From Bacteroidota bacterium (GTDB lineage Bacteria; Bacteroidota; Bacteroidia; M30B66), in assembly GCA_027490225.1 (NCBI GenBank), contig JAIXYK010000024.1, forward strand, positions 1 to 50,839: a stretch of DNA of 50,839 nucleotides, read 5' to 3'. Position numbers and translations under genes: made by a program. Under the pieces are notes generated by a model. The model was not told the DNA's origin and made no database searches. It saw nothing but the letters and a program-made list of their open reading frames with translations. Below are positions 1 to 50,839 of the stretch, piece by piece; position 1 is the stretch's first letter, and every line of letters begins with the position of its first letter.

Positions 1-2204
1 CTACAGCTGGTTGCGATAGCAGTATTGTTACAGTGTTAATCGTAAATCCATCATTCAACCAAAACATTACTGCAAGTATTTGCCAGGGTGAAACCTACAA
101 TTTGCCAAATGGTCAAGAGGTTACAACTCCAGGAACATACACAAGTAATTTACAAACTGCTGCAGGTTGCGATTCTATAATTACTACAACACTATACATT
201 GGAGCACCATTCGCTTCAACCGAAACTGTAGCAATTTGTCAAGGAGAAAATTATGTTTTACCAAGCGGACAAACGGTAACAACTTCAGGAACATTCACCA
301 GTAACTTGCAAACTACCACTGGTTGCGATAGTATCATAACTACAGTATTAACTGTAAATCCTACTTTCAATACAACAGAGAATGCTACAATCTGCCAAGG
401 TGAGACATATACTTTACCAAACGGACAACCTGCTACAACTTCTGGAACATTCACATCTACATTCCAAACTACAGCTGGTTGCGATAGCAGTATTGTTACA
501 GTGTTAATCGTAAATCCATCATTCAACCAAAACATTACTGCAAGTATTTGCCAGGGTGAAACCTACACTTTACCAAATGGACAAGAGGTTACAACTGCTG
601 GAACATACACCAGTAATTTACAAACTGAAGCAGGCTGCGATTCTGTAATTGTTACAACACTAAACGTTGGAGCACCATTCGCTTCTACCGAAACTGTGGC
701 GATTTGTCAAGGTGAAAATTATGTTTTACCAAGCGGACAAACGGTAACAACTTCAGGAACATTCACCAGTAACTTGCAAACTACTGCTGGTTGCGATAGT
801 ATCATAACTACAGTATTAACTGTAAATCCAACCTTCAACACAACAGTGAATGCTACAATCTGCCAAGGAGAAACATACACCTTACCAAACGGACAACCAG
901 CAACAACTGCAGGAACATTTACGTCTGAATTTCAAACAGAAGCAGGTTGCGATAGCAGTATTGTTACAGTGTTAATTGTAAATCCATCATTCAACCAAAA
1001 CACTACTGCAAATATTTGCCAAGGAGAATCCTACACTTTACCAAATGGACAAGAGGTTACAATTGCTGGAACATACACCAGTAATTTACAAACTGATTCA
1101 GGTTGCGATTCTGTAATTGTTACAACGCTTGAGGTAAATCCTGTATTTAACATCAACAACGCAGTAACTGTTTGTCAAGGAATAACCTACACCCTACCCG
1201 ATGGTTCCACCACAACAACTTCAGGTACTTATACTTTCGAGTTCCAATCTGTAAATGGTTGTGATTCAACAGTTACTTTGGCACTTACATTCCAAGCTGG
1301 TTCTACTACAACTTTCGAAATTGTAGCTTTCTTAACTTACACAATCAATAACGAAACGTTTACCCAGAATGCAATTTACCAGCAAACTTTCTCAGGCGCT
1401 GGTGGTTGCGACAGCATTATTACCTATAACATTACCATTACTTATTTGGCGGGTGATGCTGATGGCAATGGACAAATCAACGGTGACGAAATTGCAGGTG
1501 ATGCCGACTTAGATGGTATAATTAACGGCAATGAAATCGCTGGAGACAATAATGGCGACGGAGAAATTTCTGGAGGCGAAATCGTAGGAGATGTTAATGG
1601 CGATGGCGAAATTGCAGGAAATGAAATCCCAGGTGATGCCAGCGGAAATGGCACCATTGAACCTTCAGAAATACTAAACGACGCCAATGGAGACGGTATT
1701 GTCAATTGCGATGACCTTGACTTGTTAAACAAAATAATTGATACCGAATTCACCATTTCTGGCAATACTATTTCTGTTCCAAATGAATTGGGCTACACTT
1801 ACCAATGGGTAAATTGGGCAACAGATACGGAAATTCCTGGTGCAACAAGCTCAACATTTACACCAACAGCAAACGGTTTCTACCGTGTTTTTGTAACCAA
1901 CACCGCTTTTAATTGTGAAGTCGGTTCAATCATCATACAAGTTACAAGTGTGGGAATTAGCCAAATAGAAGAGTTGCCAATCAGGTTATACCCAAATCCT
2001 ACATCAACTTATTTGTTCATAGATGAATTACCAAACAACACTTTAATTAGCATTTACGATGCAGCAGGCCGATTGCTCAACAACATCAACAACCAATCTA
2101 TGTTGGTGAAACTTGATGTTTCTGCTTATGCAAATGGCGTTTATTTTGTTCGCTTTGCAACTGACGGAAAAATCAGCACAAGTAAATTTGTTGTAAATAG
2201 ATAG
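1..2204 (+). CDS. Repetitive T9SS-secreted adhesin-like protein (5' end outside window)
   Basis: The reading frame is open to the left edge, so the start lies outside the window; the GTG at 33 is internal. The visible part has four zones. Nine modules of about 52 residues (roughly 45-1448) each carry an ICQGE..Y.LP.G motif and a GCDS motif, giving two cysteines per module that could form a disulfide. Six 15-residue acidic repeats of GDxxGDGxIxxxEI type (1452-1721) resemble EF-hand calcium loops. An Ig/PKD-like stretch (about 1740-1940) is followed by a type A T9SS sorting domain (about 1960-2201) with the LYPNPT start and a GVYFVRF segment near the end. By family knowledge such proteins are exported by T9SS and anchored or released at the surface. 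An adhesive role is inference. Confidence 0.9.
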   Translation, partial: TAGCDSSIVTVLIVNPSFNQNITASICQGETYNLPNGQEVTTPGTYTSNLQTAAGCDSIITTTLYIGAPFASTETVAICQGENYVLPSGQTVTTSGTFTSNLQTTTGCDSIITTVLTVNPTFNTTENATICQGETYTLPNGQPATTSGTFTSTFQTTAGCDSSIVTVLIVNPSFNQNITASICQGETYTLPNGQEVTTAGTYTSNLQTEAGCDSVIVTTLNVGAPFASTETVAICQGENYVLPSGQTVTTSGTFTSNLQTTAGCDSIITTVLTVNPTFNTTVNATICQGETYTLPNGQPATTAGTFTSEFQTEAGCDSSIVTVLIVNPSFNQNTTANICQGESYTLPNGQEVTIAGTYTSNLQTDSGCDSVIVTTLEVNPVFNINNAVTVCQGITYTLPDGSTTTTSGTYTFEFQSVNGCDSTVTLALTFQAGSTTTFEIVAFLTYTINNETFTQNAIYQQTFSGAGGCDSIITYNITITYLAGDADGNGQINGDEIAGDADLDGIINGNEIAGDNNGDGEISGGEIVGDVNGDGEIAGNEIPGDASGNGTIEPSEILNDANGDGIVNCDDLDLLNKIIDTEFTISGNTISVPNELGYTYQWVNWATDTEIPGATSSTFTPTANGFYRVFVTNTAFNCEVGSIIIQVTSVGISQIEELPIRLYPNPTSTYLFIDELPNNTLISIYDAAGRLLNNINNQSMLVKLDVSAYANGVYFVRFATDGKISTSKFVVNR
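45..1448 (+). repeat. Tandem array of 156-bp modules with a 468-bp higher-order period
   Basis: Modules recur every 156 bp (52 codons). Three module types (A starts NPSFNQ, B starts APFAST, C starts NPTFNT) repeat in the order A-B-C-A-B-C-A and are followed by two divergent modules. The A-type boundary sequence taaatccatcattcaacc (last base variable) begins at 43, 511 and 979, exactly 468 bp apart. Nucleotide similarity between copies of one type is clearly higher than between types, so the three-module block appears to have been duplicated as a unit. Confidence 0.92.
1452..1721 (+). repeat. Six 45-bp repeats encoding EF-hand-like acidic loops
   Basis: Six consecutive 15-residue units read GDADGNGQINGDEIA, GDADLDGIINGNEIA, GDNNGDGEISGGEIV, GDVNGDGEIAGNEIP, GDASGNGTIEPSEIL and NDANGDGIVNCDDLD. 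Asp/Asn at loop positions 1, 3 and 5, Gly at 6, a hydrophobic residue at 8 and Glu/Asp at 12 match the calcium-binding loop of EF-hand and dockerin-type repeats. Calcium binding is inferred from the pattern. Confidence 0.85.
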
Positions 2205-2226
2205 TAATTCACCACAAATAGATTAG

Positions 2227-2260
2227 AAAAAGCCTCTTGAATTTGCAAGGGGCTTTTTTT
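2227..2260 (+). terminator. Rho-independent terminator after the adhesin gene
   Basis: The arms aaaaagcctcttg (2227-2239) and caaggggcttttt (2246-2258) pair over 13 bp with one T-G wobble, and the T run continues to 2260. It lies 22 bp after the stop codon. Confidence 0.85.
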
Positions 2261-2262
2261 TA

Positions 2263-2357
2263 TTTGGGCGTTACCTTTTCCTGCACACAAATGCCGCACA
2301 CAGGTCGCGCTTTCGCTAGTAGTCCCTACGGGCGCTACTTTGCTCAATCGCTAACGC
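2263..2357 (+). repeat. Structured intergenic repeat, copy 1
   Basis: A GC-richer element in an AT-rich intergenic region. It starts tttgggcgtt and contains ggtcgcgctttcgc, a central hairpin (AGTAG-T-CCC-tac-GGG-CG-CTACT) and the tail tttgctcaatcgctaacgc. It is 58/60 identical to copy 2 over 2298-2357. Other copies are at 13849-13943, 33006-33118 and, inverted, about 34997-35085. Confidence 0.85.
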
Positions 2358-2481
2358 AGGCATTCAGAAGCAAAATGTTACAAAAAACGCAATCAAATAA
2401 TGAATAATCTTAAGCATAACTGCTATCGCATATTCTTAATTCAAATATTATTGCTACACTTGTATATCTAGTAAGTATAAA

Positions 2482-3684
2482 ATGCAAAAACCGAGTTTTC
2501 ATTTCAGAGAATCAGAACGAATAGAGAGTTTAAATTCTTATTTAGTTTTGGATAGCGATTCAGAAGAAGAAATAGACAATCTAACCCAACTTGCATCAGA
2601 TATTTGCGAAACTCCAATTTCTTTGGTTAGTTTGGTTGACAGCGACAGACAATGGTTTAAATCTAAAGTTGGACTAGAAGTAAATGAGACCAGCCGTGAT
2701 TTAGCATTTTGCGCACATGCCATTAATGGAACCGACGACTTTTTTATTGTTGAAGATGCAAGAGAAGATAATCGCTTTTTTGATAACCCTTTGGTTACCG
2801 ATGCACCTTTAGTAATATTTTATGCTGGATTTGTTTTGAAAAGCGACCAAGATCTTCCCTTAGGAACACTCTGCGTTATTGACAACAAACCACGAAAGTT
2901 AAGCGACAAGCAAATCAGAGCGCTTAAATCGCTTTCTACTCAGATAATGAACTTACTGAATTATAAAAAAAGTTTGCACATTCAAGAGGAATTGAGGTTG
3001 CAATTGATGCAAAAAAATCGAGAATTAGAAAGTTTTGCTTCTATTGCTGCCCACGATTTAAAATCTCCGTTAACAAACATGATGAATGCTGCTAATCTAT
3101 TTTCTCAAATATACTCATCACAAATAGACCCTGATGGAAATCTTCTTTTAGGTTCTATTGAAAAGTCGGGGCAGCGACTTAGATCGCTGATTGATGGATT
3201 ATTGCAGTTTTCAAAAATTGAAGATGTAAGCTCGCTAACAAAATCTACTGTAAATTTAAAAGAGACAACAACCGATTTAACAGCGTTAATTGGCAGCAAT
3301 GACAATGTTTCAATTTCATTAAATTCAGAATTAAAAAGTATTGAAACATATCCAATTTTACTCGATCAAATACTTATCAATTTATTTACAAATTCATTAA
3401 AATATAGCAATAAAAAAATCGCAGAAATCGAACTTTTGGTTTCCGAAAGTCAAAACCATTATTTATTTACCGTAAAAGACAATGGCCCAGGAATCGATAA
3501 AAAATATCAAGATAAAATCTTTAATTTATTTCAGACTGCTTCCCTTAAAGATCAATTTGGAAATAAAGGAAATGGCATTGGACTAGCTACAGTTAAGAAA
3601 ACTATTGAAAAACTCGGAGGTAAAATCTATGTGGAATCAGAAGAAGGCCAAGGCGCTGAATTTCATTTTTCAATTACTAAATAA
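2482..3684 (+). CDS. GAF-domain sensor histidine kinase
   Basis: A 400-residue protein without signal peptide or membrane segments, so probably cytoplasmic. An N-terminal GAF domain (about residues 20-165, with the SLVDSDRQWFKS motif typical of bacterial GAF kinases) precedes a HisKA dimerisation segment whose phospho-acceptor His lies in ASIAAHDLKSPL. The HATPase region has an N box (LINLFTNSLKYS), G1 (DNGPGID) and G2 (GNGIGLA). It should autophosphorylate in response to a small ligand or redox signal. No response regulator gene is adjacent, so the partner is unknown. The block of stress genes begins 420 bp downstream, but a regulatory link is only a possibility. TACACTTG at 2453-2460 is a weak candidate -7 element. 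Confidence 0.9.
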   Translation: MQKPSFHFRESERIESLNSYLVLDSDSEEEIDNLTQLASDICETPISLVSLVDSDRQWFKSKVGLEVNETSRDLAFCAHAINGTDDFFIVEDAREDNRFFDNPLVTDAPLVIFYAGFVLKSDQDLPLGTLCVIDNKPRKLSDKQIRALKSLSTQIMNLLNYKKSLHIQEELRLQLMQKNRELESFASIAAHDLKSPLTNMMNAANLFSQIYSSQIDPDGNLLLGSIEKSGQRLRSLIDGLLQFSKIEDVSSLTKSTVNLKETTTDLTALIGSNDNVSISLNSELKSIETYPILLDQILINLFTNSLKYSNKKIAEIELLVSESQNHYLFTVKDNGPGIDKKYQDKIFNLFQTASLKDQFGNKGNGIGLATVKKTIEKLGGKIYVESEEGQGAEFHFSITK

Positions 3685-4107
3685 AAGAAGCATTAATTCA
3701 GAAATAGAAATATTTAAATGAATTTTTATTAAAATATAATTGATATTAAATCACTAAAAATTAAAGTCTCGTATCTTATAATAGCAACGCTAAACATTCT
3801 GCTGCTTGCCACAATCCATTTATAAAAAATCTTTGCTGTAGCTGCATCATTTTTTTATAAATGTTTAAATACAAATGTGGGAATCTTACAATTTCTAGTA
3901 TTTTTTATATAAGTGCTTAGATTTTCATTGGAGTAATTTTGTGAGATAAATGAACCAAACCCACATTCACTTACTGATAACTCACCTCCCAATCTTCGGG
4001 TCAATATTAGGTGGACTAGTTCTTTTACAATGGAGATGATGACTAAAGTCTTTTCTTTCCATAAGATGGCTCATATAATACTCGTTCCATAAAAGCTATC
4101 TTTGAAA
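3685..4107. other. 423-bp AT-rich intergenic region, no gene seen
   Basis: No supported coding sequence or convincing terminator was found. TAATTTTG (3934-3941) and TATCTTTG (4097-4104) fit the Bacteroidota -7 consensus TAnnTTTG, but neither has a good TTTG about 20 bp upstream. The second lies only 3 bp before the ATG of the ATPase gene, so it would give a leaderless message at best. Confidence 0.4.
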
Positions 4108-6615
4108 ATGCCTAAAAACAATTTTAACATAAAAGGCCTAAACAACAGCCAGGTTGCACTCGCAAGGAAAAATTTTGGGCTAAACACATTAAACTATAAA
4201 AAGGAAAACACCTTTCTTGATACATTAACAAGAGTTGCAAAAGACCCAATGATAATTCTGTTGTTGGTGGCATCGTCTATTTACTTTATAAGCGGTAAAA
4301 TTGGAGATGGAATTTTTCTTGCTGCGGCAATCATCTTCCAAACTTCTATTTCACTATTTCAATTTTCAAGAAGCAAAAATGCACTCGAAAAGCTGAAAGA
4401 TTTATCACAACCAAAATGCAAGGTGATACGCAATGGAAATGTAGTCGAAATTAATAGCGATGATTTAGTTGTTGGCGATAGCCTAATGGTTGAAGAAGGC
4501 TCTGCTATTACAGCCGACGGAAGCATTGTTCATTCCAACGATTTTTCTGTAAACGAATCCATACTCACTGGAGAATCGCTTTCAGTTTTTAAAGACGCAA
4601 CCAAAGAAGATAAATTTATCTATAGCGGTACAACCGTTGCTAGCGGTTTAGCCGTAGCTACAATTACAGCTATTGGCAACGAAACTAAATTAGGTAAAAT
4701 TGGAAGTAGCTTAGAGAGTATTAAGGAAGAAAAAACACCCCTTGAAATTCAAATTGCAAATTTTGTAAAGAAAATGGCTTTTGCAGGGGCTGGAGTTTTT
4801 ATAATTGTTTGGATAATTAATTATTGGCATTCTCAAAATCTTTTAAACAGTTTGCTGCAATCGCTCACATTGGCCATGAGCATTTTACCCGAAGAAATTC
4901 CTGTTGCGTTTACCACATTTATGGCCTTGGGCGCCTGGCGTTTAATGAAAATGGGTATTGTGGTGAAACAAATGAAAACCGTTGAGACACTTGGCAGCGC
5001 TACTGTCATTTGCACTGATAAAACAGGCACAATTACAGAGAACAAGATGAGTCTGGCCAAAATGTTTGTATTGAAAAGCAATAAAGTATTTGACCCAAAA
5101 GAGGAATTAAACGAAGATGAAAAAGAACTGCTAAAATTGGCAATGTTTGCAAGCGAACCTATTCCTTTTGACCCAATGGAAGTAGCATTGCATCAAACTT
5201 ACATTGACCAGCATCAAAAAGATGAAAGACCAAATTATAAACTAGTACATGAATATCCATTAGCTGGCAAACCGCCAATGATGACGCATGTATTTGAAGA
5301 TACTAAAGGCAATAAAATTATCGCTGCAAAAGGAGCTCCTGAGGCATTAATGAATGTTTCAAAACTAACAGATTCCGAAAAGCAACAAATAAATGCAGCC
5401 ATTAACTCGCTTGCAATAGAAGGATTCAGAGTTTTAGGTATTGGCGTTTCAGATTTTACTGGCGAAGATTATCCCTCAACTCAACAAGAATTATCCTTTC
5501 AATTCAAAGGTATTGTTGCCTTTTATGACCCTCCAAAAAAGAACATTCAAAAAGTATTAGCAGATTTTTATACTGCTGGAATTTCAGTAAAAATTATTAC
5601 CGGTGATAATGCAGAAACAACCACAGCAATTGCAAAACAAATTGGATTCAAAGGGTTCGAAAAAAATATTACTGGCGATGAGTTAATGAAATTGAAAGAT
5701 AATGAATTAGAAAAATGTGTAATGGAGACTTCCATATTTACACGCATGTTTCCGGAAGCGAAATTAAAAATAATTAACGCCCTCAAATCTAACAATCAAA
5801 TAGTTGCAATGACTGGTGATGGCGTGAATGATGGACCAGCATTAAAAGCAGCTCATATTGGAATTGCAATGGGTAAAAAAGGAACAGAAATAGCCAAACA
5901 AGCCGCTTCATTAATTTTGCTGGAAGATGATTTATCTAAAATGGTAGATGCTGTTGCCATGGGGAGAAAGATTTATACGAATTTAAAAAAGGCCATTCAA
6001 TACATCATTTCCATTCATATTCCGATTATTCTAACAGTGTTTATTCCCTTGGCATTGGGCTGGATTTATCCCAATATTTTTTCACCTATCCATATCATTT
6101 TTTTAGAAATAATAATGGGACCAACTTGTTCTATTATCTATGAAAATGAACCGATAGAAAAGAATACCATGTCGCAAAAACCAAAAGCTTTAACTGCTAC
6201 GTTTTTTAACTGGAAAGAATTATCCATCAGCATCATTCAAGGCTTGGTTATTACTGCAGGAACATTATTCATTTATCAATATGCTGTTATGAATAGTTAT
6301 AGCGAAGAACTCACCAGAACCATGACTTTTATAGTTCTGGTTGGTGCAAACGTTTTTCTAACATTAATTAATCGGTCATTTTACTATTCTATACTTACTA
6401 CATTAAAATACAAAAACAGCTTGGTTTTAATCATCATTTCTATCACTATAACCCTTGTTGGACTTATCCTTTATGTTAAACCTTTAACTACTTTCTTCAA
6501 ATTCGAAACATTGAATCTGTTGCAACTTTCCACCTGTATTGCAATAAGTTTTGTTTCGGTTATTTGGTTTGAAATTGTAAAATGGGTGAAGAGAAATAAA
6601 AAAGTTAAAAACTAA
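4108..6615 (+). CDS. P-type (P2-like) cation-transporting ATPase, probably Ca2+
   Basis: An 835-residue protein read from ATG 4108; a TTG two codons earlier is less likely. It begins with a cation-ATPase N-terminal domain (GLNNSQVALARKNFG). The actuator motif TGES is at residues 154-157, PEEIP in the fourth membrane helix at 261-265, the phosphorylated Asp in DKTGT at 304-308, and the hinge motif GDGVND at 570-575. The C-terminal third holds hydrophobic helices and ends in a Lys-rich tail. By family knowledge it pumps cations out of the cytoplasm with ATP. PEEIP and the overall layout favour the Ca2+ branch, but specificity cannot be read with certainty. It opens the stress and redox block. 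Confidence 0.88.
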   Translation: MPKNNFNIKGLNNSQVALARKNFGLNTLNYKKENTFLDTLTRVAKDPMIILLLVASSIYFISGKIGDGIFLAAAIIFQTSISLFQFSRSKNALEKLKDLSQPKCKVIRNGNVVEINSDDLVVGDSLMVEEGSAITADGSIVHSNDFSVNESILTGESLSVFKDATKEDKFIYSGTTVASGLAVATITAIGNETKLGKIGSSLESIKEEKTPLEIQIANFVKKMAFAGAGVFIIVWIINYWHSQNLLNSLLQSLTLAMSILPEEIPVAFTTFMALGAWRLMKMGIVVKQMKTVETLGSATVICTDKTGTITENKMSLAKMFVLKSNKVFDPKEELNEDEKELLKLAMFASEPIPFDPMEVALHQTYIDQHQKDERPNYKLVHEYPLAGKPPMMTHVFEDTKGNKIIAAKGAPEALMNVSKLTDSEKQQINAAINSLAIEGFRVLGIGVSDFTGEDYPSTQQELSFQFKGIVAFYDPPKKNIQKVLADFYTAGISVKIITGDNAETTTAIAKQIGFKGFEKNITGDELMKLKDNELEKCVMETSIFTRMFPEAKLKIINALKSNNQIVAMTGDGVNDGPALKAAHIGIAMGKKGTEIAKQAASLILLEDDLSKMVDAVAMGRKIYTNLKKAIQYIISIHIPIILTVFIPLALGWIYPNIFSPIHIIFLEIIMGPTCSIIYENEPIEKNTMSQKPKALTATFFNWKELSISIIQGLVITAGTLFIYQYAVMNSYSEELTRTMTFIVLVGANVFLTLINRSFYYSILTTLKYKNSLVLIIISITITLVGLILYVKPLTTFFKFETLNLLQLSTCIAISFVSVIWFEIVKWVKRNKKVKN

Positions 6616-6841
6616 CCATCGTTTAATACTAATAGCTTTTCGGCTAATAAGATATTTTGATTTTGATTAGCAAATTTAATCAATACTATAAAAATCTAAA
6701 CAGATAAATCACTCCATAAACCAGATGTCGAAATCTGTGAATCATGCAATTCAATCAAAGCATTGTACAAGTCTTAAATCAGAATTCGAAAGCAACTTTG
6801 TGCAGTTGAGAAAATTCATTCCCAACTTAGAAAAAAACACA

Positions 6842-7510
6842 ATGAAAACGAATCAAGAATTACAGACAGACGTTCAAAATGCCATTAAATGGGAGCCATT
6901 ATTAAATGCAGCTGAAATTGGCGTAACTGCAAAAGACGGGGTTGTTTCTTTAACAGGTGTAGTAGACAGTTATGCTAAAAAATTGGAAGCTGAAAATGCA
7001 ACCAAAAAAGTAATTGGTGTGAAAGCCCTTGTAGAAAAAATTGAGGTAAAATTCCCAAGTTCTTGGTCTAAAACAGACGTAGAAATTGCCAACGAGGTTT
7101 TAGTAGCTTTGAAAGCTAATTGGTCTGTTCCTAATGATAAAGTAACAGTTAAAGTGGAAGATGGCTGGGTTACTTTAGATGGAGAATTGTATTGGAATTA
7201 TCAAAAAAATGCTGCCAAAAATGCTATAAATTATCTAGGTGGAGTTAAAGGCGTTTCAAATAACATCAAGATTAAATCAGAATCTCATGATGCCATCGAA
7301 CAAAAAGATGTGGAAGATGCAATTGCCAGAAGCTGGTCAATTGATGATTTTGATATTAATGTTGCTGTTTCAGGAACCACAGTTACCTTAACTGGAACGG
7401 TTAATTCTTGGTACCAAAAAGATGAAGCAGGCCGCATTGCTTGGAATACTCCTGGAATATGGCACGTAAAAAATGAATTGGCTGTTGATTATGAATATGC
7501 CTTTAGTTAA
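6842..7510 (+). CDS. BON-domain (OsmY-like) stress protein, three BON repeats
   Basis: Three BON domains of about 70 residues follow each other, each with a G(V/T)V(S/T)L.G core: DGVVSLTGVV, DGWVTLDGEL and GTTVTLTGTV. The 222-residue product starts at ATG 6842 (MKTNQELQTDVQNAIKWEP), which begins right at the first domain. An in-frame ATG at 6725 would add 39 unrelated residues and is rejected. No signal peptide is seen at the chosen start, so unlike E. coli OsmY it is predicted cytoplasmic. Related Bacteroidota proteins occur in general-stress gene sets. The molecular role is unknown; BON domains are thought to bind phospholipids or interact with membranes. Confidence 0.85.
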   Translation: MKTNQELQTDVQNAIKWEPLLNAAEIGVTAKDGVVSLTGVVDSYAKKLEAENATKKVIGVKALVEKIEVKFPSSWSKTDVEIANEVLVALKANWSVPNDKVTVKVEDGWVTLDGELYWNYQKNAAKNAINYLGGVKGVSNNIKIKSESHDAIEQKDVEDAIARSWSIDDFDINVAVSGTTVTLTGTVNSWYQKDEAGRIAWNTPGIWHVKNELAVDYEYAFS

Positions 7511-7523
7511 TCATCTATTTAAA

Positions 7524-7566
7524 ATACAGTGGAGAAATTTCTTTTCCACTGTATTATATTTTTTCA
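7524..7566 (+). terminator. Rho-independent terminator after the BON gene
   Basis: aatacagtgga (7524-7534) pairs perfectly over 11 bp with tccactgtatt (7546-7556), followed by a T-rich tract. It isolates the BON gene from the aldehyde dehydrogenase gene and argues against a GTG start at 7529 inside the hairpin. Confidence 0.85.
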
Positions 7567-7582
7567 ATTTAACTTACAAACT

Positions 7583-8965
7583 ATGAACTTTCAAACCACC
7601 AACCCAACTAATAATAAACTTGTAAAATCATTTAACGAAATGTCAAATGAAACGGTAGAAAATGCAGTTACAAGCGCCGCAAATGCTTTTGAAGAATGGA
7701 AAAAAACAGATTACAAAGAAAGAGCGCAACTGCTTTATACAGTAGCTGGTTTGCTAAGGGCAAAAAAGAGAACCCTGGCTCAAATGATAACTTTAGAAAT
7801 GGGCAAACTATTTAACCATGCCGAAGGTGAAATTAAATTAAGCGCCGAAATTTTTGACTATTACGCCAAAAATGCTGAAAACTTCTTGGCCGATAAAATA
7901 TTAAATCCTGTGCACGGAAAAGCATTGATAAGACATAGTCCAGTTGGCTTGTTGCTGGGCATTCAACCCTGGAACTTTCCGTTTTATCAGGTAGCACGTT
8001 TTGCAGCTCCAAATATCATGATTGGCAATACAGTTTTAATTAAACATGCTGCAAATGTTCCTCAATGTGCCATTGCCATTGAGGAAATTTTTACTGAGGC
8101 AGGAGCACCTAAAGGGCTTTACACTAATTTATTGATTTCACACCAGCAAATAAATCCTTTGATTGCTGATAAAAGAATCAGAGGTGTATCGCTTACAGGA
8201 AGTGAATCTGCAGGCGCAAGCGTTGCTACAGAAGCTGGTAAACACATCAAAAGGTCGGTATTAGAATTGGGCGGCAGCGATGCATTTATCATTTTAGAAG
8301 ATGCAGATATTGATAAAGCCGTAGAATGGGCAGTTGTTGGAAGAATCAATAACAATGGTCAATGTTGTGTGGCTTCTAAACGTTTTATAGCTTTAGAAAG
8401 CATTGCGGATGAATTTCTCCAAAAATTTAAAACTAAAATGTCTGATTTAGTGGTAGGCGATCCAATGGAAGTAAATACGCAATTGGGTCCTCTTTGCACT
8501 GAAGCTGCTGCTGTTAAAATTGTCGACCAGGTAAAAAGAGCGGTAAATGGTGGTGCTAAAATTTTATTAGGTGGTAAAAGAGTAAATAGAGAAGGCGCTT
8601 TTATGGAAGCTACGATTCTAACTGATATAAAACCAGAAAATCCAGTTTTTTACGAAGAGTTTTTCGGCCCTGTTGCACTTTTCTTTAAAGTTAAAAACGA
8701 AGCCGAAGCCATTGCATTGGCCAATGATTCTCCATTTGGTTTAGGAGGCTCTGTATTTACCCAAGACATTGAAAGAGGCAAACGCGTAGCCAACCAAATT
8801 GATACAGGAATGGTATTCATTAATCACCCTACTTGGACACAAGCTGACCTTCCCTTTGGAGGCACAAAAGGTTCTGGTTATGGACGAGAAATGGCCGAAC
8901 TTGGTTTAGAGGAATTTGTAAACAAAAAGCTTATCCGCATCAGCGAATTAAGCGACCCATTCTAA
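7583..8965 (+). CDS. NAD(P)-dependent aldehyde dehydrogenase, succinate-semialdehyde dehydrogenase-like
   Basis: A 460-residue protein from ATG 7583. The cofactor-binding [11 protein letters not shown] segment, the general-base Glu in ELGGSD (residue 228) and the catalytic Cys in NNGQCC (second Cys, residue 262) are all present, as is the C-terminal [13 protein letters not shown] motif. The family oxidises aldehydes to acids using NAD(P)+. The sequence style matches succinate-semialdehyde dehydrogenases of the GabD/Sad type, but the substrate is uncertain. No GABA transaminase gene is nearby. The neighbours are redox and stress genes, which suggests general aldehyde detoxification. The SOUL gene follows after 10 bp. 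Confidence 0.88.
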
Positions 8966-8975
8966 AGATGAAAAA

Positions 8976-9575
8976 ATGAAAATAGCAATCATTATAGCAA
9001 TCATAGTAATAGTAATATTGATTGTATTTCAAACATACACCACTATGGCTTCAGAAAAATCAGAAACGCAACCATATAAAGTTGTTCGAATTGAAAAGGA
9101 ATTTGAAATCCGTTTTTATCCATCTACAACCATGGCAACCATTGCATCTTCCGCAAAAACATACAAAGAATTAGGAAGTTCCGGTTTTAACAAATTAGCG
9201 GGTTATATTTTTGGAGGGAATAAAGAGAAAAAACAAATTGCAATGACTTCTCCTGTGCACATGAATATCAATGATTCTATGTCTACAATGAGTTTTGTTA
9301 TGCCATCCAATTACGATAAAAATAATTTGCCTTTACCCAATAATTCAGAGGTGAAAATTGAAACTACAAGAGATGAATACGTTGCCGCCATTCGGTTTGG
9401 AGGTTTTGCATCAGATAAAGACATCAAAGAAAACAAAGAGAAACTAGAAAATGCCTTAAAAGCAAAATCTATTTCTTACTATGGACATTTTCGATATTTA
9501 GGATACAATCCACCTTACCAATTATTCGGAAGAAGAAATGAGGTAATTGTGGCAATTAATAGGACATTAAAATAA
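8976..9575 (+). CDS. SOUL family heme-binding protein
   Basis: A 199-residue protein with an N-terminal hydrophobic segment (residues 1-22) that acts as signal anchor or signal peptide, followed by a full SOUL domain: VVRIEKEFEIRFYP at its start, SSGFNKLAGYIFGGN, IAMTSPV and a C-terminal YLGYNPPYQLFGRRNEV. SOUL proteins bind heme or other hydrophobic tetrapyrroles; the bacterial role is not well defined. It starts 10 bp after the aldehyde dehydrogenase stop and is probably co-transcribed. Confidence 0.85.
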   Translation: MKIAIIIAIIVIVILIVFQTYTTMASEKSETQPYKVVRIEKEFEIRFYPSTTMATIASSAKTYKELGSSGFNKLAGYIFGGNKEKKQIAMTSPVHMNINDSMSTMSFVMPSNYDKNNLPLPNNSEVKIETTRDEYVAAIRFGGFASDKDIKENKEKLENALKAKSISYYGHFRYLGYNPPYQLFGRRNEVIVAINRTLK

Positions 9576-9622
9576 TTAGAAAAATTTAAATAAAAATAAT
9601 CACTCATTAAAACAATTTAAAC

Positions 9623-10336
9623 ATGAAAATATTATTTGTATTAACATCACACAGCGACCTTGGAGATTCTGGAGAAAAAACTGGATTCTGGATTGAAGAA
9701 TTTGCAACACCTTATTACGTTTTGGCCGATGCCGGTGCAGAAATAACTATCGCGTCTCCCAAAGGTGGACAACCACCTGTTGACCCTAAAAGCGAGTTAA
9801 CAGATGCACAAACTGACGCTACTCAAAGATTTTACAAAGACAATTTGCTCATTGATAAAGTGGCGCATTCTTTTAAATTACAAGCAATTAAACAAGAAGA
9901 TTATGATGCAGTTTTTTATCCAGGCGGTCATGGTCCTTTATGGGATTTAGCTAACGATAAAACCTCTATAAAATTAATCGAAGAATTTTACAATCACCAA
10001 AAACCAATTTCCTTTGTATGCCATGCACCAGCTGCTTTGGTGAATGTAAAAGCCGAAAATGGAGAACCTCTTGTAAAAGGGAAGCAATTAACCGGTTTTT
10101 CAAATACAGAAGAAGAAGGCGCAAAACTTACCAATATAGTTCCGTTTTTATTAGAAGATGAACTCAAAAAAAATGGCGCACATTATTCAAAAGGCAACGA
10201 TTGGGCATCTTTTGTAAAACAAGATGGATTATTAATTACCGGACAAAATCCTGCTTCTTCCAAAGGTGTAGCTGAATTACTATTAAAAACACTTAAAGGA
10301 GATAAACATGTAAAAATTGAAAGTGCAATTCTTTAA
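9623..10336 (+). CDS. DJ-1/PfpI family protein (Hsp31-like, putative glyoxalase III or deglycase)
   Basis: A 237-residue class I glutamine amidotransferase-like protein. The nucleophile is Cys133 in FVCHAPAAL, followed by His134. Glu26 in GFWIEE corresponds to the conserved Glu that polarises the Cys in Hsp31-type members. YPGGHGPLWDL is the typical loop before the nucleophile elbow. Family members convert methylglyoxal to D-lactate without glutathione or act as stress chaperones; which applies here cannot be told from sequence. It lies 47 bp after the SOUL gene among other electrophile-detoxification genes. Confidence 0.87.
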   Translation: MKILFVLTSHSDLGDSGEKTGFWIEEFATPYYVLADAGAEITIASPKGGQPPVDPKSELTDAQTDATQRFYKDNLLIDKVAHSFKLQAIKQEDYDAVFYPGGHGPLWDLANDKTSIKLIEEFYNHQKPISFVCHAPAALVNVKAENGEPLVKGKQLTGFSNTEEEGAKLTNIVPFLLEDELKKNGAHYSKGNDWASFVKQDGLLITGQNPASSKGVAELLLKTLKGDKHVKIESAIL

Positions 10337-10360
10337 CAGAACATTACTAATAACTCAACA

Positions 10361-10420
10361 CTTTTAACTTTCAACTTTTAACTTTCAACTTTTAACTTTC
10401 AACTTTTAACTTTCAACTTA
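10361..10420 (+). repeat. Short tandem repeat, four copies of a 14-bp unit
   Basis: The unit cttttaactttcaa occurs four times head to tail from 10361 to 10416, with a partial fifth unit. Each unit is itself two related heptamers (cttttaa and ctttcaa). It fills most of the gap before the lipoprotein gene at 10431. Confidence 0.95.
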
Positions 10421-10430
10421 TTATATAATT

Positions 10431-10919
10431 ATGAAAAAATTAACAGTATTATCCATAGTAATTACCGCTTTTATTTTCGCTTGTAATCAAAATTCTTCTA
10501 AAGAAGTAACAGAAGCAAAAGAAAAATTGACTGAGGCAGAATCAGAATTAAAAGATGCCAAAATAAGCGAAAAAGAAGCTGCAAAAGCTAGAGAAACTGC
10601 CGAGTGGAACAGTTTTAAAAACCAATCAGATAGCACCATTGCCGTTGCAGAAAATGATTTGAAAAAAATGGAAATTAAAGTGGAAAAAGCTAGCAAAAAA
10701 GATAAGCAAAAAATGAAGGTACAATATGAAAAAGCGAAAAGTGATTTATCGGTTATGAGAGAAAAATTGCAAAAAAGAAATATCGAATTTGAAAATGATA
10801 TAAAAGATTTTGATGACAATATTTCTCAAAAAAATCAATCCTTTAAACGTGAATTTAACCACGATATGAATGCGCTTGGAAATTCAATTAAAGATGTATT
10901 TAAAGATAACGTGAAATAA
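10431..10919 (+). CDS. Small coiled-coil lipoprotein
   Basis: A 162-residue protein with a lipoprotein signal peptide: Lys-Lys start, hydrophobic core and lipobox FIFAC with Cys18. The mature part is almost wholly charged and helical, with Ala/Glu/Lys-rich heptads over about residues 24-125, so a long coiled coil is likely. No acidic surface-export signal follows the Cys, which suggests the lipid anchor faces the periplasm. The family is not recognised. It lies in the stress block between the DJ-1 and old-yellow-enzyme genes. Confidence 0.8.
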   Translation: MKKLTVLSIVITAFIFACNQNSSKEVTEAKEKLTEAESELKDAKISEKEAAKARETAEWNSFKNQSDSTIAVAENDLKKMEIKVEKASKKDKQKMKVQYEKAKSDLSVMREKLQKRNIEFENDIKDFDDNISQKNQSFKREFNHDMNALGNSIKDVFKDNVK

Positions 10920-10956
10920 TAAAAAACTATAATTTAATCCTTCAATATTAATTAAA

Positions 10957-12066
10957 ATGAAAACCTATAAATTATTTTCTCCAATTACCCTTGGCTCTAT
11001 TACTTTAAACAACCGTATCGTAATGGCACCCATGACACGCTGCAGAGCTATTGATAACATTCCAAATGATTTAATGGCAACATATTACAAGCAACGTGCA
11101 TCTGCTGGTTTAATTATTACTGAAGGCACCTCACCTTCGCCAAATGGTTTAGGTTATGCACGTATTCCAGGAATATTTAATGAAGCACAAATTGAAGGCT
11201 GGAAAAAAACAACAGCGGCTGTTCATAAAAGTGGTGGAAAAATTATCATTCAATTAATGCATACAGGCAGGATCAGCCATATTTTAAATATGCAAAAAGG
11301 AACAGAAATTATGGCACCATCAGCTGTAAAAGCTGCCGGGCAAATGTGGACCGATGCCAAAGGTTTGCAAGACTATCCAACACCTAAAGAAATGACACTT
11401 GAAGATATTGTGTTAACAAAAGCCGAATATGTTACTGCTGCAAAAAATGCAATGCTTGCAGGTTTCGATGGTGTAGAATTGCATGGAGCAAATGGCTATT
11501 TGCTGGAAGAATTCCTTTCGCCAATTACCAATATTCGTCATGATAAATATCAAGGGAGCGTTCAGAATCGTTGTCGTTTTGTAATTGAAGTTGCCCAAGA
11601 AGTTGCAGCTGCAATCGGAAAAGATAAAACAGGCATTCGCTTATCACCTTATGGCGTTGGGGGTGATATGCCTAACTATCCTGAAATTGATGCCACCTAT
11701 AATTATCTTACCATAGAACTCAACAAATTAGACATTGCCTATATTCACCTTGTTGACCATTCCGCTATGGGAGCGCCTACAGTTCCTTTAGAAATAAAAA
11801 AAATAATTCGTAAAAATTTTAAAAATACGATAATTATGTGCGGCGGTTACGACAAAGATGGCGCTGAAGCCGATATTGAAAGTGGTTTGTGCCAGTTAAT
11901 TGGCTTCGGGCGACCATTCATCAATAATCCAGATTTAGTAGAAAGATTAGAAAATAATCATCCATTATCACAAAGTTTAAATGCCGATTTATTCTATTCT
12001 GCAGAAGAACATGGCTATACAGATTATCCTATTTTCAAAGAACCTGTTGTGCTTCAGATTCATTAA
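10957..12066 (+). CDS. Old yellow enzyme family NAD(P)H:flavin oxidoreductase (alkene reductase)
   Basis: A 369-residue FMN-dependent TIM-barrel enzyme. NRIVMAPMTRCRA marks the first strand, IIQLMHTGRISH is the conserved active-site strand, FDGVELHGANGYLLEEFLSP is the substrate-binding region, and CGGYDKDGAEADIESG with GFGRPFINNPDL binds the FMN phosphate. It resembles the NemA / 12-oxophytodienoate reductase group that reduces activated C=C bonds in unsaturated aldehydes, ketones, maleimides or nitro compounds. It starts 37 bp after the lipoprotein gene. With the neighbouring aldehyde dehydrogenase and nitroreductase it points to detoxification of reactive electrophiles. Confidence 0.9.
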   Translation: MKTYKLFSPITLGSITLNNRIVMAPMTRCRAIDNIPNDLMATYYKQRASAGLIITEGTSPSPNGLGYARIPGIFNEAQIEGWKKTTAAVHKSGGKIIIQLMHTGRISHILNMQKGTEIMAPSAVKAAGQMWTDAKGLQDYPTPKEMTLEDIVLTKAEYVTAAKNAMLAGFDGVELHGANGYLLEEFLSPITNIRHDKYQGSVQNRCRFVIEVAQEVAAAIGKDKTGIRLSPYGVGGDMPNYPEIDATYNYLTIELNKLDIAYIHLVDHSAMGAPTVPLEIKKIIRKNFKNTIIMCGGYDKDGAEADIESGLCQLIGFGRPFINNPDLVERLENNHPLSQSLNADLFYSAEEHGYTDYPIFKEPVVLQIH

Positions 12067-12140
12067 AATCAAAATATTCTATAAAATATTATCAGTAAAA
12101 TTAAAAACCAAATTAATTCGCATTAGTAATTTAATTAATA

Positions 12141-12971
12141 ATGAAATATAAAAAACTAATGATAATTACATGCTCAATTTTAGGTGGTATTTTGCTAATA
12201 TTATTAATCGGAAAAATTAATTCTATCATTCAATTTAATAGAAACGTAAAAACACTTTTCTCAAATTCAAAAAATATCTCCAATAAAAATTTCAATTATG
12301 CACAACTAGATAGTTTACCTGAACCTGTGCAACGTTATTTCAAATATGTTTTGAAAGATGGTCAACCTTATATTAGTTCAGTAAGAATGACCCACAGTGG
12401 GCAATTTAAAACAGGTTTTGACAAAGACTGGATAAACATTAAAGGCGAACAATATGCATCCACAGAAAAACCAGGTTTCATTTGGAAAGGCACAACTTCT
12501 ATGTTTACTGCTTATGATAGTTATATCGAAAATGAAGGCCATTTAGCCGTTTCACTTTGGAATATATACAATGTTGTAAATGCGAAAGGCAATAATTACA
12601 ACCAGGGAGAATTACTTCGCTGGTTGGGCGAAAGTGTTTTATATCCAACTAATTTTTTACCAAGCGAAAAATTAAAATGGTTTGCGATTGATGCAGAAAC
12701 TTCTAAACTCACCTTCAATTATAATGGATTATCCTTATTCTTTATAGTAACATTCAATGCGCTTGGAGAAATTACTCAAATGCAAACCAAACGCTACATG
12801 GATGAAAATAAGCTGGAAACTTGGGTAATTAAAGTAGCTGATTACAAAGAAAAATATAACATGATTGTACCCACTGATTTTGAAGTTTTATGGAGATTAG
12901 AAAAAGGTGATTTTAGTTATGCTAAATTTAAAATGGAAAAAATAGCATATAATATTCCAGAGAAATTTTAA
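12141..12971 (+). CDS. Membrane-anchored protein of unknown function (DUF6544-like)
   Basis: A 276-residue protein with one N-terminal membrane helix (about residues 6-26) and a soluble domain. The motif LPEPVQRYFKYVL soon after the helix is typical of the DUF6544/DUF6920 type. The rest is rich in aromatic residues and predicted beta structure (SSVRMTHSGQF, GYDSY-like and WKGTTSMF segments). No catalytic motif is recognised. It is co-directional with the old yellow enzyme and nitroreductase genes, with gaps of 74 and 150 bp. Confidence 0.7.
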   Translation: MKYKKLMIITCSILGGILLILLIGKINSIIQFNRNVKTLFSNSKNISNKNFNYAQLDSLPEPVQRYFKYVLKDGQPYISSVRMTHSGQFKTGFDKDWINIKGEQYASTEKPGFIWKGTTSMFTAYDSYIENEGHLAVSLWNIYNVVNAKGNNYNQGELLRWLGESVLYPTNFLPSEKLKWFAIDAETSKLTFNYNGLSLFFIVTFNALGEITQMQTKRYMDENKLETWVIKVADYKEKYNMIVPTDFEVLWRLEKGDFSYAKFKMEKIAYNIPEKF

Positions 12972-13121
12972 TTACCATTTTAAAACCACAAAAAATAAAT
13001 CAGAAAATAGTTTACGTTAATTATACAACTTTAATCAATCATTATATAATAAATAAATGGGAGATTAAATTAAAATTTGTGGCATTTAATCAATTTCCCT
13101 AATAATAATTTACAACATAAA

Positions 13122-13844
13122 ATGACTTTTGAAGAAACCATTCATTACAGGCGTTCGGTAAGAAATTACACGAGCGATGCCATAGATACAGCAAAAGTCA
13201 AACATTGCATAGAATTAGCCACTTTAGCTCCCAATAGCTCCAATATGCAGTTGTGGGAATTTTATCACATTACAAATCCTGAAACATTAAAACAAATTGC
13301 CGTTGCTTGTTTAGGTCAAGAAGCAGCTGCAACAGCGCAACAAATGGTTGTTTTTGTAACGCGGCAGGATTTATTTAGAAAAAGGGCAAAAAAAATGATG
13401 GAATTAGAAACTCAAAATACCTTAAAAAATAGCCCAATAAATAAACAGGAAAAAAGAATTAAAACATGGAAAATCTATTACGGTACAGTAATGCCATTTT
13501 TATATTTCCGTTTTTTAGGGATTTTTGGTTTTATCAGAAAAATATTTGTCAATATTATTGGCATATTCCGGCCAATTGTTTATCAAGTCTCCGAAAACGA
13601 TATGAGCGTAGTCGTCCATAAAACCTGTGCCCTGGCAGCCCAAACATTCATGCTATCAATGGCCAATATAAACTACGACACCTGCCCCATGGAAGGTTTT
13701 GATAGTAGACGCTTAAAACGTCTCTTAAAATTGCCCTATGGCGCCGAAATCAACATGGTAGTTTCCTGTGGCATCAGAAATAAAAACGGAGTCTGGGGCG
13801 ACCGCATGAGGATTCCTTTTAACGAAGTGTATTTCAATATTTAA
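13122..13844 (+). CDS. Nitroreductase family FMN oxidoreductase
   Basis: A 240-residue protein from ATG 13122 (MTFEETIHYRRSVRNY), where the family's RRSVR phosphate-binding motif falls near the N-terminus as usual; a TTG 45 bp upstream is rejected. APNSSNMQLWEFYHI is the FMN-binding segment and the MEGFD motif lies near the C-terminus. Between them is a long Lys- and aromatic-rich insertion (about residues 85-160) with a hydrophobic stretch, which makes this a less typical subgroup. Reduction of nitro compounds or quinones with NAD(P)H is expected from the family; the substrate is unknown. Confidence 0.85.
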   Translation: MTFEETIHYRRSVRNYTSDAIDTAKVKHCIELATLAPNSSNMQLWEFYHITNPETLKQIAVACLGQEAAATAQQMVVFVTRQDLFRKRAKKMMELETQNTLKNSPINKQEKRIKTWKIYYGTVMPFLYFRFLGIFGFIRKIFVNIIGIFRPIVYQVSENDMSVVVHKTCALAAQTFMLSMANINYDTCPMEGFDSRRLKRLLKLPYGAEINMVVSCGIRNKNGVWGDRMRIPFNEVYFNI

Positions 13845-13848
13845 TTTT

Positions 13849-13943
13849 TTTGGGCGTTCCCTCTCCCACCCGCTAAACCCATCACACAGGTCGCGCTTTC
13901 GCAAGTAGTCCCTCCGGGCGCTACTTTGCTCAATCGCTAACGC
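13849..13943 (+). repeat. Structured intergenic repeat, copy 2
   Basis: It has the same organisation as copy 1, with a central hairpin (AAGTAG-T-CCC-tcc-GGG-CG-CTACTT). It starts about 5 bp after the nitroreductase stop and ends about 18 bp before the convergent pyrF stop. Positions 13884-13943 differ from 2298-2357 at two of 60 positions. Confidence 0.87.
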
Positions 13944-13961
13944 TTGGCATTTCGATTCTAA

Positions 13962-14765
13962 CTAACACCACCTCTTCATCACCTCTACCATAACTTTCGC
14001 TTCTTCCGCAGCTTTTTCCTGAAAATCTGCTCCATTGCTCGCATACAAAATACTGCGTGATGCATTTACCAAAACTCCCACGTCTTTATTGGTAGCTGCT
14101 TCCATTACTTCTTCTAAATCTCCTCCTTGTGCACCAACACCGGGAATCAAAAAGAAGTGCTCTGGAGCTAGTTTTCTGATGTCTTTTAATGCATCTGGGG
14201 CTGTCGCTCCTACTACATACATCAAATTTTCTGGTGTTCCCCATTGCTGGGCTTTTTCCACCACTTCTTGATACAGAAAACTATCATTTTCCAGCTTTAA
14301 TCTTTCAAAATCCAGCGCTCCGGTATTGCTTGTAAGTGCTAATAAAATGGCCCATTTACCTTCAAATTCTAAAAAAGGCTGTACAGAATCGCTCCCCATG
14401 TATGGAGCAATGGTTACTGAGTCAAAATTGTATGTTTCAAAAAATGTTTTCGCATACATTTTCGAGGTATTTCCAATATCACCTCTTTTGGCGTCTGCTA
14501 TGGTAAAATGTGTGGCTGGAATATAAGCGAGTGTTTCTTCCAATATCTCCCAACCACGGGCTCCTAAAACCTCATAGAAAGCTAAATTAGGTTTGTAAGC
14601 AACGCAATAATCCTTTGTAGCATCAATAATGGCTTTATTAAATGCCAGGATTGGATTTTTCTCTTTTAATAAATGCTTAGGAATTTTCTGAATATCTGTA
14701 TCTAAACCTACACACAAACAAGAATGCTTTGCGCGTATTTGTGCTAGCAGTTCAGCTCTTGTCAT
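13962..14765 (-). CDS. pyrF: Orotidine 5'-phosphate decarboxylase (type 2)
   Basis: A 267-residue enzyme for the last step of UMP synthesis. CVGLDTD lies near the N-terminus, and the catalytic [10 protein letters not shown] motif is at residues 91-100 with Lys93 as the key proton donor. VGATAPDAL and [12 protein letters not shown] form the phosphate-binding end of the barrel. Its length fits the longer type 2 family. The start ATG overlaps the prfA stop as ATGA, so translation is probably coupled. Confidence 0.95.
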
Positions 14766-15853
14766 ACTGTTTCGGCTCCTTCTTTTAAGCGCTCTGCATT
14801 TTCTGCTACCTGCAATCCATTTATCATATCTTCAATATTACCATCCATAAAATGTGGTAAATTGTACATAGACATGCCAATTCTGTGGTCCGTTACACGA
14901 CTTTGCGCATAATTATATGTCCGGATTTTAGCTGAACGGTCGCCAGTAGAAACCATTGTTTTTCTCCGTTTAGAAATACCATCTAAATGCTTGGCCAATT
15001 CTCTTTCATACAACTTAGTACGAAGCATAACCATCGCTCTTTCTTTGTTTCCAAGCTGAGAGCGTTCAATCTGGCAAACCACTACAATTCCTGATGGCCT
15101 ATGTGTTAATTGCACTTTTGTTTCAACCTTATTTACATTCTGTCCTCCAGCACCTCCTGAGCGAGAAGTTTGCATATCTACATCAGCAGGATTAATCTGC
15201 ACATCTACTTCGTCTGCTTCTGGCAATACAACTACAGTTGCCGCCGATGTATGCACGCGACCTGCAGTTTCAGTTTCAGGCACGCGTTGTACTCGGTGCA
15301 CGCCCGATTCATATTTCAAAACGCCATATACATTCTCACCACTTACTTCCATTACAATTTCTTTGAATCCACCCATTGTTCCCTCATTCTGGTCAACAAT
15401 ATCAACTTTCCAACCTTTTCCCTCACAAAATCTTTGGTACATGCGCGCCAAATCTCCAGCAAAAATGCTAGCTTCATCGCCTCCTGTTCCTGCTCTAATC
15501 TCCAACACTGCATTTCTTTCGTCTTCTGGGTCTTTAGGAATCAACATGATGCGAACTTCCTCTTCTAATGTCTCTTTCTTGGCAAGCATTTCATCGAGTT
15601 CCTGACGCGCCATTTGTTTAAAATCGTCGTCTTCTTCGCTGTAAAGCACCTCTTTTGCAGATTCAATATTTGTTAACACACTTCTATAAGTATGATAAGC
15701 ATTAACTAAAGCTTGTAAATCTTTGTATTCCTTATTGAGCTTTTTAAAACGGCTCATATCACTCACAACAGCTGGGTCAGAAAGAGAAAGTTCTACTTCT
15801 TCAAAACGACCAACTATGGCTTCTAATCTAGGTAATAATGTATTGTCTTCCAT
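14762..15853 (-). CDS. prfA: Peptide chain release factor 1
   Basis: A 363-residue class I release factor. The peptidyl-hydrolysis motif GGQ is at residues 236-238 in [11 protein letters not shown]. The stop-codon recognition tripeptide is P-E-T (192-194), the PxT type of RF1 rather than the SPF of RF2, so it should read UAA and UAG. No internal frameshift is needed. It lies 34 bp after purM and overlaps pyrF by 4 bp. Confidence 0.97.
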
Positions 15854-15887
15854 TGAGCCGCGAAATTAGTGAATTTTAAAAGATATC

Positions 15888-17057
15888 TTAGTAAGTAAAA
15901 CTCCCGTGTTGAGAATTTATGGTCAATTTTTTACCAGCTGCAGCTTCAACTCTGCCAACAATTTTTGCATCCACACCGTAACTTTGAGAAATTGCAATAA
16001 TTTGTGCAGCTACATCTTCATTTACATAAAGCTCCATTCTGTGACCCATGTTGAAAACACGGTACATTTCTTTCCAATCAGTACCTGAAGATGCTTGAAT
16101 AATTTGAAACAATGGAGGTGTATCAAAAAGATTATCTTTTACAATATGCACATTGTCTACAAAATGTAGCACTTTCGTTTGCCCACCACCGCTGCAATGC
16201 ACCATTCCATTTATTTCATTGCTATGTTTTTGCAACACTTCTTTAATAATTGGAGCATACGTTCTTGTAGGAGAAAGAACCAGTTTACCGTAATCAATTT
16301 CCAAACCTGGAACTTTGTCAGTTAATTTATATTTTCCAGCATAAACCAAATCGGCTGGTACCAAATGGTCATAAGATTCGGGGAACTTTACAGCTAAGCT
16401 ATTTTCGAAAACATCATGGCGTGCAGAAGTAAGTCCGTTGCTGCCCATTCCGCCATTGTATTCTTTCTCGTAGGTTGCCTGGCCAAATGAAGCCAAACCA
16501 ACAATTACATTTCCAGGTTGGATGTTAGCATTATCAATTACATCACTCCTTTTAATTCGAGCTGTGACAGTTGAATCAACAATGATAGTTCTTACCAAAT
16601 CGCCTACATCAGCAGTTTCTCCGCCAGTAACGATTACATCCATTCCGAAACTGCTAAACCAATCGCAAATTTCTTGCGTTCCGTTTATAATTTCTGCAAT
16701 TACCTCTGCTGGAATCAGGTTTTTGTTTCTTCCGATGGTGCTCGACAATATCATTTTATCTGTTGCGCCAACACACAACAAATCATCGGTATTCATAACA
16801 ATTGCATCTTGTGCAATTCCTTTCCAAACCGATAAATCACCAGTTTCTTTCCAGTACATGTATGCTAATGATGATTTTGTTCCTGCACCATCAGCATGCA
16901 TCACCAAAGCATAATCTTCGTCTCCACTCAAATAGTCAGGAACTATTTTACAAAATGCTTTGGGAAATAATCCTTTATCTAAGTGTTTAATTGCTGCATG
17001 TACATCTTCTTTTTCAGAAGATACACCTCTCTCTTTATACTTATCGATGTTTGACAT
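15888..17057 (-). CDS. purM: Phosphoribosylformylglycinamidine cyclo-ligase (AIR synthetase)
   Basis: A 389-residue ATP-dependent enzyme of purine synthesis that closes the imidazole ring of AIR. YKERGVSSEKEDVHAA at the N-terminus, HADGAGTKSSLAY, the DDLLCVGA segment and VTGGETADVGD match the PurM fold. It is somewhat longer than E. coli PurM (345 residues), as is common in Bacteroidota. It leads the purM-prfA-pyrF unit, and its start lies just beyond the terminator of the upstream OmpA-type gene. Confidence 0.93.
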   Translation of the reverse strand: MSNIDKYKERGVSSEKEDVHAAIKHLDKGLFPKAFCKIVPDYLSGDEDYALVMHADGAGTKSSLAYMYWKETGDLSVWKGIAQDAIVMNTDDLLCVGATDKMILSSTIGRNKNLIPAEVIAEIINGTQEICDWFSSFGMDVIVTGGETADVGDLVRTIIVDSTVTARIKRSDVIDNANIQPGNVIVGLASFGQATYEKEYNGGMGSNGLTSARHDVFENSLAVKFPESYDHLVPADLVYAGKYKLTDKVPGLEIDYGKLVLSPTRTYAPIIKEVLQKHSNEINGMVHCSGGGQTKVLHFVDNVHIVKDNLFDTPPLFQIIQASSGTDWKEMYRVFNMGHRMELYVNEDVAAQIIAISQSYGVDAKIVGRVEAAAGKKLTINSQHGSFTY

Positions 17058-17062
17058 GATAT

Positions 17063-17094
17063 AAAAAAAAACATCCCGCTTTTTGGGCGGGATG
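17063..17094 (-). terminator. Rho-independent terminator after the PorE-like gene
   Basis: On the minus strand, CATCCCGC and GCGGGATG (17087-17094 and 17072-17079) pair perfectly around a short loop, followed by nine T (17071-17063). It separates the PorE-like gene from purM. Confidence 0.9.
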
Positions 17095-17114
17095 CAAATT
17101 TATGTTTTTGTTAA

Positions 17115-19244
17115 CTATTTCTTTGGTTTAACAGGAGTTGCTGGTGCAACAGGCTTTGCAGGTTCAACAGCTGCAGGAGTTGGTGTTGGTACAGCAGATT
17201 TTGGTTCTTCTAACTGAATATTTGATTTCGGTTGCTCCTGAACATCAGTTTCAACTTCATCATCCTCTCCAACAGTTTGAATTACAGGAGCCTTGTATTC
17301 TATTGAACCTTCAGCAGGCACAAAGTTAGTGCTTGTAATACGGAATTCAGTACGGCGATTCATTTGGTGCTCTTCTTCAGAACATTTAACACCGTCTTTA
17401 CACTTATTCAATAATTTAGTTTCACCATATCCTTTTGCAGTAAGACGTGCAGGATCAATTTTTTGCTGAACCAAATAATCAACAACAGATTGAGCTCTTT
17501 TTTGAGATAAAGCAATATTAGCTTTAGCAGCATCTCTCGAATCTGTATGAGACATCAACTCAATTGTAATTTGTGGATTGTCTTTCAATGTTTGAATCAA
17601 TCCATTTAAAGAGTCATTAGATTCTGGACGTAAGTCCCATTTACCTAAGTCATACTCAATTTTAGGTAATTTAATTGGTCCTTTTTTGGTTGTTTTCAAA
17701 AAGAAATCTTTCTTGTAATCGCGGCTTGCTAACTCTCCAACTGTAGATTCTTTACCAATATCATTCAAATAATCTGTGCTGTTTGCAATAAAGTCGTAAG
17801 TATTATCTTCTTTGAATTTGGTATTGTCAAAAGTATACGAACCAGTTTGGTCTGTAACCGTTTCGTAAATCATACCATCTTTGTCTTTCATGGTAACTTT
17901 AGCTCCAGTTATTGGTTGTTTGGTATCAAAATCTATCACGTATCCGCCAATAGTAAACAAGATTGGAGGAACACTAAATTCGTAAATATCAGAAGCTCCT
18001 TTACCACCTTCACGAGAAGATGAAAAATAACCTCTCTCGTTTTTCCCTTGAAAAATGATTTGAAAGTCATCCGCCTCTGTATTGATTGGATACTTTAAGT
18101 TAGCTGTTCCGCCCCATTTTCCACCTTTTAGTTTAGCTTCAAAAATATCGAGACCACCCATACCAACATGACCATTAGAAGCAAAATATAAAGTTGAATC
18201 GTTTCTTAGTGAAGGATACATTTCATCACCTTCAGTATTTACTTGTGGACCTAAATTAATCGGGCTACCCCAAGTTTTTGCTTTTTTATCAAATTTTGCC
18301 ATCCAAATATCTCTTCCACCTAAACCACCTGGCATATTTGAAGCAAAAAGTAAAATATCTTCAGAATCGCTTAACCAAGGGTGGCCAACTGTAAAGCTAT
18401 CAGCAGTAAATGGAACTAAAACAGGTTCATCCCAATTATTACCTTTTTTTAGAGTGGTAAAAATCTGACATCCTTTCAATTTGTTTTTATCTTCTTCACA
18501 ACGTGTAAAGAATATTTTACTGAATTTATCATTAAAAGTAACACTACCTTCATTGAATTTGCCATTTACAGGTTCTTTTAAAGCAGCAGGAGTGCTCCAT
18601 TTACCGTTTTTATCAAGTTTTGCTTCGTAGATATCTGAATAACTCTGACCTGTCCATCCATCAATTCCATTTCCTGTAGAACCTTCTCTTGTTGAAGTAA
18701 AATATAATTCTTTGAAGTTTTTACGGCTATAACTTGGAGAAAAATCTTCAAACTTAGTATTCAAAGGTTGAACATTACTGATAAGATGCTTTGTAGGAGT
18801 AGCTTTCCATTGTACAGACAATTTGCAACTTTCCACTCCTCTTGAACCGCGCACATCATCTGGTTTTAGCTTCACATATTTTTGATATTCAGCCAAAGCC
18901 TCATCGTACTTTCCATTGTAACGTAGCATATCTGCTAGAAACAATGTTGCTTCAGGATTAGCATATTTTGCTTTAATGGCTTTAGCAAACCAAACTTCTG
19001 CTTTTTTAGTGTCGTTAAACATTTTATAACATAGGCCTTGTTTAAATGTGAGTTCAGCTTTTAATGCTTTGTTTCCTCTTACTTTTTCAAGTGCTTTCTT
19101 ATACGAGTTTAATGCTTCGTAATAATCACGGTTTTTATACAATCTATCTGCTTCTTTTACAGCTTTAGGCTGAGCAATAGCAGCTGTTGCAGTGATTATT
19201 GTTACTAAAATAATGTAAATAACCTGTTTTAACGACTTTACCAT
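17115..19244 (-). CDS. PorE-like OmpA-family protein: TPR, PD40 propeller, carboxypeptidase-regulatory and OmpA domains
   Basis: A 709-residue protein with a signal peptide (cleavage near AIAQ-PK, residue 25). TPR-like helices (about 27-135) are followed by a PD40/WD40-like beta-propeller (about 165-420; repeated YFTSTREG, LLFASNMPGGLGGRDIW and LYFASNGHVGMGGLDI motifs). Next come a carboxypeptidase regulatory-like domain (about 428-510), an OmpA peptidoglycan-binding domain (about 530-640; LMSHTDSRDAAKANIALSQK and NRRTEFRI) and a Pro/Ala-rich tail. This order matches PorE, a T9SS-associated periplasmic protein that links the outer-membrane complex to peptidoglycan. Paralogues with this layout exist, so the PorE role is likely but not certain. 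T9SS cargo genes occur at five places in the window. Confidence 0.82.
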   Translation of the reverse strand: MVKSLKQVIYIILVTIITATAAIAQPKAVKEADRLYKNRDYYEALNSYKKALEKVRGNKALKAELTFKQGLCYKMFNDTKKAEVWFAKAIKAKYANPEATLFLADMLRYNGKYDEALAEYQKYVKLKPDDVRGSRGVESCKLSVQWKATPTKHLISNVQPLNTKFEDFSPSYSRKNFKELYFTSTREGSTGNGIDGWTGQSYSDIYEAKLDKNGKWSTPAALKEPVNGKFNEGSVTFNDKFSKIFFTRCEEDKNKLKGCQIFTTLKKGNNWDEPVLVPFTADSFTVGHPWLSDSEDILLFASNMPGGLGGRDIWMAKFDKKAKTWGSPINLGPQVNTEGDEMYPSLRNDSTLYFASNGHVGMGGLDIFEAKLKGGKWGGTANLKYPINTEADDFQIIFQGKNERGYFSSSREGGKGASDIYEFSVPPILFTIGGYVIDFDTKQPITGAKVTMKDKDGMIYETVTDQTGSYTFDNTKFKEDNTYDFIANSTDYLNDIGKESTVGELASRDYKKDFFLKTTKKGPIKLPKIEYDLGKWDLRPESNDSLNGLIQTLKDNPQITIELMSHTDSRDAAKANIALSQKRAQSVVDYLVQQKIDPARLTAKGYGETKLLNKCKDGVKCSEEEHQMNRRTEFRITSTNFVPAEGSIEYKAPVIQTVGEDDEVETDVQEQPKSNIQLEEPKSAVPTPTPAAVEPAKPVAPATPVKPKK

Positions 19245-19271
19245 GTGTTTCTATTTTGCATTTGAGGTGCG

Positions 19272-19302
19272 CTAAATTAAAAAAAATGTCTGTGTTTGCA
19301 AA
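19272..19302 (-). promoter_or_regulatory. Candidate promoter of the PorE-like gene
   Basis: The minus strand reads TTTG (19302-19299), a 19-bp spacer, then TAATTTAG (19279-19272), one mismatch from TAnnTTTG. It lies 28 bp upstream of the ATG. Confidence 0.6.
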
Positions 19303-19341
19303 TATTCAATTTGAAGTACCAAATAATTCAGCAAAAATAAA

Positions 19342-19374
19342 ATAGGGGCTTGATATTAAACACCAAGCCCCTAT
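19342..19374 (-). terminator. Rho-independent terminator after glutamine synthetase
   Basis: The arms ataggggcttg (19342-19352) and caagcccctat (19364-19374) are perfectly complementary. On the minus strand a T-rich tract follows the stem. Confidence 0.88.
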
Positions 19375-19394
19375 TTATCAATTATTTAAACTTA

Positions 19395-21590
19395 TTAATT
19401 GATAAACAACATTTCACGATACTTTGGCAAACTCCACATCTCATCATCTACAATTAACTCCAATTTGTCTGAATGATATCGTATTTCTTCAAAATAAGGT
19501 TGAACTTTGGTACAATAAGCAACTGCCAATTTTCGGGCATCGGTAATTTTATTCGCCGACTTGCGTGCTTCAATCATAGCATCAACAGCTTTTTTAATAC
19601 TTGTTACATGTTCAGAAATTTCATTAATTATTTCTAATTGTGATGAAGCTGCTTTTTTAAATCCTGCTGCATCCAAAATATCCTTTAAACCTTTAACATT
19701 GCTAATAACCTGGTTTTGGTATTTAAGTGCAGTTGGTATTATATGATTTGAAGCTAATTCTCCCATAACTCGACTTTCAATTTGTATTTTCTTGGTATAC
19801 ATTTCCAGTTGAATTTCATGCCTAGCTTCAATTTCTCTGTGAGACATTACATCGTTAGAAGTGTAAAGTTCGATTGTTTTCTTGGAAATCATTGCATCTA
19901 ATGCTTCCGGAGTTTTAGCAAAATTATTTAAGCCTCTTTTAGCTGCTTCTTTTACCCACTCATCTCCATAACCATTTCCTTCGAAACGTATATTCTTAGA
20001 TTCGGTAATATATCTTCTAAGTACTTGAAAAATAGCTTCGTCCTTATCTAGTTTTTTCTTATTGATGAGTCCGTCTACTTCAACTTTAAATTCTTTTAAC
20101 TGTTGTGCCATTATGGTATTTAAAACTGTCATCGCTAAGCTACAATTAGCAGATGAACCTACGGCTCTGAATTCAAATTTATTACCAGTAAAAGCAAATG
20201 GAGAAGTACGATTTCTATCTGTATTATCTAATAAAATTTGAGGAATTTTTCCAATGTTTAATTTCAACTCCGTTTTCTCATCAGGTGTCATTTTGGTTCC
20301 TGATTTCACTTTTGCTTCCAATTCGTCTAATACAGATGTTAATTGAGAACCAATAAAAGCTGAAATTATTGCAGGAGGAGCTTCATTAGCACCTAATCTG
20401 TGATCGTTACCCGCTGAAGCAATTGCTGAGCGCAATAAATCTGCATGTTCATGCACCGCTTTAACAGTTGATATAAAGAATGTTAAAAATTGAAGGTTAT
20501 TCTTAGGTGTTTTACCTGGACTTAATAAGTTTTTACCAGTATTGGTGCTCATTGACCAATTATTGTGTTTCCCTGAACCATTAATTCCTGCAAATGGCTT
20601 TTCATGTAAAAGCACTCTAAATTTATGACGTCTAGCAACTTTATGCATCATATCCATCAATAACTGGTTATGGTCTACTGCAAGATTTGCTTCTTCGAAA
20701 ATCGGCGCACATTCAAATTGATTTGGAGCAACTTCGTTATGTCTTGTTTTGATAGGAATACCTAATCTTAAACATTCCGATTCAAAATCTCTCATGTAAC
20801 CGTTTGCTCTTTCTGGAATAGAACCAAAATAATGATCCTCTAATTGCTGGCCTTTTGCAGGAGAATGACCAAATAATGTTCTTCCAGTTAAAGCCAAATC
20901 CGGACGAGCATGGTATAATGCTTCGTCTATTAAGAAGTATTCTTGTTCCCAGCCTAAAGTAGCTGATACTTTTGTAACATTCTTATCGAAATACTGGCAT
21001 ACATCAACAGCTGCTTTATCCAAAGCATGCAAAGCTTTTAACAAAGGTGTTTTAAAATCTAATGCTTCACCAGTGTATGAAACAAAAATTGTTGGAATGC
21101 AAAGAGTTCCACTAATTATAAATGCTGGAGAAGTTGGGTCCCAAGCGGTATAGCCTCTGGCTTCAAATGTATTACGAATGCCTCCACTTGGAAAAGATGA
21201 GGCATCTGGTTCCTGCTGGATCAAATTTGAACCGCTGAAATTTTCAATGGCACGACCATCAGGTAAAGGCTCAAAAAAAGCATCATGCTTTTCGGCAGTA
21301 GCTCCATTTAACGGCTGAAACCAATGTGTATAATGCGTGCAACCATGATTCATTGCCCATGCTTTCATACTACTAGCAACCTGGTCGGCAATCTCGCGCT
21401 CTATTTGGGTTCCGTGAACAATTGCGCCTTGAACTTTCTCAAATGCTTCTTTGCTCATGTATTCGCGCATGGCTATATCGCCAAATACATGTTTCCCATA
21501 ATAATCAGAAATCTTTTCAATGGCCGGACCAACTGGCTCATAAGCTCTGTTGATTAAAGATTCAAGTGCCTTAAATCGAATTGTTGACAT
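19395..21590 (-). CDS. glnN: Glutamine synthetase type III
   Basis: A 731-residue GSIII enzyme that makes glutamine from glutamate, ammonia and ATP. The long N-terminal domain carries the GSIII block AWAMNHGCTHYTHWFQPLNG. Active-site segments include EVAPNQFECAPIFE, KPFAGINGSGKHNNWSM and NRTSPFAFTGNKFEFRAVGS. The length fits GSIII (about 700-730 residues) and excludes GSI and GSII. GSIII is characteristic of Bacteroidota. Its promoter is the best in the window and overlaps a long palindrome, so nitrogen-dependent regulation is likely. Confidence 0.96.
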   Translation of the reverse strand: MSTIRFKALESLINRAYEPVGPAIEKISDYYGKHVFGDIAMREYMSKEAFEKVQGAIVHGTQIEREIADQVASSMKAWAMNHGCTHYTHWFQPLNGATAEKHDAFFEPLPDGRAIENFSGSNLIQQEPDASSFPSGGIRNTFEARGYTAWDPTSPAFIISGTLCIPTIFVSYTGEALDFKTPLLKALHALDKAAVDVCQYFDKNVTKVSATLGWEQEYFLIDEALYHARPDLALTGRTLFGHSPAKGQQLEDHYFGSIPERANGYMRDFESECLRLGIPIKTRHNEVAPNQFECAPIFEEANLAVDHNQLLMDMMHKVARRHKFRVLLHEKPFAGINGSGKHNNWSMSTNTGKNLLSPGKTPKNNLQFLTFFISTVKAVHEHADLLRSAIASAGNDHRLGANEAPPAIISAFIGSQLTSVLDELEAKVKSGTKMTPDEKTELKLNIGKIPQILLDNTDRNRTSPFAFTGNKFEFRAVGSSANCSLAMTVLNTIMAQQLKEFKVEVDGLINKKKLDKDEAIFQVLRRYITESKNIRFEGNGYGDEWVKEAAKRGLNNFAKTPEALDAMISKKTIELYTSNDVMSHREIEARHEIQLEMYTKKIQIESRVMGELASNHIIPTALKYQNQVISNVKGLKDILDAAGFKKAASSQLEIINEISEHVTSIKKAVDAMIEARKSANKITDARKLAVAYCTKVQPYFEEIRYHSDKLELIVDDEMWSLPKYREMLFIN

Positions 21591-21625
21591 AGTAATTTTT
21601 TAAATTTTTACGTTTTTTTCGGGCA

Positions 21626-21657
21626 CAAAGGTAATTTTTAGGGGGTAAATTCACAAA
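21626..21657 (-). promoter_or_regulatory. Promoter of glnN, consensus match
   Basis: The minus strand reads TTTG (21657-21654), 20 bp, then TACCTTTG (21633-21626). Both elements match the Bacteroidota consensus exactly, 36 bp before the ATG. Confidence 0.82.
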
Positions 21658-21687
21658 TAATCTATAAATATTTGTGAACACCCCCTA
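21639..21687. promoter_or_regulatory. Long palindrome overlapping the glnN promoter, candidate operator
   Basis: The left arm tagggggt-aaa-ttcacaaata (21639-21659) pairs with the right arm tatttgtga-acaccccct-a (21669-21687), leaving a 9-bp centre and a small asymmetry of two bases. It covers the -33 element and the spacer. Such symmetry suggests a dimeric regulator site; the regulator is unknown. Confidence 0.65.
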
Positions 21688-21734
21688 TTTTTTAATCAAT
21701 ATCAGAAAATAAATTGATTTTTTGGGAATCGGTA

Positions 21735-21826
21735 GCTTCGAGTACCTCAGCCACCAAACAATGCTGGCTGAGGCACTCGAAGCACCGCTGGCTGAGGCTC
21801 TCGAAGCCAGCTTGTCGAAGCCAGCC
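21735..21826. repeat. REP-like palindromic element
   Basis: gcttcgagtacctcagcca (21735-21753) pairs with tggctgaggcactcgaagc (21765-21783) over 19 bp with one mismatch. Half-sites of the same motif follow twice more (ggctgaggctctcgaagcc and cttgtcgaagccagcc) up to 21826. It lies directly 3' of the minus-strand membrane gene and may help end its transcript. Confidence 0.8.
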
Positions 21827-22263
21827 TACATCAAATTCCAGTTCGGCATTCTGCTTAAAATCAATAATAAAGCAATGGTTGTATAAATTGCCACTTTCTT
21901 ATGCTTCTCTATATCTGTTGCAGCTTTCTTGGAAAATGTTCTTCCCAATTGAATCAAAACTACTGCAATAATCATCGTTAAAATATGCTCAACAGCATAA
22001 AATCTAAGATTTGGGTCTTTCATAGCAGCTCCCATATCTTGGAATGCAGCTTTAGTAACTTGACTGTAAACAAAATACAATAAAAGTCCAACTATTAATT
22101 GCAGGTGGGTAAAACCAACTAAAATTCCTCCAGTAATTTTATCAATTTTTTGGTATGAACCTTTTCCTAACCAACCTGTCCATGCTCGAAACAAAACGAA
22201 AATTAATAAAATCAATAAAATCCAACGAATCAAATTGTGAGAATGCAGAAGGGCTGTATACAT
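21826..22263 (-). CDS. Small integral membrane protein, four predicted helices
   Basis: A 145-residue protein with four hydrophobic segments (about 10-28, 45-66, 87-107 and 123-140). His residues recur at membrane edges (LLHSHNLIRW, FTHLQLIVG and YAVEHILTM), which recalls small cytochrome-b-like proteins, but heme binding is only a guess. A perfect -7 element lies upstream. No functional partner is evident; it stands between glnN and the PBP1C gene on the same strand. Confidence 0.75.
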   Translation of the reverse strand: MYTALLHSHNLIRWILLILLIFVLFRAWTGWLGKGSYQKIDKITGGILVGFTHLQLIVGLLLYFVYSQVTKAAFQDMGAAMKDPNLRFYAVEHILTMIIAVVLIQLGRTFSKKAATDIEKHKKVAIYTTIALLLILSRMPNWNLM

Positions 22264-22286
22264 AAATTATAGTTTTTATTTTTTTG

Positions 22287-22294
22287 CAAATGTA
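22287..22294 (-). promoter_or_regulatory. Candidate -7 element for the small membrane protein gene
   Basis: The minus strand reads TACATTTG, an exact match to TAnnTTTG, 23 bp before the ATG. The -33 element is weak. Confidence 0.45.
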
Positions 22295-22320
22295 TTATAA
22301 TGTCGTTCTAAGCTTGCTAA

Positions 22321-24714
22321 TTATTTATTTAAAACAACAAAATTTCGTCTGATTTTTTCCCCGTTTTCATCAATTGCTTCAATGGTATGTTTGCCAGCTT
22401 TTGTTTGAATGGCAAGCTGGTGTATTTCTTTTGTTTGACCAATTGGAATTCCATCTAACATCCAATAAACAATTGTACTAGGTTTCCTGTGAGCAATTTC
22501 AAATACGACATTACTTTTATTCCCATCATAACTTCTTGGGATAAAAATTTCAGTACCTGGTCGTGGATAAATGAAATCCATCATTTGGTTAGTGCTATTA
22601 CTTGAACACCCTGGCAGAAAATCAGGCAACACCGTATAATCAGCATGTTTTGTTTTGTAAAAATGCTCCATAGCAGGCGGTAAAACAAACCAACTTCGCT
22701 GCATTGTAGATTCTAAATCAATGCAATCTGCTGTAACTCGTCCATTTCCAGAGGGATGCAAATAAATAAGCTGATGATAATTGCAGGGTACCGTTTTTTC
22801 ACCTGTTTTTGGAACCCATAAAGTGTCAATCTTGTCGCAATATTTGCTTGCTTTTGCACCTGAAATTTTACAAACAGCAATCCGCATCATATCATCATAA
22901 GGAACATCGAACCAGTCACTTTCGGGCAAGCTTCTTAAAACATCAAACATAACAGGTGCAGCACTTCCAATGCCTGTGAGCAATGGCTTCCCTTCTCCAT
23001 CAGCATTTCCAACCCAAACGCCAACTACATATCTTGACGTAATGCCTATTGACCAGGCATCGCGGTTTCCAAAACTGGTGCCTGTTTTCCAAGCAACTTT
23101 ATTAGCAGATAAAAATTCGCTCCAACCTGCTTCTTCATCGGGCCTGTTTACCTCGCTCATGGCTTCGAACATGGAGTAAATTGCAGCTGCATTTAAAACA
23201 GAATTGTCCCTTAGACTTAGTTGCTCCTTTTTTGAATTTTTATTCTTTTCAACTAAAAGATAATTTGCAGGGTGAACATTATTGGCTGCATACTTTCCAT
23301 TTAACGTTCCAAAATCCTGTAAATCTCTTGACAAAGAAGCATACATACCACACATTTCCCATAAGTTACCTTCTGCACCACCTAAAATTAGCGATAATCC
23401 ATAATGGGCAGCTGATTTCTTTAAGGATTTCATTCCTAATTTCCTGAGTTTATTGCTGAACTTTTCAATTCCATACTGGTGCAACATTCTTACGGCCGGA
23501 ACATTTAATGAGCGTGCTATAGCCATTCTGGCTGGAACTGCACCTTCATACGTCAAATTGTAATTTTTGGGCGTATAGCCTGCAATTTGAGTGGGAATAT
23601 CTGCTTGTAAAGTGCCGGGAAGTAACATACCTTCGTTTAACATGGCAGCAAACAAAAGAGGTTTCAAGACCGAACCTGTGCTCCTGTTTGCGGTTATCAT
23701 ATTCACAGATTCCTGGTTATTTTTCCCGCTTTGTAAATTACCTGCATAAGCTAATGCGTTTCCTGTGCTTGTTTCCAAAATAAGCACACCGGCATTATGA
23801 ATCCCGTTAACTTCCCAATTTACCTGATAGTTTTGTAAAATACGCATTACCTGCTGTTGCAGCTCAAACTCAATTGAAGTTGCAACAGTTGAATTTCCAT
23901 TATTCTCTTTTATAACCTGATCTAGCAATTGCGGCGTCCAATTTGGAGAACTAAATTGCTTTTCAGGAAGAGGTTCTGATATAGCCAGCGAATAATCTTG
24001 CTGACTCAGTTCACCATTATTATATAAAACAGTTAACAACCTGTTTCTTTTTTCCATTAGTTTGATTTGATTTTTGCCTGGGAAAATCAATCTTGGACTA
24101 TTGGGTAAAACAGCCAATGTAGCAGCCTCGGCCCAAGAAAGTTCTGCAGCGTTGCGACCGAAATACCGCATTGCTGCTGCTTCTAAACCAACGATATTGC
24201 TTCCAAAAGGAGCATTTTGTGCATATAAGCGCAATATTTCTTTTTTACTGTATTTCAATTCTAATCTAGTTGCCCAAATGGCTTCAATTAGTTTTTCAAA
24301 AACGTTTCTTTTTTTGCCTTTTCTTGCCAATCGAATTACTTGCATGGTAATGGTGCTGCCTCCTCGCTTCAACTTACCTCCGCTTGAATTACTCCAGGCT
24401 GCTTTTGAAATTGCAACAGGATTTACTCCTAAATGATAATAAAAATACCGGTCTTCGAAAGCAAGCAAAGCTGTAATAAATCTCTCCGGAATGGAGTCTG
24501 TTTGAGCAATTCTCCATTGCCCATCATCAGCTAACCGCGCAGAAAGCACTTCACCTTCTTTACTCAATAAAACAGTAGAAAAATTATCACTGAATAGTTT
24601 TTCTGGCAAGCAAAAATAAAACGGGATAAAAAAAACTAAGAAAAAAAAGCCCCATCGGAAATATCTCTTTTCCCAATACTTTTTAAATGCTATAAAAGGT
24701 TTTTTAAACTCCAA
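22321..24714 (-). CDS. pbpC: Penicillin-binding protein 1C
   Basis: A 797-residue bifunctional cell wall enzyme. An N-terminal membrane anchor (about 20-38) is followed by a glycosyltransferase family 51 domain with EDRYFYYHLGVNP and GGSTITMQ. The transpeptidase domain has STGSVLKP (SxxK type, active-site Ser) and KTGTSFGNRDAW. A C-terminal BiPBP_C domain follows (about 710-795; YPRPGTEIFIPR and WMLDG). The C-terminal domain identifies PBP1C rather than PBP1A. The alpha-2-macroglobulin gene often found beside pbpC is absent here. A four-helix-bundle gene lies 44 bp upstream on the same strand. Confidence 0.93.
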   Translation of the reverse strand: MEFKKPFIAFKKYWEKRYFRWGFFFLVFFIPFYFCLPEKLFSDNFSTVLLSKEGEVLSARLADDGQWRIAQTDSIPERFITALLAFEDRYFYYHLGVNPVAISKAAWSNSSGGKLKRGGSTITMQVIRLARKGKKRNVFEKLIEAIWATRLELKYSKKEILRLYAQNAPFGSNIVGLEAAAMRYFGRNAAELSWAEAATLAVLPNSPRLIFPGKNQIKLMEKRNRLLTVLYNNGELSQQDYSLAISEPLPEKQFSSPNWTPQLLDQVIKENNGNSTVATSIEFELQQQVMRILQNYQVNWEVNGIHNAGVLILETSTGNALAYAGNLQSGKNNQESVNMITANRSTGSVLKPLLFAAMLNEGMLLPGTLQADIPTQIAGYTPKNYNLTYEGAVPARMAIARSLNVPAVRMLHQYGIEKFSNKLRKLGMKSLKKSAAHYGLSLILGGAEGNLWEMCGMYASLSRDLQDFGTLNGKYAANNVHPANYLLVEKNKNSKKEQLSLRDNSVLNAAAIYSMFEAMSEVNRPDEEAGWSEFLSANKVAWKTGTSFGNRDAWSIGITSRYVVGVWVGNADGEGKPLLTGIGSAAPVMFDVLRSLPESDWFDVPYDDMMRIAVCKISGAKASKYCDKIDTLWVPKTGEKTVPCNYHQLIYLHPSGNGRVTADCIDLESTMQRSWFVLPPAMEHFYKTKHADYTVLPDFLPGCSSNSTNQMMDFIYPRPGTEIFIPRSYDGNKSNVVFEIAHRKPSTIVYWMLDGIPIGQTKEIHQLAIQTKAGKHTIEAIDENGEKIRRNFVVLNK

Positions 24715-24758
24715 TCTTAATGATGCGAATGCGCCACAAAACTAAAATTAAACAAGCA

Positions 24759-25133
24759 TTAATTTATCAATTGAAAATCTGATTTTAAAAGTCTGTTAAT
24801 TAAGTCTCTAAGCTCCTCACAATTTTCATTTAATCTGCTTCGCTCTGTCTCATTCATATAACCAAGATACAAGGATACATCTAATAAAAAATCAAGTTCT
24901 GTAATATTGAAACGAGCATTTTTCATTAAATGAATTTGCTCTTCGTTAAGTGGTAATTGACTTTCTGCAATTCGCGCAGGTATGCTGATAGCAGCTTGCA
25001 TCAATTGATTTTTCAATCCTTGGTATTGTTTTTCTTGTTCAGGAAAATTCCTTATTACATGGTTTACAGCTATTGCCAAATCGAGCGATTTTCGCCAAAT
25101 AGGAGCAGACTTTAAAGGTTTTTTAGGTATCAT
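24759..25133 (-). CDS. Four-helix bundle protein (S23 / TIGR02436-like)
   Basis: A 124-residue all-helical protein. Its pattern (IWRKSLDLAIAVNHVIRNFP near the start, LMQAAISIPARIAES in the second helix, FNITELDFLLDVSLYLGY in the third) matches the four-helix bundle family first seen in 23S rRNA intervening sequences and related to the Avd protein of diversity-generating retroelements. Neither rRNA nor reverse transcriptase is near, so this is a stand-alone copy. It may share a transcript with pbpC. Confidence 0.82.
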   Translation of the reverse strand: MIPKKPLKSAPIWRKSLDLAIAVNHVIRNFPEQEKQYQGLKNQLMQAAISIPARIAESQLPLNEEQIHLMKNARFNITELDFLLDVSLYLGYMNETERSRLNENCEELRDLINRLLKSDFQLIN

Positions 25134-25187
25134 AATAAGTATATATTTAATAATTCCTCAAATTTCTATAATCCATTTTAATCTAAC

Positions 25188-25217
25188 CGTTTATAGACGT
25201 TTATAAACGTTTAATAA
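25188..25217. promoter_or_regulatory. Three phased 10-bp repeats, candidate operator
   Basis: CGTTTATAGA, CGTTTATAAA and CGTTTAATAA follow each other at exact 10-bp spacing (one helical turn). acgtttataaacgt (25197-25210) is a perfect palindrome. The site lies between the divergent four-helix-bundle and T9SS genes. Confidence 0.5.
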
Positions 25218-25334
25218 CCTTTTTTTAGCTTTTAAAACTAAAAGAAACAGTGACCTTCTTTTATGGTCCAATTATTGTAAAGCCACTTCGGTTTTTAAAT
25301 TCAAAACTCTTTTTATTAAAGTTAACTTCTCAGC

Positions 25335-26144
25335 ATGAAACACATTTTCTTTTCATTACTTTTAGCACTAAGCTTACAAATTACTTCAGTTGCTCAAACC
25401 ATTCTTTGGGAAGAAGGTTTTGAATCATATCAAGGTTTTGGTGATAGTCCAGTAGGATTTACTGGTGACCTTAAAGTATATTTAGGTCATGGTAATCCAA
25501 CAGGAAAAGGGCTATGCGCCCAACATTCTACGTTCAATACAAAGGATTCAAGTGTTACTCCTGTTATAAACAATGTATTAGCCAATTCATTCTTTACATT
25601 TGACTATAGATTCGCTACTTACACTGGAACAAATCCAACATTCGATTTTCCATTAATAAACGAAAGTGTTCAGTTTTTTGTAGCTGAAGAAAATGCAACT
25701 GACTGGGGCGCTGCTTTACTTACAATTAACGCTGCTAACGACACTGCTGCAATTCCATTTCGTTCCCGTTCAATAAATTTATCAGCTTTTGTTGGTCAAA
25801 ATATTAAAATAAAAATCAGAAGTAACAATCCTTCAACACGCGATTACTGGATGGATTTAGATAACCTAAAAGTATCATCAGCAGATAATTCTACAATAAT
25901 TCAACAAAGCAAAAGTGAAATTGACTTTTCGTTTTACCCAAATCCTGCCAACGATTTAGTTACTATTCAATCAGCAGAAGGCGCACAATTAGAGCTTATA
26001 AATATGTTAGGCGCTGTGGTGTTAAAGAAAAGTATTAACGCTCCAAAATTCACATTAGATGTGGAACAATTTCCTAGAGGAATTTACTACTTAAAAGTAG
26101 ATAACAATAGAAAATCCATTTTGAAGAAATTGGTATTGAAATAA
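25335..26144 (+). CDS. T9SS-secreted protein with a choice-of-anchor J / cleaved-adhesin-like domain
   Basis: A 269-residue protein. A signal peptide ends near SVAQ (residue 21). The middle (about 22-185) starts with ILWEEGFESY and ends with YWMDLDNLKVS, the pattern of jelly-roll choice-of-anchor J or cleaved-adhesin domains that bind glycans or proteins. A type A sorting domain (about 195-269) begins FSFYPNPANDLV and carries GIYYLKV. It has a single globular domain and no neighbour in an operon. The ligand is unknown. Confidence 0.85.
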   Translation: MKHIFFSLLLALSLQITSVAQTILWEEGFESYQGFGDSPVGFTGDLKVYLGHGNPTGKGLCAQHSTFNTKDSSVTPVINNVLANSFFTFDYRFATYTGTNPTFDFPLINESVQFFVAEENATDWGAALLTINAANDTAAIPFRSRSINLSAFVGQNIKIKIRSNNPSTRDYWMDLDNLKVSSADNSTIIQQSKSEIDFSFYPNPANDLVTIQSAEGAQLELINMLGAVVLKKSINAPKFTLDVEQFPRGIYYLKVDNNRKSILKKLVLK

Positions 26145-26167
26145 AAAATAAAAAACTCAATTATCAT

Positions 26168-26197
26168 AAAGCTGTCTGCATAAGGCGGCTTTTTTTA
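26168..26197 (+). terminator. Rho-independent terminator after the small T9SS gene
   Basis: aaagctgtc pairs with ggcggcttt (with G-T wobbles) around tgcataa, followed by a run of seven T. Confidence 0.75.
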
Positions 26198-26275
26198 TTA
26201 AATATAGATTCTGTTTTTTCTAACTGCTTAAGAAACATTCTATAAAACCAATGCTATACATTTATTAAAACGTAA

Positions 26276-26307
26276 AAAAGCGCAGCTTAATAAAAAACTG
26301 CGCTTTT
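26276..26307. terminator. Orphan hairpin with terminator-like form
   Basis: aaaagcgcag (26276-26285) and ctgcgctttt (26298-26307) pair perfectly over 10 bp. A T tract follows only on the minus strand, but no minus-strand gene precedes it. Confidence 0.6.
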
Positions 26308-26630
26308 CAGTGATGCAAAACAAATTTACTCTTTTCAAAAAAAGAGGCGTATGTACCTTAAAGTAAAGACTGCCCTTTTCTTAAAATCAGTCAGTCTGTT
26401 TAAAATGGTTTTCATATTTTAATTTCCCGATTTATTGATTGTGATGTTACAGTTTAATTAACGACTTAGCTTAGTGATTGTTGCGTACATTGTTAATTAA
26501 TTCTTACATCTAAGTTAAGCGAAGATGAATTTCATAGTAAGCGATTACAATTTACTTAGTAACAATGCATTTGTGAATATTAACGGTATTTTAAGTAGCT
26601 TATAAACAGTTAGATTTCATGTTAATACGC

Positions 26631-26638
26631 TACATTTG
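26631..26638 (+). promoter_or_regulatory. -7 element upstream of gatB
   Basis: TACATTTG matches TAnnTTTG exactly and lies 19 bp before ATG 26658. It falls after the in-frame ATG at 26619, which argues for the later start. No clear -33 element is seen. Confidence 0.5.
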
Positions 26639-26657
26639 CCCTGTTTTAATTCCAAAA

Positions 26658-28106
26658 ATGTTTCAAAACAATTATCAAATTACTATTGGTTTAGAAGTCC
26701 ACATTCAATTAAAAACCGAAAGTAAAATTTTTAGCAGCGAGTCTACAAAGTTTGGTGAGGCTCCTAATACACAAGTTGGAATTGTTAGTGCAGGACTGCC
26801 TGGCACACTGCCAAAACTGAATAAAAATGTAGTGTATCATGCTGTAAAACTTGGATTAGCTTGCCATTCAAAAATTACATTTCTAAATTATTTTGACCGT
26901 AAAAACTATTTCTATGCTGACCTTCCAAAAGGTTATCAAATAACACAAGATAGAACGCCGGTTTGTGTAGGAGGAAAAATAAAAATCGTATTAAAAAATG
27001 GTATTCATAAAGAAGTTCTTCTAAATAGAATCCATATTGAAGAAGATGCAGGAAAAAGTATTCACGACCAAGATGAAAATTTTTCCTTGGTTGATTTGAA
27101 TCGTGCTGGAGTGCCTTTATTAGAATTGGTAACTGAACCAACTTTGCAGTCGGCCGAAGAAACAGTTGCTTTTTTATCTGAATTAAGAAAATTGGTGCGG
27201 TATCTTGATATTTGTGATGCAAACATGGAAGAAGGCGCATTTCGTTGTGATGTAAATATTTCTATGAATAAATCTGGCGCCTCAGTATTGGGTAAAAAAG
27301 TAGAAATAAAAAACATGAATTCATTGCGAAACATTCAAAAGGCAATAGAATTTGAAACAACACGGCAAGCAGAATTGCTTGAAAATAACCAAGTAATAAC
27401 CCAAGAAACGCGTGGTTTTGATGTACAAACTGACCGTACCTTTTCTTTGAGAAAAAAGGAATTAGCCAATGATTACCGTTATTTCCCAGAACCAGATTTG
27501 GCACCATTTGAAATAAGTTCAGAATTTATTGAAACAATAAAAGGCAAAATGCCTGAATTACCTTGGGAAAAACTTGAAAGGTACCAAACTCAATATGGAA
27601 TATCAAAATATGATGCTCAAGTGCTTTCAGAGGAAAAAGCAATTGCAGATTATTTTGAAACAATTTGTTTGCATTGCAGCAATTTTAAATCTGCAGCTAA
27701 CTGGATGATGGGAAGTATTAAAAACTATTTAAATGAAACAGGAATTGACATACTTCAATTCCCTATTTCATCGTTTAAAATTGCAGAACTAATTGCCAGC
27801 GTAGATAATGGTCACATAAGTAATACAATTGCGACTCAAAAAATCTTCCCAATTTTAATCGAAAACCCTTCGGCGTTAGTTTTTGAATTGGCACAAAAAA
27901 ATGATTTATTACAAGAAAATGATACTTCACAAATGGAAAATTGGGTTACTTTAGCAATTCAACAATGTCCTGATAAAGTAATAGAATATAAAAAAGGTAA
28001 AAAGGGCTTAATTGGTTTATTTATGGGCGAAGTGATGAAAATTTCCCAAGGTAAAGCCGACCCTAAAATTTCAAATGAACTACTCAATAAAGCACTCAAC
28101 AATTAA
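26658..28106 (+). CDS. gatB: Aspartyl/glutamyl-tRNA(Asn/Gln) amidotransferase subunit B
   Basis: A 482-residue GatB, the tRNA-binding subunit that activates Glu-tRNA(Gln) or Asp-tRNA(Asn) for amidation. ITIGLEVHIQL is the signature start. SAGLPGTLPKLN, DRKNYFYADLPKGYQITQ, EEDAGKS and VDLNRAGVPLLELVTEP mark the kinase-like catalytic domain, and a helical plus YqeY-like tail occupies the last 150 residues. The start at 26658 places the family motif near the N-terminus. gatA and gatC are not in the window. A 4-bp gap leads to the TlpA gene. Confidence 0.95.
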   Translation: MFQNNYQITIGLEVHIQLKTESKIFSSESTKFGEAPNTQVGIVSAGLPGTLPKLNKNVVYHAVKLGLACHSKITFLNYFDRKNYFYADLPKGYQITQDRTPVCVGGKIKIVLKNGIHKEVLLNRIHIEEDAGKSIHDQDENFSLVDLNRAGVPLLELVTEPTLQSAEETVAFLSELRKLVRYLDICDANMEEGAFRCDVNISMNKSGASVLGKKVEIKNMNSLRNIQKAIEFETTRQAELLENNQVITQETRGFDVQTDRTFSLRKKELANDYRYFPEPDLAPFEISSEFIETIKGKMPELPWEKLERYQTQYGISKYDAQVLSEEKAIADYFETICLHCSNFKSAANWMMGSIKNYLNETGIDILQFPISSFKIAELIASVDNGHISNTIATQKIFPILIENPSALVFELAQKNDLLQENDTSQMENWVTLAIQQCPDKVIEYKKGKKGLIGLFMGEVMKISQGKADPKISNELLNKALNN

Positions 28107-28110
28107 AATT

Positions 28111-29217
28111 ATGAAAAGATTATTTTTCGCTTTTACATGCGTATTACTAACAATTGCTGCATGTGGAGAAAACAATGGCTCATTCCAGTTAAAAGGAAAA
28201 GTAGACAAACACACAAAAGCTTGGTTATACTTAGAACAAATTCAAGGCAATGCAATTGTTCCTGTTGATTCAGTTAAAACAGGAGATGATGGCTCGTTTT
28301 CATTTGACAAAAAGGTGTCTGTTAAAGATTTTTACCGCCTTCGCGTTACAGAAAACAATGTAGTTTTTATTGTTTTGGATCCATTAGAACAGGTTACTTA
28401 TAATAATCCAAACATTTATCTCCAACAAGATTACACTTTGGATGGCAGTGAAGAAGGCAAACTTGTGCTTGAAATTAAAGCTATTAAAAAAAGTATTGAT
28501 ACGCATCGTGATTCTTTAATGGCTATCATGAATAGCACTCCCAATGACAAAAAAGAGGCTTTACAAAAAGAACTTGAGGTTTCTTATAACAATTATGTTC
28601 AAGGTGTTTTAAACAAATTTAGAATAATTATAAAAGAGAAAAGCAATACTCTTGCTGCAATAACTGCAGCCGAAATGTTAGACCCTGACCAGGATTTTAA
28701 AGCACACGAGTTCATGGCAAATGGATTGAAAAAAAATAATCCAAATTCTGGTTTTGCGAAATCTTTTATTGCACGCGTAGATCAAGCTAAAGCTACTGCA
28801 ATAGGGCAAGTTGCTCCCGAAATTAATTTACCAAATCCAGAGGGTAAAAACATTGCACTTTCTTCTTTAAAAGGCAAAATAGTGGTTATAGACTTTTGGG
28901 CTTCATGGTGTGGTCCATGCAGAAAAGAGAATCCTAATGTGGTAAAAATGTACAATGCCAACAAAGACAAAGGATTTGAAATTTACAGTGTATCATTAGA
29001 TAAAGATAAAAAGGGATGGGAACAAGCAATTTTAAAAGACGGACTTATTTGGCCTAGTCATGTGAGCGATTTAGGATATTGGAGTTCTTCTGTTGTAAAA
29101 CAATACGGCTTCTCTGGAATTCCTTTTACCGTTTTATTAGACAGAGAAGGAAAAATTGTTGCCAAAGGCCTTCGCGGACCTGAGTTAGAAGCTGCAGTTG
29201 AAAAATTATTGAATTAA
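28111..29217 (+). CDS. TlpA-like thiol-disulfide oxidoreductase lipoprotein with a DUF4369-type N-terminal domain
   Basis: A 368-residue lipoprotein with the lipobox before Cys18 (TIAAC). A DUF4369-like beta domain (about 24-115: FQLKGKVDKHTKAWLYLEQI) and a helical linker are followed by a TlpA/AhpC thioredoxin domain (about 230-368). Its redox motif WCGPC has Cys267 and Cys270, and the cis-Pro lies in SGIPFTVLLD. The protein probably reduces or rearranges disulfides in the periplasm or at the outer membrane. An upstream in-frame ATG inside gatB is rejected because the signal peptide starts at 28111. Confidence 0.88.
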   Translation: MKRLFFAFTCVLLTIAACGENNGSFQLKGKVDKHTKAWLYLEQIQGNAIVPVDSVKTGDDGSFSFDKKVSVKDFYRLRVTENNVVFIVLDPLEQVTYNNPNIYLQQDYTLDGSEEGKLVLEIKAIKKSIDTHRDSLMAIMNSTPNDKKEALQKELEVSYNNYVQGVLNKFRIIIKEKSNTLAAITAAEMLDPDQDFKAHEFMANGLKKNNPNSGFAKSFIARVDQAKATAIGQVAPEINLPNPEGKNIALSSLKGKIVVIDFWASWCGPCRKENPNVVKMYNANKDKGFEIYSVSLDKDKKGWEQAILKDGLIWPSHVSDLGYWSSSVVKQYGFSGIPFTVLLDREGKIVAKGLRGPELEAAVEKLLN

Positions 29218-29218
29218 A

Positions 29219-32218
29219 ATGGTTAGAATTTGTATTCTCGCTTTTTGTATTTTCATTCAACTGAACACTCATGCGCAACAGTATTTTCAGCAAGAAGTTA
29301 ACTATACGATTGCTGTAAAACTCGATGATGAAAATCATTTTTTACATGGGCAAGAAAAATTAATTTACCACAATAATTCGCCCGTAACACTTACAGAAAT
29401 TTACTTTCATTTGTGGCCCAATGCATACAAAAATAATGAAACAGCATTTGCCAAAGCTGAGTTAAAACATGGTAATAAAAAGTTTTATTGGGCCAGTGAA
29501 GTAGAACGTGGTTACATTGATAGCATTGACTTTTCAATAGATGGAAAAAAAGCACTTTTTACAATAAATGATACCTTCATTGACATTGGTTTATTAAAGT
29601 TAAATGAGCCTTTGTTACCAGGAAAATCAATTGAAATTGAAACTCCATTCCGAGTAAAAATTCCATCCAGCGATTTTTCCAGATTAGGCCACACAAAACA
29701 ACAATACCAAGTTTGTCAATGGTATCCGAAACCTGCAGTTTTTGACCAAAAAGGCTGGCACCCAATTCCTTACTTAAATATGGGCGAATTCTATTCTGAA
29801 TTTGGCTCATTTGATGTGAGCATTACTGTTCCTAAAAACTATGCAGTTGCTGCTTCAGGTGATTTGGTTTCCTCAAAAGGTGACCTAAATACTGATGATA
29901 TTGAACAAGCATTTATCAAAGAACGAATTGCATATACCGAACAATACCTTAAAGGAACTCCCGAGCAAAAAGATACATTTCCAGAAAGTAGTTCAGCATT
30001 TAAAACAGTAAGATACAAACTAGATAATGTGCACGATTTTGCCTGGTTTGCCGATAAAAGATACCTAATTAAACAAAGTGAAGTTAAAATACCAAACGGT
30101 AGAATTGTTAAAACCTTTGCATACTTTAATAAGAAAGACGCTAAGTACTGGAAAAATGCTACGAATTATGTGAATGATGCTGTATTTGGCTATTCTAAAT
30201 GGTTGGGCGATTATCCTTATGGGGTTTGTACAGCTGTTGATGGAGCACTTTCTGCTGGCGCCGGAATGGAATATCCGACAATTACTGTTGTTGCAGCATC
30301 TAGGGACACAACAGGTTTAGACGAAGTAATTGCGCATGAAGTAGGGCATAATTGGTTCTACGGCATTTTAGCCAGCAACGAGCGCGATTATGCTTGGATG
30401 GACGAAGGCTCCAACTCGTTTTACGAGAGCAGATATATGAAAGAAAAATATGTAGGCTTTAATTTAATCGGTTCTAATTTACCGAAATTTTTAGCCCGCA
30501 TGGTGCACTTAAAAGATGCCGCACCCAACGATTTAAATAATATTGCTTATTCATTTACGGCGCGACGAAATACCGATCAGCCTTTAAATTTAACATCTTC
30601 TAAATATTCTGACTTTAATTATGGTGTAGGAGTTTACACCAAAACTTCAAATATTTACCAGTATTTAGAAGCCTGGATGGGCAGAGAAAAGTTTGATAAA
30701 ATGATGCAGGCATATTATCAAAACTGGAAATTTAAACATCCTCAACCCGAAGATTTTCAAAAACATGTAGAAGATTTTAATGGTCGAAAATTACCTTGGT
30801 TGTTCAATGATTTACTGGCAAGTAGAAATAGAATTGATTATACCATAAAAAATGTATCTAAACCTGGAGTTGCTTCTTTTGTAAAAGTGCACAACCGCGG
30901 AGGAGTAGAAAGCCCTGTAAGTGTTACAGGCATAAAAAAAGATTCTACGCTCACCATTTGGTACGATGGTTTTAAAGGAACCCAAAAACTGAGTTTCCCT
31001 GTAGGTTATTTTGATAAATATTCGGTGAATTACACCGGTAATATTTTAGACATTAATTCAAAAAACGATATTCAAAAAACTGGATTTTTAGGAAAGTTTA
31101 GAAAGCCCGTAGTTAAGTTATTTACAGGTTTTGAAAATGGAAGAACCAATCAATTATTTGTTGTTCCTGCCATTGGTTATAACGTTTACAATTGCTGGAT
31201 GCCAGGTTTAGTCTTGCATAATATTTCACCCCTAAGAAAGAAAATAGAATATACTATTACGCCTTTGTACGGCACCAAAAACAAGGAATTAGCAGGGAAT
31301 TTCCAAATAGATTATTTCATAAGACCAGTAAAAAGCATTTTTAGAAGTGTAGAATTTTGGGTGTCGGGAGAGCAATTTGCTACCGCTTTTTTATCTAAAC
31401 AACAACGCATCGTTATTGGAAATAAATACCAAATAATGCACGATGAAACGAGTGAAAAAAGAAAGTCTGATTTTATTTTACGTTATATTCACTTGAATAA
31501 CAGTGTATTTTCAGAAGTAAACAAAACAGTAAATACTCAATATTTAGAAACTGCTTATATTTACAGTAACCTGCGTGCAATAAATCCTTTCAGCGCCAAA
31601 TTAAACTTACAGCAAGGTTTTGATGCGAGCAATGCAGCACAATTTTCTAAGTTAAGTTTCACCTTTAATTATCGACTTACCTATAAAGGAAGAAACAAAG
31701 GGCTAGATGTTAGACTTTTTGCAGGAACATTTTTGCAAGCTCCTAATGCCAATTTCAGCCAAGATGTTCGTTTCCGTTTAAGTGGCCAAAACGGTACACA
31801 AGATTATATTTTCGAAGATATATTTCTAGGAAGAAATGAATTTTCGGGCGTATTTGCCCGTCAATTTACAGAAACAGATGGTGCATTTAAAGTATTCACC
31901 AACCGAGGGCAAACCACCAATTACCTTACTACGCTCAATTTAAAATCATCTTTGCCTGGTAAAATACCAGTTAAATTGTATGCAGATTTAGGTTATTATA
32001 AAAATGCAGAAACAGATAACGACAAACTCAATTACAATGCGGGCGCTGTAGTATCTGTTGCTAATAACTTTCTAGAAGTTTATTTGCCATTTATTATTTC
32101 AAAACAAATAAAGAAAACGCTAGAATTAAATAATGTTAATTTTGGAGAACGCTTTCGTTTTACATTAAACATTAAATTGCTGAATCCCGTGAAATTAATC
32201 AGAACATTTTCTATTTAA
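29219..32218 (+). CDS. M1-family metallopeptidase, secreted
   Basis: A 999-residue protein with a signal peptide (end near THAQ, residue 20). An N-terminal beta domain resembles M1 aminopeptidases. The zinc site is complete: HEVGH at 373-377 and the third ligand Glu396, at exactly the 18-residue spacing of HExxH-x18-E. The gluzincin core is followed by about 450 residues of beta-rich sequence without a T9SS sorting domain; the C-terminal part (YFIRPVKSIFRSVEFWVSG onward) looks like barrel strands, so outer-membrane association is possible. The start lies 1 bp after the TlpA stop and the end overlaps lpxH by one base. The substrate is unknown. Confidence 0.87.
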   Translation: MVRICILAFCIFIQLNTHAQQYFQQEVNYTIAVKLDDENHFLHGQEKLIYHNNSPVTLTEIYFHLWPNAYKNNETAFAKAELKHGNKKFYWASEVERGYIDSIDFSIDGKKALFTINDTFIDIGLLKLNEPLLPGKSIEIETPFRVKIPSSDFSRLGHTKQQYQVCQWYPKPAVFDQKGWHPIPYLNMGEFYSEFGSFDVSITVPKNYAVAASGDLVSSKGDLNTDDIEQAFIKERIAYTEQYLKGTPEQKDTFPESSSAFKTVRYKLDNVHDFAWFADKRYLIKQSEVKIPNGRIVKTFAYFNKKDAKYWKNATNYVNDAVFGYSKWLGDYPYGVCTAVDGALSAGAGMEYPTITVVAASRDTTGLDEVIAHEVGHNWFYGILASNERDYAWMDEGSNSFYESRYMKEKYVGFNLIGSNLPKFLARMVHLKDAAPNDLNNIAYSFTARRNTDQPLNLTSSKYSDFNYGVGVYTKTSNIYQYLEAWMGREKFDKMMQAYYQNWKFKHPQPEDFQKHVEDFNGRKLPWLFNDLLASRNRIDYTIKNVSKPGVASFVKVHNRGGVESPVSVTGIKKDSTLTIWYDGFKGTQKLSFPVGYFDKYSVNYTGNILDINSKNDIQKTGFLGKFRKPVVKLFTGFENGRTNQLFVVPAIGYNVYNCWMPGLVLHNISPLRKKIEYTITPLYGTKNKELAGNFQIDYFIRPVKSIFRSVEFWVSGEQFATAFLSKQQRIVIGNKYQIMHDETSEKRKSDFILRYIHLNNSVFSEVNKTVNTQYLETAYIYSNLRAINPFSAKLNLQQGFDASNAAQFSKLSFTFNYRLTYKGRNKGLDVRLFAGTFLQAPNANFSQDVRFRLSGQNGTQDYIFEDIFLGRNEFSGVFARQFTETDGAFKVFTNRGQTTNYLTTLNLKSSLPGKIPVKLYADLGYYKNAETDNDKLNYNAGAVVSVANNFLEVYLPFIISKQIKKTLELNNVNFGERFRFTLNIKLLNPVKLIRTFSI

Positions 32219-32985
32219 TGAGTACCGGAAAAAACATTTATTTCGCCAGCGATTTCCATTTAGGCATTCCCAGTTATGAAAAAAGCCTTGCCCGTGAAAA
32301 GAAGATTATTCGCTGGTTAGAAAGCATAGAAAACGATGCAGCAATTATTTACTTGGTGGGCGATGTGTTCGATTTTTGGTTCGAATACAAGCATGTAGTT
32401 CCCAAAAATTATGTTCGCCTTTTGGGCAAACTTGCAGCACTTACAGACAAAGGCATTCAGGTAGAATTTTTCACCGGAAATCACGATATGTGGGCCTTCG
32501 ATTACCTTACCAAAGAGTTGAATATTCCCGTGCATCGCGCACCCATTATTCGCGCACATCAAGGTAAACAACTCATGATTGGGCATGGCGATGGTTTAGG
32601 CCCCGGTGACTATGGCTACAAATTCATTAAAAAAGTATTCGCCAATAAATTCTGCCAATGGTTATTTGCGCGCATTCACCCAAATTTCGGTATCGGCATG
32701 GCTAATTTTTGGTCACGAAAAAGCCGGGCACAAAATCCCGAAAAAGAGGTTTTCACCAGCGAACAAAACGAATGGCTCCTCACCTACTCCCGCGAACAAA
32801 TTATATTGCATCCCGAACTCGATTATTTCATCTTTGGTCATAGACATTTACCATTGAATTTACCGGTAAATAACAAGGCAAACTATATCAATTTAGGCGA
32901 TTGGTTTAACTGGTGTTCGTACGCAAAACTATGCGATGGAAAAATTACTTTAGAATATTTCGAACAAGAAAATCCCGACAAATAA
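32218..32985 (+). CDS. lpxH: UDP-2,3-diacylglucosamine diphosphatase (LpxH-like)
   Basis: A 255-residue calcineurin-like phosphoesterase. Metal ligands lie in SDFHLG (Asp12, His14), GDVFDFW (Asp49), GNHD (88-90), IGHGDG (His123) and GHRHLP near the C-terminus. This set, with the conserved Arg/Lys-rich middle, matches LpxH, which hydrolyses UDP-2,3-diacylglucosamine to lipid X in lipid A synthesis. A paralogue with another phosphate ester substrate cannot be excluded. TAATG overlaps the M1 gene by one base, so translation is probably coupled. Confidence 0.85.
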   Translation: MSTGKNIYFASDFHLGIPSYEKSLAREKKIIRWLESIENDAAIIYLVGDVFDFWFEYKHVVPKNYVRLLGKLAALTDKGIQVEFFTGNHDMWAFDYLTKELNIPVHRAPIIRAHQGKQLMIGHGDGLGPGDYGYKFIKKVFANKFCQWLFARIHPNFGIGMANFWSRKSRAQNPEKEVFTSEQNEWLLTYSREQIILHPELDYFIFGHRHLPLNLPVNNKANYINLGDWFNWCSYAKLCDGKITLEYFEQENPDK

Positions 32986-33005
32986 ATACATTTTTTATTT
33001 TAGTT

Positions 33006-33118
33006 TTTGGGCACTCCCCGCGTTTACATTCATTTTCAAAATATACATTTTGGGCGGGTCGCGTTTTCGCCCATACTGCCTTCGTTCCTCAGGCGGTATT
33101 TGGCTCAACCGCTAGTGC
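33006..33118 (+). repeat. Structured intergenic repeat, copy 3 (divergent)
   Basis: It starts tttgggcactcc, continues with gggtcgcgttttcgccc, the hairpin ATAC-T-GCC...GGC-G-GTAT and the tail tggctcaaccgctagtgc. Several stem positions differ from copies 1 and 2 on both sides of the pair, so pairing is kept. It lies 20 bp after lpxH in a 343-bp gap that otherwise holds only the abcF promoter. Confidence 0.78.
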
Positions 33119-33275
33119 TAAATAAATTTAAAATTTAGCAAGCATAGGATTTTGCAACACAGATTATAAAAATTAAACTGAGAAAGAGCGAGCTGATTAC
33201 AAACTTCACCCAATAAAAGCAATCAGCATTCAATTCAAAAAAGAAACAACATTCTTGAATTCTTTAACTAATGCT

Positions 33276-33310
33276 TTTGATAAATGCTTAAGTTATAATT
33301 CCTACTTTTG
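33276..33310 (+). promoter_or_regulatory. Candidate promoter of the ABC-F gene
   Basis: TTTG (33276-33279), a 23-bp spacer, then TACTTTTG (33303-33310), an exact -7 match, 18 bp before ATG 33329. The spacer is at the long end of the usual range. A TTG start at 33308 would lie inside the -7 element and is rejected. Confidence 0.6.
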
Positions 33311-33328
33311 CCGCCCAATTGCACAATT

Positions 33329-34966
33329 ATGATTACAGTAGACAACCTTGCCGTAGAATATAGCGGTAAAACCTTATTTAGCGGAATATCCTTTGCCATT
33401 AACCCAACCGACAAAATTGCATTGATGGGAAAAAATGGGGCTGGAAAGTCTACCATCATGAAAATAATTGCGGGTGAAGAAAAAGCAAGTCATGGTTCTG
33501 TGCGTGCGCCCAAAGAAGCTGTAATTGCTTATTTGCCGCAACATTTGTTGACCGAAGACAATGCTACCGTGTTTGAAGAAGCAGCCAAAGCATTTAAGCA
33601 AGTCTTTGATATGCGGAATGAAATGGAAAGCCTTAATAAAGAGCTTGAAACGCGCACCGATTACGATAGTAAAGAATACATGAACATTATTGAGCGGGTT
33701 TCTGATTTATCTGAAAAATACTATGCGCTCGAAGAAGTAAATTATGATGCAGAAGTAGAGAAAGCGCTGAAAGGCTTAGGATTCAACCAAGAAGATTTGT
33801 ACAGACCAACAAGTGAATTCAGCGGTGGTTGGCGCATGCGCATTGAATTGGCAAAAATTCTACTTCAAAAGCCTGATTTAATTTTACTGGATGAGCCCAC
33901 CAACCATATTGATATAGAATCTGTAATGTGGCTGGAAGATTTCTTAGTGAATAAAGCCAATGCGGTGTTGGTAATTTCTCACGATAAGGCGTTTATCGAT
34001 AACATTACCAACCGAACCATAGAAATTACAATGGGTAAAATGTATGATTACAAAGCCAATTATTCGCATTACCTGCAATTGCGTGAAGAACGCCGTTCTC
34101 ACCAGTTGAAAGCATGGCAAGAACAGCAGAGAGAAATAGCCGATTTAGTTGGTTTCATAGAACGTTTCAGAGGAACATATTCTAAAACTAATCAGGTGAA
34201 TTCGAGGGAACGTATGTTGGAGAAAATAGTTCCTATAGAAATTGATGAAATAGATACATCAGCTTTGCGTCTGCGCTTCCCGCCAGCTCCTCGTTCTGGA
34301 GAGCATCCTATTACTGTGCGTGAGGTTTCTAAAAAATATGGTGAACATGTTGTTTTTCACCAAGCAAACATGTCAATTGTTAGGGGCGAGAAGGTAGCTT
34401 TTGTTGGCCGAAACGGTGAAGGAAAATCGACCATGATAAAAGCGATTTTAGGAGAGACTGACGTGGAGGGAAGCGTTGCACTTGGGCACAATGTTAAGGT
34501 AGGCTATTTTGCACAAAATCAGGCAGCGTTGCTGGATGCTGATTTAACAGTTTTTGAAACGGTTGACCAGGTGGCAGTTGGCGACATTCGTACGCAAATT
34601 AAAAATATGCTGGGCAGGTTTATGTTTAGCGGCGACGATATTAATAAAAAAGTAAGTGTACTTTCTGGTGGTGAACGCACCCGTTTGGCAATGGTAAAGC
34701 TGCTTTTAGAACCTGTGAATTTGCTTATCCTTGATGAGCCTACCAATCACCTGGATTTGAAATCAAAAGATGTATTAAAAGAAGCGCTGCTTGATTTTGA
34801 AGGCACACTCATTTTAGTTTCTCACGACAGGGCTTTCTTGATGGGTTTGGCGCAAAAGGTATTCGAGTTTAAGGAAAAAAGAGTGATAGAGCATTTAGAA
34901 ACAATAGATGAATTTTTAGAGCGTAACAGGCTAAAAAGCATTGCTGAGTTGAATCTAAGTAAATAA
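33329..34966 (+). CDS. ABC-F family ATPase (ribosome-associated type)
   Basis: A 545-residue soluble protein with two ABC domains and no membrane segments. First domain: Walker A GKNGAGKST, signature FSGGWRMR and Walker B LILLDEPTNHID. Second domain: GRNGEGKST, LSGGERTR and LLILDEPTNHLD. A charged linker between them carries the P-site tRNA interaction region typical of ABC-F translation factors. The housekeeping EttA/YbiT/Uup-like group is likelier than antibiotic resistance, given the lack of any resistance context. Confidence 0.92.
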   Translation: MITVDNLAVEYSGKTLFSGISFAINPTDKIALMGKNGAGKSTIMKIIAGEEKASHGSVRAPKEAVIAYLPQHLLTEDNATVFEEAAKAFKQVFDMRNEMESLNKELETRTDYDSKEYMNIIERVSDLSEKYYALEEVNYDAEVEKALKGLGFNQEDLYRPTSEFSGGWRMRIELAKILLQKPDLILLDEPTNHIDIESVMWLEDFLVNKANAVLVISHDKAFIDNITNRTIEITMGKMYDYKANYSHYLQLREERRSHQLKAWQEQQREIADLVGFIERFRGTYSKTNQVNSRERMLEKIVPIEIDEIDTSALRLRFPPAPRSGEHPITVREVSKKYGEHVVFHQANMSIVRGEKVAFVGRNGEGKSTMIKAILGETDVEGSVALGHNVKVGYFAQNQAALLDADLTVFETVDQVAVGDIRTQIKNMLGRFMFSGDDINKKVSVLSGGERTRLAMVKLLLEPVNLLILDEPTNHLDLKSKDVLKEALLDFEGTLILVSHDRAFLMGLAQKVFEFKEKRVIEHLETIDEFLERNRLKSIAELNLSK

Positions 34967-34996
34967 GTAAAAGGTAAAAAATATTGCACATTTTAC

Positions 34997-35085
34997 CGGG
35001 GAAGCCACGCCCGCGATAGGAGCAAATTAGCTCCCATTTTGTTTTTCACAAAATGGGACTAATGCGGATAGCGCGAAAAGGCGCA
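34997..35085 (-). repeat. Structured intergenic repeat, copy 4 (inverted, longer stem)
   Basis: Read on the minus strand, the element has cgcgctatccgc, a central hairpin ATTAG-T-CCCATTTTGT-gaaaa-ACAAAATGGG-AG-CTAAT and the tail tttgctcctatcgcgggcg. Order and bulge position match the other copies, although the stem is extended. It lies about 30 bp after the ABC-F stop. Confidence 0.7.
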
Positions 35086-35167
35086 TAAAATAAAAGTTTA
35101 AATAAACTTACAGGCAAGCTTAGACTTAATATAACTATCGTTCTAGCGCTTGTTTACTTTAACTTTT

Positions 35168-35175
35168 TAACTTTG
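35168..35175 (+). promoter_or_regulatory. -7 element upstream of the delta-60 repeat gene
   Basis: TAACTTTG is an exact TAnnTTTG match 19 bp before the ATG. A TTG at 35150-35152 is close, but the spacer (15 bp) is short. Confidence 0.45.
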
Positions 35176-35194
35176 CTAGTAGAATTCTAATAAT

Positions 35195-36964
35195 ATGAAA
35201 CCTACTTCTACCCTTTTGGTGTTAATTTTCTTAATTATTGCAAGTTTTAAGAATGCAAATTGCCAACAGCATTATGTATTAGACAAAACTTTTGGAGAGA
35301 CTTGCGGTATTTCGTCTATACCAGCTGATGCGCAGATTTATGAGATTTTTAAAACCCAAGAAGGAAGATATATTTTAATTGGAGAGTATTATTCGAACGC
35401 TGTAAATGCATTTTATATTATAATGGCAAGTTATACAGAAGATGGTAAAATTGACAGCTCTTTTGGAAACAATGGAATTGTGACACAAACTTTTAGTCAA
35501 AGAAATGGTGTAAGGTCTGCAGTTTTTAAAAACAATAAAATTTATGTAGTGGGAAGTGAAGCCCCTGATAATGCAGGTAGTACATATAGGGCTTACTTAG
35601 CAAGATTTAATACCGATGGTACACCTGATTTAACTTTTAACAATACAGGAAGAGTTGTTGAGCTAACTAGTACAAATCCCGTTTCGAGTTCTGTTTATAC
35701 GCATGTTTCAGTTCAAGAAGATGGTAAAGTAATAGCATTTGGTAATGAGGCTGGAAATATAAATGGTGGTAATACTGTTGTAATTGCTAGACGATACTTG
35801 GCAGATGGAAGTGTGGATGTTACTTTTCATCCTTCTGTAACTTATCCAACATTAACAGTTTCGAATGCTAATTATAATTCACCAGGTATTGTAGCGGCAG
35901 ATGGTTCTATTAAGTTTGTATTCAGAAATGTGAATAACAATAAGATTAGCACAGTAAAATTTACTGCAAATGGAGAATTAGATACAAATTTTGGATTGAA
36001 TGGGTTAAACGAATCTATTCTTGATGCTAGTAATGAAATAGTTAGATATTTTATGAATGCAGATGAAAGTATGTTTACGCAAACTCAAATTACTAATGCC
36101 AACCAAGATATTAGAATTGCAAAGTTCAAAGCAAATGGTGATTTAGATTCAACTTTTTCTGAAGATGGATTTAAAGATATGGTTGATTACCCAGGCACAA
36201 ACATGGATGAAAAAGGGTTTGTAATTCATAAAGACAGCCAGAATAGAATTTGGGCAATGGGTTCTGGTTCTTTTGCTTTTGGAGAACCTAAAGGTTTAGT
36301 ATATAGATTCGATGAGGCTGGTACGTACGATACTTCTTTTGAAGGCATTGGCTATAGGGCTTTTTTACAAACTAGTGGAACAACCTACAGGTGCGCTTAC
36401 TTTGAAAGCGACAATGAAATTGTAATTGGCACTAATACGCAAAATACGCTGAGCTTAATTAAACTAAAATTAATAGATGAAGTAATTACTATTCAAAATG
36501 CGGGATTAGATACTATTTGCGAATTTGAGCAAACTTCTTTGGCATTAGAAAATCTAAGTTCATGTTATAACTATAAATGGAAAAAAGATGGAATTGAAAT
36601 TGGGTTTTTAAATGATTCTACTTTGATAGTTTCTGAAACAGGAATCTATACTGTTGTGGCAGAAGATGGAGTAGATACATTAGTGTCAAATGAGATAAAT
36701 ATTACAGTAGAATTTTGTGAAGGAATTGAGGAAGTTTTCAGCCCAAATTATCATATAGTTTCGCCTAACCCTTTTTCGAATAACATAAAAATTACAAATG
36801 GAAAAGGAACTGAATATTTTCAGTTAATAAATTCCTTAGGAGAAATAATCTATACAGGGAAAAATATTTCGGAACATGATTTTTCAAACATTGCAAACGG
36901 ATTTTATTTCCTAAAAATTACAGATGGAAGTAAAAGGCAAGTTTCGAAAATTGTGAAAATGTAA
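35195..36964 (+). CDS. T9SS-secreted delta-60 repeat protein
   Basis: A 589-residue protein with a signal peptide ending near NANCQ (residue 24). Residues about 28-425 hold delta-60 type repeats of roughly 60 residues, with motifs such as DGKIDSSFGNNGIV, DGTPDLTFNNTGR, NGELDTNFGLNG and NGDLDSTFSEDGF, probably a beta-propeller. An Ig-like segment (about 430-510; YNYKWKKDGIEIG) is followed by a type A sorting domain (about 515-589; IVSPNPFSNNIKI and GFYFLKIT). The function is unknown beyond surface or extracellular location. Confidence 0.87.
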   Translation: MKPTSTLLVLIFLIIASFKNANCQQHYVLDKTFGETCGISSIPADAQIYEIFKTQEGRYILIGEYYSNAVNAFYIIMASYTEDGKIDSSFGNNGIVTQTFSQRNGVRSAVFKNNKIYVVGSEAPDNAGSTYRAYLARFNTDGTPDLTFNNTGRVVELTSTNPVSSSVYTHVSVQEDGKVIAFGNEAGNINGGNTVVIARRYLADGSVDVTFHPSVTYPTLTVSNANYNSPGIVAADGSIKFVFRNVNNNKISTVKFTANGELDTNFGLNGLNESILDASNEIVRYFMNADESMFTQTQITNANQDIRIAKFKANGDLDSTFSEDGFKDMVDYPGTNMDEKGFVIHKDSQNRIWAMGSGSFAFGEPKGLVYRFDEAGTYDTSFEGIGYRAFLQTSGTTYRCAYFESDNEIVIGTNTQNTLSLIKLKLIDEVITIQNAGLDTICEFEQTSLALENLSSCYNYKWKKDGIEIGFLNDSTLIVSETGIYTVVAEDGVDTLVSNEINITVEFCEGIEEVFSPNYHIVSPNPFSNNIKITNGKGTEYFQLINSLGEIIYTGKNISEHDFSNIANGFYFLKITDGSKRQVSKIVKM

Positions 36965-36988
36965 TAAGTAATAAAAAGCTATTACTTA
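36965..36988. terminator. Short hairpin between convergent genes
   Basis: taagtaata and tattactta pair perfectly around aaaagc, right after the delta-60 gene stop. It is AT-only, so termination strength is doubtful. Confidence 0.4.
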
Positions 36989-37023
36989 ATATTAAGCTCG
37001 CTAATAATCTACACAAGATAGAC

Positions 37024-37281
37024 TCAGAAGTCAAACAAATCGCTTAAAAAGGATTCTTTCTTTTTGGGTTTATTTCCGTAATATTTGTCGTCTTTGTATT
37101 GTTGTTTATTTTCATACTCTTTGCTTGATTGAGGTTTAGAGAAAGATTGATTTGAACGTTCAATAATTTTATCTAACTCTCCTCGGTCTAGCCAAATTCC
37201 ACGGCAATCTGGACAATAATCGATTTCCACTCCACTTCTTTCGGTCATTACTAAATTTACATCGCAGGTAGGACATTTCAT
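37024..37281 (-). CDS. Zinc-ribbon (zf-TFIIB type) protein
   Basis: An 85-residue protein. A CPTC pair near the N-terminus and a CPDC pair followed by RGIWLDRGELDKII form the zf-TFIIB zinc ribbon. The tail is Lys/Tyr/Asn-rich and ends in SFLSDLFDF, a pattern common in this family. No function is established. The coiled-coil lipoprotein gene lies 16 bp upstream on the same strand, so they may be co-transcribed. Confidence 0.83.
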   Translation of the reverse strand: MKCPTCDVNLVMTERSGVEIDYCPDCRGIWLDRGELDKIIERSNQSFSKPQSSKEYENKQQYKDDKYYGNKPKKKESFLSDLFDF

Positions 37282-37297
37282 AACTTCTTGCGTTTAA

Positions 37298-37582
37298 CTA
37301 TTTTATGAATGATTTAATTTTGTTATTTACCAAAGAATCGATTTTAGAAGACGACTTATTGACTACCGAATCCAGTTTTTGCAACTTCTCGTTTTCTTTT
37401 AAAATAAGAGAATCTAGGGAATTAACCTTATTTATTTCTTTGTTTACAAGTGAGTCTAATTGATTGGCTTTACTATTCAATTGATTTAGTTTATCTTCTA
37501 ATTGCTGACTTGCTTCTCCGCAAGACTGAAAAACTAAAAGGCCTAATATCATTATCCAACTATAATTTATTGTGTTATTCAT
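37298..37582 (-). CDS. Small coiled-coil lipoprotein, Lpp-like in form
   Basis: A 94-residue protein with a lipobox before Cys21 (LVFQSC). The mature 74 residues form 14-residue double heptads (LDSLVNKEINKVNS, LDSLILKENEKLQK and LDSVVNKSSSKIDS) with Leu/Val at a and d positions, and the chain ends in Lys. This is the form of E. coli Braun lipoprotein, but no sequence homology is claimed. The family is not recognised. Translation from MNNTINYS gives a slightly long n-region; no better start was seen. Confidence 0.72.
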   Translation of the reverse strand: MNNTINYSWIMILGLLVFQSCGEASQQLEDKLNQLNSKANQLDSLVNKEINKVNSLDSLILKENEKLQKLDSVVNKSSSKIDSLVNNKIKSFIK

Positions 37583-37640
37583 GTTTACAATTGTACTTAT
37601 TAAAAAATGGATATTATTTCTTTCTAATTAAACAACAAAA

Positions 37641-38204
37641 CTACACTTTTATTAAACCTCTAAAACCGCGACTTCCATAATAAGATTCAGCACCATTGTG
37701 GTAAATAAAAACGCGACCAAATCGGAAATCACCAAAAATGGCTCCTCCGAGCTTTCTAATTTCTGATGGTGCTTTTAACCAGCTGGATGTTTTGGTATCG
37801 AATTTACCAAGTTTTTGTAAATCATGGTATTGTTGTTCTGTTAGAATTTCGACGCCCATTTCTGTGGCCAAACCAACCGCGCTATTCTTGGGTTTGTTTT
37901 CTTTTCTGGAAGCTAATGCTTCATTGTCGTAACAAAAACTACGGCGTGCTTTTGGACTTTCTGGGGCACAATCCACGAAAATATATTCGTTAGTTTCCTT
38001 GTCCAATCCAATAACATCAGGCTCCCCATCGGTGCTCTCCATTTGGTCGAGCGACCAGAGTTTAGCTGGATTTGCTTCCAATTTAGCTTGAATTTTTGCC
38101 CAATCAAGACCTGCATGGCGTTGCATATTTTTATGAAAGCGCTCTTGCAGAATATTTAGAATTTCAGATTGTTGCTCGGTAGAAAGTACTTTATTGGATT
38201 TCAT
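37641..38204 (-). CDS. DUF4256 domain protein
   Basis: A 187-residue cytoplasmic protein. RFHKNMQRHAGLDWAKIQ, ESTDGEPDVIG, FVDCAPESPKARRSFCYD and GGAIFGDFRFGRVFIYHNGA are the conserved blocks of DUF4256. The biochemical function is not known. It is on the same strand as the CtlX-like gene upstream, with a 32-bp gap. Confidence 0.85.
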   Translation of the reverse strand: MKSNKVLSTEQQSEILNILQERFHKNMQRHAGLDWAKIQAKLEANPAKLWSLDQMESTDGEPDVIGLDKETNEYIFVDCAPESPKARRSFCYDNEALASRKENKPKNSAVGLATEMGVEILTEQQYHDLQKLGKFDTKTSSWLKAPSEIRKLGGAIFGDFRFGRVFIYHNGAESYYGSRGFRGLIKV

Positions 38205-38236
38205 TTTTTTGAGGTATGTAGCAATAGTAAACTAAT

Positions 38237-39154
38237 TTAAATTAAAGGTAAAAATATTTCGGCTATCATGCACCTAGCGCTGCCTCCACCAATAGTTTCG
38301 ATTGTTTTAATATTTAAGGGCAACAATTCGCAATGTTTACTTAGTTCGTTTTGCTGAAAATAATTTAAACCATCGAATGCCGTTTGAGAAACGGCTAAAA
38401 TATTTTTATTGTGATTAGATTTAAGTTCGAGCATATTTCCAGCGAATAGTTTCATTTGATTATAATTGATATCAATAATCTGGTGACCAGAATGGATGAG
38501 CGAATTTTCTACATATCTCCTTTCTTCAAATGATGTAATACTTTCCAAACAAATTACTGCGAATTTTTCTCCAATACACAAGATAACATTGGTATGATAA
38601 ATTTCTTTTCCATTTTCATCGAATGAATAAAATGAAATGGGTTCGTAATTTAATTTAGCGCATAGCTCTTCAAACAAATCTTTATCAGTTCTGGGGGAAA
38701 TACAAGCATAAGCTTTTCTATTTATGTGGTCAAAAACAATGCTACCGGTTCCTTCTAAGAATTTATTTTTATTTTCATTTCCGGAAAGGTCGATAATTTC
38801 TGAAATAAGGAAATTCCTTTTTAATTCTTCCAAGATATCCATTCTCCGCTCCAATTGTCTGTTTGGGGCAAACATTGGATACAAAACAACCCTTCCATCG
38901 GCATGAAATGTTACCCAATTGTTTGGGAAAATGGCATCTGGTTTAATTGGAAAAGGAGTATCATTAAATACAAAAACATTTACACCATTTTTTATCAGGA
39001 TTTCGGCAAATTGGTTAAATTCAGCTAACACCTTTTCTTCGAGTAATTCTTGTTCTTCGTTTACATTATTTTGAAAAACATTGGAACTTTCTGTTTGAGT
39101 ATTAAAGTTAAAATTTGCTGGTTTAATTAATAAAATGTTGGATGTAACTTGCAT
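38237..39154 (-). CDS. ctlX: CtlX-like amidinotransferase/hydrolase (citrulline or arginine utilisation)
   Basis: A 305-residue protein of the arginine deiminase / amidinotransferase fold. PDAIFPNNWVTFHADG is the N-terminal catalytic Asp region, YHTNVILCIGEKFAVIC includes the catalytic His, and GGGSARCMIAE carries the nucleophile Cys295. This set matches CtlX, linked in other bacteria to citrulline use. The exact substrate cannot be read from sequence. It lies 45 bp downstream of the SET-domain gene. Confidence 0.85.
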   Translation of the reverse strand: MQVTSNILLIKPANFNFNTQTESSNVFQNNVNEEQELLEEKVLAEFNQFAEILIKNGVNVFVFNDTPFPIKPDAIFPNNWVTFHADGRVVLYPMFAPNRQLERRMDILEELKRNFLISEIIDLSGNENKNKFLEGTGSIVFDHINRKAYACISPRTDKDLFEELCAKLNYEPISFYSFDENGKEIYHTNVILCIGEKFAVICLESITSFEERRYVENSLIHSGHQIIDINYNQMKLFAGNMLELKSNHNKNILAVSQTAFDGLNYFQQNELSKHCELLPLNIKTIETIGGGSARCMIAEIFLPLI

Positions 39155-39199
39155 TAAATTATAATTATTTTGATTGCTAACTTGATAGTTACATTTACC

Positions 39200-39625
39200 T
39201 CAGCCATGTTTCTTCCAATATCGTTTACCGTAACTGCAAAATAGTTCCTGATTGGCTTTTATATTTTTAATTGCTTGAATGCAAACATTGCCTTCCTCAT
39301 CTAAAGCAATTCTGCAGTTATTTTTGAAATGTGAGTTAGAAGTCCCATTCGCATCGTTGGCATATTTTGCAAAACATTCAACATTCATTGAATCCAATAT
39401 TCTTCCATCGAGCAGATTAATAAAATATTGATCAGTGCCATTTTTTACACGCTTCGTAGCTTGAGAATCACTAAGTATTTCACCGTTAAAAATGGAAACT
39501 GTTTCGTCTTTATACAAATCAATGGCAGTAAACAGTCCATTTCCGGCTTCAGGAATTTGCGATTGACTCACATACAAATAATCTGACTCAGGAGCCTCAA
39601 TTGCGTTGCTATTAGATAATTTCAA
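39200..39625 (-). CDS. SET-domain protein (putative lysine methyltransferase)
   Basis: A 141-residue protein that is little more than a SET domain. PEAGNGLFTA (residues 25-34) is the SAM-binding GxG motif, FAKYANDANG...FKNNCRI (85-106) stands at the pseudoknot NHxxxPN region, and QELFCSYGKRYW (126-137) carries the catalytic Tyr132. The pseudoknot region is longer than usual and lacks the classical NHS. Protein lysine methylation is expected if it is active; the target is unknown. It is a free-standing bacterial SET gene, followed on the same strand by ctlX. Confidence 0.82.
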   Translation of the reverse strand: MKLSNSNAIEAPESDYLYVSQSQIPEAGNGLFTAIDLYKDETVSIFNGEILSDSQATKRVKNGTDQYFINLLDGRILDSMNVECFAKYANDANGTSNSHFKNNCRIALDEEGNVCIQAIKNIKANQELFCSYGKRYWKKHG

Positions 39626-39687
39626 TGGAAGCGCATTAATGATGTTGTTGGCAAAAAATCAGTTTCAATTCAATTAAAAAAAGGCTT

Positions 39688-42066
39688 CTAATTTTTTATC
39701 CATTTTTTTATTGATGAATGCTTGCCGTTTCCTGCTAATTGTAGAAGGTAAGCGCCAGGCTGAAGTGCTTGTCCGAATTGAATATTATCTTTGCCTACGA
39801 TGTTTAATTTCTCTACCAAACGACCGCTTAAATCATAAACTTCCAGCAAATTATAGTTGTTTTGACTTTCAGAAAATTTAACGTAGCCACCGTTTGATGA
39901 TGGGTTTGGGAAAACGGTAAATTGTTGTTCAAAGCTAATTCCGTTGCCGTTTATAATACCTGAATCAACCACTTGAAACTGGTCTATTCCTGCTTCTAAG
40001 ACGTTTCCTGGATCTACATCTTCGGTACTCACAACTAATTGAATTAAACCTAGGTTAGGAAAATAGTCGCGCACTCTGATTGTTTCTGGAATCCATGCTG
40101 ACATTGCATCTGCTATGGTAATGTTCTTTACATTGATTACAATGCCATCTTTTTTCAACTGTAATTTCAAAGCATCATTGGCAGGTGGAGGAGTATTACC
40201 GGCGCCACCTCCGTTAAAAAACCATCTGTATAAATGAATATATGGATCTCCGGCTGAAGTTAAATCCATAATTGGCGAAGTTAGAATTACACTTCCTCCA
40301 TCTACATCATCTTCGCCAACCGCTGCACCAATTGTATTTCCAGTAACAAAGGCAATTCCGTTGCAATCTTCATTTACATCTACACCCGGTGCTGCAAGAA
40401 CTCCACTTAAATTTGTTCCGGCAGGAATTTCTCTTTCCCAAAAACCTGAAGATGCTGTGCCAGTTGCGGTCCAGCCAAAGTTAAATTGAAAATCGTCGTA
40501 ATAACCAATTGGAAGTTCCGCATCGACAATTGTACTTGCTCCACTTATGTTAATTGCTGGAATACAAGAAGTAACGTTCCCCCATTTTCCAAAAGAAATT
40601 TGATAAGTATTTGGCAATAAGTCGCATTTCCCATATTCGCCCGTAACATCAGAATTCAAAAGAAAACTGTTAGCAGGGTCAGAAATATCAATTAAAGCAT
40701 CTTCTATTGGAGCTCCGTTATTATCAGTAATATTACCAGAAATACCAACAATTGCGTCGCTAAATAAGTTAATTTCGAAATAAGTTAAAACGCCATTTTG
40801 TAAATCAACATTGGTCAAAGTGGTTGTTTGATAGCCAGCTTTTTCGAATGTAATGGTATACAAACCTGCATTTACGGTTCCAGTTTTAAACACTCCTTGT
40901 AAATTGGTAGTTGTAGTAGCTTCATCTTGACTAACAATAGTAACAATTACGTTTTGTAAAGGATCTCCACAGCTACTGTCTCTAACAACTCCTTCTAAAT
41001 AACATGCTCTTTTGTAAACTGGCGTTAACACATACAAGCCATTTTCGATATCGGAAGCAACCAAATTACCACTTGGTAAAAATGGATAAACGCCCCAACA
41101 TCCATTAAAACCATCTCCCTCGAACGCAGTAAAATCGTTTTTTGCAACTGGAATCAAGTTATCTGGTCTGTCGGCATCAACAATTACAACGCCTTCTGTA
41201 TACCATGATGTAACAGCAAAGTCATTTAAAACATGCGTATTATGCCCAATTGTTCCGCTGCCAGGAGCGGTTTGATAACGGTCTAGTTCTGTGATGTTAT
41301 TTACATTTCTTATGTCGTAAGATGTTAAAAATGAACCTGTATTTTCGTCGGTAGTTAATAACGTTGAATGGTCATCGGTGAGCCAGGAATTATGGGTAAA
41401 ATTGCCTGGAGTTTCTTGTTGAACCAATTGTACAGGATTGGTTTTGTCTGTTACATCTATGGCAGAAAAGTGCCCTTCGAAAATATGACAAGCCCAAAGG
41501 GTATCGTTGGCGACAAATCCATCATGAATATAGTTTTCGTTCCAAGCGCCTGTGTAAACAGGATTCCAAGGGTCTTCCAAGTCAAGAATAATTACTCCTT
41601 CATTTGGTATGTTATGACCATATAAATAACAATAACTATTGTCTATGTGTAAGGCGTGAATGGTTAATAATTGATTAAAGATAGCTCCATCTCCTTTGTA
41701 AACTTTAGTAAATATAGTGTCTGGCAAGCTTCTTAAATCTACAATTGTAAGACCTGCATTTGCACCTTCTGTGGTTACAAAAGCATACCCTTCCCATGTT
41801 TTAACTTCACGCCAAAAATTAGAAACAGATGCCACAGCGAACCTTTCAGTAGGTGCAGTTGGATCGGTAACATCAACTATAGATAAGCCGGTACTCGTTC
41901 CAACTAAGGCATATTCGTTTCCTAAACTATCTACATAACCGCCAATATTTGCGCAGGTTTTTCCGGGAAATGAAAGCTGACCAACAACAGTAAGGTTATA
42001 ATTTTCTTGGGAGTTTGCAGTAATTGCAAATAAGAATGCTGTAACAACAGCAATAATTCGAAGCAT
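39688..42066 (-). CDS. T9SS-secreted choice-of-anchor B (LVIVD-repeat) protein
   Basis: A 792-residue protein. A signal peptide ends near TANSQ (residue 20). LVIVD-type repeats (about 22-345; GLSIVDVTDP, LTIVDLRSLPD, VIILDLEDPWNP and VVIVDADRPDN) form the choice-of-anchor B region, probably a beta-propeller. Two carboxypeptidase regulatory-like domains (about 352-435 and 440-510) and a beta sandwich come next, and a type A sorting domain (about 715-792; FTVFPNPSSNGG and GAYLLQLAG) closes the chain. It starts 34 bp after the last metal transporter gene on the same strand and could be read from that operon. Confidence 0.87.
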   Translation of the reverse strand: MLRIIAVVTAFLFAITANSQENYNLTVVGQLSFPGKTCANIGGYVDSLGNEYALVGTSTGLSIVDVTDPTAPTERFAVASVSNFWREVKTWEGYAFVTTEGANAGLTIVDLRSLPDTIFTKVYKGDGAIFNQLLTIHALHIDNSYCYLYGHNIPNEGVIILDLEDPWNPVYTGAWNENYIHDGFVANDTLWACHIFEGHFSAIDVTDKTNPVQLVQQETPGNFTHNSWLTDDHSTLLTTDENTGSFLTSYDIRNVNNITELDRYQTAPGSGTIGHNTHVLNDFAVTSWYTEGVVIVDADRPDNLIPVAKNDFTAFEGDGFNGCWGVYPFLPSGNLVASDIENGLYVLTPVYKRACYLEGVVRDSSCGDPLQNVIVTIVSQDEATTTTNLQGVFKTGTVNAGLYTITFEKAGYQTTTLTNVDLQNGVLTYFEINLFSDAIVGISGNITDNNGAPIEDALIDISDPANSFLLNSDVTGEYGKCDLLPNTYQISFGKWGNVTSCIPAINISGASTIVDAELPIGYYDDFQFNFGWTATGTASSGFWEREIPAGTNLSGVLAAPGVDVNEDCNGIAFVTGNTIGAAVGEDDVDGGSVILTSPIMDLTSAGDPYIHLYRWFFNGGGAGNTPPPANDALKLQLKKDGIVINVKNITIADAMSAWIPETIRVRDYFPNLGLIQLVVSTEDVDPGNVLEAGIDQFQVVDSGIINGNGISFEQQFTVFPNPSSNGGYVKFSESQNNYNLLEVYDLSGRLVEKLNIVGKDNIQFGQALQPGAYLLQLAGNGKHSSIKKWIKN

Positions 42067-42100
42067 CGGGTAGTATATTTTGCCGTAAAATTAGCAAAAT

Positions 42101-42949
42101 TTATGAAGGGAAGAAACGCTTTAATAGCAATGCTAAAGCGAAGATAACACCTATCATTACAGCTATACTTCCAGATACAGATGCATTTAAAACAACAGCT
42201 AAAAAGTATCCAAAAATGCTCGATAGCACTCCAATTGATGCTGCAATAGCAATCATCCAAGGTAAACGTTTTGCAAAAAGTGCGGCAGTGGCTGCTGGGC
42301 CAACAAGAAAAGCAATCACCATAATGGCACCAACAGATTCAAAAGAAACCACCGTGGCCAAAGAAACCATTCCCATTAATACATAGTGCCAGAGCATAAC
42401 GGAAACTCCCAAGGTTGAGGCATAACCTGCATCAAAAGTGGTGAGGTACAAACCTCTGTAACCAATTCGAAGAATCACCAACAAAATCAATAACATTCCA
42501 CCAGCTATCCAAACCTGACGAGGGCCAAGCAATAAACCAGAATCTAAGGTTATGGTATCAAATGGAACGAATGCAATTTCTCCATACAAGACACATTCCT
42601 GGTCTAAATCTGTTTGTCCGGCAAAAAGCGAAATCAAAATAACACCTACTGCAAAAAGAAACGTGTAAGTAATTCCAATGGCAGCATCGTTTTGCACCCG
42701 CATTTTTTTTTGGATAAACTCAATGATGAATGTTACAAGCAACCCTGTTATTGCTGCACCCAATAGCAAAACACTGCTGGCCCTTGAACCACTAATTAGA
42801 TAAGCAACCACTAATCCAGGTAAAACGGCATGTGAAATGGCATCACCAAACATGGCCATTCTTCTTAATACTAAAAAACAACCTGGAATGGCACAACATA
42901 ATGCCACCAAACTCGCAGTGAGTATTATCCAGAAATCGTTGATGCTCAT
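42101..42949 (-). CDS. Metal ABC transporter permease (TroD/ZnuB-like)
   Basis: A 282-residue membrane protein of the ABC-3 permease family with about eight to nine helices. RRMAMFGDAISHAVLPGLVVAY near the N-terminus and the VSFESVGAIMVIAFLVGPAATA segment (equivalent to the TP-A region of manganese and zinc permeases) are conserved. It overlaps the end of the MntR-fused permease gene by 4 bp. It should form the membrane channel with that permease. Confidence 0.9.
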   Translation of the reverse strand: MSINDFWIILTASLVALCCAIPGCFLVLRRMAMFGDAISHAVLPGLVVAYLISGSRASSVLLLGAAITGLLVTFIIEFIQKKMRVQNDAAIGITYTFLFAVGVILISLFAGQTDLDQECVLYGEIAFVPFDTITLDSGLLLGPRQVWIAGGMLLILLVILRIGYRGLYLTTFDAGYASTLGVSVMLWHYVLMGMVSLATVVSFESVGAIMVIAFLVGPAATAALFAKRLPWMIAIAASIGVLSSIFGYFLAVVLNASVSGSIAVMIGVIFALALLLKRFFPS

Positions 42950-44238
42950 ATTGCTGGAGGAATTTTAGTATTGTGAGGATCAGTTTGAGGATTTCCTAAA
43001 AGCGCATCCAATTGCGCTTCTATTTCAGGTGTAATAACGTGTTCCATTGCTTCGGCATCGTCGTGCACATGGTCGGGATTAAGGTGAAGGTACTTCTGCA
43101 GATACAATTCCCATAATCTATGCAGCCTCACTACACGTTGGGCTGCAATAAGCCCTTCGGGAGTGAGTTGCCAAGTTTGCAGCACGTCATTAACATAACC
43201 TTTCTTTTGGAGAATTTTCAAGCCTTTTGATAGTTGAGAAGGATCGAAAGAACGGGCATTGTTTAAATCTTCCTTAATAATTGCCCCATTTGGATTTCCT
43301 GTCTTCTCGCCCAACCCATAAAACAATTTCAAAATGTTTTCTTCTAAAGTAATTCTGTTATTATTTCGGGTTTCTCGCCATCTATTTAAATATCCTCTTT
43401 TGGGAGCAAAAACCATTGAAATAATAGCCATAAAAGTGGCCATTACAACAATCCAAGGCCCTGTAGGCATGGCTGGTGCGGTGTAAGAAATAAAAGCGCC
43501 AGTATACCCAGAAAGTAAACCAATAAAAACTGCTATAATTAGCATTTTTATAATGGAATCTGTCCACATCCGTGCAGCCAATGCTGGAGTAATGAGCAAT
43601 GCAGCCATCAAAACAACACCAACGGCCTGAATTCCGATTGCCACTGACCAAACCGTAATAAATGCTAATATAAATCTTAATCGTTTTACTGGAAAGCCAA
43701 TTGATTGAGCATAATTTTCATCAAAAGACAAAACGGTGAAACCTCTTAAAAAAACAATAATACCTCCAACAATAAAAATGGATGATATGGCAAAAAGTAG
43801 CACATCATCTTTGGTAATGGAAGCAGCTTTTCCGAAAAGAAATTTATCTAAACCTGCTTGTCCTGCATTGCCACTATGCTGAATAGATGTTAATAAAACG
43901 ATGCCCAAACCAAAAAAAACGGAAAGTAATAAAGCAATAGCTGTATCAGGCCGGGTTTTGTTGTTTCTTCCTAACCATTCCATAATAACAAGACTAGCTA
44001 AGCCAGTAATAATAGCACCAATAAGAAAATACAATGGATTTTTCTCACCAGTTAATATAAATGCCAAGCAGACACCTGGAAGCACACTGTGAGAAACGGC
44101 ATCTCCAACTAATGCTCTTTTGCGTAAGAATGTAAAACAGCCAACCAAAGCAGCCATTCCACATAAAATTAACGTTCCCATTACCACTAAGATGATATTG
44201 GGTTCTGTTAAAAATATAAACTCACGCAGGTTATTCAT
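42946..44238 (-). CDS. Metal ABC transporter permease fused to a C-terminal DtxR/MntR-like domain
   Basis: A 430-residue fusion. Residues 1-285 are an ABC-3 permease (RKRALVGDAVSHSVLPGVCLAF; GVVLMAALLITPALAARMW). Residues about 300-430 match a DtxR/MntR repressor without its extreme N-terminus: a winged helix (LSKGLKILQKKGYVNDV, LTPEGLIAAQ) and a metal-binding/dimerisation part with His373, Glu396, Glu399 and His400 in HRLWELYL and HDDAEAMEHVI, ending LDALLGNPQTDPHNTKIPP. Glu396 stands where DtxR has Cys102 and MntR has Glu, which favours manganese. Helix-1 ligands of MntR are not both conserved. The domain may sense metal at the transporter; DNA binding is uncertain. Confidence 0.88.
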   Translation of the reverse strand: MNNLREFIFLTEPNIILVVMGTLILCGMAALVGCFTFLRKRALVGDAVSHSVLPGVCLAFILTGEKNPLYFLIGAIITGLASLVIMEWLGRNNKTRPDTAIALLLSVFFGLGIVLLTSIQHSGNAGQAGLDKFLFGKAASITKDDVLLFAISSIFIVGGIIVFLRGFTVLSFDENYAQSIGFPVKRLRFILAFITVWSVAIGIQAVGVVLMAALLITPALAARMWTDSIIKMLIIAVFIGLLSGYTGAFISYTAPAMPTGPWIVVMATFMAIISMVFAPKRGYLNRWRETRNNNRITLEENILKLFYGLGEKTGNPNGAIIKEDLNNARSFDPSQLSKGLKILQKKGYVNDVLQTWQLTPEGLIAAQRVVRLHRLWELYLQKYLHLNPDHVHDDAEAMEHVITPEIEAQLDALLGNPQTDPHNTKIPPAI

Positions 44239-44239
44239 T

Positions 44240-45028
44240 TTATGCTTCTCTCACAGGAAAATTTCTTTCTCTTAATTGGTCTCCAACCTGACTCAAAACG
44301 GTAAGCTTTCCGCTATAAGTTGATTTTAGCAATTCTTCTGTAAACACTTCAGAGGTTGGTCCGCTTGCAATTAAAGAAGCATTCAATAAAACTAGCCAGT
44401 CGAAATACTCTTTGGCAGTATGTAAATCGTGGTGTACAACCACAATTGTTTTGCCTTCGCTTTTCATTTGTTGTAACAAAGCAATTATGGCTTGTTCAGT
44501 TGCCGCATCAACACCCACAAAAGGTTCATCTAATAGGTATAATTCTGCTTGTTGAGCCAATGCTCTTGCAATAAAAACACGTTGTTGCTGCCCTCCTGAA
44601 AGTTGAGAAATTTGACGATTTACAAAGCCACCTAAATTTACCTTTTCTAATGCACTTGCTGCTAATACCTTGTCTTCTTGTGTAATTTTTCCAAAAAGTC
44701 CTCTTTGCTGGTAGCGGCCCATCAAAACAACATCCTGAACAGTAGCAGGAAAATCCCAATCAACCGTTTGTCGTTGTGGTATGTAACTTACCTTTTGCCT
44801 TACTTCATCAAAAGATTTTCCGAAGATTTTAGCATATCCGCTATTTACAGGAACCAACCCTAAAATGGCTTTAATGAGCGATGATTTCCCCGCTCCATTT
44901 GGACCCATTATTCCAATAATTTGCCCTTTAGGTAGCGTAAAATCAATATTCCACAGGACTGGTTTTCTATGATAAATAACAGTGAGGTTATGCGCTTCTA
45001 TAGAAGGATTCTCAGTTTGAATAATCAT
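44240..45028 (-). CDS. Metal ABC transporter ATP-binding protein (TroB/MntB-like)
   Basis: A 262-residue ATPase. Walker A GPNGAGKSS, Q-loop YIPQRQTVDWDFP (typical of manganese and zinc importers), signature LSGGQQQR, Walker B LYLLDEPFVGVD and switch His in VVVHHDLHTAKEYF are all present. It lies 6 bp after the binding-protein gene and 1 bp before the fused permease gene, so it is part of one operon. Confidence 0.93.
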   Translation of the reverse strand: MIIQTENPSIEAHNLTVIYHRKPVLWNIDFTLPKGQIIGIMGPNGAGKSSLIKAILGLVPVNSGYAKIFGKSFDEVRQKVSYIPQRQTVDWDFPATVQDVVLMGRYQQRGLFGKITQEDKVLAASALEKVNLGGFVNRQISQLSGGQQQRVFIARALAQQAELYLLDEPFVGVDAATEQAIIALLQQMKSEGKTIVVVHHDLHTAKEYFDWLVLLNASLIASGPTSEVFTEELLKSTYSGKLTVLSQVGDQLRERNFPVREA

Positions 45029-45034
45029 TTGCTC

Positions 45035-45958
45035 TTATTTAAGTGCATTAACAATTGTTTGCGTATTGTGGCGCAACATTCCTTTGTATGTGCCTACAGG
45101 AGAGCTTTTGGGACCCATTGCATCAGAATATAAACTTCCACCAATATTTATGTTATAGCCTTTTGATTTGCAACCTTCAATAACCGCCTGCAATGATTTT
45201 GAAGAAATGGAACTTTCAATAAAAACCGATTTTATTTTACGACTAATGATAAAATTAACCATGTTGCTCACATCTTGTAAACCATATTCAGAAACTGTAC
45301 TGATTCCTTGCAAACCTTTAACTTCAATACCGTAGGCTAAACCATAATACCTGAAAGCATCATGTGAGGTGATTAACACGCGTTGTGACTTTGGTATGCT
45401 TCCAATGGCCAATTCAATTTCAAAACTTACTTTTTCGAGTGTGTCTTTGTAAGTTTTAAAATTTCCAGCTATAAAAGCTGCTTTATTGGGAAGTAATTTC
45501 TGTAAAGTATCCGACAGTCCGTTTACACCTAGTTTCCATGATTCTATGTCCATCCAAAGGTGTGGGTCAATCGCTCCTTTGCCATCATCAGAACGTTGCA
45601 ATCTGTTTTCCCAGATGTATTCTGCTAAAGGAATAACAGGTTTGGTTTTTCCGATTTTGTGCAAAACTTCTATCATTTTACCTTCTAAATGATGACCGCT
45701 GTAAACTATAATGTCTGCATTAGCGAGCAAATTCATATCGCCTTGAGAAGCTTTGTAAAGGTGAGGATCTACTCCTGGGCCCATTAAAGTTTTTAATTCA
45801 ACTTGGTCTCCTAAAAGATTTTCAATGGCATCGGCAACCATGCCTGTGGTTGCGACAATTTTTGGTCTTTCGGAGATTTCGGCTTGTTTGCTTGGTGTGC
45901 ATGAAATTGCAAATGAAACAGCAATAATTGCACATAAATAATAGCTAAGTTTCTGCAT
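45035..45958 (-). CDS. Metal-binding lipoprotein of a Mn/Zn ABC importer (TroA-like)
   Basis: A 307-residue lipoprotein with Cys20 in FAISC. The four metal ligands of TroA-type cluster A-I binding proteins are seen: His66 (GVDPHLYK), His133 (DPHLWMD), His199 (ITSHDAFRYYG) and Asp279 (YSDAMG). The third ligand is His, as in TroA, rather than the Glu of PsaA-type manganese proteins. VKGLQGISTVSEYG is also TroA-like. TroA carries Mn2+ or Zn2+. The operon starts here with a promoter and palindrome immediately upstream. Confidence 0.92.
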   Translation of the reverse strand: MQKLSYYLCAIIAVSFAISCTPSKQAEISERPKIVATTGMVADAIENLLGDQVELKTLMGPGVDPHLYKASQGDMNLLANADIIVYSGHHLEGKMIEVLHKIGKTKPVIPLAEYIWENRLQRSDDGKGAIDPHLWMDIESWKLGVNGLSDTLQKLLPNKAAFIAGNFKTYKDTLEKVSFEIELAIGSIPKSQRVLITSHDAFRYYGLAYGIEVKGLQGISTVSEYGLQDVSNMVNFIISRKIKSVFIESSISSKSLQAVIEGCKSKGYNINIGGSLYSDAMGPKSSPVGTYKGMLRHNTQTIVNALK

Positions 45959-45968
45959 AATTGAAATG

Positions 45969-45997
45969 CAAATTTAGCAAATATTTCGAATACCAAA
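45969..45997 (-). promoter_or_regulatory. Promoter of the metal importer operon
   Basis: The minus strand reads TTTG (45997-45994), 17 bp, then TAAATTTG (45976-45969), an exact -7 match. The ATG lies 10 bp after the -7 element, so the message would have almost no leader. Confidence 0.68.
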
Positions 45998-46003
45998 TAA
46001 TTT

Positions 46004-46021
46004 AATTAGGCAAGCCTAATT
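46004..46021. promoter_or_regulatory. Candidate DtxR/MntR-family operator
   Basis: aattaggc-aa-gcctaatt is a perfect 18-bp palindrome 6 bp upstream of the -33 element of the metal importer promoter. Its TTAGGC...GCCTAA halves resemble known DtxR/IdeR/TroR-type operators (TTAGG..CCTAA). Confidence 0.68.
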
Positions 46022-46022
46022 T

Positions 46023-46529
46023 TTAAGGAAAAGTAGGATTTCTTTTGATGCGATATAATTGCCGAAGATGGTGAAATGCATGATAATAAATAAATCCTGC
46101 TGTCATTTGAGCGGTTAAAGGACCAGCTAATGGATGTTTAAAAATTAGTGATTTGTTATGCTCCTTAGGAATTTGATTAAAAAATTGCTTCCAAGACTCT
46201 AATTGAGGTTGCCACAAATTACTATCAAATTGCCCTGTAAGTGCTGGAGCGCTTTTAGGCACTTTATATTTCCTTGGCAGAATCAAAGCTGCAATCAAAA
46301 AGAAGTAATTCTTCTTATTTTTGAACTTCACCTTTTTGATAACACCAGTTTGAAGGTGTTTTTCCATGGCAAGTTTCACATTTCCTTCAATTTTAAATAA
46401 ATGTTCATACACCATAGCAATTGACCACTCATTTGGAGAAGCTTGAAAATTCTTTTGTGCCAAAGAATAACGATTCCAATCTTTCAAAAGCTGTTTTACC
46501 AATAACTCATAGCGTTCTACATTTTTCAT
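46023..46529 (-). CDS. DinB-like protein
   Basis: A 168-residue helical protein. Three His-containing motifs fit the DinB/YfiT metal site: MVYEHLFKIEGN near residue 43 and YYHAFHHLRQLYRI at the C-terminus. The family includes thiol-dependent S-transferases and many members of unknown function. The start overlaps the end of the crotonase gene by 4 bp (ATGA), so the two are probably translated together. Confidence 0.75.
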   Translation of the reverse strand: MKNVERYELLVKQLLKDWNRYSLAQKNFQASPNEWSIAMVYEHLFKIEGNVKLAMEKHLQTGVIKKVKFKNKKNYFFLIAALILPRKYKVPKSAPALTGQFDSNLWQPQLESWKQFFNQIPKEHNKSLIFKHPLAGPLTAQMTAGFIYYHAFHHLRQLYRIKRNPTFP

Positions 46530-47347
46530 TGTCCTTTCCAGTTAGGTGACCTTTTTTCTGCAAAAGCAGCTAATCCTTCTTTTGCATCTTCAGAAACGAG
46601 TAAGTCTTGTAGCATTCCGTGCAAATAAGCATGTTGTTCTGCTGCTGATATTTTCTGCATTTCATGGTATGCTTCTAAACCCTTTCTCACTGCCAATGGA
46701 GCAACTAATGCGAGTTCTTGTGCAAGTTCATCAACATTAGATTCTAAATTTACAGCTTCCACAACTTGTGTTACAATTCCTGTTTTTAATGCCTCATTTG
46801 CCTTTAAAACCTTGCCTCTCATGCACCAATCTAACAATGTTCTGGCCGACATAAATGGCATTAAGCTCGCCATTACTTGAAAAGGCCATAATCCACGTTT
46901 TACTTCAGGTAATCCAAATTCTGCATGCTCTACTGCTACAACATGTGTGCATCCACCTAACAACAAAAATCCCCCTGCATAAACGGAAGCGTGCACCTGA
47001 GCGATGCAAGGTTTATACAATTGCGCAAAAACATCACCTAATTTTACAGGAACAGAAGGTTCCGGAACCGTGGAAGTATTTTCAGAATCGTGGCCAGCAA
47101 ACGCCTTTAAATCTGCTCCGGCACAGAAAATAGTGCCATTTGCTTTTAAAACAACCACTCTTATTGTGTTATTATATTTCGCATGCGCCACAAGAAAAGC
47201 TATCTCATTCATTAGCAAAGGATTCAAAGCGTTCTTTTTTTCTGGACGATTTAAGGTAATGGTAAAAATATGCTCATTTTGCTGATATAAAACATGCGCA
47301 AATTGTTGAGTTTCTAATGATTTTACTTGTTGCAGGGTGTAAAACAT
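46526..47347 (-). CDS. Enoyl-CoA hydratase/isomerase (crotonase) family protein
   Basis: A 273-residue crotonase-fold enzyme. The oxyanion hole lies in FCAGADLKAF and in VYAGGFLLLGGC, and the catalytic Glu region in AEFGLPEVKRGLWPF. The end carries the usual SEDAKEGLAAFAEKRSPNW pattern. The acyl-CoA substrate is unknown. It starts the two-gene unit with the DinB-like gene. Confidence 0.88.
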   Translation of the reverse strand: MFYTLQQVKSLETQQFAHVLYQQNEHIFTITLNRPEKKNALNPLLMNEIAFLVAHAKYNNTIRVVVLKANGTIFCAGADLKAFAGHDSENTSTVPEPSVPVKLGDVFAQLYKPCIAQVHASVYAGGFLLLGGCTHVVAVEHAEFGLPEVKRGLWPFQVMASLMPFMSARTLLDWCMRGKVLKANEALKTGIVTQVVEAVNLESNVDELAQELALVAPLAVRKGLEAYHEMQKISAAEQHAYLHGMLQDLLVSEDAKEGLAAFAEKRSPNWKGQ

Positions 47348-47459
47348 GTGATGGAAATTTTTGGCAAGATAACAAAAAGTGATTTTGAATGAATAGAATG
47401 AAATCTTACATAGGTAATAGTTATGGAAGAATGAAAAAAAAGAAAAAATGCAATCAATC

Positions 47460-47467
47460 TAAATTTG
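47460..47467 (+). promoter_or_regulatory. -7 element upstream of the PKD protein gene
   Basis: TAAATTTG, an exact match, 22 bp before the ATG. No clear -33 element was found. Confidence 0.45.
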
Positions 47468-47489
47468 ATGCATTAAAAAAAACACACAT

Positions 47490-48197
47490 ATGAAACTAAC
47501 ATTTCTCAAACTTGCAGCATTTGTCACTATTTTATTAATAAACAATCCGCAAATAAAATCGCAAGCTTTAACTGCTAAACAGGTTGCTTTAGTAAGCAGT
47601 GTAATTGAAAAAATTGACAACCAAGATGCTAACTACGGAATTTTCAAAACAATGGAATCCATAAGATTTGGAATGTCTCCTGGTTTAAAAGGTGTTCAAT
47701 TACGTTTAGAACAGCCTACTTGTTTTGGCCAATTAGGAGCAATAAGTTTGGTTAACACATCAGGCGAAGCTTGGAAATACCGAGTAATGGAGAAGTCTGG
47801 AACTGTATTAGGCGAAGGCGATGTTGGATACGACAGAAGATTGCAAGGCATTAAACAAGGTGGATACTTAATTCATTTTACTATGGCCGATGGTACTTCT
47901 GCAATAGATGAATTTGAAATTTTAGAAGGAAAAGAATTAAAAGCACAAATAGAATCATTAACAAATTCAGGTTCTGTTGGAACATCACAAGAATTTATTG
48001 GTACTTGCGCTGGTGCAACAGAATTTACTTGGGATTTTGGTGATGGAACAACAGCTTCGGGGGAAACAAAAGCAAATCATACTTATTCAAAAGAAGGGAA
48101 CTACATAGTAACATTAAAAGCTTCTTTTTCTCAGTGCCATGCAATTGCTAAACAATCAGTTAACATTACATATCCTTTAGCTCAAGAAAAAGATTAA
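47490..48197 (+). CDS. Secreted protein with a C-terminal PKD domain
   Basis: A 235-residue protein with a signal peptide ending near IKSQ (residue 25). The first half (about 26-155) is not recognised. The C-terminal 80 residues form a PKD domain with the classic FTWDFGDGTTASGE and HTYSKEGNYIVTL motifs. No T9SS sorting domain follows, so it is probably periplasmic or secreted by another route. It stands alone between the crotonase gene and tRNA-Arg. Confidence 0.8.
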   Translation: MKLTFLKLAAFVTILLINNPQIKSQALTAKQVALVSSVIEKIDNQDANYGIFKTMESIRFGMSPGLKGVQLRLEQPTCFGQLGAISLVNTSGEAWKYRVMEKSGTVLGEGDVGYDRRLQGIKQGGYLIHFTMADGTSAIDEFEILEGKELKAQIESLTNSGSVGTSQEFIGTCAGATEFTWDFGDGTTASGETKANHTYSKEGNYIVTLKASFSQCHAIAKQSVNITYPLAQEKD

Positions 48198-48228
48198 GTC
48201 CAATTGTACATTAGTTGCATTTTTGAAA

Positions 48229-48258
48229 TTTGTTACATTAGAAAAATAACTATCTTCG
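48229..48258 (+). promoter_or_regulatory. Candidate promoter of tRNA-Arg
   Basis: TTTG (48229-48232), an 18-bp spacer, then TATCTTCG (48251-48258), one mismatch from TAnnTTTG, 12 bp before the tRNA. Confidence 0.6.
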
Positions 48259-48270
48259 CGGCCGATTTCA

Positions 48271-48344
48271 GGTCTCGTAGCTCAGTTGGATAGAGCAACA
48301 GCCTTCTAAGCTGTGGGTCTTTGGTTCGAATCCAAACGGGATCA
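48271..48344 (+). tRNA. tRNA-Arg (anticodon TCT)
   Basis: A 74-base cloverleaf. The acceptor stem ggtctcg / cgggatc pairs with G-T wobbles; the D arm follows TAGCTCAG; the anticodon stem acagc / gctgt encloses cttctaa, giving anticodon TCT for AGA. The T arm is tttgg-ttcgaat-ccaaa. The discriminator base is A and CCA is not encoded. Confidence 0.96.
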
Positions 48345-48356
48345 CTCAACATTGAC

Positions 48357-48392
48357 AAGCCTTTCAGACGTTTCTGAGAGGCTTTTTGTTTT
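48357..48392 (+). terminator. Rho-independent terminator after tRNA-Arg
   Basis: aagcctttcag (48357-48367) and ctgagaggctt (48374-48384) pair over 11 bp with one G-T wobble, followed by tttgtttt. Confidence 0.88.
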
Positions 48393-48443
48393 GGCAGGTA
48401 CAACATAGGTAACATATATTTGCTTTAGTTTAAGATACCAAAC

Positions 48444-48485
48444 CAATAAGGAATTAAGGAAAATAAAGTTCTTAATTCCTTATTG
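48444..48485. repeat. Perfect 15-bp inverted repeat
   Basis: caataaggaattaag (48444-48458) and cttaattccttattg (48471-48485) are exact complements around a 12-base loop. It sits in the 370-bp gap (48345-48714) between tRNA-Arg and the next gene; the rest of that gap shows only the two terminators. No T tract follows. Confidence 0.8.
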
Positions 48486-48653
48486 AAGATAAAAAAATTA
48501 AGTTAATTATTTTCCATATACATAAGCGTTTTCATTTATTAATACTTATAAAACCATGCAATTCAGTTGTTCATTAAACTAATTCGCTGTTTGAATAAAA
48601 AAATAAATTTCTAAATAATCTTCCATTTAGTACCCAAATATTTATTGCAAAAT

Positions 48654-48687
48654 AAAGAGGCCCCGGAAAATAATCCGAGGCCTCTTT
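48654..48687 (-). terminator. Rho-independent terminator of the right-edge T9SS gene
   Basis: aaagaggcc-c-cgg and ccg-a-ggcctcttt pair with one mismatch. On the minus strand the stem follows the stop at 48715 by 27 bp and leads into TTTATTTT. Confidence 0.8.
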
Positions 48688-48714
48688 TAAAATTGTAAGC
48701 TAATTAAATGAAGA

Positions 48715-50839
48715 TTACTTTACCAAACGTTGAACAAATTGTTCGTTTGCATTGCTTACTCTCACTGTATATACACCGCTAGCTAAGTCATTCACTTTTA
48801 AGAAATACTGAGCAGTTGCGCCATTAGCAGTGAATGCGTCTTTGCTAATCAAACGACCAGCTGCATCCATTACTTCAATTGTAAACATTTCACCATGCAT
48901 TGTACCTTCTAAAGATACTACAGAGAAATCTATCGCAGGATTTGGGTATAAACTCATTTCTAAGCTTTCATCTGCTGTTGTAGTGTTATCAAATTCAGCC
49001 ATTTTAGCGCCAGAAACGCTGCAAGGTCCATTCAAAACAACTACCGCATCAACATCAAATCCATCAGCACTTCCACCAAAATTCGCTGTGTTAGAAATAT
49101 CAGTAATTTTTACATACTGTGCATAAGGTACCGCGCCAAGATCAACTGTTCCATCTAAACAAATCTCATCAAGATTGGTAAAATTCACACCATCCATTGA
49201 TACTGAAACGGTTGCATGTTCAGGATAGTTTGGACAATTTGGATTACCAAAGCTGGTTTCAATTACACGGATATCATCTCCTGCAAGGTTAAAGATTACG
49301 AAATCATACTTGATAGTTAATGAACCACCGAAACCAAGTGATACGAAATTGTGTGTATCATTGCCTTGAGGCGCCCCAAGAGCATTGCTTGCATGAGAGC
49401 GGATTTCTTGAATATTATTTCCGTTCTTAGTTTTCTTTGGCTCATATTTTACAACGCTTGTTGCAACACAAGGTGTTAAATCTTCAGGAATAGGAACCAC
49501 AGTAACTCCAGGGTGTAAACATTCGATTCCGTTTACATCATATCCATCTGCATTCGCAGGGAAAAGAGAAGCATCAGAAGCGTCAACAACCTTTATATAT
49601 CTTGCCCATGACAATGTACCAAGGTCAAAACTTTTAGTCAAACAAGTACGACCAAGGAATACGAAGTTCACTCCGTCTTGAGATGCGAAAACATCAGCAG
49701 TTTCCGGATAATTTGCACAAGTATATCCCCAAGTTGTTTCAGTTACTAAAATATCATCACCGTCTCCGTTAGCAACTGGACCACCAAAATCAACCGTGAT
49801 TTGACCTCCAAAACCAAGAGCAAAGAAATCCACAACACCATTTACAGTTACTTCTGGAGTCCCCAAAACCTTATCAGTATTACTGCGACTTTCAAGTACA
49901 TCTGCCCCATTAGCACATTTTCCTTGACTATAGCTTACAACACTTACAGCGTTGCAATTCGGAGCAATGTAACGGCCATGCATACATTCAACCGCATCTA
50001 CATCATATCCATCAGCAACTTGAGAATTAGAAAACTGAGCCGGATTTGAAATGTCCAAGATTTTCACATATTGGATGTAGTCGCTAAATGCTACACCGAA
50101 ATCAACTTCTCCGCCCATACTTACAGTTCCTACTGGAATATAACCAAGTCCATCTTGAGAAACAAGAATCTGAGCTCTTTCTGCATTAGCAGAAGCTGAT
50201 GATTCCCAGATTTTCAAATCTGCACCAGCACCGTTAGCTATTGGGTCAGCAAAACGAATCTCAATAGAGCCTCCGAATCCAAGTGAGAAGAAATTTTGTA
50301 TTGGAGCATTAATAGCTGGATTTTGTCCGTTTGGAGCACCAAGCGCATTAGCAGGGAATGAACGTTCAGGATTAACAGCTGTTCCAAGTTTAGTTAACCT
50401 TTGATCGAAGTTGTAAACCTCTACACCGTAGCATCCACTTTCAATTACATTTACATTTACTAGCAATGTAATGATTGAATCACATCCTGCAGCATTATCA
50501 ATAGTTGAAGTATATGTACCTGCAGCTGAAATTGAAGTTCCATTGAAGTTGTAGGTTTCTCCCTCGTTTAATGTTACTGAAAAACTGAATGTACTATTGA
50601 TGTTAATTGTCAAGTTTAATATATAATCTTGGCAATTCTCACTGAAGTTATATGTGCCTGTTTCATTGTAAGATACACCATTCACAGCCCAAACATAACT
50701 ACCACAAGCATCTCCTGTTGTAACAATTGCAGGATTTTGAGTTCCAGTTACTTCCCACTCGCAAGACTCAGTGTTGAAAGATGCTGATTGGTAACAAGCT
50801 GTTGCTGGTTGCGCTGGCATTGTTCCAGTTACATCCCAC
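48715..50839 (-). CDS. Large T9SS-secreted protein with three repeated lectin-like modules (5' end outside window)
   Basis: The frame stays open to the right edge, so the ATG at 50820 is internal. Numbering from that Met: a W-E-V-T-G-T repeat (about 1-30), a GETYNFNG...GCDSIITLL module (about 83-122) like those of the gene at the left edge, then three modules of about 150 residues (130-280, 289-434 and 451-596). Each has LGFGGxI, a DGxxF strand, YVKI-D-S and ADG(Y/F)DVD(A/G) motifs. A type A sorting domain closes the chain (about 620-701; LYPNPAIDFSV and GVYTVRV). The modules resemble discoidin or lectin-like beta sandwiches; the function is unknown. Confidence 0.88.
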   Translation of the reverse strand, partial: WDVTGTMPAQPATACYQSASFNTESCEWEVTGTQNPAIVTTGDACGSYVWAVNGVSYNETGTYNFSENCQDYILNLTININSTFSFSVTLNEGETYNFNGTSISAAGTYTSTIDNAAGCDSIITLLVNVNVIESGCYGVEVYNFDQRLTKLGTAVNPERSFPANALGAPNGQNPAINAPIQNFFSLGFGGSIEIRFADPIANGAGADLKIWESSASANAERAQILVSQDGLGYIPVGTVSMGGEVDFGVAFSDYIQYVKILDISNPAQFSNSQVADGYDVDAVECMHGRYIAPNCNAVSVVSYSQGKCANGADVLESRSNTDKVLGTPEVTVNGVVDFFALGFGGQITVDFGGPVANGDGDDILVTETTWGYTCANYPETADVFASQDGVNFVFLGRTCLTKSFDLGTLSWARYIKVVDASDASLFPANADGYDVNGIECLHPGVTVVPIPEDLTPCVATSVVKYEPKKTKNGNNIQEIRSHASNALGAPQGNDTHNFVSLGFGGSLTIKYDFVIFNLAGDDIRVIETSFGNPNCPNYPEHATVSVSMDGVNFTNLDEICLDGTVDLGAVPYAQYVKITDISNTANFGGSADGFDVDAVVVLNGPCSVSGAKMAEFDNTTTADESLEMSLYPNPAIDFSVVSLEGTMHGEMFTIEVMDAAGRLISKDAFTANGATAQYFLKVNDLASGVYTVRVSNANEQFVQRLVK

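Follow-up and report, generated by a model that had tools for sequence, protein, structure and literature searches.

Why would a metal importer carry, fused to one of its own permeases, a sensor of the kind found in transcription factors, and what might that sensor do there? The question is raised by a four-gene metal-import operon on the minus strand of the window, by which we mean the whole stretch of DNA that was analysed (50,839 nucleotides, from a Bacteroidota bacterium). The operon begins with a ZnuA/TroA-type substrate-binding protein of 307 amino acids (45035..45958, PF01297) and continues with an ABC ATPase of 262 amino acids (44240..45028, PF00005), the permease-sensor fusion of 430 amino acids (42946..44238, with the stop inside these coordinates) and a second ABC-3 permease of 282 amino acids that has no sensor domain (42101..42949, PF00950). 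A palindrome, TTAGGCAAGCCTAA (on the minus strand, TTAGGCTTGCCTAA), lies at 46006..46019, about 60 bases ahead of the start of the substrate-binding-protein gene. A promoter scan of the window added nothing to this picture, and NCBIfam does not assign a metal, as none of the operon proteins has an above-cut-off match among the matches listed.

The fusion itself is real. Open reading frame, Pfam domains, AlphaFold2 model and PDB matches all agree with the preliminary description, which had also placed the gene correctly. The first part of the protein (residues 1-282, 43393..44238) is a PsaC-like ABC-3 permease domain, with PF00950 found at residues 15-277 (1.8e-67, 228 bits) and so across the whole permease, and the genes of the binding protein, the ATPase and the second permease adjoin it as they should for an importer of this type. 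Next come a connecting helix and a winged-helix fold (residues 283-358, 43165..43392). The last part is the Fe_dep_repr_C metal-binding and dimerisation domain (residues 359-427, 42958..43164), which matches PF02742 with 3e-25 and 88.4 bits against a cut-off of 27. The Pfam search did not find PF01325, the DNA-binding domain of DtxR, in the window's fusion protein. A permease and a DtxR-type domain in one open reading frame is the architecture of YtgCR, and because eight of the ten genomes that we examined from the host's family have the same fusion (one of the eight genes is partial, at a contig end), it is far beyond chance.

We modelled the fusion as a monomer with AlphaFold2 from a 60-row alignment, which gave a mean pLDDT of 91.9 and a pTM of 0.85. 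Residues 3-298 of the model are closest to PsaC of the PsaBC transporter of Streptococcus pneumoniae (Z 36.3, rmsd 2.8 A over 283 residues, 31% identity), the closest solved permease. The solved PsaBC permease chain has 290 residues and, unlike the fusion here, no C-terminal sensor domain. Residues from about 292 to 430 match repressors of the DtxR family with Z up to 17.4 and an rmsd of 2.2 A over 135 residues, and DR2539 matches this part with 38% identity and a Z of 17.1. Residues 283-430 thus form the whole DtxR fold, with both its winged-helix and its dimerisation domain. A single long helix (283-313), modelled with high pLDDT, leads from the permease into this sensor; there is no flexible linker between them, a continuity that would speak against proteolytic release of the sensor.

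The ligand set of the sensor is N301, H373, E377, H392, E396, E399, H400, D420 and H422, with N301 in the preceding helix. We aligned 109 non-redundant fused domains with a match to the metal-domain profile alongside 74 free domains. H373, E377, E399 and H400 are invariant in all of them, and the other ligands are kept in most of the 109 fused domains (H392 in 106, E396 in 98 with D in 11, D420 in 105, H422 in 104; at position 301, 80 have N, 16 have H and 13 have D), though part of this conservation is built in, since a match to the metal-domain profile was how the rows were picked and HRLWE was part of one search pattern. Tails without a metal-domain match (L157, L162-L167, L181 and L135) are outside the 109. 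The preliminary description had named His373, Glu396, Glu399 and His400, all of them correctly placed; its list missed Glu377, His392, Asp420 and His422, which are near-invariant too. It had also read the Glu at the position of DtxR Cys102 as the manganese choice of MntR. The Glu is there (E396) and is compatible with the argument for Mn, but it does not settle the metal, which could be Mn, Fe or Zn. The binuclear Mn site of Bacillus subtilis MntR, made up of Asp8, Glu11, His77, Glu99, Glu102 and His103, is not reproduced in the fusion: Asp8 becomes N301 and Glu11 becomes K304, and the other four are present. For PgMntR of Porphyromonas gingivalis, the published description gives predicted ligands that include His85, Glu89, His104, Glu111, His112, Asp132 and His134. 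In the alignment, the fused ligand set covers the primary and further sites described there for PgMntR and its relatives. We infer that the fused domain binds metal.

The winged helix is a different matter. It had been described as kept, and this holds for the fold; the surface through which such a fold contacts DNA is unconserved across the fused family. We compared 32 non-redundant loci that have both a fused and a free protein. For the recognition helix, identity averaged over pairs is 0.19 among the fused proteins versus 0.51 among the free ones, and for the wing it is 0.11 versus 0.50, whereas the metal domain minus its ligands gives 0.51 versus 0.57. The ratio of helix identity to metal-domain identity is therefore 0.38 in the fused set (bootstrap 0.32-0.43) and 0.90 in the free set (0.83-0.98). 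The matching by locus answers a sampling bias, as our free set is mostly Bacteroidota and the fused set covers more phyla; in free Bacteroidota regulators the recognition helix and wing are conserved, and in fused ones they are not. Profiles tell the same story. All 35 free genes score above the PF01325 cut-off and none of the 32 fused genes does (32 genomes, positions matched by eye); six of the 32 fused genes give weak matches of 15-22 bits. A profile of the free helix-turn-helix (HTH), which was built from the free rows themselves, has a median score of 4.7 bits on fused and 91.7 bits on free proteins. When the HTH of the window's fusion was searched alone, it matched zero PDB chains at E<=10, while the HTH of the free paralogue matches SloR, DR2539 and MntR. 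One natural fusion, L043, lacks helix 2 of the HTH and keeps every ligand in the alignment. In its model (pLDDT 92.5) the connecting helix is followed directly by one short helix and the wing, and the fused domain of L042 is likewise shortened.

What the fused helices do have is charge, on average +2.68 versus +1.53 in the free ones, and a helix this positive may still allow some binding to nucleic acid or membrane. The fused family also has conserved residues of its own (H390, Y379, R368, T403, E405 and E407) that are mostly missing in free regulators; H390, for example, is present in 88% of fused and 0% of free domains. We are fairly confident that the fused domain is not the main DNA-binding repressor of the operon.

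There is a better candidate for that task in the same genome. The preliminary description found no MntR gene in the operon, which is true of the operon in the window; it also proposed to check the genome for a free MntR, and one is there on another contig (C33). The host genome has one other PF02742 protein and a single PF01325 match, and both are this free DtxR/MntR gene, which has PF01325, PF02742 and FeoA domains. We accordingly rejected the idea that the fused domain is the only candidate regulator of the operon. The free gene carries the box of the operon. The pattern TTAGGN4CCTAA occurs seven times in the 3.77 Mb genome, against five for a reversed control pattern. Five of the seven copies are inside open reading frames, and the two intergenic ones are upstream of this operon and upstream of the free DtxR/MntR gene; on these counts we rejected the box as a common genomic motif. 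The free gene is divergent from an open reading frame of 761 amino acids, with a shared box between them (L001:1-1260, L046:910-3192). Judged by eye from its sequence, the 761-residue product looks like a TonB-dependent receptor, and it may be an outer-membrane receptor for metal that belongs to this regulon.

Of 75 scored fused operons, 48 have the shorter pattern TTAGN6CTAA ahead of their first gene, compared with 53 of 4000 random windows of equal length. These counts leave unscored 21 of the 96 fused loci, where there was no substrate-binding protein found or a contig end, and omit L052-L081, which have short flanks and are in many cases repeats of other loci. Sorted by operon type, the operons with the box are 31 of 40 headed by the free DtxR gene, 15 of 23 headed by the binding-protein gene and 2 of 12 in which the free gene has another place in the locus. 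All three operons that have the free regulator first and a permease without a metal domain carry it as well, and this distribution indicates that the box goes with the free regulator. Across all free genes, 60 of 97 have a box within 260 bases upstream. We found none upstream of the free gene in five other genomes of the host's family (L029, L047, L048, L049 and L050), although in those genomes four fused operons do have it (L033, L034, L036 and L037), so a box on the free gene is shown in the host genome but in none of these relatives. What supports the box is the pair of genome-wide and family-wide scans: within the window alone, a longer pattern with two mismatches allowed gave one match where 1.22 were expected, which is not significant. 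The palindrome at 46006..46019 is likely the operator of the free DtxR/MntR on the other contig. The preliminary description had said that its proposal would fall if DNA-binding residues were lost or if a separate MntR controlled the operon alone. Both points have largely come true, with a DNA-reading surface that is unconserved and a separate DtxR/MntR whose gene carries the operon's box and which could, but need not, control the operon alone.

This arrangement is not peculiar to the host. With a full-length profile at E<=1e-60, 74 of 392 genomes of the phylum had a match, and in 32 of these the match spans the whole fusion. A free DtxR is present in 29 of the 32 genomes, upstream on the same strand and within about 4 kb in 22 and elsewhere in the genome in seven. 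At the level of loci, a free DtxR is within the locus in 41 of 70 fused loci from named genomes, and in 40 of the 60 that have at least 3.5 kb of upstream sequence. The titles of the records with fusions include Bacteroidetes, Balneolales, Verrucomicrobia, Planctomycetota, Omnitrophota, Sumerlaeota and Latescibacterota. In a tree of the metal domain, 46 fused rows fall together to the same side of a weakly supported branch (56/87, from 70 columns, with the bootstrap unsettled), which is compatible with a single origin of the fused domains.

The remaining three of the 32 genomes have the fusion without a free DtxR, and all are from one genus. Their loci, L168-L170, come from genomes of about 2.3 Mb and hold a lone fusion with its ligands kept. 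In these we found no free DtxR in the genome, no recognised importer genes adjoining the fusion and no box near its start. The fusion could be the regulator itself in these three genomes.

We believe that the fused DtxR-fold domain sets the transport activity of the importer according to metal, and we give this reading a probability of about 0.58. Among the things we observed (the fold, the ligands, the unconserved DNA-reading surface, the free paralogue, the shared box and the co-occurrence across the phylum), the retained ligands and fold, the lost DNA-reading surface, the attachment by a helix and the free repressor alongside are best explained if the domain is the importer's own sensor. 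The C-terminal 148 residues would be the DtxR-fold sensor of a former transcription factor, now serving the importer as a regulatory domain in the cytosol, with primary and ancillary ligands and the dimerisation domain retained and one long helix tying it to the permease. As cytosolic Mn(II) or Fe(II) rises, metal would occupy the sensor site, and the filled domain would shift its pairing or packing. The altered sensor would then slow the ABC cycle, a feedback or trans-inhibition as in MetNI and ModBC, which use other folds for it. Transcription would be a separate matter, in the hands of the free DtxR/MntR acting at the TTAGGN4CCTAA box. The effect on transport and its direction as feedback are the parts that we infer. 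Of the two roles that the preliminary description had offered, a metal-dependent gate and a membrane-tethered repressor, the gate is now favoured, and a tethered repressor of the operon is unsupported. One point sits awkwardly with a dimeric switch. In 74 of 96 loci the domain is missing from the second permease, and a heterodimer of two such permeases would have a single sensor (13 loci have a single fused permease, three have the domain on both, counting L134 as reclassified, and six were left unassigned). The positive charge of the fused helix also tells against this reading.

The repressor idea deserves a fuller hearing, because it has a precedent. If the domain works as in Chlamydia, then in its metal-loaded form, either tethered at the membrane or released by proteolysis, it would bind the operon's box. 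A review reports that Chlamydia YtgC-YtgR is cleaved into an iron-dependent repressor, which represses its own operon with iron, and that orthologous fusions exist in 11 phyla. The complete two-domain fold would suit this, as would a non-acidic recognition helix, and in three genomes the fusion is the one PF02742 protein present. We nevertheless think it unlikely here: the box is conserved but the fused helix and wing are not, no fused gene reaches the PF01325 cut-off, L043 has lost an HTH helix, the free regulator is mostly in the same operon, the model has no flexible linker, and the fusion-only loci are without a box near the fusion's start.

Two further readings keep the domain at the transporter without making it a switch of transport. 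It might be a passive metal acceptor or an assembly module, one that takes metal at the permease exit or joins transporters together. Near-invariant ligands and a dimerisation fold would suit that as well, and the permeases of one lineage carry a winged-helix-like tail alone, so some role of the tail needs no metal. The ligands of two sites (H373/E377/H392/D420/H422 and E396/E399/H400) would exceed what an acceptor needs, and we regard this reading as rather improbable. Alternatively, the domain could pair with the free DtxR/MntR through the retained dimerisation domain, holding the regulator at the membrane or releasing it according to metal or transport state. Transporters that sequester regulators at the membrane are known in principle, and in 22 of 29 genomes the fused gene has the free one as its neighbour. 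Yet the residues conserved in fused domains alone suggest self-pairing or contact with the permease or ATPase, and the fusion persists in three genomes that have no free partner; we hold this to be very improbable. We return below to the importer's own sensor, the reading that we prefer.

Permease-DtxR fusions are already known, and to call their role unsettled, as the preliminary description did, was incomplete in view of the reports on Chlamydia. YtgCR (CT069, of the ytgABCD operon) shares with our fusion a ZnuA/TroA-type metal ABC permease with a C-terminal DtxR-like domain, and YtgR is reported to be a DNA-binding repressor and called the only identified iron-dependent regulator in Chlamydia. 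The fusion here differs from that system, as the latter is described, in that a free DtxR/MntR coexists with it and its DNA-reading surface is unconserved. A fusion as the sole DtxR-type regulator of its genome, as in Chlamydia, is not the situation here, given a free DtxR in 29 of 32 genomes. The free Mn/Fe repressors DR2539 of Deinococcus, SloR, ScaR and PgMntR have the same winged-helix and dimerisation fold with similar primary and secondary ligands; here the fold is fused to a permease, its PF01325 region goes unrecognised and its recognition helix is unconserved. MetNI, ModBC and OpuA, as they are described, are ABC importers too, and in them an extra cytosolic domain governs activity. 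In ModC a dimeric domain is reported to bind the transported oxyanion, and OpuA to use a positively charged HTH near the membrane. Those domains are on the ATPase, have other folds and an effect that has been measured, whereas ours is on the permease and its effect is a proposed one. Our searches of the open-access literature returned no role for the fused domain outside Chlamydia. As far as these searches show, what is new, in the genomes examined, is the evidence that the fused copy usually stands beside a free regulator and has not retained the DNA-reading surface of the family.

If the importer's own sensor is the right reading, a repressor family would have found a second life as the allosteric domain of metal pumps, and fast feedback at the protein level would run alongside slow control of the gene. 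It would also correct an extrapolation, as the role of permease-DtxR fusions has so far been argued from Chlamydia alone. Fused and free sensors occur in one operon in culturable bacteria such as Pontibacter and Algoriphagus, which makes the prediction sharp and cheap to test. In its widest form, the proposal is of an ancient family that uses one sensor fold at two levels in Bacteroidota, Balneolales, Verrucomicrobia, Planctomycetes and several other lineages: the free DtxR/MntR would read DNA and the fused copy would be the metal brake of the importer, with the cleaved Chlamydia repressor a special case and not the model for 11 phyla. We consider the arguments for and against this wider proposal to be evenly balanced.

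Several loci depart from the common layout. Both permeases carry a metal-sensor domain in L132 (5992-8596), L140 (5950-8527) and L134, so that a single transporter would have two sensors; in the first permease of L132 and L140, HVD replaces HVH and the DPH motif is missing. In L162-L167, L181 and L157 both permeases have a winged-helix-like C-terminal tail of about 90 residues and no metal domain, and for two such proteins that were scanned, Pfam gives permease families alone. L135 (5983-7332, from Brevibacillus reuszeri) has a degenerate sensor tail in which His373 is replaced by Gln, and Pfam again finds the permease alone. In L045 (3058-5091, genome G059), an open reading frame of 678 amino acids combines a full DtxR-FeoA regulator with NHL repeats and a Por secretion tail, and this is possibly a frame or assembly accident. 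Finally, in L039 (2858-4621) and L042 (2551-4260) the substrate-binding protein and the ATPase are in one open reading frame (588 and 570 amino acids) that adjoins a single permease-sensor fusion, giving an import system of two genes.
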